From NCBI RefSeq assembly GCF_001651805.1, contig NZ_CP015839.1:310001-374000 (forward strand): DNA of 64,000 nucleotides. Reading direction: 5' to 3'. How positions within the stretch are numbered: position 1 is the first letter of the stretch; every line of letters starts with the position of its first letter. The stretch comes from Marinobacterium aestuarii. Lineage in GTDB: Bacteria; Pseudomonadota; Gammaproteobacteria; Pseudomonadales; Balneatricaceae. Of the stretch, positions 1 through 64,000 are shown piece by piece. Below the pieces are notes generated by a model. The model was not told the DNA's origin and made no database searches. It saw only the letters and a list, made by a program, of their open reading frames with translations. The translations under genes and the position numbers were made by a program.

Positions 1-833
1 AGGTACAAAAAGGCATTGCTGCGGCCGAATCGGTATTCTCGATCATGGACGAAACGCCCGAACGGGACGATGGTGTGCATCGGGTGGAGCGCGCACGCGG
101 TGAGCTGATTTTTAACAAGGTGGGTTTTCGCTATGGCGTGGATGCCGCCCCCGTGCTGCATGACCTGGATCTGCATATAGCGCCGGGCCAGACGGTGGCC
201 CTGGTTGGGCGTTCCGGCGGTGGCAAGTCGACCCTGGCGTCCTTGCTGCCGCGTTTTGGCGATGGCTGGACAGGGCAGATACTGCTGGATGGCACACCGC
301 TGGAGCAGTATCTGCTGAGTAATCTGCGCCAACAGATCGCCCTGGTCAATCAGCAGGTTGTGCTGTTCAACGGCACCATCGCCCAGAACATTGCCTACGG
401 TGCCATGGCCGGTTGCAGCGAGGCGCAGATCGAGGCGGCAGCTGAGGCCGCCCACGTGATGGAATTTGCCCGCCGTTTGCCGAAAGGGCTGCACACTGAA
501 GTGGGCGAGAGTGGTTTGCTGCTTTCCGGCGGTCAGCGCCAGCGCATCGCCATCGCCCGGGCGATTTTGAAGGACGCGCCCATACTGATTCTGGACGAAG
601 CCACCTCGGCACTGGATACGGAGTCCGAGCGGCATATTCAGGATGCGCTGGATCAGGTGATCAAGGGACGCACGACCCTGGTCATTGCCCACCGGCTTTC
701 CACCGTCGAGAAGGCTGACCTTATTCTGGTGCTGGACCAGGGGCGTATCGTTGAACAGGGTTCCCATGCGCAATTGATCGAGCGCGATGGCGCCTATGCC
801 CAGCTGCATCGCATGCAGTTTGCGGAAAGCTGA
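1..833 (+). CDS. msbA: MsbA lipid A flippase, C-terminal part (cut by window start)
   Basis: This is the nucleotide-binding domain of the inner-membrane ABC transporter that flips lipid A-core to the periplasmic leaflet. The reading frame is open from position 3, so the gene starts before the window and the transmembrane domain is missing. The visible part has Walker A (GRSGGGKST), the signature LSGGQRQRIAIARA, Walker B ILILDEATSALD and the H-loop histidine in VIAHRLST. The residues before the first internal Met (GIAAAESVFSIMDE) match the MsbA linker between membrane and ATPase domains. The next gene, waaA, acts on the same lipid A pathway, which favours MsbA over other ABC exporters. Confidence 0.9.
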   Translation, partial: VQKGIAAAESVFSIMDETPERDDGVHRVERARGELIFNKVGFRYGVDAAPVLHDLDLHIAPGQTVALVGRSGGGKSTLASLLPRFGDGWTGQILLDGTPLEQYLLSNLRQQIALVNQQVVLFNGTIAQNIAYGAMAGCSEAQIEAAAEAAHVMEFARRLPKGLHTEVGESGLLLSGGQRQRIAIARAILKDAPILILDEATSALDTESERHIQDALDQVIKGRTTLVIAHRLSTVEKADLILVLDQGRIVEQGSHAQLIERDGAYAQLHRMQFAES

Positions 834-836
834 TTG

Positions 837-2117
837 ATGGCGCGTCTGCTCTATACCGCACTGCTGTACCTGGCTCTGCCCATCATCCTGCTGCGGCTGT
901 GGTGGCGTGGGCGCCGAGCCCCGGCTTATCGCAGTCGCTGGTGCGAGCGGCTGGGCTTTGTGACTCCCTGTGACAGTCGACCCTTGTGGATTCATGCCGT
1001 GTCCGTGGGCGAAACCGTGGCCATTGCACCGCTGGTGGAACTGTTACTGGCGCGCAGGCCCGATCTGCCCTTGTTGCTGACGACCACGACACCGACGGGT
1101 TCCGAGCGCGTTCGCGCCCTGTTTGGTGATCGGGTGCAACATGCCTATTGCCCCTGGGACCTGCCCGATGCGCTTGCCCGTTTTCTGCGGCGCACCCGGC
1201 CGCGCGGCTGCCTTATCGTCGAAACCGAACTCTGGCCCAACCTGGTCCACGGCTGTCATGCTGCCGCTGTACCGGTACTGCTGGCCAATGCCCGGCTGTC
1301 GGCGCGCTCGGCCAAAGGCTATAAGCGCTTCGCGGCGCTCACGCGGCCGATGCTGCAGTGCCTGAGCCAGGTCGTGGCGCAGCACAGGGATGACGGCGCG
1401 CGCTTTGTCGAGCTCGGCCTGTCGGCAGCGCAACTGACGGTCAGTGGCAGCATCAAGTTTGATATCGAAACCCAGCCGCACTGGCTTGAAGCCGGTGCCC
1501 GCCTGCGGCAACAGTGGGGCGAACGCCCGCTGCTGGTGGCCGGCAGCACCCACGAGGGGGAGGATGCCGCGCTCTTGCGCGTGCTGGAGCAGTTGCGTAC
1601 AGAGTTTCCGGCGCTGTTACTGGTGCTGGTGCCGCGTCATCCGGAGCGTTTTGAGCCCGTCTACCAACTTTGTCTGGAAGCCGGCTGGTCGGTTGCACGA
1701 CATTCGGTTGCAGGGCATGGCGAGTCGGCGCCGCAGGTGGGTGCAGTCGATGTGTACCTCGGCGATACCATGGGTGAACTGATGGGATTGTATGCCGCGG
1801 CAGATATTACTTTTGTCGGTGGCAGTCTGGTGCCCCGGGGCGGGCACAACCCGCTGGAGCCCGCAGCCCTGGGCAAGCCTGTACTGATGGGGCAGCAGGT
1901 GTTCAACTTTCAGGCGATTTGCGATGCGCTGGAGAGCGCCGGCGGGCTGACCCGGGTGGTCGATGAAGCGGCACTGACCCAGGCGCTGCGAGAATTGCTG
2001 GCGGATCCTCTGCAGCGCCAGCAGCAGGGCGCTGCGGCCCAGGCCTTTGTGGCGCAAAACCGCGGGGCGCTGGAACGCCTGTACCAGCAGGTCGAGAAGA
2101 CTCTGCTGAGGCCCTAG
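837..2117 (+). CDS. waaA: 3-deoxy-D-manno-octulosonic acid (Kdo) transferase
   Basis: This inner-membrane GT30 glycosyltransferase moves Kdo from CMP-Kdo onto lipid IVA. The N-terminus is a hydrophobic anchor followed by an Arg-rich stretch. Family motifs are IHAVSVGETVA (about residue 55), VLLANARLSARSAKGY, and near the C-terminus GGSLVPRGGHNPLEPAALGKPVLMG. The length of 426 residues is normal. I chose ATG at 837; a TTG sits one codon earlier, directly after the msbA stop, so the genes are probably translationally coupled. The stop codon lies inside the left arm of an inverted repeat (2114-2128). Confidence 0.93.
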   Translation: MARLLYTALLYLALPIILLRLWWRGRRAPAYRSRWCERLGFVTPCDSRPLWIHAVSVGETVAIAPLVELLLARRPDLPLLLTTTTPTGSERVRALFGDRVQHAYCPWDLPDALARFLRRTRPRGCLIVETELWPNLVHGCHAAAVPVLLANARLSARSAKGYKRFAALTRPMLQCLSQVVAQHRDDGARFVELGLSAAQLTVSGSIKFDIETQPHWLEAGARLRQQWGERPLLVAGSTHEGEDAALLRVLEQLRTEFPALLLVLVPRHPERFEPVYQLCLEAGWSVARHSVAGHGESAPQVGAVDVYLGDTMGELMGLYAAADITFVGGSLVPRGGHNPLEPAALGKPVLMGQQVFNFQAICDALESAGGLTRVVDEAALTQALRELLADPLQRQQQGAAAQAFVAQNRGALERLYQQVEKTLLRP

Positions 2118-2214
2118 AGCATTTTCACGAAACACCAATCTGTCGACCGAGGTTACTTTGAGTGTTTCTTTACTTCGGCCGGATATGGGTCGAGGTAAGG
2201 TGAAAATGCTCTAG
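2114..2214. repeat. 101-bp element with 15-bp perfect terminal inverted repeats
   Basis: The arms CTAGAGCATTTTCAC (2114-2128) and GTGAAAATGCTCTAG (2200-2214) are perfect reverse complements. Just inside them is a nested 7-bp pair, GAAACAC (2129-2135) and GTGTTTC (2162-2168). The waaA stop codon lies in the left arm. It has the architecture of a miniature inverted-repeat element or a long RNA hairpin. No other copy was noticed in the window. Confidence 0.6.
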
Positions 2215-2722
2215 CAGCCTCCGGCCACCGAAACATCAGAGCGGCTCTTGCTTCCCCCTTATGAGCAGAAAATTGCTCCTGCATTTTCTGGCTACCGGCC
2301 ATCCATGGCCATATGCCAGCGAGCACTGAGGTCATTCGGCGATCAGGCCCGAAGGGGCGCAACAGGGACTGATGCGCCTGCGATGAGGTACATGGATGTA
2401 CCTTCAGCGCAGCCCGCCGAATGAGTTCAGAGCGCAGCGAATAGGCTTCATCGGGGTGTGCTTTCTTTGCATACTTTCTTTGCACAAGCAAAGAAAGTAT
2501 GTCGCCAACAGGCGAAATACGGGCTCGAAAAAATCAGCGGAGCTTCCGCCAATAAGCGCGATCCAGGACACACAGGAGTCCAGCTTTTTTCACTTAGAGC
2601 CGCACGGTGCGATTCGCTTGGGTAAACGGTGCGATTAGCTTCGCTCATCAGCACCCTGCAAAAGCCGCTTCGGCTTGCCTGCCCGCCATTTCGCTCCAGG
2701 CGGCTGATTCAGAGCGCTGGGC
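2215..2722. other. Gene-free intergenic stretch
   Basis: No convincing gene is seen between waaA and cyaY. Open frames exist on both strands, but their products are low-complexity, Arg/Pro/Ser-rich and resemble no family I know. The stretch contains a strong hairpin (2470-2501) and a short near-repeat (ACGGTGCGATT twice, about 2604 and 2626). It looks like repeat-derived, non-coding sequence. Confidence 0.5.
2470..2501. repeat. Perfect 14-bp hairpin, 4-nt loop
   Basis: CATACTTTCTTTGC (2470-2483) and GCAAAGAAAGTATG (2488-2501) are perfect complements around the loop ACAA. There is no T-run on either side typical of a terminator. It may be part of a dispersed intergenic repeat. Confidence 0.6.
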
Positions 2723-3046
2723 TCAGAACGGAAACGCCAGATCCTCATCCGCCTGCAGGCGGAAAATCTCGTTCAGCACATCGGCCAGTGGTGCCTTGTC
2801 GGTATCGCGTATCCAGCGTTGCAGCGATGTATCAAAGTCAAAATGAAAGCCGCCATTGCGTGCTGCAACCCAGAGCTGCAAGACCGGCGGCTGGCGGGTA
2901 AAGATCACCTGGCTGCCATTTTCGCAGACGATGGTGAGCATGCCGCCATGGCTTTCGACGTCCAGGTCGCTGTCGACATCCTCCAGCAGGTCTTCGAGGG
3001 TGATGAGGGTTTCATCGACGCGGTCGTTGAATTCTGATTCGGTCAT
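2723..3046 (-). CDS. cyaY: CyaY, bacterial frataxin
   Basis: This small cytoplasmic iron-binding protein modulates Fe-S cluster assembly on IscU/IscS. The 107 residues fit the family. The acidic first helix (ETLITLEDLLEDVDSDLDVES) is the ferrous-iron binding ridge, followed by the frataxin beta sheet with GSQVIFTRQPP, LQLWVAARNGGFHF and a Trp-containing strand (RWIRDT). It is divergent from the lptM-lysA operon, an arrangement known from Pseudomonas and Enterobacteriaceae. The ATG at 3046 is the only reasonable start. Confidence 0.93.
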   Translation of the reverse strand: MTESEFNDRVDETLITLEDLLEDVDSDLDVESHGGMLTIVCENGSQVIFTRQPPVLQLWVAARNGGFHFDFDTSLQRWIRDTDKAPLADVLNEIFRLQADEDLAFPF

Positions 3047-3091
3047 CGGTCTGTGGTTCCGCTGTGCTTGGAGCCCGGCAGTATATCCGAG

Positions 3092-3120
3092 TTTCTGCCG
3101 CTACTCATCCCGGGTATAAT
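3092..3120 (+). promoter_or_regulatory. Likely sigma-70 promoter of the lptM-lysA operon
   Basis: A perfect -10 hexamer TATAAT (3115-3120) lies 17 bp after a weak -35 TTTCTG (3092-3097), in the divergent cyaY/lptM intergenic region. Transcription would start near 3127, about 30 nt before the lptM start. Confidence 0.6.
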
Positions 3121-3156
3121 CGCTGCTTTGGAATCGCCGGAATAGGGGCTGCAATC

Positions 3157-3306
3157 GTGAAACGCTGGAACTGGATACTCTTCGTAACCTTCGCGCTGCT
3201 CGCTGGCTGTGGCAACAAGGGCGCGCTCTATATGCCGGATCAGGTTGATCCCGCTGCACCCGCCTCGCAGACATCGGCCCAGCCGCCGGCTCCCGCACAG
3301 AACTGA
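3157..3306 (+). CDS. lptM: LptM (YifL) small lipoprotein
   Basis: This 49-residue outer-membrane lipoprotein belongs to the family that associates with LptDE and assists LptD disulfide maturation. It has a short basic start (KRWNW), a hydrophobic stretch and a lipobox LLAGC, then the family motif GNKGALYMPD and a Pro/Ala-rich tail. I chose the GTG at 3157 because it sits 8 nt after AGGGG (3144-3148) and gives a proper signal peptide; longer versions add non-family sequence. It lies just upstream of lysA, the conserved yifL-dapF neighbourhood. Confidence 0.88.
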   Translation: MKRWNWILFVTFALLAGCGNKGALYMPDQVDPAAPASQTSAQPPAPAQN

Positions 3307-3320
3307 TAACGGACAGATTG

Positions 3321-4580
3321 ATGGATAACTTTGAGTACCGCGATGGGCGCCTGCACTGCGAGGACATGAACCTCGAGCGTATCGCTGAAGAATACGGCAC
3401 ACCGCTGTATGTTTATTCCCGTGATGCGCTGGAGCGGGCCTACCTGGATTATGCCCAGGCGCTGGAAGGCCGTGATGCGCTGGTGTGCTTTGCGGTAAAG
3501 GCCAACAGCAATATCGCGGTGCTGAACGTGCTGGCGCGCCTGGGGGCCGGCTTTGATGTAGTGTCGCTGGGCGAGATCGAGCGTGTGGTCCGGGCCGGTG
3601 GCGACCCCGCCAAGGTGGTTTTCTCCGGCGTGGGCAAGCAGGCGCATGAAATTCGCCGCGCACTGGAGCTGGGGATTCACTGCTTCAACATCGAGTCGGA
3701 AGCCGAGCTTGAGCGCGTCAGCGAAGTTGCCACAGCGTCGGGCATGACGGCGAAAGTGTCCTTTCGCGTCAATCCGGACGTGGACGCCGGCACCCACCCT
3801 TATATTTCCACCGGTCTTAAAGAGAACAAGTTTGGCATCGCCATCGAGCGTGCCCGCGGCGTTTATAGCCGGGCGGCGGAACTGCCCAGTATCGAAATCG
3901 TCGGCATGGACTGCCATATCGGCAGTCAGCTGACCGAGCTGCGTCCCTTCCTCGATGCGCTGGATCGTTTGCTGGTACTGGTGGACGAGCTGGCCGACGA
4001 TGGCATCCAGATCAAACATCTGGATCTGGGCGGTGGTCTGGGCGTGTGCTACACCGACGAACAGCCACCGTCTGCCGCCGCCTACATTGGCGCCGTGCTT
4101 GAAAAACTGGGCGATCGTCCGCTGAGCCTGATCTTTGAGCCGGGCCGCTCCATCGCCGCCAATGCCGGGGTCATGCTGACGCGGGTCGAGTTCCTCAAAA
4201 GCAACGGTGACAAGAACTTTGCCATTATCGATGGCGCCATGAACGATCTGATCCGTCCGGCGCTGTACAGTGCCTATCAGGAAATCGTGCCGCTGAGCCT
4301 GCGTGAAGACGGCGAAAGCAAAATCTACGATCTGGTGGGTCCTGTGTGCGAAACCGGTGACTTTCTCGGCAAGGACCGCGAGCTCAATCTGCAGCCCGGC
4401 GACCTGCTGGCGGTGTGCTCGGCCGGCGCCTATGGCTTTGTCATGAGCTCGAATTACAACACCAGGCCGCGTCCGGCCGAAGTCATGGTCAGCGATAATC
4501 AGGCGCATCTGGTGCGCAAGCGCGAAAGTATCGGTGACCTGCTGCACGGTGAGCAGTTGCTGCCCAAAGATCATTACTGA
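3321..4580 (+). CDS. lysA: Diaminopimelate decarboxylase
   Basis: This cytoplasmic PLP enzyme performs the last step of lysine synthesis, meso-diaminopimelate to L-lysine plus CO2. The fold type III barrel shows the PLP lysine in CFAVKANSN (Lys60), the glycine-rich phosphate site [20 protein letters not shown] and the C-terminal CETGDFLG, whose Cys comes from the neighbouring subunit. Its 419 residues match the family. ATG 3321 is preferred over a TTG one codon upstream. It is followed 14 bp later by dapF, which makes the substrate, so the operon covers consecutive lysine steps. Confidence 0.96.
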
Positions 4581-4594
4581 GAAGCGAAACAGCT

Positions 4595-5425
4595 ATGTTG
4601 GTACGTTTTACCAAGATGCACGGCCTGGGCAACGACTTCATGGTGGTCGATCTTGTCACGCAGCGTGCCAAGATCACCCCCGCGCTGGTGAGCCGTCTGG
4701 CGGACCGCAATTTTGGCGTCGGCTTTGACCAGATGTTGCTGGTGGAACCGCCGACGGATCCGAAGATGGACTTTCGCTACCGTATTTATAATGCCGACGG
4801 CTCTGAAGTGGAGCACTGCGGCAACGGTGCGCGCTGCTTCGCCAAGTTTGTGCGTGACAAGCGTCTGACCATCAAGCCGGTGATCTGCGTTGAAACGGCC
4901 AAGGGCAAGGCGATACTGCGGGTGCTGGAAGACCGCCAGGTGGAAGTGGATATGGGCGCGCCTGAGTTGGTGCCGGCCGAGATCCCCTTTGTGGCGGATG
5001 GCATTGAGATCACCTATCCCATTGAAGTGGCTGATCAGTGGCTGGATATCAGCGCGGTCTCCATGGGCAACCCCCACGGCGTGCTGCTGGTGGATGATGT
5101 CAGCACCGCTGCGGTGGAAACCCTGGGGCCGCTGCTGGAGCGGCACGAGCGCTTCCCGGCACGGGCCAATATCGGTTTTATGCAGGTTCTGTCCACGAGC
5201 GAAATTCGGCTGCGGGTGTATGAACGTGGTGCCGGCGAAACCCGAGCCTGCGGTACCGGTGCCTGTGCGGCCGTTGTGGCCGGGCGTCGCCGCGGCCTGC
5301 TGGGTGATGATGTGCGCGTGCATCTGCCAGGCGGTGAGTTGCAGATTCGCTGGGCGGGCGAGGGTTCATCCGTATTGATGACCGGCCCTGCGACAACCGT
5401 TTACGAAGGGCAGATTTTCATATGA
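4595..5425 (+). CDS. dapF: Diaminopimelate epimerase
   Basis: This cytoplasmic PLP-independent racemase converts LL- to meso-diaminopimelate for lysine and peptidoglycan. Both catalytic cysteines are visible: Cys75 in EHCGNGARC and the second in [11 protein letters not shown]. The N-terminal MHGLGNDF and the C-terminal VYEGQIFI are typical. Length (276 residues) is normal. The stop overlaps the start of the DUF484 gene by 4 bp (ATGA), implying translational coupling. Confidence 0.97.
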
Positions 5426-6108
5426 GCGATCAGGCCAAACAGCAGCCGGGCGAGCTGGACGAGCAGCAGGTGGCGGAGTATCTGGCGCAGAACCCGGATT
5501 ACTTTTCCCGTCACTCAGGCTTGCTGGAAAAGCTCTACGTGCCCCACGAAACCGGTACCGCCGTGTCGCTGGTGGCGCGCCAGACCGGTGTGCTGCGTGA
5601 AAAGAACCAGCAATTGCGCACCCATCTGTCCGATCTGATCGACGTGGCGCGTCACAACGATGTGCAATTCGAGAAGACCAAGCGCATGGTGCTGGCGCTG
5701 CTGGGCTGTGAAACCCTGGATGATGTCGCCATCGCCATTGACGAAAGCCTGTGCCGCGATTTTCAGGGCGATATCACAACCCTGATGCTGCTCGGTGACG
5801 GCGAAGAAAGTGGTGCCGCGCGCTGGCTGAATGAAGCCGATGCCCAGACGCTGGAGCCCTTGCTGGGAACCAACCTGCCCAGCTGCGGGCGCCTGCCGGA
5901 GCCGCAGCATCTGTTTGTGTTTCAGGAGCAGGCGTTCCGGATTCAGTCGGCGGCGGTGGTTCCGCTGGTGCAGGGCGAAACCCTGGGCCTGCTGGCGATT
6001 GGCAGCTACGATCCGCATTACTTTCAGAGCAGCCAGGGCACCCTGTTCCTGTGCTATGTCGGCGAAGTGCTGAGCCGGGTACTGTCCCGCATCCTGAGCC
6101 GGGGCTGA
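5422..6108 (+). CDS. DUF484 family protein
   Basis: This 228-residue protein of unknown function sits between dapF and xerC, its usual place (yigA region in E. coli, full-length DUF484 in Pseudomonas). The N-terminal part is a short helical segment with the family motif [30 protein letters not shown] coiled-coil linker follows, then a GAF-like domain (about 80-225) ending [32 protein letters not shown]. No catalytic residues are recognised. Its start overlaps dapF and its stop shares a base with the xerC start. Confidence 0.9.
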
Positions 6109-7010
6109 TGTCGCCCGATCCGGATGTGCTGGATGCCTTTGTGCGCTATCTGCGTACCGAGCGCCAGTACTCCGGGCACACGCTGGCCAACTACAGGCGC
6201 GATATCGAACGTCTGCTGCGCTATGCCGTGGCGAACAGCCTGAGTGACTGGAACAGCATCAGGCCGCGGGATCTGCGTGCCTTTATCGCCGAAACACACC
6301 GCGAGGGGCTGGCCGGCAAAAGCATTCAGCGGCTGCTGTCGGCCATCCGCTCCTTCTATCGCTTTCTTAATCGCGAAGGCCTGAGCCAGCAGAACCCCGC
6401 ATTGGGTATCAGTGCACCCCGCTCACCCCGGCGCTTGCCCAAAACACTGGATACCGATCAGGCGGCCCATCTGATGCAGATTCCGGTGACCGATGCGGTC
6501 TCTGCCCGCGATTGTGCCATGATGGAACTTATCTATTCGTCCGGTCTGCGCCTGGCGGAACTCGTCAGTCTGGATCTGGGGGATATCGATTTTCGCGATG
6601 CCAGCCTGGTCGTGACCGGGAAGGGACGCAAGACCCGCATGTTGCCGGTCGGCAGCAAGGCCCTGGCGGCGCTGGACGTCTGGCTGGGGCTGCGCGGCAG
6701 TCTGTTGCGCGGCGAGCAGCCGGCGCTCTTTATCAGCAAGCGCGGCAACCGTATCAGCACCCGCGCCGTGCAGCAGCGGCTCGAACACTGGGGGCTGCAC
6801 CAGGCCACCGATGGCAAGGTGCACCCGCACCGGCTGCGCCACAGCTTTGCCAGTCACCTGCTGGAGTCCAGCGGTGATCTGCGCGCGGTACAGGAGCTGC
6901 TGGGGCACGCCGATATCGCCACGACCCAGATCTATACGCATCTGGATTTTCAGCATCTGGCCGATGTTTATGACAGGGCCCATCCAAGAGCGCGCAAAAA
7001 AGATGATTAA
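6108..7010 (+). CDS. xerC: Tyrosine recombinase XerC
   Basis: XerC works with XerD at dif to resolve chromosome dimers. The protein of 300 residues has the N-terminal SAM-like core-binding domain (FVRYLRTERQYSGHTLANYRRDI) and the catalytic domain with Arg in SGLRLAELV, Lys in GKGRKTR, the HRLRHSFASHLL box, the LGHADIATTQ motif and the nucleophile Tyr in IYTHLDF. ATG 6108 overlaps the DUF484 stop (TGATG). A longer version would run back through the DUF484 C-terminus and add non-family residues. Confidence 0.96.
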   Translation: MSPDPDVLDAFVRYLRTERQYSGHTLANYRRDIERLLRYAVANSLSDWNSIRPRDLRAFIAETHREGLAGKSIQRLLSAIRSFYRFLNREGLSQQNPALGISAPRSPRRLPKTLDTDQAAHLMQIPVTDAVSARDCAMMELIYSSGLRLAELVSLDLGDIDFRDASLVVTGKGRKTRMLPVGSKALAALDVWLGLRGSLLRGEQPALFISKRGNRISTRAVQQRLEHWGLHQATDGKVHPHRLRHSFASHLLESSGDLRAVQELLGHADIATTQIYTHLDFQHLADVYDRAHPRARKKDD

Positions 7011-7728
7011 GTGTGTCACCTTCGATCTGGACGATACCCTCTGGGCCATTGATCCTGTGATCGAGATTGCAAACAACTCGCTGTTCGACTGGCTGCAGCG
7101 CAATGCGCAGCTCTTTGTGCGTCAGTTCAGCATTGCCGATCTGCCGCGTCTGCGCGATGAGGTGCTGGCGCGCTACCCCGAGATTTCCCACAGCGTGACC
7201 CAGATTCGCCTGCGCCTGCTGCAGGAGGGTATGCGCCGGGCCGGTTATGGGCCAGAGCAGGCCGAGGCGCTGGCGTTGCAGGCGTTCGAAGTGTATCTGG
7301 AGGGGCGTCATCAGGTGGAGTTCTACGAGCATGCGCTGACCATGCTGAAGGTGCTGCGCGAACGCAATCTGCAGATCGGTGCCCTGAGTAATGGCAACGC
7401 TGATGTGAAGCGGGTGGGGCTGGGGGACTATTTCGACTTCCAGTTCAACGCCGAGAGCACGGGCCACGAAAAGCCCCATCCGCTGATGTTTCAGCAGGCG
7501 CTGGCGCATGCCGGGCTGCGTCCCGAGCAGGTGGTGCATGTAGGGGATAATCCGGTGGCCGATATCGAAGGCGCGCACAACGCGGGCCTCTGGACCATCT
7601 GGGTCAATCTCAACGACCAGGCCTGGCCCGGAGGCCCTGCACCGACACAAACCGTGCGGGCGCTGAATGAAATCCCCCAGGCGCTGATCGAGATCGCAGA
7701 GCAGGCCGCAGGTCGCGTCACGCTCTAA
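7003..7728 (+). CDS. yigB: HAD-superfamily phosphatase, YigB-like
   Basis: This 241-residue cytoplasmic HAD hydrolase follows xerC as in E. coli, where YigB dephosphorylates the flavin precursor 5-amino-6-(5-phosphoribitylamino)uracil. Motif I is FDLDDTL (both Asp present), motif II LSNGN, the motif III Lys is in HEKPHP, and motif IV GDNPVADI. The cap has the helical C1 pattern. The start ATG 7003 overlaps the xerC stop by 8 bp, and this choice begins directly with the conserved IKCVTFDLDDTL. The substrate is inferred from synteny. Confidence 0.85.
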   Translation: MIKCVTFDLDDTLWAIDPVIEIANNSLFDWLQRNAQLFVRQFSIADLPRLRDEVLARYPEISHSVTQIRLRLLQEGMRRAGYGPEQAEALALQAFEVYLEGRHQVEFYEHALTMLKVLRERNLQIGALSNGNADVKRVGLGDYFDFQFNAESTGHEKPHPLMFQQALAHAGLRPEQVVHVGDNPVADIEGAHNAGLWTIWVNLNDQAWPGGPAPTQTVRALNEIPQALIEIAEQAAGRVTL

Positions 7729-7734
7729 TCGTGC

Positions 7735-8874
7735 TTACAGAAACATTTCCAGCAGATTGTTCAGGAACAGCCGGCCCTGATGGGTCGGCCGTATGTGGGC
7801 CGGATCATTCTGCAGCAGCCCCTGCTGTATGGCTCGGTCGAGCTGTACGCGGATGCTGTCCGGGCTGATGCCGGCACGGGCCTGCAGTAGCTGCAGCGGC
7901 ACGCCGTCCACCAGTCGCAGTGCATTGAGCATGAATTCGAACGCCAGCTCGTCCTGGGCAATGGCGTTCTCACCCCCCAGACGTTTGGTCACATCCATAT
8001 AGGCGGCGGGCTGGCGCTGCTTCCAGCGTCGCATGATGTGGCCGTCTGCAGGGCGGGTCAGCTTGCCGTGGGCGCCGGCACCTATGCCGATATAGTCGCC
8101 AAAGGCCCAGTAATTGAGGTTGTGCGCCGCCTGGCGCCCGTTGCGGGCATAGGCCGACACCTCGTACTGGGCAAAGCCCGCTGCGGCCAGTTTCTCCTGC
8201 CCATGCTCCTGAATTTCCCACAGCACCTCATCCACCGGCAGGTTGGGCGGGCGGGCATTGAACTCGGTATTGGGTTCGATGGTGAGCTGGTACCAGGACA
8301 GATGATCGGGCTGCAGTGACAGGGCCGTATCCAGATCTCGCATGGCGCCGGCCAGATCCTGCTGCGGCAGGCCGTGCATCAGATCCAGGTTGATATTATC
8401 GAAACCGATGGCCCGGGCGCTGGCCACGGCGCGGTAGGCTTCATCGGCATTGTGAATCCGCCCCAGTGCCTTGAGCTGGGCATCGCTGAAACTCTGGATA
8501 CCAATGGACAGGCGGTTGACGCCGGCGGCCCTAAAACCTGCGAAGCGTTCCTGCTCGAAGGTGCCGGGGTTGGCTTCCATGGTGATTTCGGCCTGGGCGG
8601 ACAAGGGCGTGCGCGCGGCGACGCCGGTGAGAATCTGCTGGATTGCCGCGGCTGAAAACAGGCTGGGGGTGCCGCCGCCGATAAAAATGGTGTCGATGCT
8701 GCGGCCCTGTACATCGGGCAGTTCTGCGTCCAGATCCTCCAGCAGGGCTGCAACATAGTCCGCTTCCGGCAGTTCTCCCTTGGCGGCGTGGGAGTTGAAG
8801 TCGCAATAGGGGCACTTGCGTACGCACCAGGGAATATGGATATAGAGCGACAGAGGTGGCAGCTGCAGGGACAT
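7735..8874 (-). CDS. hemW: HemW, radical SAM heme chaperone
   Basis: HemW is a HemN-like radical SAM protein that binds heme and a 4Fe-4S cluster and delivers heme to respiratory enzymes; it is not an active coproporphyrinogen oxidase. The cluster motif CVRKCPYCDF lies near residue 17 and the SAM-binding FIGGGTPSLF near 67. TMEANPGTFE, GVNRLSIGIQSF and the HemW C-terminal domain follow. At 379 residues it is shorter than HemN, as expected. It is read after rdgB but separated by 130 bp carrying a hairpin. It ends tail to tail with the HAD gene. Confidence 0.92.
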   Translation of the reverse strand: MSLQLPPLSLYIHIPWCVRKCPYCDFNSHAAKGELPEADYVAALLEDLDAELPDVQGRSIDTIFIGGGTPSLFSAAAIQQILTGVAARTPLSAQAEITMEANPGTFEQERFAGFRAAGVNRLSIGIQSFSDAQLKALGRIHNADEAYRAVASARAIGFDNINLDLMHGLPQQDLAGAMRDLDTALSLQPDHLSWYQLTIEPNTEFNARPPNLPVDEVLWEIQEHGQEKLAAAGFAQYEVSAYARNGRQAAHNLNYWAFGDYIGIGAGAHGKLTRPADGHIMRRWKQRQPAAYMDVTKRLGGENAIAQDELAFEFMLNALRLVDGVPLQLLQARAGISPDSIRVQLDRAIQQGLLQNDPAHIRPTHQGRLFLNNLLEMFL

Positions 8875-8939
8875 GGGATCAGGGCTTCAATAGGAGGAAA
8901 AACAGCGGTGGCCGATTCCCCCTGATGTGAGTGAGAGAA

Positions 8940-8976
8940 CCGCATTCCGCGACCACAACAGCGTGGCGGAATGCGG
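8940..8976. repeat. 11-bp perfect hairpin between rdgB and hemW
   Basis: CCGCATTCCGC (8940-8950) and GCGGAATGCGG (8966-8976) pair around a 15-nt loop. It may be an attenuator or an RNA-stabilising stem in the rdgB-hemW transcript. There is no obvious T-run on the minus strand. Confidence 0.5.
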
Positions 8977-9005
8977 ATTATCCCATGAGTCGCGGTTAAA
9001 GTCCG

Positions 9006-9623
9006 TCAGTTCTTCAGGTAGGGCCCTATCTGCTCGACCAGCCGGGCCACTGCCTGGCCGCGATGGCTGAGGCTGTTTTTTTGCTCGCGGGGCAGTTCGG
9101 CTGAGCTCAGGCCGAGTTCTGGCAGCAGAAACAGCGGATCATAGCCGAAACCCTGTTCACCTCTGGGCGCATGCAGTATATGACCTTCCCAGGTACCGAT
9201 ACTGATCAGCGGAGTCGGGTCTTCGGCGTGGCGCATAAAAGCCAGTACGCAGCGAAAGCGCGCACTGCGCCTGGCATCCGGTACATCCTTGAGCTGGTGC
9301 AGCAGGCGGCTGTTGTTTTCGGCATCGGTGGCACCCGGGCCTGCAAAGCGTGCCGAGTAGATGCCGGGTGCGCCGTCCAGCGCATCGACTTCGAGGCCGG
9401 AGTCATCGGCCAGTGCCGGCAAGCCGGTGCTGCGACAGGCATGACGCGCCTTGAGGATGGCGTTCTCGATAAAGCTAAGGCCGGTTTCGTCGGCGTCGCT
9501 GACATTGAAGGCCGATTGCGGCAGTACCTCGATGTTCAGGGGTGCGAGTACCTGACTGAATTCGCGCAGTTTACCGGCGTTGCCGCTGGCGAGGATGATG
9601 CGTGGGTGCTTGAGTGTGTTCAT
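9006..9623 (-). CDS. rdgB: XTP/dITP pyrophosphatase RdgB
   Basis: RdgB cleans the nucleotide pool by hydrolysing dITP, ITP and XTP to monophosphates. The 205 residues include the nucleotide-binding N-terminus LASGNAGKLREFSQVL, the catalytic DDSGLEVDALDGAPGIYSARFAG, GYDPLFLLPE and the C-terminal SHRGQA box. The start overlaps the DUF4426 stop by 4 bp, so the two are likely coupled. The order hemW-rdgB-DUF4426-metW-metX is conserved in Pseudomonas. Confidence 0.95.
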   Translation of the reverse strand: MNTLKHPRIILASGNAGKLREFSQVLAPLNIEVLPQSAFNVSDADETGLSFIENAILKARHACRSTGLPALADDSGLEVDALDGAPGIYSARFAGPGATDAENNSRLLHQLKDVPDARRSARFRCVLAFMRHAEDPTPLISIGTWEGHILHAPRGEQGFGYDPLFLLPELGLSSAELPREQKNSLSHRGQAVARLVEQIGPYLKN

Positions 9624-10081
9624 TCGGCGTAGAAGGTCTGTTCAAACTGGATGCTGTAGGCGGGCTGGTTCGGGTCCGGCTGGACGTCGAGCGCGATACG
9701 CATCAGTTGGTCGTTGGAAAAGGGCAGACCGCCGATGTAATAGAGCGCGTCCGTTTCTTCGATTTTCTTGAAGCTGATATTGCTGCTCTGGCCAATCAGG
9801 TTGCTGGCCGTACCCTTGACGATGGCGGTGACCGGCGTCTTGCTGCCGTCGCTGGCTTTTTGCAGTACCGATACATTGATCAGGGCCAGAGTTTTGCTGC
9901 GGGTCAGGCCGTAGCTCTGGGCCACCTGGGGTTCGATGAAGGTGCTGTTGAAAGCGTTGTAGTGCACTTCATAGTCACCATAGGCGACGAACTGGTCGGC
10001 CTGGGCGAAACTTGCGCTGAGTGCAAGGCCGGCCAGCAAGCCCTGCAGGGTATGGCGTACTGTGGATGTTAACGCGCTCAT
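9620..10081 (-). CDS. DUF4426 exported protein
   Basis: This 153-residue periplasmic protein has no known function. Its signal peptide (ALTSTVRHTLQGLLAGLALSAS ending near FAQA) is followed by a mature beta-rich domain starting DQFVAYGDYEVHYNAFNST. I chose the ATG at 10081: it has AGGAG 8 nt upstream and makes a clean signal peptide, while the longer frame adds 25 odd residues. It sits between metW and rdgB, the usual place for this family. It has no cysteines, catalytic motifs or membrane anchor beyond the leader. Confidence 0.83.
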   Translation of the reverse strand: MSALTSTVRHTLQGLLAGLALSASFAQADQFVAYGDYEVHYNAFNSTFIEPQVAQSYGLTRSKTLALINVSVLQKASDGSKTPVTAIVKGTASNLIGQSSNISFKKIEETDALYYIGGLPFSNDQLMRIALDVQPDPNQPAYSIQFEQTFYAE

Positions 10082-10095
10082 TGGGGCTCCTGATA

Positions 10096-10686
10096 TTATC
10101 GGGTGATGCGGTAGATGGCGATTTCGCCCAGCATATTGGGCCACAGACGCAGCCACCAGCGATCACGGTGTTCATTGTCCACAACGGTACGATCCAGAAT
10201 ATGAATGTTGCGTTCAACACACAGACGTTCAAAGTCCTTGAAGGTACAGAAGTGGATGTTCGGGGTGTTGTACCAAGTATAGGGCAGGAATTTTGACACC
10301 GGCATCTTGCCGCGCAGCGCCAGATAGCTGCGTGCACGCCAGTGGCCAAAGTTCGGGAAGGTGATGATGCATTCCTTGCCGATGCGCAGCATCTCGTCAA
10401 TGATCTGGTCGGGGCGGTGCATGACCTGTAGCGCCTGGGTCATGATAACGGCATCAAAGCTGGCATTGCGAAGCGTCGCCAGCCCCTCGTCTATGTCCTT
10501 TTCGATCACATTGACGCCGGCCTCCAGACAGGCCGTTATGTTGTCATGGTCGATTTCCAGACCGTAACCCTCGACCTGCTTGTGTGTGGCAAGGTAGCTC
10601 AGCAGCTCGCCATCGCCACAGCCCAGATCCAGCACCCGGGTGCCGGGTCTGATCCAGTTCTGAATGATATCCAGGTCTACGCGCAT
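10096..10686 (-). CDS. metW: MetW, methionine biosynthesis partner
   Basis: MetW is a small SAM-dependent-methyltransferase-fold protein that partners with MetX in proteobacteria and is required for full homoserine acyltransferase activity. The 196 residues carry the SAM site VLDLGCGDGELLSYL, the acidic residue in GLEIDHDN, and the MetW-specific FPNFGHWRARSYLALRGKMPVSKFLPY and WYNTPNIHFCT. It starts 1 bp after the metX stop, a strong sign of cotranslation. Confidence 0.95.
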   Translation of the reverse strand: MRVDLDIIQNWIRPGTRVLDLGCGDGELLSYLATHKQVEGYGLEIDHDNITACLEAGVNVIEKDIDEGLATLRNASFDAVIMTQALQVMHRPDQIIDEMLRIGKECIITFPNFGHWRARSYLALRGKMPVSKFLPYTWYNTPNIHFCTFKDFERLCVERNIHILDRTVVDNEHRDRWWLRLWPNMLGEIAIYRITR

Positions 10687-10687
10687 C

Positions 10688-11854
10688 TCAGCGGCTCTCC
10701 TGCGCAGATGACGGTATATCGGCGGCCACCTGACCCATGCAGGCGCCGAACACTTCCATATAGCGCGGTATGGGAATCAGAAAGGCATCATGTCCCTGGG
10801 GTGAGTCGATCTCGGCGTAGCTGACGGCCTTGCCGGCATCGATCAGGGCATCGACAATTTCCCGCGAGCGCTCGGGGGAAAAGCGCCAGTCGGTGGTGAA
10901 GGATATAACCTTGAACTTGCACTGCGCGCCGCGCACCGCCTCGCTCAGGCTGTCGCCAAAGCTGGCGGCCGGGTCATAGTAATCCAGCGCCCTCGTCATC
11001 AGCAGATAGGTGTTGGCATCGAAAGCGGCGGAAAACCGCTCGCCCTGATACTGCAGGTAGGACTCGATCTCGAACTGCGGACTCAGATCAAAGCTCAGCT
11101 TGCCGCTTTTCATGTCGCGGCCGAATTTTTCCCGCATGCCATCATCCGACAGGTAGGTAATATGCCCCACCATGCGCGCCAGCATCAGGCCTGTCTTGGG
11201 GATGGCCTGTTTGGCGTAGTAGTGACCGTCGTGGAACTGCGGATCCCGCGTAATGGCCTGGCGAGCCACTTCATTGAAAGCGATATTCTGCGCCGAGAGC
11301 CTGGCGGCGGCGGCGATGATAATGCAGTGACGCAGGCGCTGCGGGTAGTCGATGGCCCACTGTAGCGCCTGCATGCCCCCGAGACTGCCGCCGATCACGG
11401 CGGCCCATTGCTGAATGCCAAGACGATCTGCAAGACGTGCCTGGCTTTGGACCCAGTCGGGCACAGTGACGATGGGAAAGTCGGGGCCATAGGGCGCACC
11501 TGTCTCGGGGTTGGGCTGATTGGGCCCGCTGGAGCCGTGACAGCCCCCCAGATTGTTCAGCCCGACGACAAAAAAGCGGTTGGTATCAATGACCTTGCCA
11601 GGACCTATGGCCGAGTCCCACCAGCCGGGCTTGGGGTCGTCCATGCTGTGATAACCGGCCAGGTGATGATTGCCGGAGAGGGCGTGGCACACCAGAATCG
11701 CATTGGAGCGGTCGGCGTTCAGTGTGCCGTAGGTTTCGACCGTCAGGCTGTAGCTGTCCAGTTGGCGTCCGCAGGCGAGTTCCAGTGGCTGGTCAAACTG
11801 GAATTGTTGCGGCTGGACCAGACCGACCGAGTCTGCGGGGATGGACGTTGGCAT
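10688..11854 (-). CDS. metX: Homoserine O-succinyl/acetyltransferase MetX
   Basis: This alpha/beta hydrolase acylates homoserine, the first committed methionine step. The nucleophile Ser157 is in GGSLGG, and the catalytic His is in the C-terminal SPQGHDAFL with an Asp in the preceding strand. The motifs [12 protein letters not shown] and [11 protein letters not shown] are typical. At 388 residues with adjacent metW it resembles the gammaproteobacterial MetX enzymes that use succinyl-CoA; the acyl specificity is inference. The preceding 263 bp to yggT hold no convincing gene and may hold its promoter. Confidence 0.93.
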
Positions 11855-12117
11855 TAGCTGTTATCCAGGTGCTGAAGTAACCGGGTCCGGACCGTAGAAG
11901 CGGCGCATAACCCGGGGCAAAAACTGCATGGTCAGGGGCTTAGCGCAGGGGCTTGATTCCCATGTCCGGTGCTATCCGGGCCGGCAGCCTGATGCGTATT
12001 GTCAGACTGTGGCCATGCTGGCCGCAGACCCCGTCCTTTGAAACCCTGGATCACAGATGACGGCTCAGTAGCAGGTGATCTCCGTGCCACTGGCGGTAGC
12101 AGGCCTAGGCCGCCATC

Positions 12118-12660
12118 CTACATGACCAGGCGGCTGACCTGGGACTGCATGATCTGAATGGCCAGGAAAATCAGGATCGGCGACAGGTCCAGTCCACCAA
12201 TGGGCGGAATCACCTTGCGGGCCAGGGCAAACAGCGGCTCGGTCAGCTGCAGGAGCAGCTGGGGGGCAGGGTGATAATTGTTGGGCGCTATCCAGCTGAT
12301 GATAACCGCACCTATGACGGCCCAGAAGGCGATGGTCAGCAGGGTATTCAGCAGGCCGGCGAGGGCAAACAGCAGCAGGCTGGTGATGGGCAGGCTTTGC
12401 CCCGCGACCAGCAGCAGCAGGAAGAGTGTCAGCAGCTTGACGCCATAGGCCAGCACCAGCGCCGACAGGTCCACGGAGCCCGCCCGGGGGATGACCCGTT
12501 GCAGCGGCGCCAGTGGAATGCTGGTCAGCCGTGCGACGGCCTGGCTGATGGGGTTGTAGAAATCCACCTTGGCCAGCTGCAGTAAGAAGCGCAAGACGAC
12601 GATAAATGCATAGAGTTCGCCGATTGTGCGGATGATCAGAAGGATCGGATCCTGTCCCAT
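12118..12660 (-). CDS. yggT: YggT family integral membrane protein
   Basis: This 180-residue inner-membrane protein has two YGGT repeats. Each begins with a hydrophobic helix and contains a short amphipathic stretch (NPISQAVARLTSIPLAPLQRVIPRAGSVDLSALV and APQLLLQLTEPLFALARKVIPPIGGLDLSPIL, each split by helices). About four membrane segments are predicted by eye. Its function is unclear; it has been linked to osmotic tolerance and lies next to proC and yggS in many bacteria, as here. Confidence 0.92.
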   Translation of the reverse strand: MGQDPILLIIRTIGELYAFIVVLRFLLQLAKVDFYNPISQAVARLTSIPLAPLQRVIPRAGSVDLSALVLAYGVKLLTLFLLLLVAGQSLPITSLLLFALAGLLNTLLTIAFWAVIGAVIISWIAPNNYHPAPQLLLQLTEPLFALARKVIPPIGGLDLSPILIFLAIQIMQSQVSRLVM

Positions 12661-12756
12661 GGCCGTTTCGCCGCCTTAGATTCAAGCTGTTGATTTGCTG
12701 GCAAGTATAGAGCCTTTCGCGCGATGAATGAACCGCGCGGGCAGCGCGATGCGCTG

Positions 12757-13581
12757 TCAGTCCCGCAGAAGGTCTGCCAGTTCTCTGGAGCGGTTGGCGC
12801 AGGCCTGCATGGCATCCTCCACCAGGGTATCGAGCCCGGCGCGCTGAAATGTCAGTATGGCCTGCTCGGTGGTGCCCTTGGGTGAGGTCACGGCCTGGCG
12901 CAACTGCGCCGGCGTCAGGTCGCTGGTGCCAGCCATGCGGGCGGCGCCCAGGGCGGTCTGCAGTGTCAGGGCGGTGGCGGTGTCGCGATCCAGCCCCAGC
13001 TTTTCGCCGGCGCTGATCATGGCTTCCATGAACAGGAAGTAATAGGCCGGTCCGGAGCCTGACACGGCCGTCACGGCATGAATCAGTTCTTCGCGTTCCA
13101 CCCAGAGTGCCAACCCAACGTGCCCCAGCAACAGTTCGGTCTGCTGCTTCTGCAGCTGCGAGACTCTCTCGTTGGCGTACAGGCCGCTGGCACCGGTTTG
13201 CACCTGGGATGGGGTATTGGGCATGCAGCGCACCACGGCGTTATCGCCGCCCAGCCAGAGATCCAGGCTGTCACAGGCGATGCCGGCGGCCACCGAAACG
13301 ATCAGCGGGCGCCGCTGCATCACAGCATCGCGCAGCGGTGCGCAGACCTGTTTCATCATCTGCGGCTTGACCGCCAGAATAAGGATATCCGCGGCGGCCG
13401 CGGCGGCATTGTTGTCTGTGCCTGTGTGGATGCCTAGCGTATCGAGATCGGCCAGTTTTGCTGCCTGAGTGCCGGTGGCCCAGATACGGGTGGCCGGATA
13501 GCCGTTGTGCAGTAGTCCTGCGATGATGGCGCGGGCCATGTTGCCGGCGCCGATAAAGGCAACAGTTGGTTGCGTGCTCAT
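12757..13581 (-). CDS. proC: Pyrroline-5-carboxylate reductase
   Basis: This cytoplasmic enzyme reduces pyrroline-5-carboxylate to proline with NAD(P)H. The N-terminal Rossmann motif is FIGAGNMARAIIAGL, followed by LAVKPQ, RCMPNTPSQVQTGASGLYAN, the substrate-site VSGSGPAYYFLFMEAM and the C-terminal VTSPKGTTEQAI. Its length of 274 residues is standard. It overlaps yggS by 4 bp. Confidence 0.96.
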   Translation of the reverse strand: MSTQPTVAFIGAGNMARAIIAGLLHNGYPATRIWATGTQAAKLADLDTLGIHTGTDNNAAAAAADILILAVKPQMMKQVCAPLRDAVMQRRPLIVSVAAGIACDSLDLWLGGDNAVVRCMPNTPSQVQTGASGLYANERVSQLQKQQTELLLGHVGLALWVEREELIHAVTAVSGSGPAYYFLFMEAMISAGEKLGLDRDTATALTLQTALGAARMAGTSDLTPAQLRQAVTSPKGTTEQAILTFQRAGLDTLVEDAMQACANRSRELADLLRD

Positions 13582-14291
13582 AGTGAGTCTTCCTGGGTAT
13601 TTGAGGGGTAAGTGCGGGGGCCAAAAATGGCGGTGCCAATACGCACAATACTGGCCCCTTCGGCGATGGCAGCTTCCATGTCACCGGACATGCCCATCGA
13701 CAGGGTATCCAGCTGCGGCAGTTCGGTTTGCAGTTGCTGCAGCAGGGTGCGCAGGGCGGCAAAGGCCTGCTGTTGCAGTTGCGCATCCGTGCTGACGGCG
13801 GGAATGGCCATCAGCCCGCGCAGTTGCAGGCCGGGCAGTTGCGCAACCTGCCTTGCGAGTTCGAGCACAGCATCGGGCAGGCAGCCCGATTTGCTGGCCT
13901 CGGCGCTGATGTTGACCTGCAGGCAGACATTCAGGGGCGGCAAGCCGGGTGGGCGCTGCTCGGACAGCCTGCGTGCCACCTTGAGCCGGTCAACACTGTG
14001 CACCCAGTGGAAGTGCTCGGCAATCTGGCGGGTTTTATTGGACTGAATGGGGCCAATAAAATGCCATTCGATGGCAAGGTCGGCCAGTGCCGCAATCTTG
14101 TCCAGGCCCTCCTGCAGGTAGTTCTCGCCGAAAGCGTGCTGGCCGGCGGCGAACGCCTGGCGCAGTTCGTCGGCCTGGCGTGTCTTGCTGACAGCCAGTA
14201 ACTGTATGCTCTGGGGCGGGCGCTCGGTAAGATGCGCCGCGCGAGTGATTTGTGCGCGTACAGCGCAAATATTGTCTACTATATTTTTCAT
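13578..14291 (-). CDS. yggS: YggS/PLPBP pyridoxal-phosphate homeostasis protein
   Basis: This is a PLP-binding single-domain barrel protein that buffers free pyridoxal phosphate and affects amino-acid and keto-acid metabolism. The PLP lysine is in LLAVSKTRQADEL. Other family motifs are FGENYLQEG, EWHFIGPIQSNK, SVDR, NISAEASKSGC, LSMGMSGDMEAAIAEGA and the terminal VRIGTAIFGPR. Its 237 residues are typical. It is the first gene of the leftward cluster, divergent from pilT, with about 90 bp between them. Confidence 0.95.
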   Translation of the reverse strand: MKNIVDNICAVRAQITRAAHLTERPPQSIQLLAVSKTRQADELRQAFAAGQHAFGENYLQEGLDKIAALADLAIEWHFIGPIQSNKTRQIAEHFHWVHSVDRLKVARRLSEQRPPGLPPLNVCLQVNISAEASKSGCLPDAVLELARQVAQLPGLQLRGLMAIPAVSTDAQLQQQAFAALRTLLQQLQTELPQLDTLSMGMSGDMEAAIAEGASIVRIGTAIFGPRTYPSNTQEDSL

Positions 14292-14384
14292 ACCCTGCTT
14301 TTAGCGCCGTCGGCCATTGGATTGACTGGGCTATTCTGCTAGAAATAGGGGCTCCAATGGAAGTGGTACCGGGTGCCGAACGCT

Positions 14385-15419
14385 ATGGATATAACCGAAC
14401 TACTATCGTTTGCGGTGCAGCAAGGGGCTTCCGACCTGCATATTACGGCCGGTATGCCTCCGGTGATTCGTGTCGATGGCGATGTCCGTCGTATCAAGCT
14501 GCCAGCCCTGGATAGCAAGGCTGTCCAGTCGCTGATATACGACATCATGAACGATAAGGTCCGCAAAGAGTACGAAGACAACTTCGAGGTCGATTTCTCG
14601 ATTGAAGTGCCATCCCTGGCGCGTTTTCGTGTCAATGCATTCAATCAGAATCGCGGTGCTGCCGCGGTTTTTCGTACCATTCCCAGCCGCGTACTGACAC
14701 TGGAAGACCTTGGGATGGGCAAGGTGTTTCAGGATATGGCGTCCCAGCCCCGCGGTCTGGTGCTGGTCACCGGGCCGACGGGGTCTGGTAAAAGCACCAC
14801 CTTGGCGGCCATGGTGGATTACATCAATGACCAGCGCACCGATCATATTCTCACTATCGAGGATCCGATCGAGTTTGTGCATGAGAGCAAGAAGTGTCTG
14901 ATCAACCAGCGTGAAGTGCACCGTGATACAAAAAGCTTTTCGAATGCTCTGCGCTCGGCTCTGCGTGAAGACCCCGACGTTATACTGGTGGGCGAGATGC
15001 GAGATCTTGAAACCATTCGCCTGGCGCTCACGGCGGCGGAAACCGGGCATCTGGTTTTTGGCACGCTGCACACCACATCGGCGGCCAAGACCATCGACCG
15101 TGTGATCGACGTTTTCCCGGCGGCGGAAAAATCGATGGTGCGCTCCATGCTTTCGGAGTCGCTGCAGGGTGTTATCTCGCAGACGCTGCTCAAGAAGACC
15201 AACGGCGGCCGCGTGGCGGCGCATGAGATCATGATAGGCACACCGGCCATACGTAACCTGATCCGTGAAGACAAGGTTGCTCAGATGTATTCATCTATCC
15301 AGACCGGCGCGGCCTATGGCATGAAAACGCTGGATCAGGCGTTGCTGGAACTGTTGAAAAAAGGACTGATTTCGCGCGACCTTGCGCGGGAAAAAGCAAA
15401 GAATCCGCAGGGTTTCTGA
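14385..15419 (+). CDS. pilT: Type IV pilus retraction ATPase PilT
   Basis: PilT is the hexameric cytoplasmic ATPase that depolymerises type IV pili and powers twitching motility. It shows the N-terminal PAS-like domain, Walker A GPTGSGKST (residues 130-138), the Asp box and Walker B (DPDVILVGEMRD), the His box (HLVFGTLHTTSAAKT) and the C-terminal AIRNLIRE element needed for retraction. ATG 14385 gives 344 residues, the length of the Pseudomonas protein; a GTG 12 bp upstream would add four residues. It is followed by pilU. Confidence 0.97.
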   Translation: MDITELLSFAVQQGASDLHITAGMPPVIRVDGDVRRIKLPALDSKAVQSLIYDIMNDKVRKEYEDNFEVDFSIEVPSLARFRVNAFNQNRGAAAVFRTIPSRVLTLEDLGMGKVFQDMASQPRGLVLVTGPTGSGKSTTLAAMVDYINDQRTDHILTIEDPIEFVHESKKCLINQREVHRDTKSFSNALRSALREDPDVILVGEMRDLETIRLALTAAETGHLVFGTLHTTSAAKTIDRVIDVFPAAEKSMVRSMLSESLQGVISQTLLKKTNGGRVAAHEIMIGTPAIRNLIREDKVAQMYSSIQTGAAYGMKTLDQALLELLKKGLISRDLAREKAKNPQGF

Positions 15420-15446
15420 CGGGTACAAGGCTCGGGGTAACAGGCA

Positions 15447-16613
15447 GTGGACTTTACACAACTTTTGAAAGTAGTCATCGACCGCGACGCATCGGATTTA
15501 TTCGTGACCGCGGGCGCCCGTCCGAGCATCAAGGTAGACGGGACCATCAAGCCGCTCACCAAGGAGCCACTTACCCAGTCGCAGGTGCGTTCTCTGGTGT
15601 ACAGCACCATGAACGACAAGCAGCTGGCTGAGTTTGAAGGCACCAATGAGTGTAACTTCGCCATCAGTGCCCGCGGCATGGGGCGCTTTCGAGTCAGCGC
15701 CTTTATGCAACGCAACTCGCCGGGTATGGTGCTGCGCCGCATCGCGACGCACATCCCCTCAATGGAGGAGCTGAATTTGCCGCCGGTGCTGAAAGATCTG
15801 GCCATGACCAAGCGCGGACTGATTCTGTTTGTCGGCGGCACCTCGACCGGTAAGTCCACCTCGCTGGCATCCATGATCGACTATCGCAACAGGCATAGCC
15901 GTGGTCACATCATCACCATCGAGGATCCGATCGAGTACATCCACGATCACAAGGAGAGCATCATTACCCAGCGTGAAGTGGGTATCGATACGGAAAGCTT
16001 TGATGTGGCCCTGAAGAACACCCTGCGCCAGGCGCCGGACGTGATTCTGATGGGTGAAATTCGCTCCAAGGAAACCATGCAGCATGGTCTGGCCTTTGCG
16101 GAAACCGGCCACCTGTGTATGGCGACACTGCACGCCAACAATGCCAACCAGGCGCTGGATCGCATCATCAGCTTCTTTGGGCCGGAGCACCATAGTCAGA
16201 TCTGGATGGACATGTCGCTCAACCTCAAGGCCATAGTGGCGCAGCAGCTGCTGCCTACCACTGATGGCAAGGGGCGGCGGGCCGCGATTGAGGTCATGAT
16301 TAATACGCCGCTGATTTCCGATCTGATTCGCAAGGCCAATGTGCATGAGATCAAGGAAGTCATCAAGAAATCCACTAACCTGGGCATGCAGACCTTCGAT
16401 CAGGCGCTGTTCGAGTTGTACAAGCAGGGCACCATTACTTACGATACGGCGCTTGCCCATGCCGACTCCGCCAACGACCTGCGTTTGATGATCAAGCTCA
16501 GTGCGGATACCAACCCGGACCTGGCGGCACCGCCAGACGATAGCTCCTTCCTGCTGCAGGAAGAGGATGACTATCTGAACGAGAAGGGCGATATCGACAT
16601 AAAAACCATGTAG
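15447..16613 (+). CDS. pilU: PilT-dependent accessory ATPase PilU
   Basis: PilU is a PilT paralogue that assists forceful pilus retraction. At 388 residues it has Walker A GGTSTGKST, Walker B APDVILMGEIRS, the His box HLCMATLHANNANQALDRI and an acidic C-terminal tail after LRLMIKLS that PilT lacks. The start is GTG at 15447. Walker A has Ser where Pseudomonas PilU has Gly, a permitted position. A terminator follows about 40 bp after the stop, so pilT-pilU is a two-gene unit. Confidence 0.95.
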   Translation: MDFTQLLKVVIDRDASDLFVTAGARPSIKVDGTIKPLTKEPLTQSQVRSLVYSTMNDKQLAEFEGTNECNFAISARGMGRFRVSAFMQRNSPGMVLRRIATHIPSMEELNLPPVLKDLAMTKRGLILFVGGTSTGKSTSLASMIDYRNRHSRGHIITIEDPIEYIHDHKESIITQREVGIDTESFDVALKNTLRQAPDVILMGEIRSKETMQHGLAFAETGHLCMATLHANNANQALDRIISFFGPEHHSQIWMDMSLNLKAIVAQQLLPTTDGKGRRAAIEVMINTPLISDLIRKANVHEIKEVIKKSTNLGMQTFDQALFELYKQGTITYDTALAHADSANDLRLMIKLSADTNPDLAAPPDDSSFLLQEEDDYLNEKGDIDIKTM

Positions 16614-16652
16614 CCCTCGATCTGCTTGAAATCGTCGTATTGACGACCCCAT

Positions 16653-16680
16653 AAAAATGGAGCCGCTGGGCTCCATTTTT
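16653..16680 (+). terminator. Rho-independent terminator after pilU
   Basis: AAAAATGGAGCC (16653-16664) pairs with GGCTCCATTTTT (16669-16680) around loop GCTG. The T-run after the GC stem suits rightward termination; the A-run on the other side could serve leftward transcripts. Confidence 0.85.
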
Positions 16681-16808
16681 ATTTCTGATCGGCTAGATTC
16701 TAGCGGGCTGGGAGTAACACAGTTTTTATGTAAGTTACTGTAATCACAGCGTGTTGTCTGTGACTTGAAGCCTTTTCGGATGGCTAAGGGGCCAGGAAAG
16801 CAGTAGAG

Positions 16809-16827
16809 TGTAATGATAATAATAAGC
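16809..16827 (+). promoter_or_regulatory. Fur-box-like site upstream of MFS gene
   Basis: TGTAATGATAATAATAAGC matches 14 of 19 positions of the classical Fur box GATAATGATAATCATTATC, including an intact central GATAAT. It ends 11 bp before the MFS start codon, in an otherwise GC-rich region. Confidence 0.35.
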
Positions 16828-16838
16828 TATGGATAAGT

Positions 16839-18089
16839 ATGGCTTTTCAACGACGCATTGAAAGCCGACCGAGCTGTCGGTCGGCGTTTTCATCCCGTAT
16901 TTTCTGTCTTTATTTCGGTGGCAGTGCCTTTCTGACGCTGGCGACCTGGATTACCCGGTTTCTGATTGGCTGGAGCACCTGGGATCTGACGCAGTCACCG
17001 CTTTGGGTCGGTGCTGTCAGCGCCGCCATGCTGTTGCCTACGTTCTTTTTGTCGCCGGTGTTTGGGGTGCTGGCGGATCGTCTTGATCCGCGCCAGGGAA
17101 TGCTGGTGGCCTATCTGAGTGAAGCTGTGATTAGCGTCAGCGCTGCGGTTGCCAATTTCCAGGGCGTATTCTCGCTGAACTGGATATTGTGCCTGGCCTT
17201 TATGCTCGGTGTGGTTTCCGCCGCCCAGCACCCCATGCGCCTTGTGCTGTTGCCTCATCTGGTGCCGCGGCCCTCTCTGCCCAGTGCCGTGGGGCTGGCG
17301 TCCATTACTTACAACCTCTCACGCATTATAGGGCCGGCGCTGGGCGCCTGGCTGCTGATCTCTGTATCCACCGCAGCAGCCTTCCTGCTGGTCTCGGCCC
17401 TGTTTGGGGTGGGGTCGCTGTTTTTGCTGCGCATCCGGGTGCATGTTCCGCGCGCGCAGCATCATGCCGAGTCCATTCTTTCGGCCATGTCCCAGGGGCT
17501 GGTGGTAATTCGCAATTCCCCGCTGATACGGCTGGTACTGATTTTGACCATGGTGGACGGCATGATCGGTCGCAGCATCATGGAGCTTTTGCCGGCAATT
17601 TCGGGCCGCCTTATCAATGGTGATGCCGGTACTCTGGCGAGCCTGAGTGCGCTTGCCGGTGTTGGTTCTGTATTGGGTGGGGTCATAGTGTCGCGCATGC
17701 GTGGACAGGAGCGCACCCTGTTGCAGCTGGTATTTGGTTCCTTGCTACTGTGCTCGATGGCAGTGCTGCTGGTGGTCTGGGTGCGGGACCTGGCGGGGCT
17801 GGGGTTCATGATCATGCTGGTCAGCATGGCCGTGACCATGATTGGTACGGGGTGTCAGGCGCTGATTCAGGTCTGTGTGGCGGATGCCTACCGCGGTCGG
17901 GTGCTGAGCATCTGGACGGTGGTGAGTCTTGGGGTACCGGCACTGGGGGCCTTCTTTATGGGGTCTATCGCTGAGCAGGTTGGATTTGTGGCGGTACTCA
18001 TCGCCTGTGCCCTGGCCACGGCCGCGCTTGTCGTGCTGCTATGGCAGCGGTGCCAGGTAGCAGCGGTGCTCAAAGGCGTGACGGCATAG
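16839..18089 (+). CDS. MFS efflux transporter, EntS-like (MFS_3)
   Basis: This 416-residue inner-membrane transporter has 10-12 hydrophobic helices. Helix 2-3 loop FGVLADRLDPRQGM is the MFS motif A variant of this family. The second half is hydrophobic with a matching loop, VSRMRGQERTLL. The overall pattern resembles the EntS/MFS_3 exporters, many of which export siderophores or other compounds. The start is uncertain: ATG 16839 has no clear Shine-Dalgarno sequence, no later in-frame start is usable, and codons 9-17 form a terminator-like hairpin. The substrate is unknown; a Fur-like site upstream would fit iron-related export. Confidence 0.75.
   Translation: MAFQRRIESRPSCRSAFSSRIFCLYFGGSAFLTLATWITRFLIGWSTWDLTQSPLWVGAVSAAMLLPTFFLSPVFGVLADRLDPRQGMLVAYLSEAVISVSAAVANFQGVFSLNWILCLAFMLGVVSAAQHPMRLVLLPHLVPRPSLPSAVGLASITYNLSRIIGPALGAWLLISVSTAAAFLLVSALFGVGSLFLLRIRVHVPRAQHHAESILSAMSQGLVVIRNSPLIRLVLILTMVDGMIGRSIMELLPAISGRLINGDAGTLASLSALAGVGSVLGGVIVSRMRGQERTLLQLVFGSLLLCSMAVLLVVWVRDLAGLGFMIMLVSMAVTMIGTGCQALIQVCVADAYRGRVLSIWTVVSLGVPALGAFFMGSIAEQVGFVAVLIACALATAALVVLLWQRCQVAAVLKGVTA
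16864..16890 (+). terminator. Terminator-like hairpin inside MFS N-terminal codons
   Basis: GCCGACCGA (16864-16872) pairs perfectly with TCGGTCGGC (16877-16885) around loop GCTG and is followed by GTTTT. It lies 25 bp into the MFS coding sequence. An overlapping 10-codon frame starts at 16829 and stops at 16859-16861, immediately before the hairpin, a leader-peptide-like layout. Confidence 0.4.
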
Positions 18090-18234
18090 TATTTTTCGGT
18101 TGCAAGCAAGCATTGGTAGCTGATGGACGCAGGTGAAGCGCCTGTTACAGAGGCTTGTATCTGGCTCGTGAGTCCATGGCAACGGTTTGATTACTAAGAA
18201 TAAAGAGCCCTGATTGGGCAGGGAATGAGACCAT

Positions 18235-18756
18235 ATGTATTACTATCTGTCGGTTGGCTCCAATATAGATCCTGAGGTTAATATTGCGAAGTGCCTGGAA
18301 GTTTTACTGGAGCATTTCACTACGGCGTTCGTTTACCCCTGCACCTATACCAAGCCCGAGTGCATTGTCACCGACAAGGTATTTATCAATACGCTGGCGG
18401 TGATTGAAAGTGATATGACTCAGGAGTCACTCAAGGCATTCTTTTGCAGCGTGGAAGAAATGCTCGGGCGGGACCGCACAGACAAAAATCGCAGTATCAA
18501 GGATCGTACCTGCGATATTGATATCATCCTGTGCAGTCGCGAGTTCTCGCTGAATATTTTCAGCAACTGCCGCGAAAGCTATTTGCAGCAGGTGTTGTGT
18601 GAATCATCAGATAAGGCCCGCGTGGCACTCTTTGGGTCAAATTTTTCCGATCGACCGGCCGCCATCTATTTTAACGCTGCTGCCCGTAACAAACTGGTTA
18701 TCGACTATAAATCCTATGCCCTGAAGAATGGGCTCGAATCCGGATTCCCCCGCTAG
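18235..18756 (+). CDS. HPPK (FolK)-family pterin pyrophosphokinase
   Basis: The family transfers pyrophosphate from ATP to 6-hydroxymethyl-dihydropterin in folate synthesis. The 173 residues include YLSVGSNIDPEVNI, the substrate-site FINTLAVIE, MLGRDRTDKNRSIKDRTCDIDIIL with the metal-binding Asp pair (CDIDII). The last 40 codons overlap the 3' end of folM on the other strand. It diverges from housekeeping FolK, so it is probably a specialised paralogue, for example in monapterin metabolism with FolM. Base composition is less GC-rich than its neighbours. The main folK is presumably elsewhere. Confidence 0.75.
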   Translation: MYYYLSVGSNIDPEVNIAKCLEVLLEHFTTAFVYPCTYTKPECIVTDKVFINTLAVIESDMTQESLKAFFCSVEEMLGRDRTDKNRSIKDRTCDIDIILCSREFSLNIFSNCRESYLQQVLCESSDKARVALFGSNFSDRPAAIYFNAAARNKLVIDYKSYALKNGLESGFPR

Positions 18757-19350
18757 CAGGGTTTGATCGAGCACCATTTTCTTTTCATCGTCCTTGTGGC
18801 TCGGCAGGAACATGAGCGGGCCTGGGGCTATGCTGTTTACCCTGATACCGGGGGCATATTTTTTGGCGAAGGATTTTGTCAGGTTCTCCAATGCCGCCTT
18901 GGTGCTGCAATAGAGCCCGAACTCCCGGTTGGGGTTGTCGGCGTAAATATCCGTGATATGGATGATACATCCGGGCTGTGCTGCGTTGTACAGCAGTGGC
19001 TGGAGCGCTTCGTTAAGGTAGGCGGGCAGGCGCATGTGTACCCGGTAGAGTTCGTCGTAAAAACCGCACAGGTCATCCTTGTGGGCGGCGTCCTTTTCGA
19101 ACAGTGAAGCATTGTGGATCAGCAGCGAGAGCGCCTCATGGTGGCTGCGAATGCTGTCGACGGCCGCTGCGAGGGAGGCTTCGCAGCTGTAGTCGGCCAG
19201 CACGACCTGCAGGTTTTGCGTGCTCAGGGCATCAAGTTCTGCGCTGGCCTTGCGGGTAAGGGCAATTACCTTGCAGTCCTGCTCAAGGAAGGCCTGGGTC
19301 AGATACAGGCCGAGCCTGCGGCTTGCGCCGGTAATCAGTACTGTGTTCAC
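18637..19350 (-). CDS. folM: FolM-like dihydromonapterin/dihydrofolate reductase (SDR)
   Basis: This short-chain dehydrogenase of 237 residues most resembles FolM, which makes tetrahydromonapterin. The cofactor site is LITGASRRLG, followed by LLIHNAS. The active-site strand reads IIHITDIYADN, with Thr-Asp in place of the usual Ser as in FolM. The catalytic pair is YCSTK, and FVTGSSVKIDGGRS closes the fold. I chose GTG at 19350, preceded by GAGAG, because it begins exactly at the Rossmann strand. Its 3' end overlaps the convergent HPPK gene by 120 bp; both genes are pterin-related. Confidence 0.8.
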   Translation of the reverse strand: MNTVLITGASRRLGLYLTQAFLEQDCKVIALTRKASAELDALSTQNLQVVLADYSCEASLAAAVDSIRSHHEALSLLIHNASLFEKDAAHKDDLCGFYDELYRVHMRLPAYLNEALQPLLYNAAQPGCIIHITDIYADNPNREFGLYCSTKAALENLTKSFAKKYAPGIRVNSIAPGPLMFLPSHKDDEKKMVLDQTLLAGESGFEPILQGIGFIVDNQFVTGSSVKIDGGRSIGKI

Positions 19351-19405
19351 TTGAAATCTCTCGTTAGTGTTGATGCTGTCACGCAGTAAAGGACTGTTGC
19401 CTGGT

Positions 19406-21367
19406 TTATCCCTGGCCTGTGACGGTGAGGGGCTTGGAGCGGGCTTCGAACAACTGTTCGAAAATGGCCGCCGGAACTGGATGGGAGAACAGGTAGCCCT
19501 GTCCGAAATCGCAGCCCATGGCCCGGAGCAGGTTTTGCTGCTCAAGTGTCTCAATGCCTTCGGCAATGACCATAATACCCAGCTTGTGGGCCATAACGAT
19601 AACCGCTTCACAGATGGCCAGGTCACTTGACCCCGGTCGCAGATTGGCAACAAAGGACTTGTCTATCTTGAGGTAGTCGATGTCGAATTTCTTCAGGTAA
19701 GACATGGATGAGTAGCCGGTACCGAAGTCGTCCAGCGATACCTCAACCCCCATGGCGTGAATCGCAACGAGGCGCTTGGCAAAGCTGGCATCCATCAGCA
19801 GGCTTTCTGTAATTTCGATGGCGAGGGCATTGCCGGGCAGCCCAACGGACTTGAGGCTTCTGCGCCAGCGTTCCAGGCTGTTTGTATCGGCCCTAAGCTG
19901 CAGAGGCGAGGTGTTTACACTCAGCTGGAAGCCGGGCTGGTGCTGCTGGCGCCATCGTTGTGTCTGCCGGGCGGCCTCATGGAAGACCCAGTTGCCTATA
20001 TCGATGATCAGCCCCGTTTCTTCTGCCACAGGGATAAACTCCAGTGGGCTGATCATGCCGCGCAGCGGGTGCTTCCAGCGCAGCAGAGCCTCTGCCTTCT
20101 GCACGGTACCGGTGGCCAGCTCGATAATGGGTTGGTAGTGCAGCTGGAATTCTTCATTCGCCAAGGCGCTGCGCAAGTCATTGATCAGATGCATTTTGGT
20201 CTGAGCCGCTTCCTGCATCGAGGCGGTGAAGTAGTGGAAGCGGTTACGCCCCTGTTCCTTGGAGACGTACATGGCCTGGTCGGCGTTCTTGAGAAGTGCG
20301 TTCACATCGTCGGCATCGTCGGGGTAAAACGTAATGCCAATACTGGCGGACACAAAGCCTTCCCGGCCATCGAGTTCAAACGGGTCACTGAGCGTTTTTA
20401 AAATCGCCTGGCTTATGCCAGCGACATGTTGGGTGTCGTCCAGATCACTCAGAATAATGGTGAATTCGTCGCCGCCCAGGCGTGCCACCGTATCGGACTC
20501 ACGCACGCATTCGCCGAGCCGTCGGGCGGCCTCCTGCAGCAACAAGTCACCGACTTCGTGCCCCAGGGTGTCGTTAATATCCTTGAAGTTATCCAGGTCG
20601 AGAAACAGCAGCGCCAGACGGTCTTTGGTCCGATGTGCCTTTTTGATTTCCTGTTCCAGCCGGTCGAGGAACAGACGTCGATTAGGCAGGCGTGTAAGGG
20701 GATCGTAATTGGCCAGCTGGCTCAGGTCTTCCCGGCTGGCCTGCAGCTGCTTGACCTGCCGAATAACGATATAGAAGAAGAGTAGCGTCAGCACTAGCTG
20801 AAACACGATCAACCCGGTGCTAATGGCAATCTGGCGCTGGACTTCAGAGGCACGGTTTTCGGCATGAAGGCCCGACTTGTGTACGGAGGCGAGCGAGAGG
20901 TCATTCAGGCTCGCCTGAAGGGGCTCAAGCTGTTGCAGAATGGAATTTATGGCTGCTTGATTCAGTGGCTGGGGGTCGTCTTGGGCGAAATAGGGTTCGT
21001 TGTTTAGCAGGAAATCATCAATGCGCTGCACTATTGACAGGTACTGGGTGCCTTTGAGCAGCTGGTCTGTGGCCGGATTGAATCGGACTGTGTCGACACG
21101 GCTGTAAAAAAGATCATATCGCAAGCGCAGATAATCCATATCCATGGCGGATGGATCCAGCACCGCCGTATAGATGGCATTGTTGAAGCGCAATGCTTCG
21201 GATTGCAGCTGGAAAATGTTCCAGCTGACGTTGCTTTCACTGTACTGGACTGTGCTGCTGAGCACCCGGCTGTGGTGAAACTGCAGATACAGCACACCGG
21301 AAAACACCAGCAGCAGTGAGGCGCTTATGAGGATTAGCCAGTAAGTGACACTCTTGTTTGACTGCAT
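19406..21367 (-). CDS. Membrane-bound GGDEF-EAL cyclic-di-GMP protein
   Basis: This 653-residue protein makes and/or degrades cyclic-di-GMP. Its layout is: TM helix (about 8-28), periplasmic helical sensor (about 30-180), second TM (about 183-203), GGDEF domain with intact GGDEF at 298-302, and EAL domain with intact EAL at 426-428 plus DDFGTGYSS and KIDKSFV. Both active-site signatures look functional, so net activity cannot be predicted. It lies 29 bp after the periplasmic molybdopterin-fold gene on the same strand. That protein may feed a signal to its periplasmic sensor. Confidence 0.92.
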   Translation of the reverse strand: MQSNKSVTYWLILISASLLLVFSGVLYLQFHHSRVLSSTVQYSESNVSWNIFQLQSEALRFNNAIYTAVLDPSAMDMDYLRLRYDLFYSRVDTVRFNPATDQLLKGTQYLSIVQRIDDFLLNNEPYFAQDDPQPLNQAAINSILQQLEPLQASLNDLSLASVHKSGLHAENRASEVQRQIAISTGLIVFQLVLTLLFFYIVIRQVKQLQASREDLSQLANYDPLTRLPNRRLFLDRLEQEIKKAHRTKDRLALLFLDLDNFKDINDTLGHEVGDLLLQEAARRLGECVRESDTVARLGGDEFTIILSDLDDTQHVAGISQAILKTLSDPFELDGREGFVSASIGITFYPDDADDVNALLKNADQAMYVSKEQGRNRFHYFTASMQEAAQTKMHLINDLRSALANEEFQLHYQPIIELATGTVQKAEALLRWKHPLRGMISPLEFIPVAEETGLIIDIGNWVFHEAARQTQRWRQQHQPGFQLSVNTSPLQLRADTNSLERWRRSLKSVGLPGNALAIEITESLLMDASFAKRLVAIHAMGVEVSLDDFGTGYSSMSYLKKFDIDYLKIDKSFVANLRPGSSDLAICEAVIVMAHKLGIMVIAEGIETLEQQNLLRAMGCDFGQGYLFSHPVPAAIFEQLFEARSKPLTVTGQG

Positions 21368-21396
21368 CTGTGCTTGTCTTTGTAGCTCCGGCGAGT

Positions 21397-21903
21397 TTAC
21401 TCGATGTGGATAGCCTTAAGCTGCCATATGGATCTGTCGTAGTATACCTGCGACTGGGTTTCACTTTCATTATCAAAGGGATAGAGCACAAAAAGTGGCC
21501 CTTTATCACGTACGCTCATGCGCTTGTCATCCTTGTGGGTTGCCACGATCAGGTTGAAGCGGGTGCTGTTATCCATAGGTATGCTGACTTTGTAGTCATT
21601 CAATGCGATTGCCGTAAGGGTATCGCCCTGGGCGCCGACCTTGGCCAGGATGTCCCGCATGAGCGGGCCTGAAAACTTGTGTGGCTCCGGGAACCAGGGG
21701 GTGGAGGTGGTGAAACTGTACTGTGGCAGCTGCTCAAGCATGGCCATGTCAAACGCATAGCCACTGTCACTGTTGGTGTGACTGATGGCGCCGCTGAGGG
21801 TCAGTATCGGCTTGTCCACGTTCACTGCCTCATCGGCGTGGCTTGGTAATGCGGTGAAAAACAACAGGCTCAGTGAGACTATCAATCGACAGAAAGCAGG
21901 CAT
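21397..21903 (-). CDS. Periplasmic molybdopterin-oxidoreductase-fold protein, no Moco cysteine
   Basis: The 168 residues comprise a signal peptide (VSLSLLFFTALPSHA) and a domain resembling the sulfite-oxidase molybdopterin-binding fold: ILTLSGAI, FDMAMLEQLPQ, FSGPLMRDILAKVGA, ALNDYKVSIPM, KGPLFVLYPFD. The only Cys is residue 5, inside the leader, so the Mo-ligating cysteine is absent and catalysis is unlikely. It is cotranscribed with the GGDEF-EAL gene, so a ligand-binding or sensory role is plausible. That role is inference. Confidence 0.72.
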   Translation of the reverse strand: MPAFCRLIVSLSLLFFTALPSHADEAVNVDKPILTLSGAISHTNSDSGYAFDMAMLEQLPQYSFTTSTPWFPEPHKFSGPLMRDILAKVGAQGDTLTAIALNDYKVSIPMDNSTRFNLIVATHKDDKRMSVRDKGPLFVLYPFDNESETQSQVYYDRSIWQLKAIHIE

Positions 21904-22254
21904 TTCAGTAATCCTTCTTGGCTGAGGGTTGGGTCAGTACAGCCTGCCGCACAGGCTGTGAAAGCACGGGTATTTCGATGGCCTGCGCTTGCAGGTTAAG
22001 GGACGGGAACGAATGTCGGGAAGGGCATGGCCCTAGTGTGGTATTGAATCGATTTGAAGGCATCCGGCCATGATCGTCCCTGAGTTAGGCAAGCCGCTTA
22101 AGCCTAGAACATTAAAGGAGAAAATCAATCCGCAGGCTGCCCCCGAAGGGGTGAGTGGATCTGGGTGAAGGCGGCGGCGCCGGACGGCGCGTCACCGCCT
22201 GGCAGCCTGTCGGGCTTTTCCGCAGTAGACCAGTGTTAAGTCCGACAGGCTGCA
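21904..22254. other. Intergenic region with several hairpins
   Basis: No gene is seen. It holds a hairpin at 21939-21959 (ACAGCCTG/CAGGCTGT), a GC-rich palindromic stretch near 22170-22195 and a large hairpin at 22202-22253. An AAAGGAG-like sequence near 22114 is not followed by a usable start codon. Promoter elements for the leftward molybdopterin-fold gene probably lie near 21904-22000. Confidence 0.4.
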
Positions 22255-22276
22255 CTAGCGTTGAAACACGCTAGTG
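22202..22276. repeat. Paired inverted repeats at the 3' end of pyrC'
   Basis: GCAGCCTGTCGG (22202-22213) pairs with CCGACAGGCTGC (22242-22253), 28-nt loop. An adjacent CACTAGCG (22253-22260) pairs with CGCTAGTG (22269-22276) and spans the pyrC' stop codon. It may end the pyr transcript or be a REP-like element. Confidence 0.45.
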
Positions 22277-23526
22277 CCGCCCAGCAAGGTGTGGGTCACC
22301 TGGCCACGCAGCTCCATGCCCATAAAAGGACTGTTGGCGCCGCCGGAACGGGTGTTGGCCGCCGATGGCGTCCAGCGCGCTGCTGGATCGAACACGCAGA
22401 TATCTGCCCGGGCGCCTGTTGCGAGCGTGCCGGCCTCAATGCCCAGAACCTGCGCCGGCTCCCAGGTCAGTTTGGCGATGAGCTGCGGCAGTTCCAGCAG
22501 GTCCTGCTCAACCAGCATCAGACTCAGGGACAGCAGTGTCTCCAGGCCTGCGATTCCGGGCTCAGTGGCGGCAAAGGGAGCCTGCTTGGCGATGGGATCA
22601 TGCGGCTGGTGGTCAGAACAGATGGCCTGGATGCCATCGGCCAGCAGCGCCTGGCGCAGGCCGGCACGGTCCAGCTGGCTGCGCAGCGGCGGGATCACAT
22701 GGAAGTTGCTGTCAAAGCCATTGACGTTGCTGTCGCTGAGCAGCAGATGGTGCACTGCTATATCGGCGCTCACCTTCAGGCCGCGTTCGCGCGCCTCCAT
22801 GATCATGCGGGCCGAGCGTTCACAGGAAATCTGGCCGAAATGTGCCCGGGCGCCGGTCTGCTCGACCAGCATCAGGCAGCGGGCCACCTCCACCGTTTCG
22901 GCCGCCTCCGGGATGCCGGCGAGGCCAAGGCGGGTGCTGGTGGTGTCGTCGTGCATGCAGCCGGTGGCGAGTTCTGCATCCTGGGCCTGAAACAGCACCA
23001 GCAGGTCATGGGTGGCGGCGTATTCCAGGCAGCGCATCAGCACCAGGCTGCTGCGAATGGGACGGCGGCTGTTAGTGAAAGCAATGCAGCCTGAGCTTGC
23101 CAGGGCATGCATCGGCGAAAGCTGCTCGCCCGCAAGGCCCTGGGTCAAAGCCCCTATGGGCAGCACCCGGGTCTTGCCGGCAGCGCGGGCCTTGTCCTGG
23201 ATCAGCTGAGCGACCGCCGGGGTATCGACAATCGGGCTGGTGGTCGGCATTGCCACCAGGGTGGTGATACCGCCGGCGGCCGCGGCCTGGCTTTCCTGGG
23301 CGATGCTGCCCTTGTGGGTGGCGCCGGGTTCGCGCAGGTGGGCGCAGAGGTCAATCAGCCCCGGGCAAACCACCTGGCCGGTGGCATCCAGGATGCTGTC
23401 CGGTACAAAGCCCGCCGGTGCATCGCCAAGCGCTGCGATAACGCCGTTACTGATATACAGGTCGCAGATCTTGTCCAGTGACTGGCTCGGGTCGATCACA
23501 CGGCCACCGGCTATCTTGATGTTCAT
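22255..23526 (-). CDS. pyrC': Inactive dihydroorotase homologue PyrC' (PyrX)
   Basis: This non-catalytic dihydroorotase-fold protein is needed to assemble the dodecameric aspartate transcarbamoylase with PyrB in Pseudomonas-type bacteria. Its 423 residues match that protein. The metal-binding HxH of active enzymes reads Cys61-Ala-His63 (LIDLCAHLREPG). The region that normally supplies the next His reads VLFQAQDAE, and AHFGQIS has Gln at a usual His. Only DH in CSDHQPHD is retained. The downstream position 20 bp after pyrB supports the structural role. An active pyrC should exist elsewhere. Confidence 0.9.
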   Translation of the reverse strand: MNIKIAGGRVIDPSQSLDKICDLYISNGVIAALGDAPAGFVPDSILDATGQVVCPGLIDLCAHLREPGATHKGSIAQESQAAAAGGITTLVAMPTTSPIVDTPAVAQLIQDKARAAGKTRVLPIGALTQGLAGEQLSPMHALASSGCIAFTNSRRPIRSSLVLMRCLEYAATHDLLVLFQAQDAELATGCMHDDTTSTRLGLAGIPEAAETVEVARCLMLVEQTGARAHFGQISCERSARMIMEARERGLKVSADIAVHHLLLSDSNVNGFDSNFHVIPPLRSQLDRAGLRQALLADGIQAICSDHQPHDPIAKQAPFAATEPGIAGLETLLSLSLMLVEQDLLELPQLIAKLTWEPAQVLGIEAGTLATGARADICVFDPAARWTPSAANTRSGGANSPFMGMELRGQVTHTLLGGTSVFQR

Positions 23527-23546
23527 CGAGTGGTTTCCTGTAGTGG

Positions 23547-24557
23547 TCAGTTGGCGGCGGGGGCCGATTGCTGCAGCTGCTTTTCGACCATCTGGCCGCT
23601 CATGGCCATGGACATCACGGCCATGCGCACGGCGATGCCGTTGGTGACCTGATCGAGAATCAGCGAGCGGGGGCCGTCGGCGATGGCGGATTCTATTTCG
23701 ACGCCGCGGTTGATCGGGCCCGGGTGCATGACGACGGCATCGGGGCGGGCGTAGGCCAGCTTTTCGGTGGTCATGCCATAGAGCTTGTAGAACTCGGACT
23801 CGCTCGGCAGCAGGGCGCTGGTCATGCGTTCCTTTTGCAGGCGCAGCATCATGATGACATCGACATCCTTGAGCCCTTGACGCATGTCGGTGAAGACCTT
23901 AACGCCCATGGCTTCGATATGGCGCGGCAGCAACGTCTTGGGGGCTATGACGCGGATTTCGCTGGCGCCCAGAGTACGCAGGGCATGGATCTGCGAGCGC
24001 GCCACGCGGGAATGCAGAATATCGCCAACGATGGCGAATGTCAGCGGCTCGAAGCTGCCCTTGTGGCGGCGGATGGTCAGCATGTCGAGCATGGCCTGGG
24101 TCGGGTGCGCATGGCGGCCATCGCCGGCGTTGATCACGGCAACATGAGGCGTTACCTGGCTGGCGATAAAGTGGGCCGCGCCGCTATCGGCATGGCGTAC
24201 CACAAACATGTCCGAATGCATGGCTTCCAGCGTCATCAGCGTGTCTTTCAGGGTTTCGCCCTTGGAGGTGGACGAGGTGCTGATGTTGAGGTTCAGCACG
24301 TCGGCGGACAGGCGCTTGGCGGCGAGTTCAAAGGTGCTGAGGGTGCGGGTGCTGGCTTCGAAAAACAGGTTGACCACGGTGCGGCCACGCAGCAGCGGCA
24401 CTTTCTTGATCTGCTTGGCACCCATGTCGACAAAGGAGTCGGCGGTGTCGAGAATCTCGGTCAGTAGTTCGCGGGACAGGCCTTCGGTGGTCAGAAAATG
24501 GCGCAGCTGACCGTTGCTGTTGAGCTGTATCCGGTTGGGATCGTTATGTTCAAACAT
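23547..24557 (-). CDS. pyrB: Aspartate carbamoyltransferase catalytic chain
   Basis: PyrB condenses carbamoyl phosphate and aspartate in pyrimidine synthesis. At 336 residues it is longer than the E. coli chain, with the extra N-terminal segment of class A ATCases that bind effectors without PyrI. The carbamoyl-phosphate site reads [31 protein letters not shown] and [13 protein letters not shown] are also present. It is between pyrR and pyrC', as in Pseudomonas. Confidence 0.96.
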
Positions 24558-24571
24558 GATATCGGCCCGAA

Positions 24572-25081
24572 TCAGGTACGTTGACGAATGGTGAGTTCCA
24601 GCGGCTGCGGGCCACTGAGCTTGACGATCTGGTTGGGGCCCAGCACCAGGGTGGCGCCCACAACGTCGGCCTGTACCGGCAGTTCGCGGCGTTGCAGGTC
24701 CAGCAGTGTCACCAGGATGACCGAGGCGGGTCGGCCAAAGTCGAACAGCTCGTTGAGGGCTGCACGCACAGTGCGGCCGGACATGATGACATCGTCCACC
24801 AGAATAATGTGGCGGCCTTCGGTGTCGCCCTGTAGCTGGGATGGCTGCACACTGGGGTTGAGGCCTTTCTTGGTGAAGTCGTCACGGTAGAACGAAATAT
24901 CCAGGATGCCAATGGGTTCCTGCAGGGCGAGTTGCTGCTGCAGTCGCTCAGCCAGCCAGACGCCGCCGGTGCGGATGCCCACGATCAGCGGGTTGCTGAT
25001 CTGGCGCTGTTCCAGAAGGGATTTGAGCTGCAGGCCCATGTTGTCGAGCAAGGCGTCGACACTAAGATTGTCCGATGTCAT
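24572..25081 (-). CDS. pyrR: PyrR bifunctional uracil phosphoribosyltransferase/regulator
   Basis: PyrR is a type I phosphoribosyltransferase that can make UMP from uracil and, in some bacteria, regulates pyr genes. The PRPP motif is [33 protein letters not shown] and the C-terminal [11 protein letters not shown] fit the family. ATG 25081 follows GGAGG by 7 nt and gives 169 residues; a longer start adds unlikely sequence. The start overlaps the ruvX 3' end by 20 bp. No attenuator was evident in front of pyrB, only 14 bp away. Confidence 0.92.
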
Positions 25082-25538
25082 AGAGGTCCTCCAGTCGTGA
25101 CTGGCTGGGAATGCGTTGCTCGCAGGAAAACCAGCTTTCAAGAATCAGTTGTGCTGCGATGCCGTCCACTGATTCCTTCTTGTAGTTGGTGCCGCCACCG
25201 GCGGCGCGGTGAATCGCCTTGGCCTCGCGTGTGCTCAGGCGCTCATCCATCAGAAAGCTCGGCAGCTGATAGCGTTCATGCAGGCGGTTGGCGAACTTGC
25301 GTGCCCGGCGGGCCATGTCGCTGATGCTGCCATCCATGTTCAGGGGGATGCCGACCACCAGGGCGTCGGGCGACCATTCCTGCACGATGCGGTCGATCTG
25401 ATCCCAGTCGGGAATGCCGTCGCGTGCGCTGACAGGTGCAATGGCGGTGGCGGTGGCGGTAAGGGTCTGGCCGACGGCGACGCCAATACGGCTGGTTCCG
25501 AAGTCGAAGGCTAATGCCTGAAGACAGTCTGCGCTCAT
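25062..25538 (-). CDS. ruvX: RuvX/YqgF pre-16S rRNA processing nuclease
   Basis: This RNase H-fold protein takes part in 16S rRNA 5'-end maturation. Its 158 residues carry [17 protein letters not shown] with the first catalytic Asp, [27 protein letters not shown], and [12 protein letters not shown] with a second acidic site. The C-terminal [14 protein letters not shown] supplies the last Asp. It is the head of the ruvX-pyrR-pyrB-pyrC' run. Confidence 0.94.
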
Positions 25539-25689
25539 TTAATCCCGCAATCTTTGATGGCCCGGGGGCGGTGAGAAGGTCCTGCGCCCGCACGGGATGC
25601 GGGGGTCAGAATCGCGCACCATTATAGCCAAGTTGACGTCACAACTTAACAGCTGCTTGACTGTTCACCGGTATAGGGTCAAAGGTTGG
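25539..25689. other. Intergenic, upstream of ruvX
   Basis: Together with the adjacent MITE-like repeat this forms a 317-bp gap between ruvX and yqgE. No gene is seen. An AT-richer patch (about 25615-25660, including ATTATAGCC and TTGACGTCA) could hold the leftward ruvX promoter. Confidence 0.3.
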
Positions 25690-25848
25690 GAGGCTGTCCG
25701 ATAATGCTGGCCGTAGCGAGAGCCGGCTGATTTGAGCTGGTTTTTGCGGTGTTTTAAGGCGAATAGTGGTTCTATTTAACGAAAAATAGCACAAAAAGCA
25801 GCCAAGCTCAGGTGGCTCGCAGTAGGTTGAGTATTGCCGGGCAGCCTC
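25690..25848. repeat. MITE-like imperfect palindrome, about 159 bp
   Basis: The ends GAGGCTG (25690-25696) and CAGCCTC (25842-25848) are perfect inverted repeats. The inner arms also pair imperfectly over about 65 nt: GCGAGAGCC against GGCTCGC, GGTTTTTGCGGTGTT against AGCACAAAAAGC. The centre is AT-rich (GTGGTTCTATTTAACGAAAAATAG). It contains no plausible gene and ends 8 bp after the yqgE stop. The layout suggests a miniature inverted-repeat element. Confidence 0.55.
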
Positions 25849-25855
25849 CTGATAC

Positions 25856-26425
25856 TCAGGCGTGGCCGGCCTGGGCGGTGAGCAGGTCCAGGTTGATACC
25901 CAGGGTGGAGGCAGCGGCTTGCAGGCGTTGTTCTGCAGGGAGTTTGAACAGGATGTCGAGAGTGGCCGGGCAGCTGAGCCAGGCGTTGTCGCTGATTTCG
26001 CGCTCCAGTTGTCCGGCACCCCAGCCGGCATAACCCAGTGCGATCAATGCGTCCGGCGTACTCTTGCCGGCGGCGATGGCTTCGAGAATATCGATGGAGG
26101 TCGTCAGGCAGATTTCATCACTCACCTGATAGGTGGCCAGCCAGGGGCTGTCCTGGGCGCGGTGCAGCACGAAGCCGCGCTCCTCCTGAACCGGGCCGCC
26201 GGCGTAGATCTGGCGGTTGTCCTTTACCTGCAGGCCGTCGTCGGTGTCCAGATGCTTGAGCAGTGCGTCCAGGCGCAGGTCGAGCGGGCGGTTGATGACA
26301 ATGCCCATGGCACCGTACTCGCTGTGATCACAGATGTACGTCACTGTATGCTCGAAATGGGCATCGTGCATGTGTGGCATCGAGATCAGGAACTGGTCGC
26401 GCAGACTGCTGGTCTTGAAAGACAT
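25856..26425 (-). CDS. yqgE: YqgE/AlgH family protein
   Basis: This 189-residue cytoplasmic protein belongs to the UPF0301 family; its Pseudomonas homologue AlgH was linked to alginate regulation, but the biochemical role is unknown. Family motifs are FLISMPHMHDAHFEHTVTYIC, GAMGIVINRP, YAGGPVQEERGFVLH and ALGYAGWGAGQLEREI with DNAWL. It lies downstream of the tonB-like gene by 33 bp. Confidence 0.93.
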   Translation of the reverse strand: MSFKTSSLRDQFLISMPHMHDAHFEHTVTYICDHSEYGAMGIVINRPLDLRLDALLKHLDTDDGLQVKDNRQIYAGGPVQEERGFVLHRAQDSPWLATYQVSDEICLTTSIDILEAIAAGKSTPDALIALGYAGWGAGQLEREISDNAWLSCPATLDILFKLPAEQRLQAAASTLGINLDLLTAQAGHA

Positions 26426-26458
26426 CGGCGTGCATCGCTTGGGAGGTTCACCTAAGGC

Positions 26459-27436
26459 TTAGTACAGCCGGGTCTGATTCTCAAACTTCCAGGTTCGAAT
26501 TATTTCAAGTTCATCGGTGGTTTTACGCATTTCCACCGGGAAAGCCTGAAAGGGTGCTGCCAGCTGTACGATATGTACAGCAGCATCGTCCAGCACCTTG
26601 TAGCCCGAAGACTGCAGCACTTCTATCTTGCGGACGCTGCCATCCGGCAGTATGGATACCAGCAGGCGCAGGCTGCCGTAGATGTCCTGCTTGCGGGCTT
26701 CGGTGGGGTAGTTATCATTGCCGTAGCGTTCGATCTCGCGGCGCCAGTTATCCAGATAGGCCGCATCATTGCCCTTGAGCGTGGCGGCGGTAGTGAGGCG
26801 GCGTACTCGGGGCTTCTTGGCAAACTGCTCCTGTTGCAGATCGAGCTTTGCCTGCAGGCTGGCAATTTCCAGGCTGCGGGCCAGCAGCGAGGTCGATACA
26901 CCCGGTGTCGGTGGCGGTGAAACGGATTTTGCTGCTGCAGGCTGGCTGCTCTGCTTCTGTTTGGCAGGTGCAGTGGTGGTGACTACTTTTTGTGGTTTGG
27001 GCGTAGCCTTGACGGGTTTTGGTTCGGCGATTTCAGGCGCCGGCGCTGGTGTTGGGACGGGCTGGGGTGCAATTTCCTGGGCTTTGGGCTGTGGCAGGCT
27101 TTGCTGCCTGGCCTGTTGCTGCTGTTCGTTGCTGTGAAAGGGGGCGTCCTCGAGCGTCGAGGGCGCGCGCTTGGTCTCGGCAGTGCCACTGCCCAGCTGA
27201 TTGGCCTGGGCGATAAAGTCGGCTTCTTTTGGGGCTTCTACGGACTCGAAGCGTGCCAGGGTGATATCCAGTGTCTTGCGCGGGGGCTTGTATTCCGCCG
27301 TCGAGAAACTGATGCCCAATAGCAGAATGGCGTGCACCGCAATGGCGACGAAGAGGGTAAAGCCAAACCGGTCCATAATGCCCACCGCCGGCGCAGGGCC
27401 GGTGGTGGCGGGGATCACAGTGGTGAGCCTGTTCAC
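26459..27436 (-). CDS. TonB-family energy transducer (TonB3-like)
   Basis: This inner-membrane-anchored protein links proton-motive force to the outer membrane. After a 24-residue cytoplasmic part it has one TM helix (FTLFVAIAVHAILLLGISF). A Pro/Ala/Lys/Gln-rich periplasmic spacer (about 100-180), a short coiled coil, and a C-terminal TonB domain (about 240-325, YGSLRLLVSILPDGSVRKIEVLQSSG, split by strands) follow. The start is GTG with GAGG 6 nt upstream, 8 bp after gshB, so it is coupled to it. In Pseudomonas the gene at this position is tonB3, required for twitching motility. That role is suggested by synteny and the nearby pilTU. Confidence 0.85.
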   Translation of the reverse strand: MNRLTTVIPATTGPAPAVGIMDRFGFTLFVAIAVHAILLLGISFSTAEYKPPRKTLDITLARFESVEAPKEADFIAQANQLGSGTAETKRAPSTLEDAPFHSNEQQQQARQQSLPQPKAQEIAPQPVPTPAPAPEIAEPKPVKATPKPQKVVTTTAPAKQKQSSQPAAAKSVSPPPTPGVSTSLLARSLEIASLQAKLDLQQEQFAKKPRVRRLTTAATLKGNDAAYLDNWRREIERYGNDNYPTEARKQDIYGSLRLLVSILPDGSVRKIEVLQSSGYKVLDDAAVHIVQLAAPFQAFPVEMRKTTDELEIIRTWKFENQTRLY

Positions 27437-27444
27437 ACGGCGCC

Positions 27445-28395
27445 TCAGGACTGGAGCTTGCGCTCGATGGCATCCATCAGCTGCATGCCGATGTCGAGCC
27501 CGAACTGCTTGTCCAGCTCGCGGATACAGGTCGGGCTGGTGACATTGATTTCGGTGAGGTAGTCACCGATGACATCCAGACCGACAAACAGCAAGCCCTG
27601 TTCGCGCAGCGTGGGGCCTATCTGGGCGCAGATCCAGCGATCACGCTCGGTCAGTTCGCGGCCCTCGCCGGAACCGCCGGCGGCCAGGTTGCCGCGAGTT
27701 TCGCCCGCCATGGGGATGCGCGCCAGGGCATAGGGAACGGGCTCGCCGTCCACCATCAGGATACGTTTGTCGCCCTGGGCGATTTCGGGCAGGTATTTCT
27801 GCGCCATGATGGTTTCGGTGCCGTATTTGGTCAGGGTCTCGATGATGACACCGAGGTTGACGCCACCGGGCTGGATGCGAAAGATCTGGCTGCCACCCAT
27901 GCCGTCCAGTGGCTTGAAGATGACATCGCCGTGCTCGGCGTGAAACTGGCGCAGCAGGTCATCGCGGCGGGTTACCAGTACCGGCGGGCAGCACTGCGGG
28001 AAGTGGGTGGCAAACAGTTTTTCGTTGAAGTCCCGCAGCCGCTGCGACGGATTGACCACCAGGGTGCCCTGCTTCTCAGCCTGCTCCAGCAGGTAGGTAC
28101 TGTAGACAAACTCGTTGTTGAACGGCGGGTCCTTGCGCATCAGGATTACATCCAGGTCCGCCAGCGGCCGGGTGCTGTATGCGCCCCGGGTGAACCAGTT
28201 GTCCGGATCCATGGCCACGCGCAGTGGCGCCATGTCGGCCAGCGCCTGGCCATCGCGGGAGTAAAGGTGCTGCTGTTCCATGTAGAACAGCTCCCAGCCT
28301 TTCTGCTGGGCGGCCCAGAGCATGGCGAGGGAACTGTCTTTCTTGAAGTTGATGGACTCGATGGGGTCCATGACGATGCCAACCTTGATGGACAT
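27445..28395 (-). CDS. gshB: Glutathione synthetase
   Basis: GshB joins gamma-glutamylcysteine and glycine with ATP. The ATG-grasp protein starts IKVGIVMDPIESINFKKD, contains DVILMRKDPPFN, DVIFKPLDGMGGSQIFR, IMAQKYLPEIAQGDKRI and the C-terminal GLDVIGDYLTEINVTSPTC. ATG 28395 was chosen: AGGATG lies 9 nt upstream and it yields 316 residues, as in E. coli. Upstream starts add a Pro/Arg-rich tail absent from the family. Confidence 0.95.
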   Translation of the reverse strand: MSIKVGIVMDPIESINFKKDSSLAMLWAAQQKGWELFYMEQQHLYSRDGQALADMAPLRVAMDPDNWFTRGAYSTRPLADLDVILMRKDPPFNNEFVYSTYLLEQAEKQGTLVVNPSQRLRDFNEKLFATHFPQCCPPVLVTRRDDLLRQFHAEHGDVIFKPLDGMGGSQIFRIQPGGVNLGVIIETLTKYGTETIMAQKYLPEIAQGDKRILMVDGEPVPYALARIPMAGETRGNLAAGGSGEGRELTERDRWICAQIGPTLREQGLLFVGLDVIGDYLTEINVTSPTCIRELDKQFGLDIGMQLMDAIERKLQS

Positions 28396-28475
28396 GCGCG
28401 GGTGCATCCTGTGTAAGCCTGTTGATAGGGCAAGTGTACCGATGGATGGCGGTGGCAGCCAGCACCGCCGACGAT

Positions 28476-29210
28476 TCAACCAGCGCTCAAGTCACCCCAG
28501 TAACTTTGCAGAATGGCCTGGGCCACCACAGGTGCGGTTTCGGTGCGCAGTACCCTGGGCCCCAGCGCCACGGGTTGAAAGCCTGCGGTGATGGCCAGCT
28601 GTACCTCGGCTTCGGTCAGGCCACCCTCTGGGCCTATGAGCAGTGCGATGGACGACGGGCGGGGCAGATCGCCCAGGGGGCAGGCGCTGTGGTGATGCAG
28701 CACCAGCTTTAGGTCCGCCTCGACATTGCTGACCCAGTGCTCCAGTGGTTCCGGGGCATCCAGCTGCGGCACTGTGCAGCGCAGGCTCTGTTCGCAGGCG
28801 CTGATGGCCACCTGCTGCCAGTGGCGCAGACGTTTGTCCTGGCGCTCGCTCTTGAGTTTAACTTCGCAGCGCTCCGAGAACAGCGGCGTCATGCGCGCCA
28901 TGCCAAGCTCGGTGGCTTTCTGCACGGCATAATCCATGCGCTCGCCACGGGACAGGGTTTGGCCGATATGTATCTGCAGTGCACTGTCGCGGCTGGGTCT
29001 TTCCTGGCTTTCAATGCGTACCTGCAGGCTGCGCTTGTCCACTTCGGTCGCGGTGGCGAGACACTCACTGCCATCGCCATTAAACAGCATGACCTGATCA
29101 CCCGCACGCATGCGCAGAGTACGGGCCAGGTGTTGCACGTTGTTGTCGCTCAGCAGCAGGGTATCGCCGGGGTTCATGGGCTGGGGTTCGTGGCAACGCG
29201 GAATACGCAT
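28476..29210 (-). CDS. rsmE: 16S rRNA m3U1498 methyltransferase RsmE
   Basis: RsmE methylates U1498 of 16S rRNA at N3. The 244 residues have an N-terminal PUA-like domain (about 1-75) and a SPOUT domain with QKATELGMARMTPLFSERC, QVAISACEQSLR, LLIGPEGGLTEAEV and LGPRVLRTETAPVVAQAIL. In Pseudomonas gshB is followed by the pil-chp genes, whereas here rsmE precedes gshB, as in many other gammaproteobacteria. Confidence 0.95.
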   Translation of the reverse strand: MRIPRCHEPQPMNPGDTLLLSDNNVQHLARTLRMRAGDQVMLFNGDGSECLATATEVDKRSLQVRIESQERPSRDSALQIHIGQTLSRGERMDYAVQKATELGMARMTPLFSERCEVKLKSERQDKRLRHWQQVAISACEQSLRCTVPQLDAPEPLEHWVSNVEADLKLVLHHHSACPLGDLPRPSSIALLIGPEGGLTEAEVQLAITAGFQPVALGPRVLRTETAPVVAQAILQSYWGDLSAG

Positions 29211-29380
29211 CCGGCAGGGCTCCGTGGAGATTCGAAAGCGGCATTATGCCACAAGCTGTGAGAGGAGCTGCCCCGATTCGGCGCTGCCCGCTAGCGAGCA
29301 GTGGGCACCCTTTAGGTGCGCTTTTACTGCGGGGCCGGAACCCGGTGCAAGCGGATGGGATGGCGCTGGAAAGTTTGAAA

Positions 29381-29396
29381 TTGACTAAAAGGTCAG
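29381..29396 (+). promoter_or_regulatory. RutR/TetR-type operator candidate
   Basis: TTGACTAAAAGGTCAG matches the RutR consensus TTGACCA-NN-TGGTCAA at 11 of 14 defined positions and keeps the inverted TGAC/GTCA core. It lies about 70 bp upstream of the sigma-54 -24 element. RutR-type repressors respond to nucleobases, which fits the transporter downstream. Confidence 0.35.
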
Positions 29397-29462
29397 AAAG
29401 TAACAGGCTTTGCCCTTGATTCAGGCGTGGTACCGCCGACCCAGGGGCGGTGCGCGCAGAGG

Positions 29463-29479
29463 CTGGCACGGTGGTTGCT
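29463..29479 (+). promoter_or_regulatory. Consensus sigma-54 (RpoN) promoter
   Basis: CTGGCACG-GTGG-TTGCT matches the -24/-12 consensus YTGGCACG-N4-TTGCW at every defined base, with the GG at 29465 and the GC at 29477. Transcription would start near 29490, leaving a leader of about 90 nt. It predicts activation by an enhancer-binding protein such as NtrC. Confidence 0.7.
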
Positions 29480-29578
29480 GTGCAAGAGTGACACTGTAGC
29501 GCCAGGGCTCGGCGCTAGGGCTGCGCATGAACTATTCTCAGTGCGCGCCACCTGGCAATTCCATGATGGAACGATTTT

Positions 29579-31141
29579 ATGACGACAGCACAACCGCAGC
29601 CCAGGCTGTCCCTGCGCAATATCAGCAAGCGCTTCCCCGGTGTTCTGGCCAATGATCGTGTCTGCCTGAACCTGTATCCGGGAGAGATTCACGCCATGCT
29701 GGGTGAGAACGGTGCCGGCAAAAGCACGCTGATGAAAATGATCTACGGCGTGATGAAACCCGACGAAGGCGAAATTCACTGGCAGGGCCGGCCGGTTGAC
29801 ATCGCCGAACCCGCTCAGGCACGGGCGCTTGGTATCGGCATGGTGTTCCAGCACTTTGCCCTGTTTGAAACCCTGACGGTGACGGAAAATATCGCCCTGA
29901 GTCTGCCGGCCCGCGAGGCTCGAGATCTGAAAGCGCTGGGGCGGCGCATTCGGGAGGTCTCCGAGCGCTATGGCATGGCGCTGGAGCCTGACCGGCTGGT
30001 GCATTCGCTGTCCATAGGCGCGCGTCAGCGGGTCGAGATCGTGCGTTGCCTGATCCAGGACATCAAACTGCTGATTCTGGATGAGCCCACCTCGGTGCTG
30101 ACGCCGCAGGAAGTTGAAGGCCTGTTTAAAACGCTGAATCAGCTCGCCGCAGAGGGCTGTAGCATTCTGTTTATCAGCCACAAACTGAATGAAGTGCGGG
30201 CCCTGTGCCATAACGCCACTATTCTGCGCGGCGGCCGGGTCACCGGTGAATGCAAGCCGGTGGAGGAAAGCGCCCATAGCATCGCCCGCATGATGGTGGG
30301 GGAAGACACCCCCCTCAGTACGACCTATGAAAAGCGCGAGGGCGGTGATGACTTTCTGGTGGTGCGGGACCTGTCGCTCAAGAGCCTGGATCCCTTCGGT
30401 ACCCGGCTGAAAAACATCAATCTGCGGGTGCGAAAGGGCGAGATCGTTGGCATTGCCGGCGTGGCGGGCAATGGTCAGGATGAATTGCTGGCCGCACTCA
30501 GTGGCGAACGCCTGGGCGAGGATGCGGGCCAGATCTGTGTACCGGCCGGGCGCATAGCGCTGCTGCCGCCATTACAGCGGCGCAATCAGGGGTTGGCATT
30601 TGTGCCGGAAGAGCGCCTGGGGCGTGGTGCGGTACCGGACATGAGCCTGGCGGAAAACGGTCTGCTCACGGCTTTTGGTGCAGGCCTGGTGAAAAACGGC
30701 CTGGTGAACTGGGGTCGGACGCGGGACTTTGCCCAGGGCATCGTTGATGACTTCAAGGTCAAGTGTGGCGGCATAGATGCCAGTGCCAAAAGCCTGTCGG
30801 GCGGCAATCTGCAGAAATTCATTATCGGTCGCGAGATCCGCCAGAAACCGTCGCTGCTGCTGGCCGCTCACCCGACCTGGGGGGTGGATATAGGCGCGGC
30901 CGTGGCCATCCACAAGGCGCTGATCGAGCTGCGTGATGCGGGCACCGCCATTCTTATTGTTTCGGAGGATATCGACGAGCTTTTCGAAATATCCGACCGT
31001 ATCTGTGCCATTTGTCATGGTGAACTGTCGCCGTTGAAAGCGGTGAGCGACACCAGCATCGGCGAAGTGGGGCGCTGGATGACCGGTGATTTTGACACCG
31101 CGCAGGGCACTGGGCCAACACAGGGAGAATCCCATGTTTAA
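29579..31141 (+). CDS. Nucleoside-type ABC importer, double ATPase (NupA/YufO-like)
   Basis: This cytoplasmic subunit of 520 residues has two fused ABC domains. The first has Walker A GENGAGKST, the variant signature LSIGARQRVEI, and Walker B LLILDEPTSVLT. The second is degenerate: GVAGNGQDEL replaces Walker A, with signature LSGGNLQKFIIGREI and AAHPTWGVD instead of the usual Walker B acidic pair, as is normal for the BMP/nucleoside and ribose families. It is the first gene of a four-gene operon with two permeases and a BMP-family binding protein. Likely substrates are nucleosides or purine bases. Confidence 0.88.
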   Translation: MTTAQPQPRLSLRNISKRFPGVLANDRVCLNLYPGEIHAMLGENGAGKSTLMKMIYGVMKPDEGEIHWQGRPVDIAEPAQARALGIGMVFQHFALFETLTVTENIALSLPAREARDLKALGRRIREVSERYGMALEPDRLVHSLSIGARQRVEIVRCLIQDIKLLILDEPTSVLTPQEVEGLFKTLNQLAAEGCSILFISHKLNEVRALCHNATILRGGRVTGECKPVEESAHSIARMMVGEDTPLSTTYEKREGGDDFLVVRDLSLKSLDPFGTRLKNINLRVRKGEIVGIAGVAGNGQDELLAALSGERLGEDAGQICVPAGRIALLPPLQRRNQGLAFVPEERLGRGAVPDMSLAENGLLTAFGAGLVKNGLVNWGRTRDFAQGIVDDFKVKCGGIDASAKSLSGGNLQKFIIGREIRQKPSLLLAAHPTWGVDIGAAVAIHKALIELRDAGTAILIVSEDIDELFEISDRICAICHGELSPLKAVSDTSIGEVGRWMTGDFDTAQGTGPTQGESHV

Positions 31142-32231
31142 AGTGGAAAAGCGGCCGGTCGAATCCCGTCTGATGGGGTATCTGTCGCCGGTACTGGCCG
31201 CGGTGCTGACGCTGGTCTCGGGGGCTCTGTTGTTTCTGTTGCTGGGGCAAAGTCCGCTCGAAGGGCTTTATACGTTCTTTGTTATGCCGCTAAGCGATCT
31301 GTACGGCCTGTCGGAGCTGGGGGTCAAGGCGGCACCTATTCTGCTCTGTGCCATGGGCCTGGCGGTCTGCTATCGCGCCAAGGTGTGGAATATAGGTGCC
31401 GAGGGGCAGCTGCTGTTCGGTGCCCTGATCGGCAGCTGGGCGGCACTGCAGTTGCTGCAGGCCGAGGGTGCCTGGGTGCTGCCGCTGGTGCTGCTGGCGG
31501 GTGCGTTGGGCGGCATGTTCTGGGGCCTGATTCCGGCACTGCTGCGTACGCACTTCAATACCAACGAGATTCTCACCACCATTATGCTCAACTACATAGC
31601 ACTCAATGTGCTTTTGTATGGGGTGCATGGGCCGCTGAAAGATCCGGATGGCTACAACTTCCCCGAATCTGCGCTCTTTTCCGAATCGACCCTGTTGCCC
31701 ACCCTGCTGGACGGTACCCGGGTGCATATAGGGGTGCTCTTCGCGCTGCTGGCGGTGGCGGTGGTCTGGGTGTTGCTGAGTCGTACCTTTGTTGGCTTTC
31801 AGATCCGGGTGCTGGGTCTGGATGCACGGGCGGCGCATTATGCCGGCTATCACGAAAAACACCTGGTGATCTTCGTGTTGATGCTGTGCGGTGGCCTGGC
31901 GGGGCTGGCCGGTGTGCTTGAGGTCACAGGCCCCATAGGTCAGCTGGTGCCGCAGGTATCGCCGGGCTACGGCTACGCGGCCATTATCGTGGCCTTTCTG
32001 GGGCGGCTGCACCCGGTGGGTATCCTGCTGGCCAGCCTGCTGATGGCGCTGGTCTACATGGGCGGCGAGATGGTGCAGATCGAACTGGGCCTGCCCCAGG
32101 CGCTGACGGGACTCTTCCAGGGCATGTTGCTGCTGTATCTGCTGGCGTGCGATTTCCTGATTCACTACCGCATTCGTCTGGTTGGCCGTGCGGCTGCCAG
32201 CGCTGCTGCGCCTGCCTCCGAAGGAGCCTGA
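31134..32231 (+). CDS. ABC importer permease 1 (NupB/YufP-like)
   Basis: This 365-residue inner-membrane permease belongs to the BPD_transp_2 family. After a short cytoplasmic start it has about ten hydrophobic helices and the family motif YRAKVWNIGAEGQLLFGALIG. FNTNEILTTIMLNYIALNVL and VSPGYGYAAIIVAFLGRLHPVGI match nucleoside permeases. ATG 31134 overlaps the ATPase gene by 8 bp and has GGGAGA upstream. It pairs with the shorter permease that follows. Confidence 0.87.
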   Translation: MFKVEKRPVESRLMGYLSPVLAAVLTLVSGALLFLLLGQSPLEGLYTFFVMPLSDLYGLSELGVKAAPILLCAMGLAVCYRAKVWNIGAEGQLLFGALIGSWAALQLLQAEGAWVLPLVLLAGALGGMFWGLIPALLRTHFNTNEILTTIMLNYIALNVLLYGVHGPLKDPDGYNFPESALFSESTLLPTLLDGTRVHIGVLFALLAVAVVWVLLSRTFVGFQIRVLGLDARAAHYAGYHEKHLVIFVLMLCGGLAGLAGVLEVTGPIGQLVPQVSPGYGYAAIIVAFLGRLHPVGILLASLLMALVYMGGEMVQIELGLPQALTGLFQGMLLLYLLACDFLIHYRIRLVGRAAASAAAPASEGA

Positions 32232-32236
32232 CCGAC

Positions 32237-33163
32237 ATGGATATCGATTTTATTATCAATGTGCTCTACGCCATGATCCGTACCGGTACGCCGCTGCTGA
32301 TAGTCGCGCTGGGTGAACTGGTATGCGAGCGTTCCGGCGTGCTGAATCTGGGGCAGGAAGGCATGATGCTGGTGGGCGCGGTCTGTGGCTTTATTGTTGC
32401 CGCAACCACCGGCAGCCTGTTTCTGGGTGTGTTGGCAGCAATGCTGGCGGGTTGCCTGATGGCTTTGCTGTTTGGTCTGGTGGCGCTGGGCCTGAGTGCG
32501 ACCCAGGTGGCGACCGGGCTGGCGCTGACCATTCTGGGGGCAGGTCTCAGTGCCTTTATTGGCGAGAGTTTTGTCGGCCAGACAGTGCAGGGCTTCAAGG
32601 CGCTGCCCATTCCGCTGCTGAGCGAGATTCCGCTGCTCGGGCCCCTGCTGTTCAATCATGATGTGCTGGTGTACCTGTCCTTCGGGCTTTTTGCCGGCGT
32701 GATCTGGTTTCTGCGCAGCACCCGGGCCGGCCTGATGCTCAAGGCCATCGGCGAAACGCCGGAATCGGCCACAGCGGTCGGACTGCCGGTGATGCGGGTG
32801 CGCTATCTGGCGGTGCTGTTTGGCGGTGCCATGGCGGGGCTGGCGGGGGGCTACCTGTCGCTGGCCTATACTCCGCTCTGGGCTGAGGGCATGACGGCGG
32901 GGCGTGGCTGGATTGCGCTGGCGCTGGTGGTCTTTGCCAGCTGGCGTGCCGAGCGGGTGATGTTCGGCGCCTACCTGTTTGGTCTGGCGAGTATTCTGCA
33001 TCTTATAGTACAGGGCATGGGCGTGAGTATTTCGTCCAACCTGCTGGCCATGCTGCCCTATGTGGTAACCATCCTGGTGCTGGTACTGCTGTCGAGCGAC
33101 AAGGCCAGGGTTCGGCTGTACGCGCCCATGTCCCTGGGCAAGCCTTTTCATCGCACCCAGTAG
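32237..33163 (+). CDS. ABC importer permease 2 (NupC/YufQ-like)
   Basis: The second permease, of 308 residues, has about eight to ten helices. Key motifs are GELVCERSGVLNLGQEGMMLVGAV near the start and LLSEIPLLGPLLF in the middle. RAGLMLKAIGETPESATAVGLPVMRVRYLAVLFGG is the EAA-like coupling helix. ATG 32237 follows the first permease by 5 bp. The two permeases form a heterodimer in this family. Confidence 0.87.
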   Translation: MDIDFIINVLYAMIRTGTPLLIVALGELVCERSGVLNLGQEGMMLVGAVCGFIVAATTGSLFLGVLAAMLAGCLMALLFGLVALGLSATQVATGLALTILGAGLSAFIGESFVGQTVQGFKALPIPLLSEIPLLGPLLFNHDVLVYLSFGLFAGVIWFLRSTRAGLMLKAIGETPESATAVGLPVMRVRYLAVLFGGAMAGLAGGYLSLAYTPLWAEGMTAGRGWIALALVVFASWRAERVMFGAYLFGLASILHLIVQGMGVSISSNLLAMLPYVVTILVLVLLSSDKARVRLYAPMSLGKPFHRTQ

Positions 33164-33245
33164 CCGGCCGGTGGCGCAGGCAACCTGGGCAGAGTGGATA
33201 CAAGAGTTCAAAACAGCGGTTAATAACAGCAGGAGAGTGGAATCT

Positions 33246-34331
33246 ATGGCAATGCAATTGGGAGCTTTGGTTCGTGTCGCGTCGACGCTATTGCTGGCAA
33301 CGGCTATATCCGCGGCAGCGCTGGCGCAGGAGCCGTTGAAGGTGGGTTTTGTCTATATAGGCCCCACCGGTGACGCGGGTTACACCTATGCCCATGACAA
33401 GGGCCGCAAGTACATGGAAGAAAAGCTGGGCGACCAGGTCACCTCGACCTACGTTGAGAACGTCGCCGAAGGTGCGGACTCCGAGCGCGTGATTCGCCAG
33501 CTGGCGAAAAGCGGCAATGAGCTGATTTTCACCACCTCCTTTGGTTACATGAACCCGACCCTGAAAGTGGCCAAGCAGTTTCCCAAGGTGGCCTTTGAGC
33601 ATGCAACCGGCTACAAGCGCGCCGCCAATGTGGGCACTTATATGGGGCGTATCTACGAGTCGCGCTATCTCACAGGTGTGATTGCCGGCAAGATGACCAA
33701 GAGCAATGTGGTGGGTTATGTCGGCTCATTCCCGATTCCCGAAGTGGTGCGCGGCATCAATGCCTTCACCCAGGGGCTGCGCAGTGTTAACCCCGACGCC
33801 ACCGTGAAGGTGGTCTGGGTCAGCTCCTGGTATGACCCCGCCAAGGAGCTGGAAGCGGCGGAAAGCCTGATTCTGCAGGGCGCCGACGTTATCAGTCAGC
33901 ACACGGATTCAGCGGGCCCGATCCAGGCGGCTGAAGCCAAGGGTGTCTACGCCTTTGGGTACAACTCCGACATGTCGCTCTACGGCAAGAATGCACACCT
34001 GAGTGCGGCTGTGTTCAATTGGGGACCACTGTACGAAGCCAAGGCCCGTGCCGTGATCGACGGTAGCTGGAAGGCTGAGGATGTCTGGGAGGGTCTGGCG
34101 GCAGGTTATGTGGATATAGCACCCATGAACGATGCGGTACCGGCTGATGTACAGCAGCTGGTGATGGATCTCAAGCAGCAGATTGTCGATGGCAAGCTCC
34201 ATCCTTTCGCCGGTCCTCTGACGAATCAGGCAGGGGAGATAGTGGTGGCAGAGGGTGAAGTACTGGCCGACAAGGACATGCTGTCCATGGGCTATTACGT
34301 CCAGGGCGTTGAAGGCGAATTACCCAAGTAA
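33246..34331 (+). CDS. BMP-family periplasmic substrate-binding protein
   Basis: This 361-residue binding protein captures the substrate for the preceding ABC permeases. It has a signal peptide ending near AALAQ, without a lipobox cysteine, so it is soluble periplasmic rather than a lipoprotein. The mature domain begins EPLKVGFVYIGPTGDAGYTYAHDKGRK and contains GADVISQHTDSAGPIQAAEAKG and GYNSDM typical of the Bmp fold. ATG 33246 has AGGAG 10 nt upstream. Homologues linked to purine catabolism bind purine nucleosides or bases. The exact ligand is not determinable here. Confidence 0.88.
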   Translation: MAMQLGALVRVASTLLLATAISAAALAQEPLKVGFVYIGPTGDAGYTYAHDKGRKYMEEKLGDQVTSTYVENVAEGADSERVIRQLAKSGNELIFTTSFGYMNPTLKVAKQFPKVAFEHATGYKRAANVGTYMGRIYESRYLTGVIAGKMTKSNVVGYVGSFPIPEVVRGINAFTQGLRSVNPDATVKVVWVSSWYDPAKELEAAESLILQGADVISQHTDSAGPIQAAEAKGVYAFGYNSDMSLYGKNAHLSAAVFNWGPLYEAKARAVIDGSWKAEDVWEGLAAGYVDIAPMNDAVPADVQQLVMDLKQQIVDGKLHPFAGPLTNQAGEIVVAEGEVLADKDMLSMGYYVQGVEGELPK

Positions 34332-34348
34332 CCGTTCGTCCTGAACAT
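34332..34348 (+). repeat. 17-bp dispersed repeat, copy 1
   Basis: CCGTTCGTCCTGAACAT directly follows the stop codon of the binding protein. Identical copies are at 34433-34449 and, inverted, at 52469-52485. Confidence 0.6.
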
Positions 34349-34432
34349 TGCCGCTCATGCACATCCATGTGCCCGCGGCATGACCGCCAGGGATGGCGCT
34401 AATCCTGAAAACGCAGGAGCAGTTTTCAGGGA

Positions 34433-34449
34433 CCGTTCGTCCTGAACAT
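34433..34449 (+). repeat. 17-bp dispersed repeat, copy 2
   Basis: This copy is identical to copy 1 and lies 101 bp downstream in the same orientation. Each copy is followed by short ATCC/GTAC-rich sequence (ACATCCATGTGCCCGC and ACATCCTGTACCCGC), so the repeated unit is probably longer and imperfect. Confidence 0.6.
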
Positions 34450-34500
34450 AAACCCTGCTCTCGTACATCCTGTACCCGCAGGATAAGTACATCCCTGTAC

Positions 34501-34531
34501 AAAAAAGGGCTGCCAATGGCAGCCCTTTTTT
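34501..34531. terminator. Bidirectional rho-independent terminator
   Basis: AAAAAAGGGCTGCC (34501-34514) pairs with GGCAGCCCTTTTTT (34518-34531), loop AAT. The A-run and T-run make it suitable for both the BMP operon and convergent metK. Confidence 0.92.
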
Positions 34532-34560
34532 GATTCGACGCCTTAGGCGCAGGATCTGGA

Positions 34561-35751
34561 TCAGATACCGGCGTCGGCGCGCAGGGCGTCGGCCTTGTCG
34601 GTACGTTCCCAGGTGAAGGCGGTGAAGGTATCGTTGCCCACCGTCATTTCGTAGGGGTCGCGACCGAAGTGACCGTAGGCCGCGGTGGCCAGGTACATCG
34701 GGTGCAGCAGATCAAGCATGCGGGTGATAGCGAACGGACGCAGGTCGAAGTGCGCGTTTATCAGCTGGATGATCTTGTCATCGGAGATCTTGCCGGTGCC
34801 AAAGGTGTTGATGGCAACAGAGGTTGGCTCAGCCACACCTATGGCGTAGGACACCTGAATCTCGCAGCGGTCGGCCAGGCCTGCAGCCACAATGTTCTTG
34901 GCGACGTAGCGGCCGGCATAGGCGGCGGAACGGTCAACCTTGGACGGGTCCTTGCCGGAGAAGGCACCGCCACCGTGACGGGCCATGCCGCCGTAAGTGT
35001 CAACGATGATCTTGCGTCCGGTCAGGCCGCAATCGCCCACTGGGCCGCCGATAACGAACTTGCCGGTCGGGTTGATGTGGAACTTGGTGTCCTTGCTGAT
35101 CCATTCGGCCGGCAGCACGTGCTTGATGATCAGTTCCATCACGGCTTCACGCAGGTCGTTCTGGTGAACTTCCGGGTTGTGCTGGGTCGAGAGTACAACA
35201 GCGTCTATACCGCAGGGCTTGCCGTTTTCGTAACGGAAAGTGATCTGGGACTTGGCATCCGGACGCAGCCAGGGCAGCAGGCCCGAACGGCGCGCTTCGG
35301 CCTGACGCTCAACCAGACGGTGGGCGTAGGTGATAGGTGCCGGCATCAGCACATCTGTGTCATTGGAGGCATAGCCGAACATCAGACCCTGGTCACCGGC
35401 GCCCTGATCTTCGGGGCGTGAGCGGTCAACACCCTGGGCGATATCGATGGACTGCTTGCCGATGATGTTGATAACACCACAGGTTTCGCCGTCGTAGCCG
35501 ACCTCGGAGGAGGTGTAGCCGATCTTGCAGATTACGTCACGGACGAGTTTCTCCAGATCGATCCAGGCATTGGTGCTGATCTCGCCGGACACTATGGCAA
35601 CACCGGTTTTGACCATGGTTTCGCAGGCCACACGGGCGTACTTGTCTTCGGCAATGATGGCATCAAGTACTGCGTCGGAAATCTGGTCCGCAATCTTGTC
35701 TGGATGGCCTTCAGACACGGATTCGGAAGTGAACAAGCCGTATTCGCTCAT
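34561..35751 (-). CDS. metK: S-adenosylmethionine synthetase
   Basis: MetK makes SAM from methionine and ATP. The 396 residues show [36 protein letters not shown], the P-loop-like [19 protein letters not shown] and a C-terminal [24 protein letters not shown] 35751 is the family start; a longer frame adds 59 unrelated residues. It is monocistronic, ending at a bidirectional terminator and divergent from tkt. Confidence 0.97.
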
Positions 35752-36042
35752 CTGCGCTATGCATCCTCTTTTCAGGGGTATAACTAATAAGGAACCCGTG
35801 CCAGACCGGCCAGGCGATTTCATAATTGCGCGCATTTTACCGGCGATGGATGCAAAATGCATGACGAATGCCGGCGTTTTTAATGAAATTTTCCCTAATT
35901 CATATGAAATTACCTCATTCAGGTGCAAAAAAGATCGATTCCCATTTGATGCCGGAGGGCAACTAAGCGAAAATTACGCCTTTCAAATTTTCAGTCCTCC
36001 ACACTCTTACTTGTTCGGGTTAAAATCCCAGGAGTTGTTTTA
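35752..36042. promoter_or_regulatory. AT-rich divergent metK/tkt control region
   Basis: This 291-bp spacer is clearly more AT-rich than its flanks. It contains near-direct repeats around AATGAAATTTTCC and ATATGAAATTACC (35880-35915), a palindromic TGCAAAATGCA core (about 35851-35861) flanked by CCGGC/GCCGG, and TTAAAAT (about 36021-36027) just upstream of tkt. I see no MetJ box and no SAM riboswitch I could defend. Confidence 0.4.
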
Positions 36043-38037
36043 ATGTCCTCTCGCAGAGAACTTGCCAACGCCATTCGTGCGCTGAGTATGGATGCCGTCC
36101 AGAAAGCGAAGTCCGGCCACCCCGGAGCGCCCATGGGCATGGCGGATATCGCCGAAGTGCTTTGGAACGACTTCCTGAAACACAGCCCCACCAACCCGCA
36201 GTGGTTCGACCGCGACCGCTTCGTGCTGTCCAACGGTCACGGTTCCATGCTGGTTTACTCGCTGCTGCACCTGAGCGGTTATGACGTCAGCATCGACGAC
36301 ATTAAAAACTTCCGTCAGCTGCATTCCAAAACCGCCGGTCACCCCGAATACGGTTACTGCCCGGGTGTTGAAACCACCACAGGCCCGCTGGGCCAGGGCG
36401 TGTCCAATGCCGTGGGCTTTGCCATCGCCGAGAAGACGCTGGCGGCGCAGTTCAACCGCGACGGTCACGACATCATCGATCACTACACCTACACCTTCAT
36501 GGGTGATGGCTGCATGATGGAAGGTATTTCCCACGAGTCCTGCGCTCTGGCCGGCACCCTGGGTCTGGGCAAGCTGATCGCATTCTGGGATGACAACGGC
36601 ATCTCCATCGATGGCGAAGTGGAAGGCTGGTTCACCGACGACACGCCCAAGCGTTTCGAAGCCTACGGCTGGCAGGTCATCGCCGGCGTTGATGGCCATG
36701 ACGCGGATCAGATCCGTGCCGCCATCGAGCAGGCCCAGGAGAACAGCACTCAGCCGACCCTGATCTGCTGCAAGACCATTATCGGTTTTGGCTCCCCCAA
36801 CAAGGAAGGCAAGGAAGACTGCCACGGCGCGCCCCTGGGCGACGACGAAATTGCCCTGACCCGCGCACGTCTGGGCTGGACCCACGGCCCCTTCGAAGTG
36901 CCGCAGGACATCTATGACGACTGGGATGCCCGCGCGTCCGGCAACCAAGACGAAAACGAGTGGAATGCGCGCTTTGCCAGCTATCGCGCCGAGTTCCCGG
37001 AACTGGCTGACCAGCTGCTGCGTCGCATCAGCGGCGACCTGCCGGCGGACTTCTCCGCCAAGGCCGATGCCTGGATTCAGGAAGTGGCCGACAAGGGTGA
37101 CACCATTGCCTCGCGCAAGGCGTCCCAGAATGCGCTGAATGCATTTGGTCCCATGCTGCCTGAACTGCTTGGCGGCTCGGCGGATCTGGCCGGTTCCAAC
37201 CTGACGCTCTGGTCCGGTGCCAAGGGCATCGGCCGTGAAGATGCCAGCGGCAACTACCTGTTTTACGGCGTGCGCGAGTTCGGCATGTCGGCCATCATGA
37301 ACGGCCTGGCCCTGCACGGCGGTTTTGTTCCCTACGGCGCCACCTTCCTGGTGTTCATGGAATATGCCCGCAATGCCCTGCGCATGGCGGCCCTGATGAA
37401 GCAGCGTGTGATCCACGTTTACACCCACGACTCTATCGGTCTGGGCGAAGACGGCCCGACGCACCAGCCGGTGGAGCAGATCTCCAACCTGCGTCACACC
37501 CCCAACATGAGCCTGTGGCGTCCCTGCGATGCGGTTGAATCCGCCGTCGCCTGGAAGTCCGCGCTGGAGCGTACCGATGGCCCGAGTGCGCTGATTTTCT
37601 CGCGTCAGAACCTGCCGCACCAGGCCCGCAGCGCCGAGCAGCTGGCCAATGTTGCCAAGGGTGGTTACATCCTGCGTGACTGCACAGGTCAGCCCGACGC
37701 CATCCTGATCGCCACCGGCTCCGAAGTGGGTCTGGTGATGGATGCCGCCGAGATCCTGAGCAAGGAAGGCAAGCAGGTACGTGTGGTATCCATGCCCTCC
37801 ACCGATCGTTTTGAAGCCCAGGACGCCGCCTACCGCGAGTCGGTTCTGCCGGCCCAGGTCAGCGCCCGTGTGGCGGTGGAAGCGGCTCAGGCGGACTACT
37901 GGTACAAGTACGTGGGCCTGAACGGCGCTATCGTCGGCATGCGCAGCTTCGGCGAATCGGCCCCGGCCGGTGAGCTGTTCAAGTACTTCGGCTTTACCGT
38001 CGAAAATGTCGTCGACACTGTAAAATCGATCCTTTAA
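36043..38037 (+). CDS. tkt: Transketolase
   Basis: This TPP enzyme of the pentose phosphate pathway transfers two-carbon ketol units. The 664 residues include [17 protein letters not shown], the TPP/Mg motif [13 protein letters not shown] through AFWDDN, and the pyrimidine domain TYEF-like [14 protein letters not shown] with [23 protein letters not shown] lies 8 nt before the ATG. It opens the carbon cluster tkt-epd-pgk-fba seen in Pseudomonas and E. coli, and its erythrose-4-phosphate product is the substrate of Epd, the next gene. Confidence 0.97.
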
Positions 38038-38080
38038 TGGTTCCAGGGCCGGCTTTTGCCGGCCTTGCCTTTGGCGTCGG

Positions 38081-39106
38081 ATGTCGATGAAATATCGCGT
38101 TGCAATCAACGGTTACGGCCGAATCGGGCAGTGTGTACTGCGCGCCATCTATGAGTGCGGCTTTCGCCGTGACTTTGAGGTGGTGGCGCTGAACGAGCTG
38201 GCGGATATCGAGACGGTCAGTTACCTGACGCGCTACGACACCACCCATGGGCGTTTTCCGTTGCCGGTGTCCCATGATGGCAACGACCTGCTGATCGATG
38301 GCGACCGGATTCGGGTGCTTAATGAACCCGACCCGCGCAACCTGCCCTGGCGCGAGCTGCAGGTGGATCTGGTGCTGGAGTGTTCCGGTGCCTTCAAGGA
38401 TCGCCACAGTGCCGAGCTGCATCTGGCCAAGGGCGCGGGCCGGCTGCTGTTTTCACAGCCGGCGACGGCCGAGGTGGATGCCACTATCGTTTACGGGCTG
38501 AATCAGCAGTTGCTGCGGGCGTCCCATAGGATAGTGTCGGCGGCCTCCTGTACCACCAACTGCGTGGTGCCGGTGCTGGATCTGCTGGACCGTGAGTTTG
38601 GCATTGTGAATGGCGTCACCACGACCATCCACTCGGCCATGAACGACCAGCCGGTGATCGATAGCTATCATCAGACGGATCTGCGCCTGACGCGCAGCGC
38701 GCTGCAGTCGATTATCCCGGTGGATACGGGGCTTGGGCGCGGTATCGACCGCCTGTTGCCCCACCTGGCGGGGCGCTTTGAGTGTCTGCATCTGCGGGTG
38801 CCGACCATCAACGTCTCGGCCATGGATCTGACCGTCAATGTGCGGCGTGAAACCTCGGTTGAAGAGGTCAATGCCCTGATGCGCGCCAGCGCCAATGGCG
38901 CGCTGCAGGGGTTGCTGGGGTACACCAACGAGGCCCATGCCTCGGTGGACTTCAACCGCGACCCGCGCTCCGGCGTGTTTGACGCCACCCAGACCCGGGT
39001 CAGTGGCGGCACCATGCTGAAGATGCTGTGCTGGTTCGACAACGAATGGGGTTTTGCCAATCGCATGATGGATGTCGCGCGCTACTGGCTTAATCGGCGG
39101 GACTAG
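38081..39106 (+). CDS. epd: Erythrose-4-phosphate dehydrogenase
   Basis: Epd oxidises erythrose-4-phosphate to 4-phosphoerythronate for pyridoxal phosphate synthesis. The protein has the NAD motif VAINGYGRIGQ, the catalytic Cys in SAASCTTNCVVP, His in TTIHSAMNDQ and CWFDNEWGFANRM. The position upstream of pgk and the active-site context AASCTTN with IHSAMNDQPVID favour Epd over glycolytic GAPDH. ATG 38081 is used; an in-frame ATG at 38087 is equally possible because the Shine-Dalgarno sequence is weak. A small hairpin (38047-38064) separates it from tkt. Confidence 0.88.
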   Translation: MSMKYRVAINGYGRIGQCVLRAIYECGFRRDFEVVALNELADIETVSYLTRYDTTHGRFPLPVSHDGNDLLIDGDRIRVLNEPDPRNLPWRELQVDLVLECSGAFKDRHSAELHLAKGAGRLLFSQPATAEVDATIVYGLNQQLLRASHRIVSAASCTTNCVVPVLDLLDREFGIVNGVTTTIHSAMNDQPVIDSYHQTDLRLTRSALQSIIPVDTGLGRGIDRLLPHLAGRFECLHLRVPTINVSAMDLTVNVRRETSVEEVNALMRASANGALQGLLGYTNEAHASVDFNRDPRSGVFDATQTRVSGGTMLKMLCWFDNEWGFANRMMDVARYWLNRRD

Positions 39107-39160
39107 GCATCGAAACGGTTTTACGGCTTTTAAATTTCACAAGCATAGGTAGGACACTCA

Positions 39161-40321
39161 ATGAGCGTACTGAAAATGACGGAGCTTGATCTGGCCGGCA
39201 AAAGCGTCCTGATCAGGGAAGATCTCAATGTGCCGATCAAGGACGGCCTGGTCACTTCGGATGCGCGCATCCGTGCCGCCCTGCCGACGCTGGAGCTTGC
39301 GCTCAAGGCCGGTGCCAAAGTCATGGTGATGTCTCACCTGGGCCGCCCGACCGAAGGCGAGTATGACGAGCAGTACTCCCTGGCGCCGGTTGCGGCTCAC
39401 CTGGGCAAGCTGCTGGGTCGCGAGATCCCGCTGATCAAGGACTGGACCGAGGGTGGTTTCAGTGTGGGCGAAGGCGAGCTGGTGCTGCTGGAAAACGTGC
39501 GCTTCAACGCCGGTGAGAAGAAAGACGATGAAGCCCTGTCACGCAAGATGGCTGCGCTGTGCGATGTCTACGTGATGGATGCCTTTGGTACCGCACACCG
39601 CGCCCAGGCGTCGACCCACGGTGTTGCCCGTTTTGCCACCCAGGCCTGCGCCGGGCCGTTGCTGGCCGGTGAGCTGGATGCACTGGGCAAGGCGCTGCTG
39701 AACCCTGCGCGTCCGCTGGCAGCCATCGTCGGCGGTTCCAAGGTTTCCACCAAGCTGGAAGTGCTGAATTCGCTGTCCGACAAGGTCGATCTGCTGATCG
39801 TCGGTGGCGGCATCGCCAATACCTTCCTGGCTGCTGCCGGCAAGCCGGTGGGCAAGTCCCTGTGCGAGCATGATCTGCTTCCGATCGCCAAGGCGCTGAT
39901 GGAGCGGGTTTCCATTCCGCTGCCGGTGGATGTGGTGGTGGCGACCGAGTTCGCCGAAACCGCAACCGCAACGGTCAAGCTGGTGGACGATGTGGCTGCC
40001 GATGACATGATTCTGGACATAGGCCCGCAGTCTGCTGCGGCTCTGGCCGAATTGCTCAAGAACGCCGGCACCATTATCTGGAACGGCCCGGTTGGCGTGT
40101 TCGAATTCGACCAGTTCGGCGAGGGCACCAAAACCCTGTCGCTGGCAATTGCGGCCAGCGAAGGCTTCTCCATTGCCGGTGGTGGCGACACCCTAGCGGC
40201 GGTGGACAAGTACGGTATCGCCGACCAGGTGTCCTACATCTCTACCGGTGGCGGCGCTTTCCTCGAGTTTGTCGAAGGCAAGATACTGCCGGCCGTGGCG
40301 ATGCTGGAGTCGCGCAGCTGA
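39161..40321 (+). CDS. pgk: Phosphoglycerate kinase
   Basis: Pgk reversibly converts 1,3-bisphosphoglycerate and ADP to 3-phosphoglycerate and ATP. The 386 residues contain [60 protein letters not shown] and the nucleotide site [21 protein letters not shown] upstream serves as ribosome site. It sits between epd and fba. Confidence 0.97.
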
Positions 40322-40403
40322 GCTAACGTTGAATTGAACGGGCTGATGCACTTGTGTGTCAGCGACTGACCCGGCACAGGCCGGGCATTGAACTGAATCC
40401 GGG

Positions 40404-40422
40404 TTGCCGCCACAGGCGGCAA
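40404..40422 (+). repeat. 8-bp hairpin in the pgk-fba spacer
   Basis: TTGCCGCC (40404-40411) pairs with GGCGGCAA (40415-40422). The 130-bp spacer also has three loosely repeated blocks resembling TTGAAYTGAA. It may stabilise or partly terminate the transcript. Confidence 0.4.
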
Positions 40423-40451
40423 TCCTCTGAACTGAAATTAAGGGTGACCTA

Positions 40452-41516
40452 ATGGCTCTCATCTCCATGCGTCAGCTGCTGGATCATGCCGCCGAAACCG
40501 GCTATGGCATTCCAGCCTTTAACGTCAACAACCTGGAACAGATGCGCGCCATCATGGAAGCGGCTGCCAAGACCGACTCTCCGGTGATAGTGCAGGCCTC
40601 TGCCGGTGCTCGCAAATATGCGGGTTCCAACTTTCTGCGTCACATGATTTTGGCCGCGATTGAAGAATTCCCGCACATCCCGGTGTGCATGCACCAGGAC
40701 CATGGCACCTCGCCGGCCATCTGCCAGCGCTCCATCGCCATGGGTTTTTCATCCGTCATGATGGACGGCTCCCTGGGTGAAGATGGCAAGACGCCGACCA
40801 GCTACGAGTACAACGTTGATGTGACCCGTCGTACCGTCGAAATGGCGCACGCCTGCGGTGTCTCGGTGGAAGGCGAGCTCGGTTGCCTGGGTTCACTGGA
40901 AACCGGACAGGCCGGCGAAGAAGACGGTATCGGTGCCGAAGGCATCCTGACCCACGATCAAATGCTGACCGATCCGGATGAAGCGGCTGATTTTGTCAGC
41001 AAAACCAACGTTGATGCCCTGGCGATTGCCTGCGGTACCTCCCACGGCGCTTACAAGTTCAGCCGCCCACCCACCGGCGATATCCTGGACATCAACCGCA
41101 TCAAGGCGATCCATCAGCGCATTCCGGGCACCCACCTGGTCATGCACGGATCTTCGTCTGTGCCCCAGGAGTGGCTGGCGGTGATCAACGAGTTCGGTGG
41201 CGAGATTCCGGAAACCTACGGTGTGCCGGTCGAGCAGATCGTTGAAGGCATCAAGCACGGCGTGCGCAAGGTCAATATCGATACCGACCTGCGTCTGGCC
41301 TCTACCGGTGCGGTACGTCGCTTCCTGGCGCAAAACCCGTCCGAGTTTGACCCGCGCAAATTCCTCAAGGCGACCATGACGGCCATGAGCGATATCTGCG
41401 AAGCCCGCTTCGAAGCTTTCGGCACCGCCGGCAATGCCAGCAAGCTGCGCGCTATTTCGCTCGAAGACATGGCCACGCGCTATGAGCGCGGCGAACTGAA
41501 TGCCAAGGTGAACTGA
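40452..41516 (+). CDS. fba: Class II fructose-bisphosphate aldolase
   Basis: This zinc enzyme cleaves fructose-1,6-bisphosphate. The 354 residues show the class IIB features [28 protein letters not shown] with zinc-binding His, [24 protein letters not shown] and [10 protein letters not shown], then [14 protein letters not shown]. It is the final gene of the tkt-epd-pgk-fba series and is followed by a strong terminator. Confidence 0.97.
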
Positions 41517-41530
41517 GCCATTGGGTACTG

Positions 41531-41558
41531 AAAAAGGCGACCTTAGGGTCGCCTTTTT
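41531..41558. terminator. Terminator between fba and mtlD
   Basis: AAAAAGGCGACC (41531-41542) pairs with GGTCGCCTTTTT (41547-41558), loop TTAG. It can serve fba and convergent mtlD. Confidence 0.92.
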
Positions 41559-41595
41559 GCGTTATGGGCTTTTTGCGTGCCCGGGCAAACCGGGC

Positions 41596-43083
41596 TCAGG
41601 CAGCCCAGGTTTCCTGCTCCAGTGTGGCGGTTACGCCCTGATGCTGCAGTTGCTGCAGGGCGGTATCGACGGCGGTGACAAAGCCGACAGAGTGCTGTAG
41701 CTGCGGGCCGAAAATTTCCTCAAGGCCGAGAAGTCGACCACTGATCCCAACGGCTTCTGCCGTAGCGCTGAGTAGCTGATCGGCGAGCGGGTCTTCGACC
41801 TTGTAGTCAGCGCCGGGTTGCCGGGCGTTATGCAGATATAAGGCCCAGCCCGCCAGGATCAGGGCAAAGCGGTGTGCGGGTGCGCCTGCTTCGAGGCGTT
41901 CTTCCAGGGTGCCCAGAATAAACTTGGGAATCTTGCTGGAGCCATCCATGCACAGACGCGCCAGCTGGTCGCCGATGCGAGGGTTGGCGAAGCGCTCAAC
42001 CAGGGTGTCCTTGTACTGCTCTAGGCTGATGCCTTCGATAGTGCCAAGCGTTGGGGTGACATCCAGGTCCATAAAGCGGCGGATAAAGCCGCTCAGGCGG
42101 GCATCCTGCATCACTTCGTGGCTGTATCTGTAGCCCATCAGGTAGCCCAGATAGCTCATGGCCGAGTGGCTGGCGTTGAGCAGGCGCATTTTCATCTGTT
42201 CATAGGGTGCTACATCGGCGGTAAACTGCACGCCAACCTGTTCCCAGGCCGGGCGGCCGTTGCAGAAATCATCTTCCATGACCCACTGCAGAAAGGGCTC
42301 GCAGACCACCGGCCAGGCATCCTCAATGGCGGCAAAGTTGCGCAGCAGCTCCTTGTGGGCGCTGGTGGTGATAGGCGTAATGCGATCGACCATGCTGTTA
42401 GGGAAGCTGGCATTTTCAGCGATCCAGCTGGCCAGAGCTTGATCGTGGCGTGCGGCAAAGCTCAACAGCGCGTGGCGCGCCTTGTCACCATTGTGGGGCA
42501 GGTTGTCGCAGGACATCAGGGTGAAGGCCGGCAGCCCCCGCTCGCGGCGTGTTGCCAGGGCGGCGCTAAGGTAGCCGAACACAGTGCGTGGTGACTGCGG
42601 GTTAGCCAGGTCATGCACAATATCAGCGTGGTCAAAATTGAATTCGCCGCTGTGATCATCCAGCAGATAGCCGCCCTCGGTAATGGTGAGGGAGACAATA
42701 CGGGTCTGGGGCGAGGCCAGTTTTTCCAGCACGGCTGCGGGGCTGTCCGGTGCAAACAGGTAGTCGCTGATGGCGCCTATGACTTCGACGCGCGGGTACT
42801 CGGCTTGACCCAGCTCCATCAGGCTGTAGAGGTAATCCTGCTCGCGCAGCACCTGCGCCATGGCACTATCGCTCTCGCGCAGGCCTATGCCGCAGATACC
42901 CCAGTTCTGATCCTGCGTCAGACGCAGAAAACGCTCGGTATAGACGGCCTCATGGGCACGGTGAAAGCCGCCCACACCAATATGCACTATGCCATGGCCC
43001 AGGGCATGGCGTGGATAGGTGGGGTGCGCTATGTGTTCGCCCAGCTGAGCGATAGTGGCATTGTTGAGTTTCACAGGAATCAC
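41596..43083 (-). CDS. mtlD: Mannitol 2-dehydrogenase (long-chain polyol dehydrogenase)
   Basis: This cytoplasmic NAD-dependent enzyme oxidises D-mannitol to fructose (and may accept arabitol or sorbitol). The 495 residues start with the Rossmann part IVHIGVGGFHRAHEAVY. The catalytic set Lys298, Asn303 and His306 in KMRLLNASH corresponds to Lys295/Asn300/His303 of the Pseudomonas enzyme. NSMVDRITP is also conserved. The start is GTG 43083 with no good Shine-Dalgarno sequence. A strong terminator separates it from mtlK, although it belongs functionally to the mtl importer. No kinase gene follows. Confidence 0.9.
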   Translation of the reverse strand: MIPVKLNNATIAQLGEHIAHPTYPRHALGHGIVHIGVGGFHRAHEAVYTERFLRLTQDQNWGICGIGLRESDSAMAQVLREQDYLYSLMELGQAEYPRVEVIGAISDYLFAPDSPAAVLEKLASPQTRIVSLTITEGGYLLDDHSGEFNFDHADIVHDLANPQSPRTVFGYLSAALATRRERGLPAFTLMSCDNLPHNGDKARHALLSFAARHDQALASWIAENASFPNSMVDRITPITTSAHKELLRNFAAIEDAWPVVCEPFLQWVMEDDFCNGRPAWEQVGVQFTADVAPYEQMKMRLLNASHSAMSYLGYLMGYRYSHEVMQDARLSGFIRRFMDLDVTPTLGTIEGISLEQYKDTLVERFANPRIGDQLARLCMDGSSKIPKFILGTLEERLEAGAPAHRFALILAGWALYLHNARQPGADYKVEDPLADQLLSATAEAVGISGRLLGLEEIFGPQLQHSVGFVTAVDTALQQLQHQGVTATLEQETWAA

Positions 43084-43152
43084 CAGGAATTTATCAGAGC
43101 GTCGCTGGCCGCGACAACAGGGACGGCGGGCAGAAGCGCAAAGGGTTGCGAT

Positions 43153-43188
43153 AAAAAACCGCTGGGCCTGGCGAACCAGGCCCAGCGG
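43153..43188 (-). terminator. Terminator between mtlK and mtlD
   Basis: On the minus strand a perfect 13-bp stem (43159-43171 with 43176-43188, loop of 4) is followed by six T (43158-43153). It is positioned to end the mtlEFGK transcript before mtlD. Confidence 0.85.
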
Positions 43189-43224
43189 GTGGCAGACGCC
43201 AAAACTTTTAAGGGTGTCGCTGAC

Positions 43225-44334
<1,110 letters not shown>

Positions 44335-44356
44335 GGGAAAATCCTCGTGTTTCTGG

Positions 44357-44383
44357 ACGCCGCCGGGATCGTCACGGCGGCGT
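44357..44383 (-). repeat. 9-bp hairpin between mtlG and mtlK
   Basis: ACGCCGCCG (44357-44365) pairs with CGGCGGCGT (44375-44383). With the stems after mtlE and mtlK, it suggests that mRNA hairpins set subunit ratios in this operon. Confidence 0.4.
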
Positions 44384-44404
44384 TGCTCAGCGTGTTGTTG
44401 TTAT

Positions 44405-45238
44405 TTATTTCACGGCGCCAAAGGACAGACCGCGCACCAGCTGTTTCTGACTCAGCCAGCCGAAGATCAGAATAGGCGCACAGGCCAGCGTCGATACGGC
44501 GGACAGCTTGGCCCAGAAGAGCCCTTCGGGACTGGAGTAGGACGCCACCAGGGCCGTGAGCGGGGCGGCCGACGAGGCGGTGAGGTTGAGTGACCAGAAG
44601 GCTTCGTTCCAGCTCAGGATCAGGGACAGCAGTACCGTCGAGGCCAGGCCGCCCTTGCTGATCGGCAGCAGCACGCGGTAGATCTCCTGCAGCGCGGTGG
44701 CACCATCCAGGCGGGCCGCTTCGAGGATTTCCTTGGGGATTTCCTTGAAGTAGGTGTACACCATCCAGACCATGATCGGCAGGTTGATCAGGGTGTAGAT
44801 GATTACCAGCCCGGTCTTGGTATCCAGCAGGCCCGCATCCTTGAACAGCAGATAGATGGGCACCAGCACGCCGACCGGCGGCAGCATCTTGGTGGACAGC
44901 ATCCACAGCAGCGTCGACTTGGTGCGCTTGGTTTCAAAAAACGCCATTGAGTAGGCTGCAGGTACGGCCAGCAGCATGCCCAGCAGGGTCGAACCGAAGG
45001 ACACGACCACCGAGTTCCAGGCGAAGTGGAAGTAGTCACTGCGCTGGTCGATTTCCAGGTAGTTCTCAAGCGTCGGCGTAAAGAACAGCTGTGGCGGCGT
45101 GGCGAAAGCATCGATCTCGGTCTTGAAGCTGGTCAGTATCATCCAGAAGATCGGGAAGAAGATGCACAGTGCCACCAGCCAGGCCAGCGCACCCAGCAGA
45201 ACGGTCTGCAGCTGGCGACCTTGTTTTAATGTCAGCAT
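44405..45238 (-). CDS. mtlG: Polyol ABC permease 2 (MtlG, MalG type)
   Basis: This 277-residue inner-membrane permease has about six helices and the MalG-type EAA loop EAARLDGATALQEIYRVLLPISKGGL. The N-terminal IFFPIFWMILTSFKTEIDAFATPP is typical of mannitol/sorbitol transporters. ATG 45238 has AGGAGG 5 nt upstream; the preceding GTG is too close to it. That ribosome site overlaps the end of the small ORF upstream. Confidence 0.9.
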   Translation of the reverse strand: MLTLKQGRQLQTVLLGALAWLVALCIFFPIFWMILTSFKTEIDAFATPPQLFFTPTLENYLEIDQRSDYFHFAWNSVVVSFGSTLLGMLLAVPAAYSMAFFETKRTKSTLLWMLSTKMLPPVGVLVPIYLLFKDAGLLDTKTGLVIIYTLINLPIMVWMVYTYFKEIPKEILEAARLDGATALQEIYRVLLPISKGGLASTVLLSLILSWNEAFWSLNLTASSAAPLTALVASYSSPEGLFWAKLSAVSTLACAPILIFGWLSQKQLVRGLSFGAVK

Positions 45239-45247
45239 CACGACCTC

Positions 45248-45340
45248 CTAAGCCTTGTCGGTAAGCGTGGCGTTTGCATGAGCGCCGATCATTCGCATGA
45301 GAATGGCCTGCACTGGGTGACGTCGTTTTAGAGTCATCAT
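45248..45340 (-). CDS. 30-codon chimeric small ORF from a duplicated mtlF-mtlG junction
   Basis: The ORF begins ATGATG, with AGAGGA 7 nt upstream, and ends TAG just before the mtlG ribosome site. Its first half (MTLKRRHPVQAILMR) resembles the start of MtlG (LTLKQGRQLQTVLLG). Its second half (RMIGAHANATLTDKA) resembles the end of MtlF (RMIGKNLTDKA). The DNA shows the same: 45284-45304 matches 45377-45397 at 17 of 21 bases. A tandem duplication of the mtlF end and mtlG start explains it. Whether the peptide is made or useful is unknown; it could mainly couple translation of mtlF to mtlG. Confidence 0.6.
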   Translation of the reverse strand: MMTLKRRHPVQAILMRMIGAHANATLTDKA

Positions 45341-45352
45341 GGTCGTGTCCTC

Positions 45353-46294
45353 TTAGGCCTTGTCGGTTAAGTTCTTGCCAATCATTCTTATCAGAATGAA
45401 GGCAGCAACATTGGCGAGCAGTACCGCCACCAGACCACCGGCCGAGGCCAGGCCGACGTCGAACTGCAGCAGTGCCTGGCTATATATGAGGTAGGCCAGG
45501 TTGGTGGTCTCGTAGCCCGGGCCACCGCCGGTGGTGGTAAAGATCTCGGCAAAGATCGACAGCAGGAAGATGGTCTCGATCATCACCACCACGGCAATCG
45601 GGCGCGCCAGGTGCGGCAGGGTGATGTGCCAGAAGATGGAGACGGGGCCGGCGCCATCCAGGCGAGCCGCATCCTTCTGTTCCTGGTCCAGTGACTGCAT
45701 GGCGGTCATCAGCAGCAGCACGGCGAAGGGCACCCACTGCCAGGACACGATCATGATGATGGCTTCCATCGGATAGGTGGAAAACCAGTCAATGGGCTGG
45801 GCGCCAAAAAAGCGCCACACGGCCGCAAAGACCCCGGACACCGGGTGCAGCAGCAGGTTCTTCCACACCAGCGCACTCACGGTGGGCATGATGAAGAAGG
45901 GTGAAATCAGCAGCACGCGCACGATGCCGCGGCCCCAGAAGGGGGTGTCCACCAGCACCGCAATCAGGACCCCGACGACGACACTGATAATCAGTACCGA
46001 ACACACCAGCAGCAGGGTGTTCGTCATGCCGGCGCTAAAGCCTTCGTCGGTCAGAAAGAAGGTAAAGTTTTCCAGGCCGACAAAGTCGTTATCGCCCGGG
46101 TACAGCAGGTTGTAGCGAATCAGGGAAAAATACAGGGTCATGGCCAGCGGAACCGCCATCCAGACCAGCAGCACCAGCACCGACGGTGACACCATGGCCA
46201 GGCTGAGACGGCTCTGTCGGCGTTTTTCCGCCTTGACGGTTAGCGACGCCGAGGCGTCAGCCGTCCCCTCGGCTTGCAGACTTGAGATGCTCAT
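45353..46294 (-). CDS. mtlF: Polyol ABC permease 1 (MtlF, MalF type)
   Basis: This 313-residue inner-membrane permease starts with a cytoplasmic tail and has about six helices. LVWMAVPLAMTLYFSLIRYNLL is in the first helix region, and the EAA loop is DAARLDGAGPVSIFWHITLPHLARP. The C-terminus FILIRMIGKNLTDKA is copied in the small ORF downstream. It partners with MtlG. Confidence 0.9.
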   Translation of the reverse strand: MSISSLQAEGTADASASLTVKAEKRRQSRLSLAMVSPSVLVLLVWMAVPLAMTLYFSLIRYNLLYPGDNDFVGLENFTFFLTDEGFSAGMTNTLLLVCSVLIISVVVGVLIAVLVDTPFWGRGIVRVLLISPFFIMPTVSALVWKNLLLHPVSGVFAAVWRFFGAQPIDWFSTYPMEAIIMIVSWQWVPFAVLLLMTAMQSLDQEQKDAARLDGAGPVSIFWHITLPHLARPIAVVVMIETIFLLSIFAEIFTTTGGGPGYETTNLAYLIYSQALLQFDVGLASAGGLVAVLLANVAAFILIRMIGKNLTDKA

Positions 46295-46334
46295 GGGAAG
46301 TGCTCATTTTGTAGTTATTCGGAGGATCGACAGG

Positions 46335-46364
46335 GCAGGCGGGCACCGACCGGTGCCTGCCTGC
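46335..46364 (-). repeat. 14-bp hairpin after mtlE
   Basis: GCAGGCGGGCACCG (46335-46348) pairs with CGGTGCCTGCCTGC (46351-46364) with one G-T pair. A stem at this point is common in ABC operons, where it protects the binding-protein mRNA and raises its expression over the permeases. Confidence 0.6.
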
Positions 46365-46376
46365 GGGGTCCTGCGC

Positions 46377-46409
46377 CTTAAGGCTTAAAGCTTAAAGCTT
46401 AAGGCTTAA
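46377..46409. repeat. Tandem GCTTAAR microrepeat
   Basis: About four and a half copies of a 7-8-bp unit (GGCTTAA/AGCTTAAA) lie directly after the mtlE stop. It is also locally palindromic and could be length-variable. Confidence 0.55.
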
Positions 46410-46413
46410 CCAT

Positions 46414-47730
46414 TTACTGGTAGTAGCGGGCGCGCTTCATCTCGCGCTCAGTGACAGACTGCGAGCTGGTCAGGGCTTCTTCGACCGTCATGCTGCCCGC
46501 CAGGGCACCGGATACCAGCTTGCCGACCTGGGTGGCAATGGACTGGAACTCAGGAATGGCCGCGAACTGAATGCCGGTATAAGGCGTAGGCTTGACCGTC
46601 GAGTCATCCGGGTTGGCACGGTCCATGGACTCCAGGGTTCTGGCCGCAAAAGGCGCGGCGGCCATGTACTCGGCATTGGCATAGGTCGATGCCCGGCTGC
46701 CCGGCGGCATGGCGGCAATACCAAACTTCTCGGCCACCAGCTGGCTGTACTCCTTGGACGTTGCCCAGGTCACGAAGGCCGTGGCGGCGTCCTTGGCATC
46801 GGAGCTGGCGGGAATGCCCAGACCCCAGGACCAGAGCCAGCCGGCCCCCTTGGTCGTCACCTGCTGCGGCGCCAGGGCAAAACCGACGCTGTCGGTTACA
46901 TTGCTCTGGGCGGCATCGGTCACGAAGGAGCCTGCCACAGTGGCATCAACCCAGATGGCGCACTTGCCGGAGTTGAACAGCGCCAGGTTCTCGTTAAAGC
47001 CGTTGGAGGACGCGCCTGGAGGACCGTAGTTGCCCAGCAGGTCGACATAGAAGCTGACGGTGTTTTTCCACTCTGCGCCGTCGAACTCAGGCTTCCACTG
47101 CTCATCGAACCAGCGTGCGCCAAAGGCATTGGACATGGTGCTGACCAGCGCCATGTTCTCGCCCCAGCCCGCCTTGCCACGCAGACAGATACCGTACTGC
47201 TCCTGCTCGGGCTTGTGCAGCGCCTTGGCAAAGTCCCGCACCTGATCCCAGCTCGGCTGTTCCGGCATAGCGAGGCCCGCGGCTTCAAACAGGTCGGTGC
47301 GGTAATAGGTCATGGAGCTTTCGGAATAAAACGGCAGGGCATAGAGGGTGCCCTCGGACGACAGACCGTTACGAACGGACGGGAATATATCCGCCACATC
47401 GTAGTCTGCCGGCAGATTATCCATCGGCGCCAGCCAGCCTTTCTTGCCCCAGATCGGCGTTTCGTACATGCCGATGGTCATGACATCAAACTGACCGCCG
47501 CCGGTGGCGATATCGGTGGTCAGGCGCTGACGCAGCACGTTCTCTTCCAGCACCACCCACTCCAGCGTGATATCCGGATGGGTTGCTTCGAAGGCGCTGG
47601 ACAGCTCCTGCATGCGAATCATGTCACCGTTGTTGACGGTGCCGATGGTCACAGTGGCGGCATTGACGCCCAGGGATGCCAGGGCAATGGAGGATGCAAG
47701 CAGGGTGGAGGTAATCGGTGAATTCTTCAC
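46414..47730 (-). CDS. mtlE: Polyol-binding periplasmic protein (MtlE/SmoE-like)
   Basis: This extracellular solute-binding protein (family 1) captures mannitol/sorbitol-type polyols. The leader TSTLLASSIALASLGVNAA is followed by TVTIGTVNNGDMIRMQELSSAFEATHPD, split by the first strand, and WVVLEENVLRQRLTTDIATGGGQFDVMTIGMYE, typical of the SmoE group. I chose GTG 47730, 8 nt after AAGAGG, giving 438 residues; an ATG at 47751 would add seven residues before the leader. It heads the mtlEFGK operon. Confidence 0.88.
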   Translation of the reverse strand: MKNSPITSTLLASSIALASLGVNAATVTIGTVNNGDMIRMQELSSAFEATHPDITLEWVVLEENVLRQRLTTDIATGGGQFDVMTIGMYETPIWGKKGWLAPMDNLPADYDVADIFPSVRNGLSSEGTLYALPFYSESSMTYYRTDLFEAAGLAMPEQPSWDQVRDFAKALHKPEQEQYGICLRGKAGWGENMALVSTMSNAFGARWFDEQWKPEFDGAEWKNTVSFYVDLLGNYGPPGASSNGFNENLALFNSGKCAIWVDATVAGSFVTDAAQSNVTDSVGFALAPQQVTTKGAGWLWSWGLGIPASSDAKDAATAFVTWATSKEYSQLVAEKFGIAAMPPGSRASTYANAEYMAAAPFAARTLESMDRANPDDSTVKPTPYTGIQFAAIPEFQSIATQVGKLVSGALAGSMTVEEALTSSQSVTEREMKRARYYQ

Positions 47731-47892
47731 GTTACGAGCCTCTTTTATCATTATGGTGTCGGTCGATGTCTCGCTAATTCTGTTCCAGGGGCTGTGGCTC
47801 ACTGCAGAGTCGGCCAGGTCACACAGTCATCAGGACATGCCCATTACACTGCGAATGGGGGTGTCTGCACAAATACCCTGTCGAGTCGGATA

Positions 47893-47906
47893 TGTACTTT
47901 TTTGCC
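47893..47906 (-). promoter_or_regulatory. Polyol-regulon operator candidate, copy 1
   Basis: TGTACTTTTTTGCC (minus strand GGCAAAAAAGTACA) lies 163 bp upstream of the mtlE start. It matches 13 of 14 bases of each of the other two copies. Confidence 0.5.
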
Positions 47907-48037
47907 ATCTGTCATGATTGGAAAATGGCGAATATGCCGGTTTTACTGGGCTGCAGGTTGGTTTTGGGTGGTGGTTATGCTGATCTCATCATAAAAGTAC
48001 TTAATCTGGGGCGAAAACAAGGTTGGCGGTGACGCTA

Positions 48038-48067
48038 GAGGGATTCGGTTCAGTGACGGAATCCCTC
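48038..48067. terminator. Possible terminator after the polyol dehydrogenase
   Basis: GAGGGATTC (48038-48046) pairs with GAATCCCTC (48059-48067). No T-run follows on the minus strand, so it may be rho-independent only weakly or an RNA stem. Confidence 0.35.
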
Positions 48068-48123
48068 GAGGCCACAGGAGAGATGGGGCTTAAATGAGGT
48101 TGAGACGCACGCAGCTGTAGCTT

Positions 48124-49158
48124 TTAGCCGAAACAGATCTGGACCTTGACGTCGCCGGGCTCGGCCCGGGCAGCTCGTTCGAAAGCTTCAATACCTTTTT
48201 CGAACGGCATTACACAGGACACCATGGGTTTGATATTCAGTTTCCCCGAACCCAGCAGCGCCAGCGCCCGGGGAAACTGGTTGGCATAGCGGAATACGGA
48301 TTCGAGCCGCAGCTCTTTCGCCTGCATGGCGACTATGTCCATGGCCACGGGGGCAGGCGGCATGCCAACCAGCACGACACAGCCACCGGGGCACGCCAGC
48401 TCAAACAGCTTTGCATAGGCCTTGGGGCTGCCGGAGGCCTCAAACACCAGCTGGGCACCCCAATTGTCTGTCAGCTGCGCCACCCGTTCGCACAGGTTTT
48501 CGCGGCTGATATTCACCGCCGTGATGCCATCGTAGGCCGCGGCTATATCGAGCTTTTCCTGCACCAGATCGGCAATGATCACGCGGCTGCAGCCGCCGGC
48601 CAGCACGGCGAGGGCGGTGAGTATGCCGATGGTGCCAGCGCCAATGACCACAGCGATATCGCCGGGCCTGATTCGGGCTTTTTCGGCGGCCTGCATGCCT
48701 GTGGCCAAGGGCTCAATCAGCGCACCTTCGGCGAAGCTGACGTTGTCTGGCAGCTTGAAAGTGAAGTTGGCCGGATGCACGACTTCCGGCATCAGGCAGC
48801 CGTGAACCGGCGGCGTGGCCCAGAAACTGACTGCTGGATCCAGGTTGTACTTGCCCTCAAGGGTGGCGCGAGACCTGAGGTCCGGAATGCCGGGCTCCAT
48901 GCAGACCCGGTCTCCCGGCTGCAGGTGGGTGACCTTGTCGCCAACGGCGATGACCATGCCGGCGGCTTCGTGGCCCAGCACCATGGGTTCGCGCACCACA
49001 AAGGGCCCTATGCTGCCGTGCTTGTAATAATGCACATCGCTGCCACAGACGCCGACGTTGCGTACGGCAATCCTGACGTCGTCCGGGCCCATAGCCTGGT
49101 CGATGGCGATATCTCGAATGGACAGTTGTCCTGCCTGTTCCAAAATCAGTGCTTGCAT
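48124..49158 (-). CDS. Zinc-dependent polyol dehydrogenase (xylitol/sorbitol type)
   Basis: This medium-chain NAD(P)-dependent dehydrogenase of 344 residues oxidises a polyol at C2. The catalytic zinc ligands are Cys38 (GVCGSD) and His63-Glu64 (LGHEAAG). The Rossmann motif is [15 protein letters not shown]. The four structural-zinc cysteines common in relatives are missing: the segment reads [17 protein letters not shown], as in animal sorbitol dehydrogenases. It lies between mtlE and two AraC regulators with its own operator-like site. The substrate could be xylitol, sorbitol or arabitol. Confidence 0.85.
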
Positions 49159-49267
49159 GGAGCCCCCAGTGTTGTTCGGCGCAGTGCCGCTTATCCGGAC
49201 ATCCGGTTTGATAACCCCATTAGATGTTTTTTCGCCGTGGACTAAAAATACGCTGCGGCCGGGGGGC

Positions 49268-49281
49268 TGTACTTTTTTGTC
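49268..49281 (-). promoter_or_regulatory. Polyol-regulon operator candidate, copy 2
   Basis: TGTACTTTTTTGTC lies 110 bp upstream of the polyol dehydrogenase start, in the same orientation relative to the gene as the copies before mtlE and the first AraC gene. Confidence 0.5.
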
Positions 49282-49301
49282 GGAGGGGCTTGCCGCCGTG
49301 A

Positions 49302-50189
49302 TCAGAGGACCCGCTGAGAAACCGTTTTCCTGTATTCGCTGGGGGTCATGTCCTTGAGTTCGAGAAAGCGGCGATTGAAGTTGGCGATGTTGTTATAGCC
49401 GACTTCGAAGCAGATCGCGGTGATGGGGTTGTCACTATAGGCCAGTAATTCCGAGGCCCTGTTGATGCGCAGCATATTGATGAAATCCACAAACTTGTGG
49501 CCTGACGCACGCTTGAAGCGTTTTGAAAACTGGGTCTGGCTCATGTCCATATGGAGCGCAACCTCGTCCAGCGGCAGTTCGCGCTCGTAGTGTTGCAGGA
49601 TGTAATCGACGGCGCTGTTCAACCAGTCGAGATGCTTGCCGTCGGTCAGAGGCCGGTGCCAGGCGCTGGACAGGGTGTGACAGTGTTCGCAACTGGCCAG
49701 CAGCTCGAGCAGCGTCAGAAAGCAGACCAGGCGCTGCAGCCCCCGCGCCTGTGCGATGGCGTCAAACAATGCGGTAGCCTGCGCGATCGTATGCGGATGG
49801 GTGAATTCCAGCCCCCGTTTTGCCCGCTCAAGCAGTGGCGTGAAAGCGCGCATTTCCGGAAATATGGCCTGTGCATCGTGCAGCAGGGCGGCGGGGAAGT
49901 GAATCACCTGGTCGCGCAGGGGCACCCGTTCGTCTTCCGCCAGGTTGCTGATCCAGTTGTGCGGCAGGTCGGGGGCCACCAGTACCAGGTTGCCGGGCCT
50001 AAAGTTGCCGATGTAGTCGCCGACAAAGATTCTGCCCGAGGTCGCACGCACCAGGTGCACTTCAAATTCCCGGTGATGATGCCAGCGAATCAGCGCGCTG
50101 GGGACGCCGTGCTGAATGTAATGAATGGATTCACAGGCGGGCTGGTCGACCCATTCATAGTCTGGCTGGCGCTGCGGGTCTGTATGCAT
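49302..50189 (-). CDS. AraC-family regulator 1 of polyol cluster
   Basis: This 295-residue protein has an N-terminal cupin sensor ([30 protein letters not shown], split by strands, then [14 protein letters not shown]) and a C-terminal double HTH ([24 protein letters not shown] and [33 protein letters not shown]). ATG 50189 has AGGAA 8 nt upstream; longer frames add 39 residues without family similarity. It is a tandem paralogue of the next regulator. A MtlR-like role, activating mannitol/polyol genes, is inferred from position. Confidence 0.88.
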
Positions 50190-50326
50190 GGGCGGGTTCC
50201 TGAACAGGGTTGCCACTCTGCCCGTGGTCCGGGGGCGATTAAGCGCTGCACGGGCGACAGGGGCAGCCGAATCAGCATTGGATGTCACCCTGCGCCTGTC
50301 TGGCAAATACTCGGTGACGGTCCCTC

Positions 50327-50340
50327 TGTACTATTTTGCC
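50327..50340 (-). promoter_or_regulatory. Polyol-regulon operator candidate, copy 3
   Basis: TGTACTATTTTGCC lies 138 bp upstream of the first AraC gene, suggesting that this regulator or its paralogue controls it. Confidence 0.45.
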
Positions 50341-50364
50341 GCCTCTTCTAGCGCAGGCTTGGGC

Positions 50365-51258
50365 TCAGCCACGGTAGAGCAGGTCGGCCGAGGTGCGGCG
50401 GTATTCAGACGGGGTCATGCCCTTGACGGCATGGAAGCGGCGGTTGAAATTGGCGATATTGTTGAAGCCGGCGGAAAAACAGATATCGGTGATGGGCTCG
50501 TCGGTATGGGCCAGGCGCTCGCAGGCGCGATTGATACGCAAGCCGTTGACGAAGTCGATAAAGCGCCGCCCGGTAGCTTTCTTGAAAAACTTGGAGAAGT
50601 AGCTTGGGCCCATGTCCAGCCGACTGGCCACATCCTCCAGCGCCAGATCTTGATCGTAATGATCAACAATGTACTGCACCGCCTCGTTGACCTTCTCAAG
50701 GGTTTTCTTGTCGGCGATGGGAATGTAGTTGGTGGACGACAGCACCCGGTATTCCGAGGTCGAGGCGAGCAGGTCGAGCAGGGTCCAGAAACGGGTCAGG
50801 CGGCGAAAGCCACGGGCACCGGCCAGATCCTCAAACAGGGCATCGGCCTGGTGAATCATCTTGGGATCAAGGAATTCAATGCCGTACTGGGCGCGCTCCC
50901 AGAAGGGCGCCAAGGACTGCATTTCCGGGAAGGTACTGCTGCAGGTTTCGACCAGATCATGGGAGAAGTTGATGACCCGGTCTCTTAAATCTACCGACTC
51001 GCCGTCGGGCAGCTGGCTGATCCAGTTATGGGGCAGGTTGGGCCCCACCAGAATCAGCTGGTTGGCGTTGAAGTTGCCGATATAGTCGCCCACGAAGACC
51101 TTGCCGCTGGTGGCCTTGATCAGGTGCAGCTCGTATTCCGAGTGATAGTGCCAGCGCACCAGCTCGCAGGGATAGCCGTGCTGCAGGTAACGGATGGATT
51201 CGTCTCCCTGCTGGTCAACCCGTTCAAATTCTGGCTGAAGGCGTGCTTTGTCGGTCAT
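50365..51258 (-). CDS. AraC-family regulator 2 of polyol cluster
   Basis: This 297-residue paralogue of the neighbouring AraC protein has the same layout. The cupin part reads [30 protein letters not shown], split by strands, then LILVGPNLPHNWIS. The HTH pair reads LEDVASRLDMGPSYFSKFFKKATG and [33 protein letters not shown]. The recognition helices differ between paralogues, so they may bind different sites or sense different polyols. No clear copy of the 14-bp motif was seen upstream of this gene. Confidence 0.88.
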   Translation of the reverse strand: MTDKARLQPEFERVDQQGDESIRYLQHGYPCELVRWHYHSEYELHLIKATSGKVFVGDYIGNFNANQLILVGPNLPHNWISQLPDGESVDLRDRVINFSHDLVETCSSTFPEMQSLAPFWERAQYGIEFLDPKMIHQADALFEDLAGARGFRRLTRFWTLLDLLASTSEYRVLSSTNYIPIADKKTLEKVNEAVQYIVDHYDQDLALEDVASRLDMGPSYFSKFFKKATGRRFIDFVNGLRINRACERLAHTDEPITDICFSAGFNNIANFNRRFHAVKGMTPSEYRRTSADLLYRG

Positions 51259-51419
51259 GTTGGCGTGTCGTCACTGATCCTGAGGTTCTGCCGCTGTGTT
51301 TCTCGGTACGACTATTACAAGAATAGCCGCTGCCGCGGTGGGACAGCGGTTTATTCTGGCCTGAAGTGCAGCCCGGTGTCACCGAATATCATCCATTGTC
51401 GGGCAGGAACGGATTACCT

Positions 51420-52028
51420 ATGCTGAGAGAATACGGCAGGTATCAGGCAGGCAGCGCCCGGGAGGCGACGGTGTATATTGGGGGCTTGGGCGGGCAGTGG
51501 CTGTCGGCAATTGTGCTCTGGAGTTGCCTGGTCGGCAGCGCCGCAGCGGAGGTCTGGGTGCAGGTGGATACCAAAGCCCAGACGCTGCAGGTGCTGGATG
51601 ATGAGCGGGTGCTGGATCGCTTTGACCGCGTCGCCCTGGGCGTGGCTGGCGCAGGTCTGAAACAGAGGCGCGGCGATGACAAGACACCGCTGGGCAGTTT
51701 TCGGGTGGGCTGGTTTAACAGTCAGAGCCGTTTCGGGCTCTTTATCGGTCTGGATTACCCCAACCGTGACTATGCAGAGGGGGCGCTGCAGGATGGGCGC
51801 ATCGACAGTCAGACCCACGCCCGCATTATCGCTGCGCTGGATGCCGGGCGCACACCCCCGCAGGATACGCCTCTGGGCGGGCAGATCGGCATCCACGGGC
51901 TGGGAGCCGGCAACCCCGATGTCCACGGGCTGTTCAACTGGACTAACGGCTGCGTCGCCCTGACCGATGCCGAGATGCGTCGCTTGGTCAAATGGGTTGC
52001 AGCGGGCACCCGGGTGGAAATCCGCTAG
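51420..52028 (+). CDS. L,D-transpeptidase (YkuD domain)
   Basis: This exported cysteine transpeptidase of about 202 residues acts on peptidoglycan. A hydrophobic segment (WLSAIVLWSCLVGSAAA) serves as signal peptide or anchor; the YkuD domain starts VWVQVDTKAQTLQVLDD. The active-site region reads IGIHGLGAG, then NWTNGCVALTDAEM with the nucleophile Cys. The start is uncertain; ATG 51420 gives a plausible leader, and an upstream start at 51366 is possible. It precedes the OprI-like lipoprotein by about 100 bp on the same strand. Confidence 0.8.
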   Translation: MLREYGRYQAGSAREATVYIGGLGGQWLSAIVLWSCLVGSAAAEVWVQVDTKAQTLQVLDDERVLDRFDRVALGVAGAGLKQRRGDDKTPLGSFRVGWFNSQSRFGLFIGLDYPNRDYAEGALQDGRIDSQTHARIIAALDAGRTPPQDTPLGGQIGIHGLGAGNPDVHGLFNWTNGCVALTDAEMRRLVKWVAAGTRVEIR

Positions 52029-52127
52029 TGTACGAACCTGTGGATAACTGCTTGCGGTGCACTGGTCTATGCTGAGCGTACAACCCCTTCGGTTGCTACC
52101 CTTCCCAGTGATTCAGGAGTGTCTTAA

Positions 52128-52403
52128 ATGAGGACCCGTGATCTATTGAAAATATCTGCTCTTGTCGCCTTTGCTGCACTGTCTTTTGGCTGTGCCAGTT
52201 CCGGTGACATGCGTAGCATGAAACAGATGCATGAGCAGGAAATGCAGCGTACACAGTCGACCGCAGACAGCGCCAAGGCGACAGCCGATGACGCTTTGCG
52301 GGTGGCCAATGAAGCCAGGGCCATGGCCGCCGAAGCCAATGCCCGCAGTATGGCGACCGAGGAAAAAATCAACCGCATGTTCCAGAAGTCCATGATGAAA
52401 TAG
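52128..52403 (+). CDS. OprI/Lpp-like murein lipoprotein
   Basis: This small outer-membrane lipoprotein of 91 residues has a leader ending in the lipobox FGCASS. The mature part is an alanine zipper with heptads (QSTADSAKATADDALRVANEARAMAAEANARS, split by repeats) forming a coiled-coil trimer. It ends in Lys, the residue through which Lpp-type proteins are bound to peptidoglycan. It resembles Pseudomonas OprI. A strong stem-loop follows the gene. It is flanked by two L,D-transpeptidases, the enzyme class that makes this linkage. Confidence 0.88.
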   Translation: MRTRDLLKISALVAFAALSFGCASSGDMRSMKQMHEQEMQRTQSTADSAKATADDALRVANEARAMAAEANARSMATEEKINRMFQKSMMK

Positions 52404-52436
52404 CACCGGCGAAGGCCACAGCGAAGCCGCTACAGC

Positions 52437-52466
52437 ACGGGGAAGGCGCGAAAACGCCTTCCCCGT
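52437..52466 (+). terminator. 12-bp stem-loop after the lipoprotein gene
   Basis: ACGGGGAAGGCG (52437-52448) pairs perfectly with CGCCTTCCCCGT (52455-52466), loop CGAAAA. There is no long T-run, but the stem is strong enough to stabilise or end the lipoprotein mRNA. Confidence 0.6.
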
Positions 52467-52468
52467 AT

Positions 52469-52485
52469 ATGTTCAGGACGAACGG
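52469..52485 (-). repeat. 17-bp dispersed repeat, copy 3 (inverted)
   Basis: ATGTTCAGGACGAACGG is the exact reverse complement of the two copies at 34332 and 34433. It lies directly after a stem-loop, between convergent genes. Confidence 0.6.
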
Positions 52486-52522
52486 CTGGCGATTGCTTCA
52501 GAGTACCTTTGGTGCGCCGGCT

Positions 52523-53470
52523 TTAATTGCTGATACGCAGCGGAATGCCGTCGGACTGCTGCAGCGCCAGCTGCACGGCGGAGGGAATTATTTCAGCACG
52601 TAGCTGTTCGGCGGAGGCGGCAATGTTCAGCAGGCTTATAGCCTGCTGGTTGGTATCGGTGTCGGCCAGCTCGCTCATCGCCGGATGGGCCTCGACATAG
52701 AGACCATCAAAGTGACGACCGATCTTGACTGGCTGGTTGATGATGTACACCGGTGTTCCCACCGGCACCAGCTCGTAGAGTCGTTCGATATCTTCCGGAT
52801 AGAGGCGCACGCAGCCGTGGGTCACCTGCATGCCGATACCGTATTCCTTGTTGGTACCGTGAATCAGATAACCGGGAATGCCTAAGCGCAGCGCAAAGCG
52901 GCCCAGCGGGTTGTCGGGACCACCGGGAACCACATCGGGCAGGATATCGCCGTTGGCGGCGTGTTCAGCCTTGATGGAGGCGGGGGGATACCAGGGCGGA
53001 TCAGCCTGTTTCTGAATCACGCTGGTTTTCCCCAGCGGGGTTTTCCAGTCCATGCGCCCGACGCTGACGGGGTGAGTGATCACCACCGGCGTCTCGCCCT
53101 GGGCAGGTTTGGGATAATAGTACAGGCGCATTTCCGGCACATTGAGCACTATGCCGTCCCGCGGTGCGTCGGGCAGTATCAGCAGATTGGGCAGGATTAC
53201 GTCGGTGCCTGGTCCCGGTAGCCAGCGGTCTACGCCTGGGTTGGCCCGCACGATTTCCTCGTAACCGAGATTGAAGGCACGGGCGATATCCAGCAGGGTA
53301 TCGGCCTGACGGGCACGGGTGATGCGTACCTCGCCGACGACGTCCTGATCGGGCGGAGGCAGTACAAAGGTCTCGGCGCTGGTGAAGGTGCTGCCGAGCA
53401 CGCCGCTGAGCAGAACCAGCATGGCTCGCAGCACAGTGTGGCAAGCGTGGCCTGCTGGGGAATGAGTCAT
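52523..53470 (-). CDS. LysM-containing L,D-transpeptidase (YcfS/ErfK-like)
   Basis: This periplasmic enzyme of 315 residues is related to E. coli ErfK/YbiS/YcfS, which attach Lpp to peptidoglycan. It has a signal peptide (VLRAMLVLLSGVLGSTFTSA), a LysM-like domain (ITRARQADTLLDIARAFNLGYEEIVRANPG, split by helices) and a YkuD domain. That domain carries HGTNKEYGIGMQVTHGCVRLYPEDIERLY, split, with the nucleophile Cys in HGCVRL. ATG 53470 is preferred; a TTG at 53491 is possible. It converges on the OprI-like gene. Confidence 0.92.
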   Translation of the reverse strand: MTHSPAGHACHTVLRAMLVLLSGVLGSTFTSAETFVLPPPDQDVVGEVRITRARQADTLLDIARAFNLGYEEIVRANPGVDRWLPGPGTDVILPNLLILPDAPRDGIVLNVPEMRLYYYPKPAQGETPVVITHPVSVGRMDWKTPLGKTSVIQKQADPPWYPPASIKAEHAANGDILPDVVPGGPDNPLGRFALRLGIPGYLIHGTNKEYGIGMQVTHGCVRLYPEDIERLYELVPVGTPVYIINQPVKIGRHFDGLYVEAHPAMSELADTDTNQQAISLLNIAASAEQLRAEIIPSAVQLALQQSDGIPLRISN

Positions 53471-53557
53471 GGGTGAATCCGCAGTTCGCAACCGGTGGTG
53501 GCTTCAAGTATATGCCCTTGCACCCCGTGAAGCACAGGGTGCAAGGCTGCGGCGGGG

Positions 53558-55330
53558 CTAAAGGCGGCTGACTGCGATCATCTCGCCGCTGGCGGGCGGC
53601 GTGGCGCACTCCCGGAATATGCGTGCCGTACAGTGGTCGCAAACCTCCTGCTTCAGGGCCGCGACGGACTCAGCCAGGGCCGCTTCGGGGGAGTCGTAGA
53701 ACAGTTCCTCGCCGATTCGTTCGAGATAGCCATTGGCGCGCAGTTCATCGATGACTGTCCCCTTGAGGGAACTGAACATCAGCTGGCCACCACGCCGCTG
53801 CAGGCGCCGGGCTTCCTGAATCAGCATCTCGGCGCCAGCGACATCGATGAAGTTGATGCCCTTGCCGATGATCAGCACCCGGTTGGTATCGCCCGTATTG
53901 CTCAGGGTCCGGATACGCTGCTGTATATGGTCGATGGCACCGAAAAACAGCGAACCGTCGATACGGATGATCTTCAGCTGCGGACACTGCTGCAGTGAAA
54001 AGCGCTGGGTGTTCTTGATCTGGCGACGGGGATGGTCGGGAATGGGGGCTACTTCCATCACCGTGGGGCGAGAGGTGCGGCGCAGATAGATTGCCAGCGA
54101 CAGGAAAACACCGATGTAGATGGCGAACTCCAGCTCGACAAAGAGCGTGGCCAGGAAAGTGACGACCAGCACCAGGGCTTCATTGCGGCTGGATTTTATG
54201 ATCTGGCTGATATGGTGAAAATCGATCAGGTTCCAGGCGATCAGCAGTATGGCGCCGGCCATGGCGGGCAGCGGCAGATAGGCGGTCAGCCCCGGTACCA
54301 GCAGGATAATGGCCGCCAGGATGACCGCCGCGAAGATGGCCGCCATGGGGGTTTTGGCGCCGGCGTCGTAGTTGGCACCGGAGCGGGTGAAGGAGCCGGA
54401 GCCGGCGTAGCAGGAGAAGAAACTGCCGACGATATTCGACAGGCCCTGGCCGATAAATTCCTGGTTGCCGTCGATCTGCTGCTGCGAGCGGATACCGATG
54501 GCGCGGGCAATGGATACCGCCTCGATCAGCCCCAGCAAGGCCACGGCAAAGGCACCGGACGTCAGCGACTGCAGGGTTGACGCCGACAGGTCGGGCAGCG
54601 ACAGCGGTGGCAGGGTGCCGGGCAGGGCACCCACCAACGCCACGCCCTGGTCGGCGCCATTGAGCAGCAGGCAGGCGATGCTGCCCACGGCCATGCCGAT
54701 CAGCAGGTGGGGCCAGCGGCGGTTAAATTTGCGCACCAGTAGCGCCGACACCAACGTCAGCAGGCCGATGGCAAGAGAGGTCAGGTTGGTGTCGCCCAGC
54801 TGTGTACCCAGTTGCGACAGGCCCTCGACAAAGGACAGCCCGCTGGGCACGGCTATACCCAGCAGGTGCTTGAGCTGGCTGGCGCCGATGAGGATGGCGG
54901 CACCGGCGGTAAAGCTGATCACCACCGTATGGGATATGAAGTTGACCAGGCTGCCCAGGCGCAGCAGCCCCAGGGCCAGCTGCATCAGGCCGGCCAGCAG
55001 TGTAATCGTCAGTACGGCGCCGATGTATTGCGCTGGGTCCAGATCACCCAGGCCGCTGGCGACACTCATGACGACGATGGAAATGGCGGCGGTGGGGCCG
55101 GAAATCAGGTGTGAGGACGAGCCGAACAGTGCCGCGATAATCGGCGTGATGATGGCGGTATAGAGGCCGAACTCCGGTGGCAGGCCGGCGATAAAGGCAT
55201 AGGCTACCCCCTGGGGCAGCACGATAACGGCACCGGTGATACCCGCGATAAGGTCAGCGGTCAGGGTGCTCTTGTTGAGGTTGCGTCCCCAGCTCAGGAA
55301 GGGGAAATTGAACGACAGCCAGGGCTTCAT
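53558..55330 (-). CDS. SulP-family anion transporter
   Basis: This 590-residue inner-membrane transporter has an N-terminal SulP domain with about 12-14 helices (ADLIAGITGAVIVLPQGVAYAFIAGLPPEFGLYTA, split; GPTAAISIVVMS) and a C-terminal STAS domain (about 440-560) with the nucleotide-site-like FIDVAGAEMLIQEA. Substrates in this family are sulfate, bicarbonate or dicarboxylates; the substrate cannot be named here. A short Cys-containing tail (EVCDHCTARIFRECA) ends the protein. I chose ATG 55330, which begins PWLSFNFPFLSWGRNL just before the first helix. It is divergent from the HdfR-like regulator. Confidence 0.9.
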   Translation of the reverse strand: MKPWLSFNFPFLSWGRNLNKSTLTADLIAGITGAVIVLPQGVAYAFIAGLPPEFGLYTAIITPIIAALFGSSSHLISGPTAAISIVVMSVASGLGDLDPAQYIGAVLTITLLAGLMQLALGLLRLGSLVNFISHTVVISFTAGAAILIGASQLKHLLGIAVPSGLSFVEGLSQLGTQLGDTNLTSLAIGLLTLVSALLVRKFNRRWPHLLIGMAVGSIACLLLNGADQGVALVGALPGTLPPLSLPDLSASTLQSLTSGAFAVALLGLIEAVSIARAIGIRSQQQIDGNQEFIGQGLSNIVGSFFSCYAGSGSFTRSGANYDAGAKTPMAAIFAAVILAAIILLVPGLTAYLPLPAMAGAILLIAWNLIDFHHISQIIKSSRNEALVLVVTFLATLFVELEFAIYIGVFLSLAIYLRRTSRPTVMEVAPIPDHPRRQIKNTQRFSLQQCPQLKIIRIDGSLFFGAIDHIQQRIRTLSNTGDTNRVLIIGKGINFIDVAGAEMLIQEARRLQRRGGQLMFSSLKGTVIDELRANGYLERIGEELFYDSPEAALAESVAALKQEVCDHCTARIFRECATPPASGEMIAVSRL

Positions 55331-55457
55331 GATATATCCGTGAAAGGTCTCGAATCGGCAGGGTAGAGGCTTTTTAATGTCCTGAAAAACGAAAAATACT
55401 GGAAGTAACGGCCAATAAAATCGAACATGGGTTGAATAGCTGCCAAGGAAAGTGCCC

Positions 55458-56294
55458 ATGGATACCCTGTTGCTGAAAACCTTTCTGGAAGTCAGCCGCA
55501 CCCGCAACTTTGGGCGGGCGTCGGAAAACCTCTGTGTTTCGGCCTCCACCGTCAGTGCCCGTATTCGACAGCTGGAAGATCACCTGGGGCTGTCTCTCTT
55601 TACCCGCCAGCACCATCGGATAGGCCTCACCCCGGCAGGCGAGCGCATGGAGCGCCATGCCCGTTTTATTCTCGGTGCCTGGGAGCGGGCCTTTGAAGAC
55701 ACGGCCCTGAGCGAGCGGCACAAGCGACGGCTGGTGGTGGCCGGTGTGGCCAGTCTATGGGACATCTTTCTGCAGGACTGGCTCAGCGGGATCTACCGGG
55801 ATTTCCCGACCCTCGGGCTGCGGGCCGAGGAAAGCACGCCGTTGCGGGTGGTGGAAAAGCTGGAGCAGGGCATGATCGATGTCGGCTTTATGTACGAGCC
55901 ACCGCGCATTCAGAACGTGGCAGTGCAGGAGGTCGCCAGCGTGAGCCTGTCACTGGTGTCCAGCCGGGAAGGGCTATCGGTGGACGCGGCCATTGGCGAG
56001 GGTTATGTCCGGGTGGAGTGGGGTACGACCTTTGCGAGCCTGCACGAAAGCCATTTCCCGCAACGCCTGCTGGCCCGGGGCCGGGTTAATAGTGGCCGAC
56101 TGGCGCTCAATCTGATTCTGCAATGCGGTGGGGCGGCCTACCTGCCGCAGGATATTGTCAAACCACTGCTGGATGAGCAGCGGCTGTTCATCGTGGATGA
56201 GGCGCCGCCCATTGAAATGAAGGCCTATGCCGCCTATGGCCTGCACGGTGAACATCACAAGCTGGTGGCGGATTTGCTCAAGCGACTATCCTGA
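55458..56294 (+). CDS. hdfR: HdfR-type LysR-family regulator
   Basis: This 278-residue LysR-type regulator closely follows the HdfR pattern: DTLLLKTFLEVSRTRNFGRASENL for the HTH, then VSARIRQLEDHLGLSLFTR, ASLWDIFLQDWLSGIY at the start of the effector domain and VRVEWGTTF later. In E. coli HdfR represses flhDC. ATG 55458 is used, 9 nt after AAGGAA; a GTG two codons earlier is too near it. Its regulatory target here may be the divergent sulP gene 127 bp away, an inference from layout. Confidence 0.78.
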   Translation: MDTLLLKTFLEVSRTRNFGRASENLCVSASTVSARIRQLEDHLGLSLFTRQHHRIGLTPAGERMERHARFILGAWERAFEDTALSERHKRRLVVAGVASLWDIFLQDWLSGIYRDFPTLGLRAEESTPLRVVEKLEQGMIDVGFMYEPPRIQNVAVQEVASVSLSLVSSREGLSVDAAIGEGYVRVEWGTTFASLHESHFPQRLLARGRVNSGRLALNLILQCGGAAYLPQDIVKPLLDEQRLFIVDEAPPIEMKAYAAYGLHGEHHKLVADLLKRLS

Positions 56295-56448
56295 AGGAGG
56301 GGGTCCCGGAGGCAGGGCGCAGGAATTCCCCCTAGATATAACCGCGCTCCCCGGGCCCCGTTGTCGGCGCTGTACAGTGCAGCGCCGATACCGATGATAA
56401 TCCAGTGCCATTGGATGCCATCTGATGAGCGCTCGGCTGGAGAAAATC

Positions 56449-57753
56449 ATGTCGGATCAGGACGTATTTCAGGATGCCCTGACGCGCATAAGCGCGCTGG
56501 GCGAAGATGCCGGAATTATGCCGGATGTGGTGGAGTCTCTGTTGCACCCCGTTGCGACCCTGGAGACGACTTTACCGGTTCGTATGGACGACGGCTCGAT
56601 GCGTTACTTCCGTGGTTTGCGCTGCCACTATAATGATGTACTGGGTCCGACTAAGGGGGGTATCCGTTATCACCCACAGGTGACTCGGGCGGAGGTGCAG
56701 GCACTTGCCCTGTGGATGACAGTCAAGTGTGCCGTGCTGGGTCTGCCTTTCGGGGGGGCCAAGGGCGGAGTCGTGGTACAGCCCAAAGAACTATCGCCGA
56801 TGGAACTTGAGCGACTATCCCGGGCCTATATGCGCTCCATGGCCGATTTTATCGGACCCGATACCGACATCCCGGCACCCGACATTTACACTAACTCAAT
56901 GGTGATGGGCTGGATGGCGGATGAATATGAAGCCATCAAGCGTGTCCGCGCGCCCGCCGTCATTACCGGTAAGCCCATACCCCTGGGGGGTAGCCAGGGG
57001 CGGGAAGAGGCGACAGGCCGGGGCGCTTATCTGTGCATTCGGGAACTGGCGGCCAGGCACGACTGGCAGCCCGGCAAGACGCGCGTGGCGATACAGGGAT
57101 TCGGTAACGCGGCCTATCACGTTGCGCGCCTGCTGCAAAATGATGGCTACAACATCGTTGCCATCAGCGATTCAAAAGGCGGCATCTATTCAACAAAGGG
57201 CTTCAACATTGAAAGCCTCTGGGAAGAGAAGCAAAGCAGCAAAAAAGTCCGGGCTGTGTACTGTGAACAGTCAGTGTGCCAGCTGGTGGAACATGAGGAA
57301 ATCAGCAATGACGAGCTTCTGGCGCTGGATGTCGATCTGTTGATTCCCGCCGCGCTGGAGGGCGTGATTGGTCGGCATAACTGCGACAGCATTCAAGCCA
57401 AAACCATTGTTGAGGTTGCTAATGGCCCGATTCGGTCTGAAGTCGAAGCCGGGCTGGAAGAGCGCGGTTTGACCATCGTGCCCGATGTGCTGGTCAACGC
57501 CGGTGGTGTCACCGTTAGCTATTTCGAGTGGGTTCAGAATCGTTCTGGTTATCCCTGGAGCCTTGAAAAGGTGCGGGAAGAGCTTGAAACGCTGATGACT
57601 GCAGCCTTCAATGAAACCATGCATATCGCTGAAACGGAACAGCGAAGCTTGCGAAATGCCGCCTATGTACTGGCCTTGCGCCGCATCGGTGAGGCGGTCA
57701 AGGCCCATGGCACCAAGGAGTACTTTCAAAATGGAGGTATGACTGAACATTAA
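56449..57753 (+). CDS. Glu/Leu/Phe/Val-family dehydrogenase (glutamate dehydrogenase)
   Basis: This oxidoreductase of 434 residues interconverts glutamate and 2-oxoglutarate plus ammonium. The substrate domain has GPTKGGIRYHPQV, the catalytic Lys in LPFGGAKGGV, and DIPAPDIYTNS. The NAD(P) domain has VAIQGFGNAAYHVARLL and DVLVNAGGVTVSYFEWVQN. I chose ATG 56449 because GGAG lies 6 nt before it; an upstream ATG at 56425 lacks a ribosome site. The sequence is of the short, hexameric class. It is not obviously part of an operon. Confidence 0.9.
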   Translation: MSDQDVFQDALTRISALGEDAGIMPDVVESLLHPVATLETTLPVRMDDGSMRYFRGLRCHYNDVLGPTKGGIRYHPQVTRAEVQALALWMTVKCAVLGLPFGGAKGGVVVQPKELSPMELERLSRAYMRSMADFIGPDTDIPAPDIYTNSMVMGWMADEYEAIKRVRAPAVITGKPIPLGGSQGREEATGRGAYLCIRELAARHDWQPGKTRVAIQGFGNAAYHVARLLQNDGYNIVAISDSKGGIYSTKGFNIESLWEEKQSSKKVRAVYCEQSVCQLVEHEEISNDELLALDVDLLIPAALEGVIGRHNCDSIQAKTIVEVANGPIRSEVEAGLEERGLTIVPDVLVNAGGVTVSYFEWVQNRSGYPWSLEKVREELETLMTAAFNETMHIAETEQRSLRNAAYVLALRRIGEAVKAHGTKEYFQNGGMTEH

Positions 57754-57806
57754 ACCTTGAGTACAGCTGCAGCGTCTGTGCCTCAAGTATGCTCGCCCGC
57801 GTTGGT

Positions 57807-58544
57807 TCAGGTCTCGTGCACTGCCGAGATCCAACGGTCGGTGTCGACGGCCAGGTAGCCGGTGATTTCCAGCTCCCGGTCCTCCATTACATCCCGCTCC
57901 GGGTGCGCCTGCTGCCAGGCGGCAATGACCTGATCGCGGTGCCGCAGCAGGGCTGCGATCTGTGGCCGATGCAGCCGCATAAACTGAGTAAGCCACTGAT
58001 TCACTGCAAGATTGGGGCGGGCGTGATACACCGCAAAGGCATCCAGCAGGCGGATACTGTCCTCGGCGCTGTACCAGGTCTGATCGGTGACCCAGCGGTT
58101 GGTGGCAAAGAGTCCCACCGGCAGTCCCCAGCTGTCCATGGAGATGCAGATCAGGTGGGCCAGCTCGTCATCGCCTTCGGGCCAGGGCTCGGTGCGGGCA
58201 AAACCTGGCGCCGGTTGTATATCCGCCGGCATGACCGGACGGCGAACAAAGGTGTGAAAGTGGCCATGTTCACCGTCTTCCCGGTGGGCATGGTAGTAGT
58301 ACTGGCAGTGGCTCTGGTCGTCAAACACATCCCCCTCGGGGAAATGGTTCATTTCGTAGAAGGTACCCTGGCCTTTCAGAATCTCGGCCACCACATTGGT
58401 GCCGCCGCGGCTAAGCGCCTTCAGCGCCTGTTGCTGCTGGCCGGCGGCGAGCAGCAGGGCGGCACGCTCGCTGGCGTCAAGTGTTGCAGCCAGTGTGGGA
58501 GGCTGCAGTGCAACCTCAGACATTGCGGACCAATCGGATGACAT
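57807..58544 (-). CDS. Conserved His-rich protein (DUF6969-like), third gene of Cys-repeat locus
   Basis: This 245-residue protein has no signal peptide, so it is probably cytoplasmic. I recognise no enzyme; the pattern resembles what I recall as DUF6969. Residues 79-97 are His-rich: HCQYYYHAHRE then EHGHFHTF, with His79, 85, 87, 93, 95 and 97 in a metal-site-like cluster. A conserved-looking central block follows (DELAHLICISMDSWGLP and LFATNRWVTDQTWY). AGGAAG lies upstream of ATG 58544. The gene starts 77 bp after the Cys-repeat cytochrome gene on the same strand and is probably cotranscribed. Function unknown. Confidence 0.7.
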   Translation of the reverse strand: MSSDWSAMSEVALQPPTLAATLDASERAALLLAAGQQQQALKALSRGGTNVVAEILKGQGTFYEMNHFPEGDVFDDQSHCQYYYHAHREDGEHGHFHTFVRRPVMPADIQPAPGFARTEPWPEGDDELAHLICISMDSWGLPVGLFATNRWVTDQTWYSAEDSIRLLDAFAVYHARPNLAVNQWLTQFMRLHRPQIAALLRHRDQVIAAWQQAHPERDVMEDRELEITGYLAVDTDRWISAVHET

Positions 58545-58621
58545 CGAAACTTCCTGTACAGCCGGTTAAATGACAAAGATTAGCAGGCCAGGCAGCTAAA
58601 AACGCGGCCTGACCCAGGGGC

Positions 58622-59476
58622 TTACATCTGCGCCTTGGCTGCGCAGGGATTCTTGGCGGCGCAGGGGTTTTTAGCCGCGCAAGGGTTCTTTACGGCACAG
58701 GGGTTCTTTGCCGCACAGGGGTTAGCCGCGCAGGGATTGCGGGTCGAACAGGGATTGGCCGCACAAGGGTTAGCCGCGCACGGGTTTTTCGCCGCACAGG
58801 GGTTGGCGGCTGCCGGTGTAAAGCCCTTCTGCACCGCGGAGGTGTAAGCCACCAGGGCGGCCAGTTCCTCACCATCCCAGGCCAGGGGCTTGGCGGCCAT
58901 GGGTTGCAGCATGCACAGCTGGATCATCTCGTCGAGCTGGATCGTCTTCATGCCATAGAGGTTGTCCGCCATGGCGACCCGGTGCGGGAAGGCGTCGGCG
59001 AAGCTCGCCTGAAAGGCGGCATTGCCGTTGTGGCAGGTGCCGCAGGACATGCCATTCGTGCTCAGGCTGGTGTCTTGGTAAAGCTCGGCGCCACGCTCAA
59101 TCAGGGCGACCTGATCCCCCTGGTAGGGGCGGTAATCGGCCGGTCGCTGTATCTGTTTTGCCGCGCAGGGATTCTTCGCCGCTGCAGGATTCGCGCTGCA
59201 GGGGTTGGCTGCACAGGGGTTCGACGCGCAGGGGTTTTTGACTGCACAGGGGTTGGCAGCACAGGGATTCTTCAGGGCGCAGGGGTTTTTCGCCGCACAG
59301 GGATTGCTCTGTGCCTTTACGGCGCAGGGGTTGGCGGAACAGCCGTTTTGAGACGCCTGGGTCAGGGGCGCTGTGGTCAACAGCACCGCCAGCAGGCCCG
59401 AAGAAATATACGCCACGGGCCTGTGCTGACGCGCAATGGCTGCGCTCAGCGCGCGCATAGGGAAGTTTGTTTTCAT
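58622..59476 (-). CDS. Exported cytochrome c flanked by NPC cysteine-repeat arrays
   Basis: This 284-residue exported protein has a leader ending near QAS (residue 42). An N-terminal array (about 46-107) has nine NPC motifs spaced by AA, AAK or similar. A c-type cytochrome domain (about 115-220) has heme motif CGTCH at 145-149 and possible axial Met193 in LQPMAAKPLAWDG. A C-terminal array (225-281) has ten NPC motifs. It has 23 cysteines in all. The leader is paralogous to the one of the next gene upstream. AGGAG precedes ATG 59476. Metal binding by the arrays and electron transfer by the heme are inference. The heme domain type is not assigned to a named family. Confidence 0.85.
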   Translation of the reverse strand: MKTNFPMRALSAAIARQHRPVAYISSGLLAVLLTTAPLTQASQNGCSANPCAVKAQSNPCAAKNPCALKNPCAANPCAVKNPCASNPCAANPCSANPAAAKNPCAAKQIQRPADYRPYQGDQVALIERGAELYQDTSLSTNGMSCGTCHNGNAAFQASFADAFPHRVAMADNLYGMKTIQLDEMIQLCMLQPMAAKPLAWDGEELAALVAYTSAVQKGFTPAAANPCAAKNPCAANPCAANPCSTRNPCAANPCAAKNPCAVKNPCAAKNPCAAKNPCAAKAQM

Positions 59477-59507
59477 TATTATCTCCTCGGGCTCTGGGTT
59501 GCTGCGC

Positions 59508-59858
59508 TTACTTGGTGGCGCAGGGGTTCTTGGCAGCGCAGGGGTTGGCTGCGCACGGATTTTTCACTGCACAGGGGTTGGCGGCGCAGGGATTCGCGGC
59601 AGCACAGGGGTTAGCGGCTGCACAGGGGTTAGCTGCACAGGGGTTGGCAGCACAGGGCTTTTTCAGTGCGCAGGGGTTTTTCGCGGCACAGGGATTGGTC
59701 TGGCTCTTGGCGGCGCAGGGATTGGCGGCGCAGGATGCCTGGGCGACAGGGGCTGTACTCAGCACGGCAGCCAGCAGTGCAGAGGACAGGTAAACCATGG
59801 TTTTTTTCTGCGGTGTAACGGCCTGGGCCAGAGCACGAACACGGAATGAGTTTTTCAT
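59508..59858 (-). CDS. Exported NPC cysteine-repeat protein
   Basis: This 116-residue protein has a leader (about 1-42, ending AQAS) very similar to that of the cytochrome gene downstream. The rest is almost only repeats: eleven NPC motifs and one KPC, each followed by AA, AAA or AAK/AVK/ALK, with 13 cysteines and no other domain. It lacks His, Trp or acidic residues in the repeat, so metal ligation would be through thiolates. AGGAG sits 7 nt before ATG 59858; the longer frame adds a non-leader tail. It starts the locus and is divergent from nuoA. Confidence 0.85.
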   Translation of the reverse strand: MKNSFRVRALAQAVTPQKKTMVYLSSALLAAVLSTAPVAQASCAANPCAAKSQTNPCAAKNPCALKKPCAANPCAANPCAAANPCAAANPCAANPCAVKNPCAANPCAAKNPCATK

Positions 59859-60213
59859 TATTTTCTCCTGTACCCGTTTGTTGCTCTGCACGCTGTGGCT
59901 ATTGGGAAACAGCACACAGTGAGCAGGCAGCCTTTACGGGTGCGAATGTGACTGAGGGGATGGCGGCGCCCCAGCGGCGGGCCAAGTTGTTCGCATGGGG
60001 TAAAAATACCCTTCGCTGCGAAGCTGGAATTCACCTTAGTCTTTGAAACTGAATTGCATCTGAAAGTGATAAAAAAGTTCCGTTGCTCAGTTAGAAAGGC
60101 CCGGGGGCGGCCGGGTTTGGCACCGGCGGCGCACTGGTGGCCCTGGCCGCATGAGCGATTCTGCGGCGGGCCTTCTATAGTTAGGGCGTCGCTCTCCTGC
60201 AAGAGTACAGCCC
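59859..60213. promoter_or_regulatory. Divergent region between Cys-repeat locus and nuo operon
   Basis: This 355-bp gap has no gene. An AT-rich part (about 60035-60100) is the likeliest site of leftward promoters for the Cys-repeat locus. A TATAGT at about 60176-60181 could be a -10 for nuoA, but no matching -35 is clear. Confidence 0.35.
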
Positions 60214-60627
60214 ATGTTCGCGACCTCTTTGACATCTCAGGATACCTGGACGCTGCTGTTCTACACTCTGGCCGTCCTTTTGCTGACGGCTACGATGCTA
60301 GCGGTCTCGCATTTTCTGGGGCCGCGCCATCATGACCGGGCGACGGATGAGCCTTTCGAGTCGGGTATCGTTTCGGCAGGCTCAGCGCGCTTGCGCCTGT
60401 CGATCAACTATTTTGTGGTCGCGATCCTGTTCGTGATCTTCGATCTGGAAGTGATCTTTCTGTATGCCTGGGCCGTTGCCTTCGATGCGGTGGGGCTGGC
60501 CGGTTTTGTCGAGGCGCTGATTTTCATGCTGATACTGCTGGCTGCGCTGCTGTATCTCTGGCGCGAAGGCGCACTGGACTGGGGGCCGCATCAGCACAGT
60601 CTGAAGGACGAGGAGCGCCACCCATGA
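60214..60627 (+). CDS. nuoA: NADH dehydrogenase I subunit A
   Basis: NuoA is a small membrane subunit of complex I with three helices. The 137 residues include the loop [39 protein letters not shown], split, with the conserved Glu and Asp-Glu pair near the quinone cavity. It is the first gene of the nuo operon and overlaps nuoB by 4 bp. Confidence 0.95.
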
Positions 60628-61256
60628 GCTGGCATCTGACAAAGGCCGATACCATTGCCACGGACCGCGATGGCGCTTACGAGGACATGGTTCGCCAGAG
60701 CGTGCTGACGGCCAAGCTGGAACAGCTGTTGTCCTGGGGGCGCAAGCACTCGGTATGGCCGTTTAACTTCGGTTTGTCGTGCTGTTACGTGGAAATGGCG
60801 ACGGCCTTCACGCCACGTCACGACATCGCTCGCTTCGGCTCCGAGGTGATTAGGGCCACGCCGCGCCAGGCCGACCTGATGGTGATCTCCGGCACGGTGT
60901 TTCTGAAAATGGCGCCGGTGATACAGCGGTTGTACGAGCAAATGCTGGAACCCCGCTGGGTTATATCGATGGGGTCCTGCGCCAACTCCGGCGGCATGTA
61001 CGATATCTACAGTGTGGTGCAGGGTGTCGACCGTTTCCTGCCGGTGGATGTCTATGTGCCGGGCTGCCCGCCGCGTCCCGAAGCCCTGCTGCAGGGGCTG
61101 ATGCTGCTGCAGGAGTCGATCGGCCAGGAGCGGCGTCCGTTGAGCTGGGTCGTCGAGGGACACAAGGTTTACCGGGCCCCGCAGGACAGCCAGCGCGACC
61201 GCCTGAGAGAACAGCGTCGGCAAGCGACGACCCTGCGGTCACCGGACAGCGTGTGA
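60624..61256 (+). CDS. nuoB: NADH dehydrogenase I subunit B
   Basis: NuoB carries the terminal 4Fe-4S cluster N2 that reduces quinone. All ligands are visible: the tandem Cys in [12 protein letters not shown], Cys in [10 protein letters not shown] and Cys in [11 protein letters not shown]. Its 210 residues are typical. It is on the cytoplasmic face of the membrane. Confidence 0.97.
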
Positions 61257-61268
61257 TGGATCAAGCCC

Positions 61269-63050
61269 ATGCCCTCTCAGCCTGAAGATGACAGCCTGGC
61301 CCTGAACGGGGTAGACCGTTCACCCCTGCAGCCGGCGCTGCAATCCCGCTTCAAAGAGGGCGCCCTGTGCGCGCAATCCACCGTTGACGGTATCGAGACC
61401 CTCTGGGTCGAGCGCGACCAGCTCAGGCCGCTACTGCAGCATCTGCAGCAGGGCCAGGGGTTCGAGATGCTGTTCGATCTCACGGCCATCGACGAACGCC
61501 AGCGTGAGCATCGCGACGGCCAGCCGCCGGCGGATTTTACCGTCGTTTACCAGTTGCTCTCGGTCAGCCGCAATCGGGATATCCGGATCAAGGTGGCCCT
61601 GTTGCAGCCGGCACTGTCGCTGCCCAGCATCTGTGATATCTGGCCCAACGCCAACTGGTACGAATGTGAAGTCTGGGACCTGTTCGGCATTCGTTTCGAC
61701 GGCCACCCGCACCTGCGCCGCATTTTGCTGCCCCCCACCTGGGAAGGGCACCCGCTGCGCAAGGACCACTACGCCCGTGCCACCGAGGTGGAGCCGTTCA
61801 GCCTGACTGAAGAGAAGCAGGATACCGAACAGGAAGCACTGCGTTTCCGGCCCGAAGACTGGGGCATGCAGCGCCAGAGCGAGGACAGCGACTTTATGTT
61901 CCTCAATCTGGGGCCCAACCACCCCAGCGTGCACGGGGTCTTCCGTGTGGCGCTGCAGCTGGATGGCGAGGAAATTATCCAGGCGGTGCCCGATATCGGC
62001 TACCACCACCGTGGCGCCGAGAAAATGGGTGAACGCCAGGCCTGGCACAGCTACATCCCCTATACCGACCGCATTGATTACCTCGGCGGCGTGATGAACA
62101 ACCTGCCCTATGTGCTGGCTGTCGAGCAACTGGCCGGCATTCAGGTGCCGCCGCGTGCCCAGGTGATCCGGGTGATGATGGCCGAGCTGTTCCGCATTGC
62201 CAGCCATCTGGTGTTCTACGGCACCTTTGCCCAGGATGTGGGCCAGATGTCCCCGGTGTTCTACATGTTTGCCGATCGCGAAAAGCTGTTTGGCATTGTC
62301 GAGGCCATCACCGGCGGGCGCATGCACCCGGCCTGGTTTCGCATCGGCGGTGTGGCCCAGGATTTGCCCTTGGGCTGGGATCGGATGGTGCGGGAGTTCA
62401 TCGACTACCTGCCCGGCCGGCTGGCCGAGTACGACGCCATGGTGATGCGTAATGGCACGCTGCAACGCCGTACCCGGGGCATCGGCGTCTACAACACGGC
62501 CGAGGGCCTGGCCTGGGGGGCCAGCGGACCGGGTCTGCGGGCCACCGGGCTGGACTGGGACCTGCGCAAAAAGCGGCCCTACAGCGGTTACGAGCAGTTC
62601 GACTTCGACGTGGTTACTGCCAGTAACGGCGATTGCTACGACCGCTGCCTGGTGCGGGTCGAGGAAATGCGTCAGAGCCTGCGCATCATCCGCCAGTGCC
62701 TGGACAACATGCCAGCGGGGCCCTACAAGGCGCGGCATCCGCTGACCACGCCACCGCCCAAGGACCGTACCCTGGCCGATATCGAGACGCTGATCCAGCA
62801 TTTCGTCAACAGCAGCTGGGGGCCCGTCATCCCGCCCGGTGAGGCGATGGTGGCGATCGAGGCGACCAAGGGCATGAATGCCTACTACCTGGTCAGTGAC
62901 GGCTCGACCCAGTCGTACCGGACCCGCATCCGCACGCCGTCTTTTGCCCACCTGCAGATGATTCCGCTGCTGAGCCGGGGGCTCTTTGTCAGCGATCTGA
63001 TTGCCATTATCGCCAGTATCGATTTCGTCATGGCCGATGTGGATCGGTAA
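61269..63050 (+). CDS. nuoCD: NADH dehydrogenase I fused subunit CD
   Basis: This fusion combines the 30-kDa (NuoC, about 1-190) and 49-kDa (NuoD, about 210-593) subunits of complex I. The C part has [38 protein letters not shown], split. The D part has [30 protein letters not shown] and the C-terminal FVMADVDR. The fused form and 593-residue length are as in Pseudomonas and E. coli relatives. It forms the quinone cavity with NuoB. Confidence 0.96.
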
Positions 63051-63068
63051 ACAGAGGGGAGGTTGGAC

Positions 63069-63593
63069 ATGAGCGCAATCTTTGCCCGCGACCGCGGCTG
63101 GTCGAATAGCTATCTGAGCCAGGCCGAGCGCGAGAGCATCGAGCAGGAGGCCCAGGCCTATCCGCAGCGCGATGCACTGTGCATCGAGGCATTGCGGATC
63201 GTGCAGCAGCACCGTGGCTGGGTGTCCGACGACAGCGTGGCGGCGATTGCCGACTACCTGGGCCTGGGGGCGGCCCAGGTCGATGCGGTGGCGACCTTCT
63301 ACAACCTGATTTTTCGCCAGCCGGTGGGGCGCCAGGTGATCTACCTGTGCAACAGCGTGACCTGCTGGATGCTGGGCTGCGATGCCCTCAGGGCCCGGAT
63401 TGGCGAGGAGCTGGGCATCGACTTTGGCCAGACCAGCGCGGACGGCGAATACACGCTGCTGCCCATTACCTGCCTGGGTGACTGCGACCATGCGCCGGCG
63501 CTGATGATCGCTGACCGGCACCACCATGACCTGGACCCCGACAGCCTGGCTGCACTGCTGCAGCCCCCGGCGTCCGGCCAGGCGAAGGAGTAG
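63069..63593 (+). CDS. nuoE: NADH dehydrogenase I subunit E
   Basis: NuoE holds the 2Fe-2S cluster N1a in the NADH-input module. The 174 residues contain a thioredoxin-like fold with cysteines in LCNSVTCWMLGC and ITCLGDCDHAP. ATG 63069 lies 6-7 nt after GGGGAGG; a TTG two codons upstream is less likely. nuoF follows 3 bp later. Confidence 0.95.
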   Translation: MSAIFARDRGWSNSYLSQAERESIEQEAQAYPQRDALCIEALRIVQQHRGWVSDDSVAAIADYLGLGAAQVDAVATFYNLIFRQPVGRQVIYLCNSVTCWMLGCDALRARIGEELGIDFGQTSADGEYTLLPITCLGDCDHAPALMIADRHHHDLDPDSLAALLQPPASGQAKE

Positions 63594-63596
63594 GCC

Positions 63597-64000
63597 ATGG
63601 AACGCCCGCTGACCCAGCACCTGAAACCGGACGGTTCGGCCCTGACCCTGGCGCAATACCGCGACCTGGGCGGCTACGAGGCCCTGCAAGCGGCCCTCGG
63701 TGGCATGAGTCCCGATGATGTCGTGACCCGGGTCAAGAACGCCAACCTGCGCGGACGGGGCGGGGCGGGGTTTCCCACCGGCGTGAAGTGGAGCCTGGTG
63801 CCGCGTGGCGAGGGCGCGCCCCATCCCAAATACATGGTTGCCAATGCCGACGAAATGGAGCCCGGCGCCTTCAAGGACAGGCTGTTGCTCGAACGCCATC
63901 CGCACCAGCTGCTCGAGGGCCTGATGCTGGCCGCCTATGCCATCGAGGCCGACGTGGCCTACGTCTTTCTGCGCGGTGAATATGTTGATGCCGCGAAGCG
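63597..64000 (+). CDS. nuoF: NADH dehydrogenase I subunit F (cut by window end)
   Basis: NuoF binds NADH, FMN and cluster N3. Only the first 134 codons are visible: an N-terminal part (ERPLTQHLKPDGSALTLAQY), the FMN/NADH motif NLRGRGGAGFPTGVKW and NADEMEPGAFKDRLLLERHPHQLLEG. The frame stays open to the last base. GGAG in the end of nuoE acts as ribosome site. Confidence 0.95.
   Translation, partial: MERPLTQHLKPDGSALTLAQYRDLGGYEALQAALGGMSPDDVVTRVKNANLRGRGGAGFPTGVKWSLVPRGEGAPHPKYMVANADEMEPGAFKDRLLLERHPHQLLEGLMLAAYAIEADVAYVFLRGEYVDAAK

Follow-up and report, generated by a model that had tools for sequence, protein, structure and literature searches.

An apparently undescribed gene unit joining the DUF6969 family to export-like cysteine arrays in Marinobacterium aestuarii

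Several described systems resemble parts of the three-gene locus (A, B and C) reported here. The SoxA/TsdA cytochromes c (PF21342) share with protein B a fold, a CxxCH motif and the position of a distal Cys, but B has one heme motif, Met or Phe at the position of Arg119, and flanking Cys arrays. In the SoxAX-SoxYZ system, as described in the portion of PMC4423706 consulted, a sulfur-holding thiol lies near a Cys-ligated heme. SoxYZ and other Cys-arm carriers are comparable in the role proposed below, in which a thiol keeps sulfur close to such a heme, but SoxYZ has one reactive Cys rather than many in arrays. The bufferins and other MNIO-associated RiPPs also combine a Cys-rich protein bearing a signal-like start with a cytosolic partner containing conserved metal-type ligands, and varied Cys-containing partners are likewise found. 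However, protein C belongs to PF22308, not PF05114, and has no similarity to MNIO profiles, and Cys modification at this locus is a proposal. Metallothioneins and copper storage proteins have a high Cys density in common with the arrays, whereas the arrays here are NPC-AAK repeats with a heme fusion and A has no Pfam or NCBIfam match at E ≤ 1. Finally, the array head in two genomes resembles the Blh/TIGR01244 sulfur transferases (in genome G444, E 3e-12 to TIGR01244 and E 1e-7 to BLH_phosphatase), but the G444 copy scores below the TIGR01244 cut-off (46.6 versus 85.85 bits) and has a signal-like start.

Limited literature searches found no work on DUF6969, the family to which C belongs, and nothing relevant to NPCAA, NPCAAK or Asn-Pro-Cys as judged by titles and the opening of abstracts. 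Searches on ArsS/DUF547 neighbours gave nothing useful, those joining cysteine-rich proteins with TIGR01244 and related themes gave none, and those joining YeeE with pentaheme cytochromes and related themes gave nothing relevant by title. The first-pass annotation had named no described system of this composition, which agrees with the searches on DUF6969 and NPC repeats. The gene unit is widespread and, apparently, undescribed.

The window, the whole 64,000-nucleotide stretch analysed, carries the three genes on the minus strand in the order A, B, C, with gaps of 31 bp (A–B) and 77 bp (B–C). These coordinates, strands and gaps had been given correctly by the first-pass annotation, as had the repeat counts of 12 NPC/KPC motifs in A and 19 NPC in B. 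The features are as follows.

59859..60213 (.): intergenic stretch upstream of gene A and of a divergent plus-strand gene that is nuoA-like by eye; the scan gave no sigma-70-like promoter
59508..59858 (-): gene A, encoding a 116-aa protein with a Cys array (11 NPC and 1 KPC) and, by eye, a signal-like N-terminus
59511..59732 (-): Cys array of A, from residue 43 to the C-terminus, by motif positions
58622..59476 (-): gene B, 284 aa; a signal-like N-terminus (by eye), then a heme c domain between two Cys arrays; 19 NPC
59165..59341 (-): N-terminal Cys array of B, residues 46-104; low-confidence model, pLDDT mostly < 50
58811..59155 (-): SoxA/TsdA-type cytochrome c domain of B, residues 108-222, by PF21342 and Foldseek
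59030..59044 (-): CGTCH heme attachment motif of B, residues 145-149, by sequence and alignment
58913..58915 (-): Cys188 codon of B, at the position of the TsdA Cys123 heme ligand; conserved without exception in 25 aligned proteins
58637..58804 (-): C-terminal Cys array of B, residues 225-280, from motif positions and model
57807..58544 (-): gene C, DUF6969 protein, 245 aa, leaderless (by eye); PF22308, E 2.2e-79
58254..58292 (-): C core H85-x-H87...E92-H-G-H95-F-H97 (HAH 85-87 and HGHFH 93-97)
58155..58157 (-): His130 codon of C, invariant in 9 of 9 and 82 of 82 members

Purine-rich, ribosome-binding-site-like stretches precede all three starts (by eye). A promoter scan gave no promoter-like sites and three terminator-like sites, the latter not above shuffled sequence. 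None of the three proteins matched a PADLOC model at E ≤ 0.01, and a role in anti-phage defence was rejected on that result.

Protein A contains 13 Cys in its 116 residues, and the PC motifs of its array are spaced by 6 residues (six times), 5 (four times) or 9 (once). Residues 1-106 of A align to B at 68% identity, and B contains 23 Cys and one CxxCH. In 2000 residue shuffles of each protein the maximum number of NPC motifs was 3 for A and 2 for B, and these two are the only frames of the window with three or more [NKST]PC motifs. The arrays of both proteins are nearly devoid of Met and His. No catalytic domain was recognised in A, and among 38 relatives its matches are confined to the four array-bearing genomes of the genus.

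The heme c domain named in the first-pass annotation lies in B and is real by both profile and fold, and in that sense the unit is of redox type. B passes the Pfam cut-off of 27 for PF21342 (SoxA-TsdA_cyt-c; 31.4 bits, E 2e-7), and in Foldseek its model matches TsdA and SoxA best (probability 1.00, E 1e-3 to 1e-2), with no hit reaching E ≤ 0.001. In TsdA the distal heme ligand is Cys123, and Arg119, a thiosulfate-binding residue four positions before it, is stated to be invariant in TsdA and SoxA (both from the part of PMC4423706 consulted). Cys188 of B lies at the distal-ligand position, in a weak sequence alignment with TsdA (E ~1), and is predicted to ligate the heme. The position of Arg119 is occupied by Met in 33 of 35 homologues and by Phe in the other two, in a scan whose pattern allowed only M, F or Q; this pattern together with the P460 class covered all 48 CxxCH members. 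Met is also found there in the best-aligning SoxA domain (residues 57-150 of 1h31). Because of the Met or Phe at this position a B-type head is probably not a thiosulfate dehydrogenase, and that identity was rejected for B.

Protein C matches PF22308, a Pfam family of unknown function, with 266 bits against a gathering cut-off of 27, and its AF2 model is of good quality (pLDDT 88, pTM 0.89). The His cluster noted in the first pass is present, and no signal sequence is evident by eye. H85, H87, E92, G94, H95, F96 and H97 are invariant in nine divergent, profile-found members, and also in 82 of 82 members of a larger set in which E92 and G94-H97 were fixed by the scan pattern. From residue conservation alone, we infer that DUF6969 binds a metal. 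No convincing relative of solved structure was found in the PDB (best profile E 0.27, best Foldseek E 0.28). Comparison of the DUF6969 profile with five MNIO proteins gave an hhalign probability of 0.2%, and kinship with the MNIO family was rejected.

Genes of the A-B-C type form a conserved unit whose linkage is widespread. At least 552 relatives were confirmed by tblastn among at least 591 stretches, and at 60 of the 80 named DUF6969 loci an ORF containing four or more xPC motifs lies within 3.5 kb (54 on the same strand, 43 within 300 bp). The first-pass unit thus survived the comparison of neighbours in other genomes. Where 4.5 kb were available on both sides, the array ORF was present in 44 of 51 loci; beyond 3.5 kb, where stop-to-stop frames totalling 512,283 aa were scanned, a single array-type ORF was found. 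Among DUF6969 genomes with no local array, 16 of 19 tested match an array elsewhere in the genome, and three (L063, L073 and L114) gave no array match at all. One locus (L050) retains DUF6969 beside a mostly degenerate array, and other Cys repeats adjoining DUF6969 are NPCGPKK, CCAAEGC and RPNCLK. Apparent DUF6969 gene fusions at four loci (L051, L064, L071 and L122) were not counted; by eye, their extensions resemble out-of-frame sequence that precedes the genuine start.

The array is a portable module. It occurs without a head or joined to heads that are unrelated to one another, namely heme domains of the SoxA/TsdA and P460 types and a TIGR01244-like domain. In 293 genomes of the window's order, the heme domain (E ≤ 1e-12) occurs in 10, DUF6969 in 10, and both in 7 (Fisher p 4e-10, kinship ignored). 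Within this order the array tracks DUF6969 and not the head. The heme protein has a Cys array in all seven genomes that encode DUF6969 and in none of the three lacking it, and the TIGR01244-like protein, present in seven genomes, has one only in the two where DUF6969 adjoins (2 of 2 versus 0 of 5). Pooled over both heads, all nine cases with DUF6969 have the array and none of the eight lacking DUF6969 has it; two of these eight have Cys-free EGEA repeats instead. In genome G175 the head and YeeE are kept with an acidic array and no DUF6969. Strict dependence of the array on DUF6969 was nevertheless rejected, and DUF6969 is not always needed, because arrays occur without it in family f46 and in genomes G328 and G059 (NPC arrays). 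In f46, 45 genomes absent from the DUF6969 list match B, a count that includes several weak matches (up to E 9.5e-4) and many incomplete genomes; of three loci read, two encode NPCxM-type arrays and one, from a genome 57% complete, an NPCAA array.

The neighbouring genes carry both sulfur and metal signals. A YeeE cluster lies in 14 of 80 DUF6969 loci, and genes recurring in operon-like chains include YeeE (11), DUF302 (10) and a multiheme cytochrome (8 of 80), with unannotated genes left in 38 chains. YeeE halves, a rhodanese and a BigR-like repressor surround the array and DUF6969 in some loci; the rhodanese gene (PF00581) is directly downstream of DUF6969 in L014 and L015 and, by similarity to L014, in L013. 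Full-type YeeE (E ≤ 1e-20) is enriched with DUF6969 but not general (4 of 11 DUF6969 genomes versus 23 of 288 others, p 0.011), and two of the seven lacking it (G239 and G329) encode YeeE halves next to DUF6969. One YeeE subtype (E ~1e-53) occurs, at another locus, in exactly the four array-bearing genomes of the seven in the genus. On the metal side, five of the 80 loci have MNIO/bufferin-type genes no more than ~7 kb away, sharing the operon-like chain in two (the L091 member matches PF05114 at E 2.8e-103), and arsenic-type clusters (TIGR04282, TIGR04283, ArsS, LMWPc and a methyltransferase, by eye) lie in 20 of 80. In f46, NPCxM/His arrays stand beside a gene that is ArsM-like by eye.

The reading we prefer, with a probability of roughly 0.4, is that DUF6969 acts first, preparing the Cys array ahead of export, and that the array then handles reactive sulfur. 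DUF6969 would be a cytosolic metalloprotein that either modifies the array covalently or loads it, prior to Sec export, and the periplasmic array would take up and carry reactive sulfur as persulfide or thiosulfonate. The attached head may form or discharge this sulfur, with electrons passing to c-type cytochromes, and lineages with YeeE may afterwards take the sulfur into the cytosol. Of the window's two array proteins, A would be a free carrier and B a carrier with its own redox head. Reactive sulfur is favoured over soft metal because of the SoxA/TsdA-type heme, the conserved distal Cys position, YeeE, the rhodaneses, the BigR-like repressor and the array-TIGR01244-type fusions. Of the metal or redox function suggested in the first pass, the redox part stands, by profile and fold, while reactive sulfur is more probable than a soft metal; no observation points to heme iron as the cargo.

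A periplasmic buffer for soft metals or metalloids (Cu(I), As(III) or similar), with the heme domain setting the redox state of thiols or metal and DUF6969 serving either as a metallochaperone or as a maturase of the array, seems rather unlikely. It would account for the MNIO genes, the arsenic-type clusters and the f46 arrays described above, and bufferins are reported, in the part of PMC12452194 consulted, to boost growth under copper stress. However, two of the heads that bear arrays are similar to sulfur enzymes, Met and His are almost missing from the window's own arrays, and no metal transporter recurs among the annotated neighbour clusters of the operon-like chains. It is also unlikely that DUF6969 leaves the array alone and instead works in the cytosol as a metal-dependent enzyme, oxidising or transferring sulfur that the arrays deliver, in some lineages via YeeE. 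Invariant His, Glu and Asp residues are typical of enzymes, and the leaderless DUF6969 has them; YeeE adjoins it in several lineages, as does the downstream rhodanese at three loci. Yet 7 of the 11 DUF6969 genomes in the 299-genome sample have no YeeE at E ≤ 1e-20, two of them with YeeE halves, and DUF6969 follows the Cys array where the head and YeeE persist, as G175 shows. That the array is a passive low-complexity tether, with the linkage to DUF6969 reflecting operon history only, we regard as very improbable. The arrays vary in length and are modelled with no confidence, as expected of disorder, EGEA repeats replace them in some genomes, and L050 has kept DUF6969 with its degenerate array; but in the window's order the co-variation extends across two heads that are unrelated to each other, it spans several repeat sequences, and most genomes lacking a local array match one elsewhere.

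An extension of array preparation by DUF6969, which we hold only tentatively and consider doubtful, is that the family is the first of a new class of cytosolic metalloenzymes, with no kinship to MNIO, which prepare the Cys arrays of export-bound proteins by chemical means. The array would then be a sulfur-carrying module, portable among several unrelated redox and transferase heads, and DUF6969-free genomes of the window's order have no array or have acidic repeats. Because the array and DUF6969 co-vary, the idea of array preparation is directly testable. The unit ties a Pfam family of unknown function, with no confident fold match in the PDB, to export-like Cys arrays. If DUF6969 does prepare them, this would be an MNIO-independent route to Cys modification before export, and the arrays would be cell-envelope carriers of a new type, with many sites for sulfur or soft metal.

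The three genes lie in a row on the minus strand with gaps of 31 and 77 bp, exactly as the first-pass annotation had placed them.

59508-59858, minus strand: gene A, a 116-aa protein bearing a Cys array (a stretch of NPC-type repeats)
58622-59476, minus strand: gene B, a 284-aa protein with a heme domain between two arrays
57807-58544, minus strand: gene C, a leaderless 245-aa DUF6969 protein

Its motif counts were also borne out, with 11 NPC and one KPC in A and 19 NPC in B. In 2000 residue shuffles of each protein the maximum was 3 NPC for A and 2 for B, and nowhere else in the 64-kb window does a frame reach three [NKST]PC motifs. PC motifs in these arrays are mostly spaced 5 or 6 residues apart. 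B has 23 Cys and one CxxCH, and a cytochrome domain of SoxA/TsdA type (PF21342, 31.4 bits; cut-off 27) forms its centre. A matches B at 68% identity across A residues 1-106 and thus resembles B minus its heme domain. C belongs to DUF6969 (PF22308, 266 bits). Judged by eye from their N-termini, A and B are probably exported and C is probably cytosolic. Also by eye, the flanks appear to hold a SulP-type transporter, a LysR regulator, a glutamate dehydrogenase and a nuo operon (spans 53558-55549, 55452-56294, 56425-57753 and 60214-63593), and genes of comparable length and order surround the DUF6969 locus L045 (L-numbers denote loci, G-numbers genomes, with G000 that of the window).

Matches to A, B and C occur together at one place in four of seven Marinobacterium genomes, and a profile finds DUF6969 in four of the seven; at E <= 0.001 the three proteins have no match in the other three genus genomes or in the 31 further relatives that complete the search set of 38. 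A scan of 84,980 species, with an alignment of nine DUF6969 proteins from profile or protein searches as query, yielded at least 552 DUF6969 relatives among the 591 matched stretches listed, the best 80 of which are loci L045-L124. In 60 of these 80, an ORF containing four or more [NKSTDGA]PC motifs lies within 3.5 kb of DUF6969 (same strand in 54, upstream in 50, within 300 bp in 43), and it is present in 44 of the 51 loci having at least 4.5 kb on both sides. Only one array-type ORF was found farther than 3.5 kb away, across stop-to-stop frames totalling 512,283 aa. Among the 20 loci lacking such an ORF, L050 retains a heme homologue whose array is mostly degenerate. A whole-genome search with an array protein found a match in 16 of the remaining 19 genomes (18/21 with the positive controls L106 and L113, both matched), with an E-value of 7.5e-7 for the weakest accepted best hit and possible inflation of matches by low-complexity repeats; the genomes of L063, L073 and L114 gave none anywhere.

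A strict rule pairing array with DUF6969 is contradicted by arrays that occur without DUF6969 in the family f46 and in G328 and G059. In a 299-genome sample of the phylum, B matches 71 genomes (E <= 0.001) and DUF6969 is found in 11. Forty-five of the 71 belong to f46 and lack DUF6969, several of these matches being weak and many of the genomes incomplete. Three f46 loci were inspected: L135 and L141 have NPCxM arrays, a heme domain and a multiheme cytochrome, and L127 has NPCAA repeats. The arrays at L135 (1492-2130) and L141 (1471-2106 and 2258-2500), in genomes without DUF6969, are of NPCSM/NPCDMKKH type, Met-rich with some His; an ArsM-like methyltransferase gene, identified by eye, lies nearby in L141. 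The array of G328 is accompanied by YeeE, that of G059 by a multiheme cytochrome and an ECF sigma factor (identified by eye). Conversely, a Cys-repeat gene lies at or near the DUF6969 locus in 8 of the 11 sample genomes (G000, G107, G124, G140, G239, G281, G329 and G284, the last as a short match at a distance of about 1.7 kb). The two genes of G118 lie near the ends of separate contigs, and G053 and G200 have no Cys-repeat gene within the span examined, about 1.5 kb from DUF6969.

Among 293 genomes of the order, the heme domain (E <= 1e-12) and DUF6969 each occur in 10 and together in 7 (Fisher p 4e-10, relatedness ignored). All seven genomes with both (G000, G107, G444, G489, G514, G565 and G601) have Cys arrays, and none of the three with the heme domain alone (G175, G533 and G123) does. 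In G175 and G533, acidic, Cys-free EGEA-type repeats replace the Cys array on the heme protein, and in G175 it is adjoined by a small EGEA protein whose start is signal-like, the counterpart of A; G123 has no array within its 131-residue frame. The corresponding spans are 1489-2385 and 2894-3178 of L131 (G175) and 1171-1884 of L185 (G533). Cys repeats also accompany DUF6969 in the three genomes that have it but no heme-domain match: an NPC array alone in G585; in G530 a protein with a signal-like start immediately upstream (L189, 3489-3797), whose RPNCLK repeats are a further repeat sequence in this pairing; and in G527 an array gene without heme domain adjoining a truncated DUF6969 (L190, 4471-5251), an apparent case of joint decay.

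G444 and G489 each have a second copy of DUF6969, whose neighbours are two YeeE half-proteins and a lipoprotein-like array in fusion with a TIGR01244/Blh-like domain; the family tests were made on the G444 copy. Used as a query against the 293 genomes of the order (E <= 1e-20), this fusion matched seven: both that have DUF6969 carry the array, and the other five (G465, G545, G372, G569 and the 83% complete G380) have the domain but neither array nor DUF6969. Pooled over both attached domains, the array is present in 9/9 cases with DUF6969 and 0/8 without (Fisher p 4e-5, over few lineages, with relatedness ignored and G444 and G489 counted twice, once per domain).

Of 60 array-cluster proteins in the 80 loci, 35 carry a SoxA/TsdA-type domain with a distal Cys motif, 13 have a C-terminal CxxCH and were assigned to the cytochrome P460 type (two examples were tested against Pfam, one above the cut-off and one below), and 12 lack CxxCH. 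Among 815 PC intervals shorter than 15 residues, 338 are of 6 residues and 193 of 3. P460-type heme fused to arrays with an FGE-like gene nearby is seen in L086, L093, L105, L113 and L117; the L113 copy tested is PF03781, and an FGE-like cluster occurs in 12 of the 80 loci.

The AF2 model of B (pLDDT 66, pTM 0.54) has pLDDT mostly above 90 in the heme domain and mostly below 50 in the arrays. Its top Foldseek matches are TsdA and SoxA (probability 1.00, E 1e-3 to 1e-2, none reaching 0.001), and it superposes on two SoxA entries with rmsd 2.5-2.6 Å over 94-99 columns and on TsdA with about 9 Å. In TsdA, Cys123 is a heme ligand that forms an S-thiosulfonate intermediate, and Arg119 is invariant in TsdA and SoxA (PMC4423706). 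The Cys aligned to the heme ligand is invariant (25/25), and the Arg119 position is Met in 33/35 array cytochromes and Phe in 2/35, so ordinary thiosulfate dehydrogenase activity appears unlikely.

Nine divergent DUF6969 members found without any residue pattern share P69, Y83, H85, H87, E92, G94, H95, F96, H97, H130, F146, N149, V152, I196, R203 and D204. In 82 aligned sequences H67, D72, D75, H85, H87, H130, N149, R150, N182 and R203 are invariant, as are E92, G94-H97 and similar residues that the search pattern itself fixed. The AF2 model of C (pLDDT 88, pTM 0.89) places H85/H87 and H95/H97 on consecutive strands (80-90 and 92-101), with H130 on another (128-136), an arrangement that would suit a candidate metal site. 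Structure and profile searches gave no convincing match among solved structures, and profile comparison revealed no similarity to MNIO. The nearest functional analogue found is the Sec-exported Cys-containing RiPPs of the MNIO landscape paper (PMC12452194). No literature on DUF6969 was found in a search whose coverage left out most subscription papers and preprints, and for NPCAA, NPCAAK and Asn-Pro-Cys no such system was evident from titles and abstract openings.

Operon-like chains (same strand, gaps of at most 250 bp) in the 80 loci include an array-heme protein in 37, an array only in 12, YeeE (PF04143) in 11, DUF302 in 10, an FGE-like gene in 10, a multiheme cytochrome in 8 and MNIO in 2, with one representative per cluster tested and unannotated genes in 38 chains; cupredoxin-like genes, labelled by eye with no Pfam match, occur in 7. 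Anywhere in the loci, ECF sigma is found in 17, YeeE in 14, TIGR04283 in 11, ArsS in 7 and MNIO in 5, and 20 have some arsenic-type cluster. Arsenosugar-type glycosyltransferase clusters (TIGR04282, TIGR04283) with ECF sigma or zf-HC2 adjoin DUF6969 in L052, L058, L067, L070, L073 and L077. L100 (303-4369) has in succession on one strand an array gene, DUF6969, MNIO, DUF2063 (by eye) and DoxX-cluster genes, with no ORF of at least 60 aa selected between DUF6969 and MNIO.

YeeE proteins have been described as importers of thiosulfate or sulfur (PMC11073785, PMC11582611). L013 and L014 have the order YeeE halves, NPC-type array, DUF6969, rhodanese and ArsR-type repressor, the one repressor tested (L014) having BigR as its best NCBIfam match (E 1e-29; 102 bits, below the cut-off of 155), and L015 has YeeE, array, DUF6969 and rhodanese. 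Within Marinobacterium, one YeeE subtype (E ~1e-53, full profile) is present in exactly the four array-bearing genomes, at a separate locus where, in the two read, it follows a DUF302-like gene (by eye); the other three genomes have only weaker, partial paralogue matches, also seen in some of the four. In the 299-genome sample (E <= 1e-20) this YeeE occurs in 27 genomes, 4/11 with DUF6969 versus 23/288 without (p 0.011).

Since DUF6969 accompanies the Cys array whichever domain is attached, and since within the order it is lacking where there is no array or an acidic one, we suggest that the array may be the substrate or cargo of DUF6969. The main rival reading is a soft-metal buffer, and metal binding by the arrays is conceivable. 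Being leaderless, DUF6969 could meet the array solely before export, and may modify it at that stage. The SoxA/TsdA-type heme, TIGR01244-like domains, rhodaneses, BigR-like control and YeeE together point to reactive sulfur, which would then be the cargo that the exported array carries.
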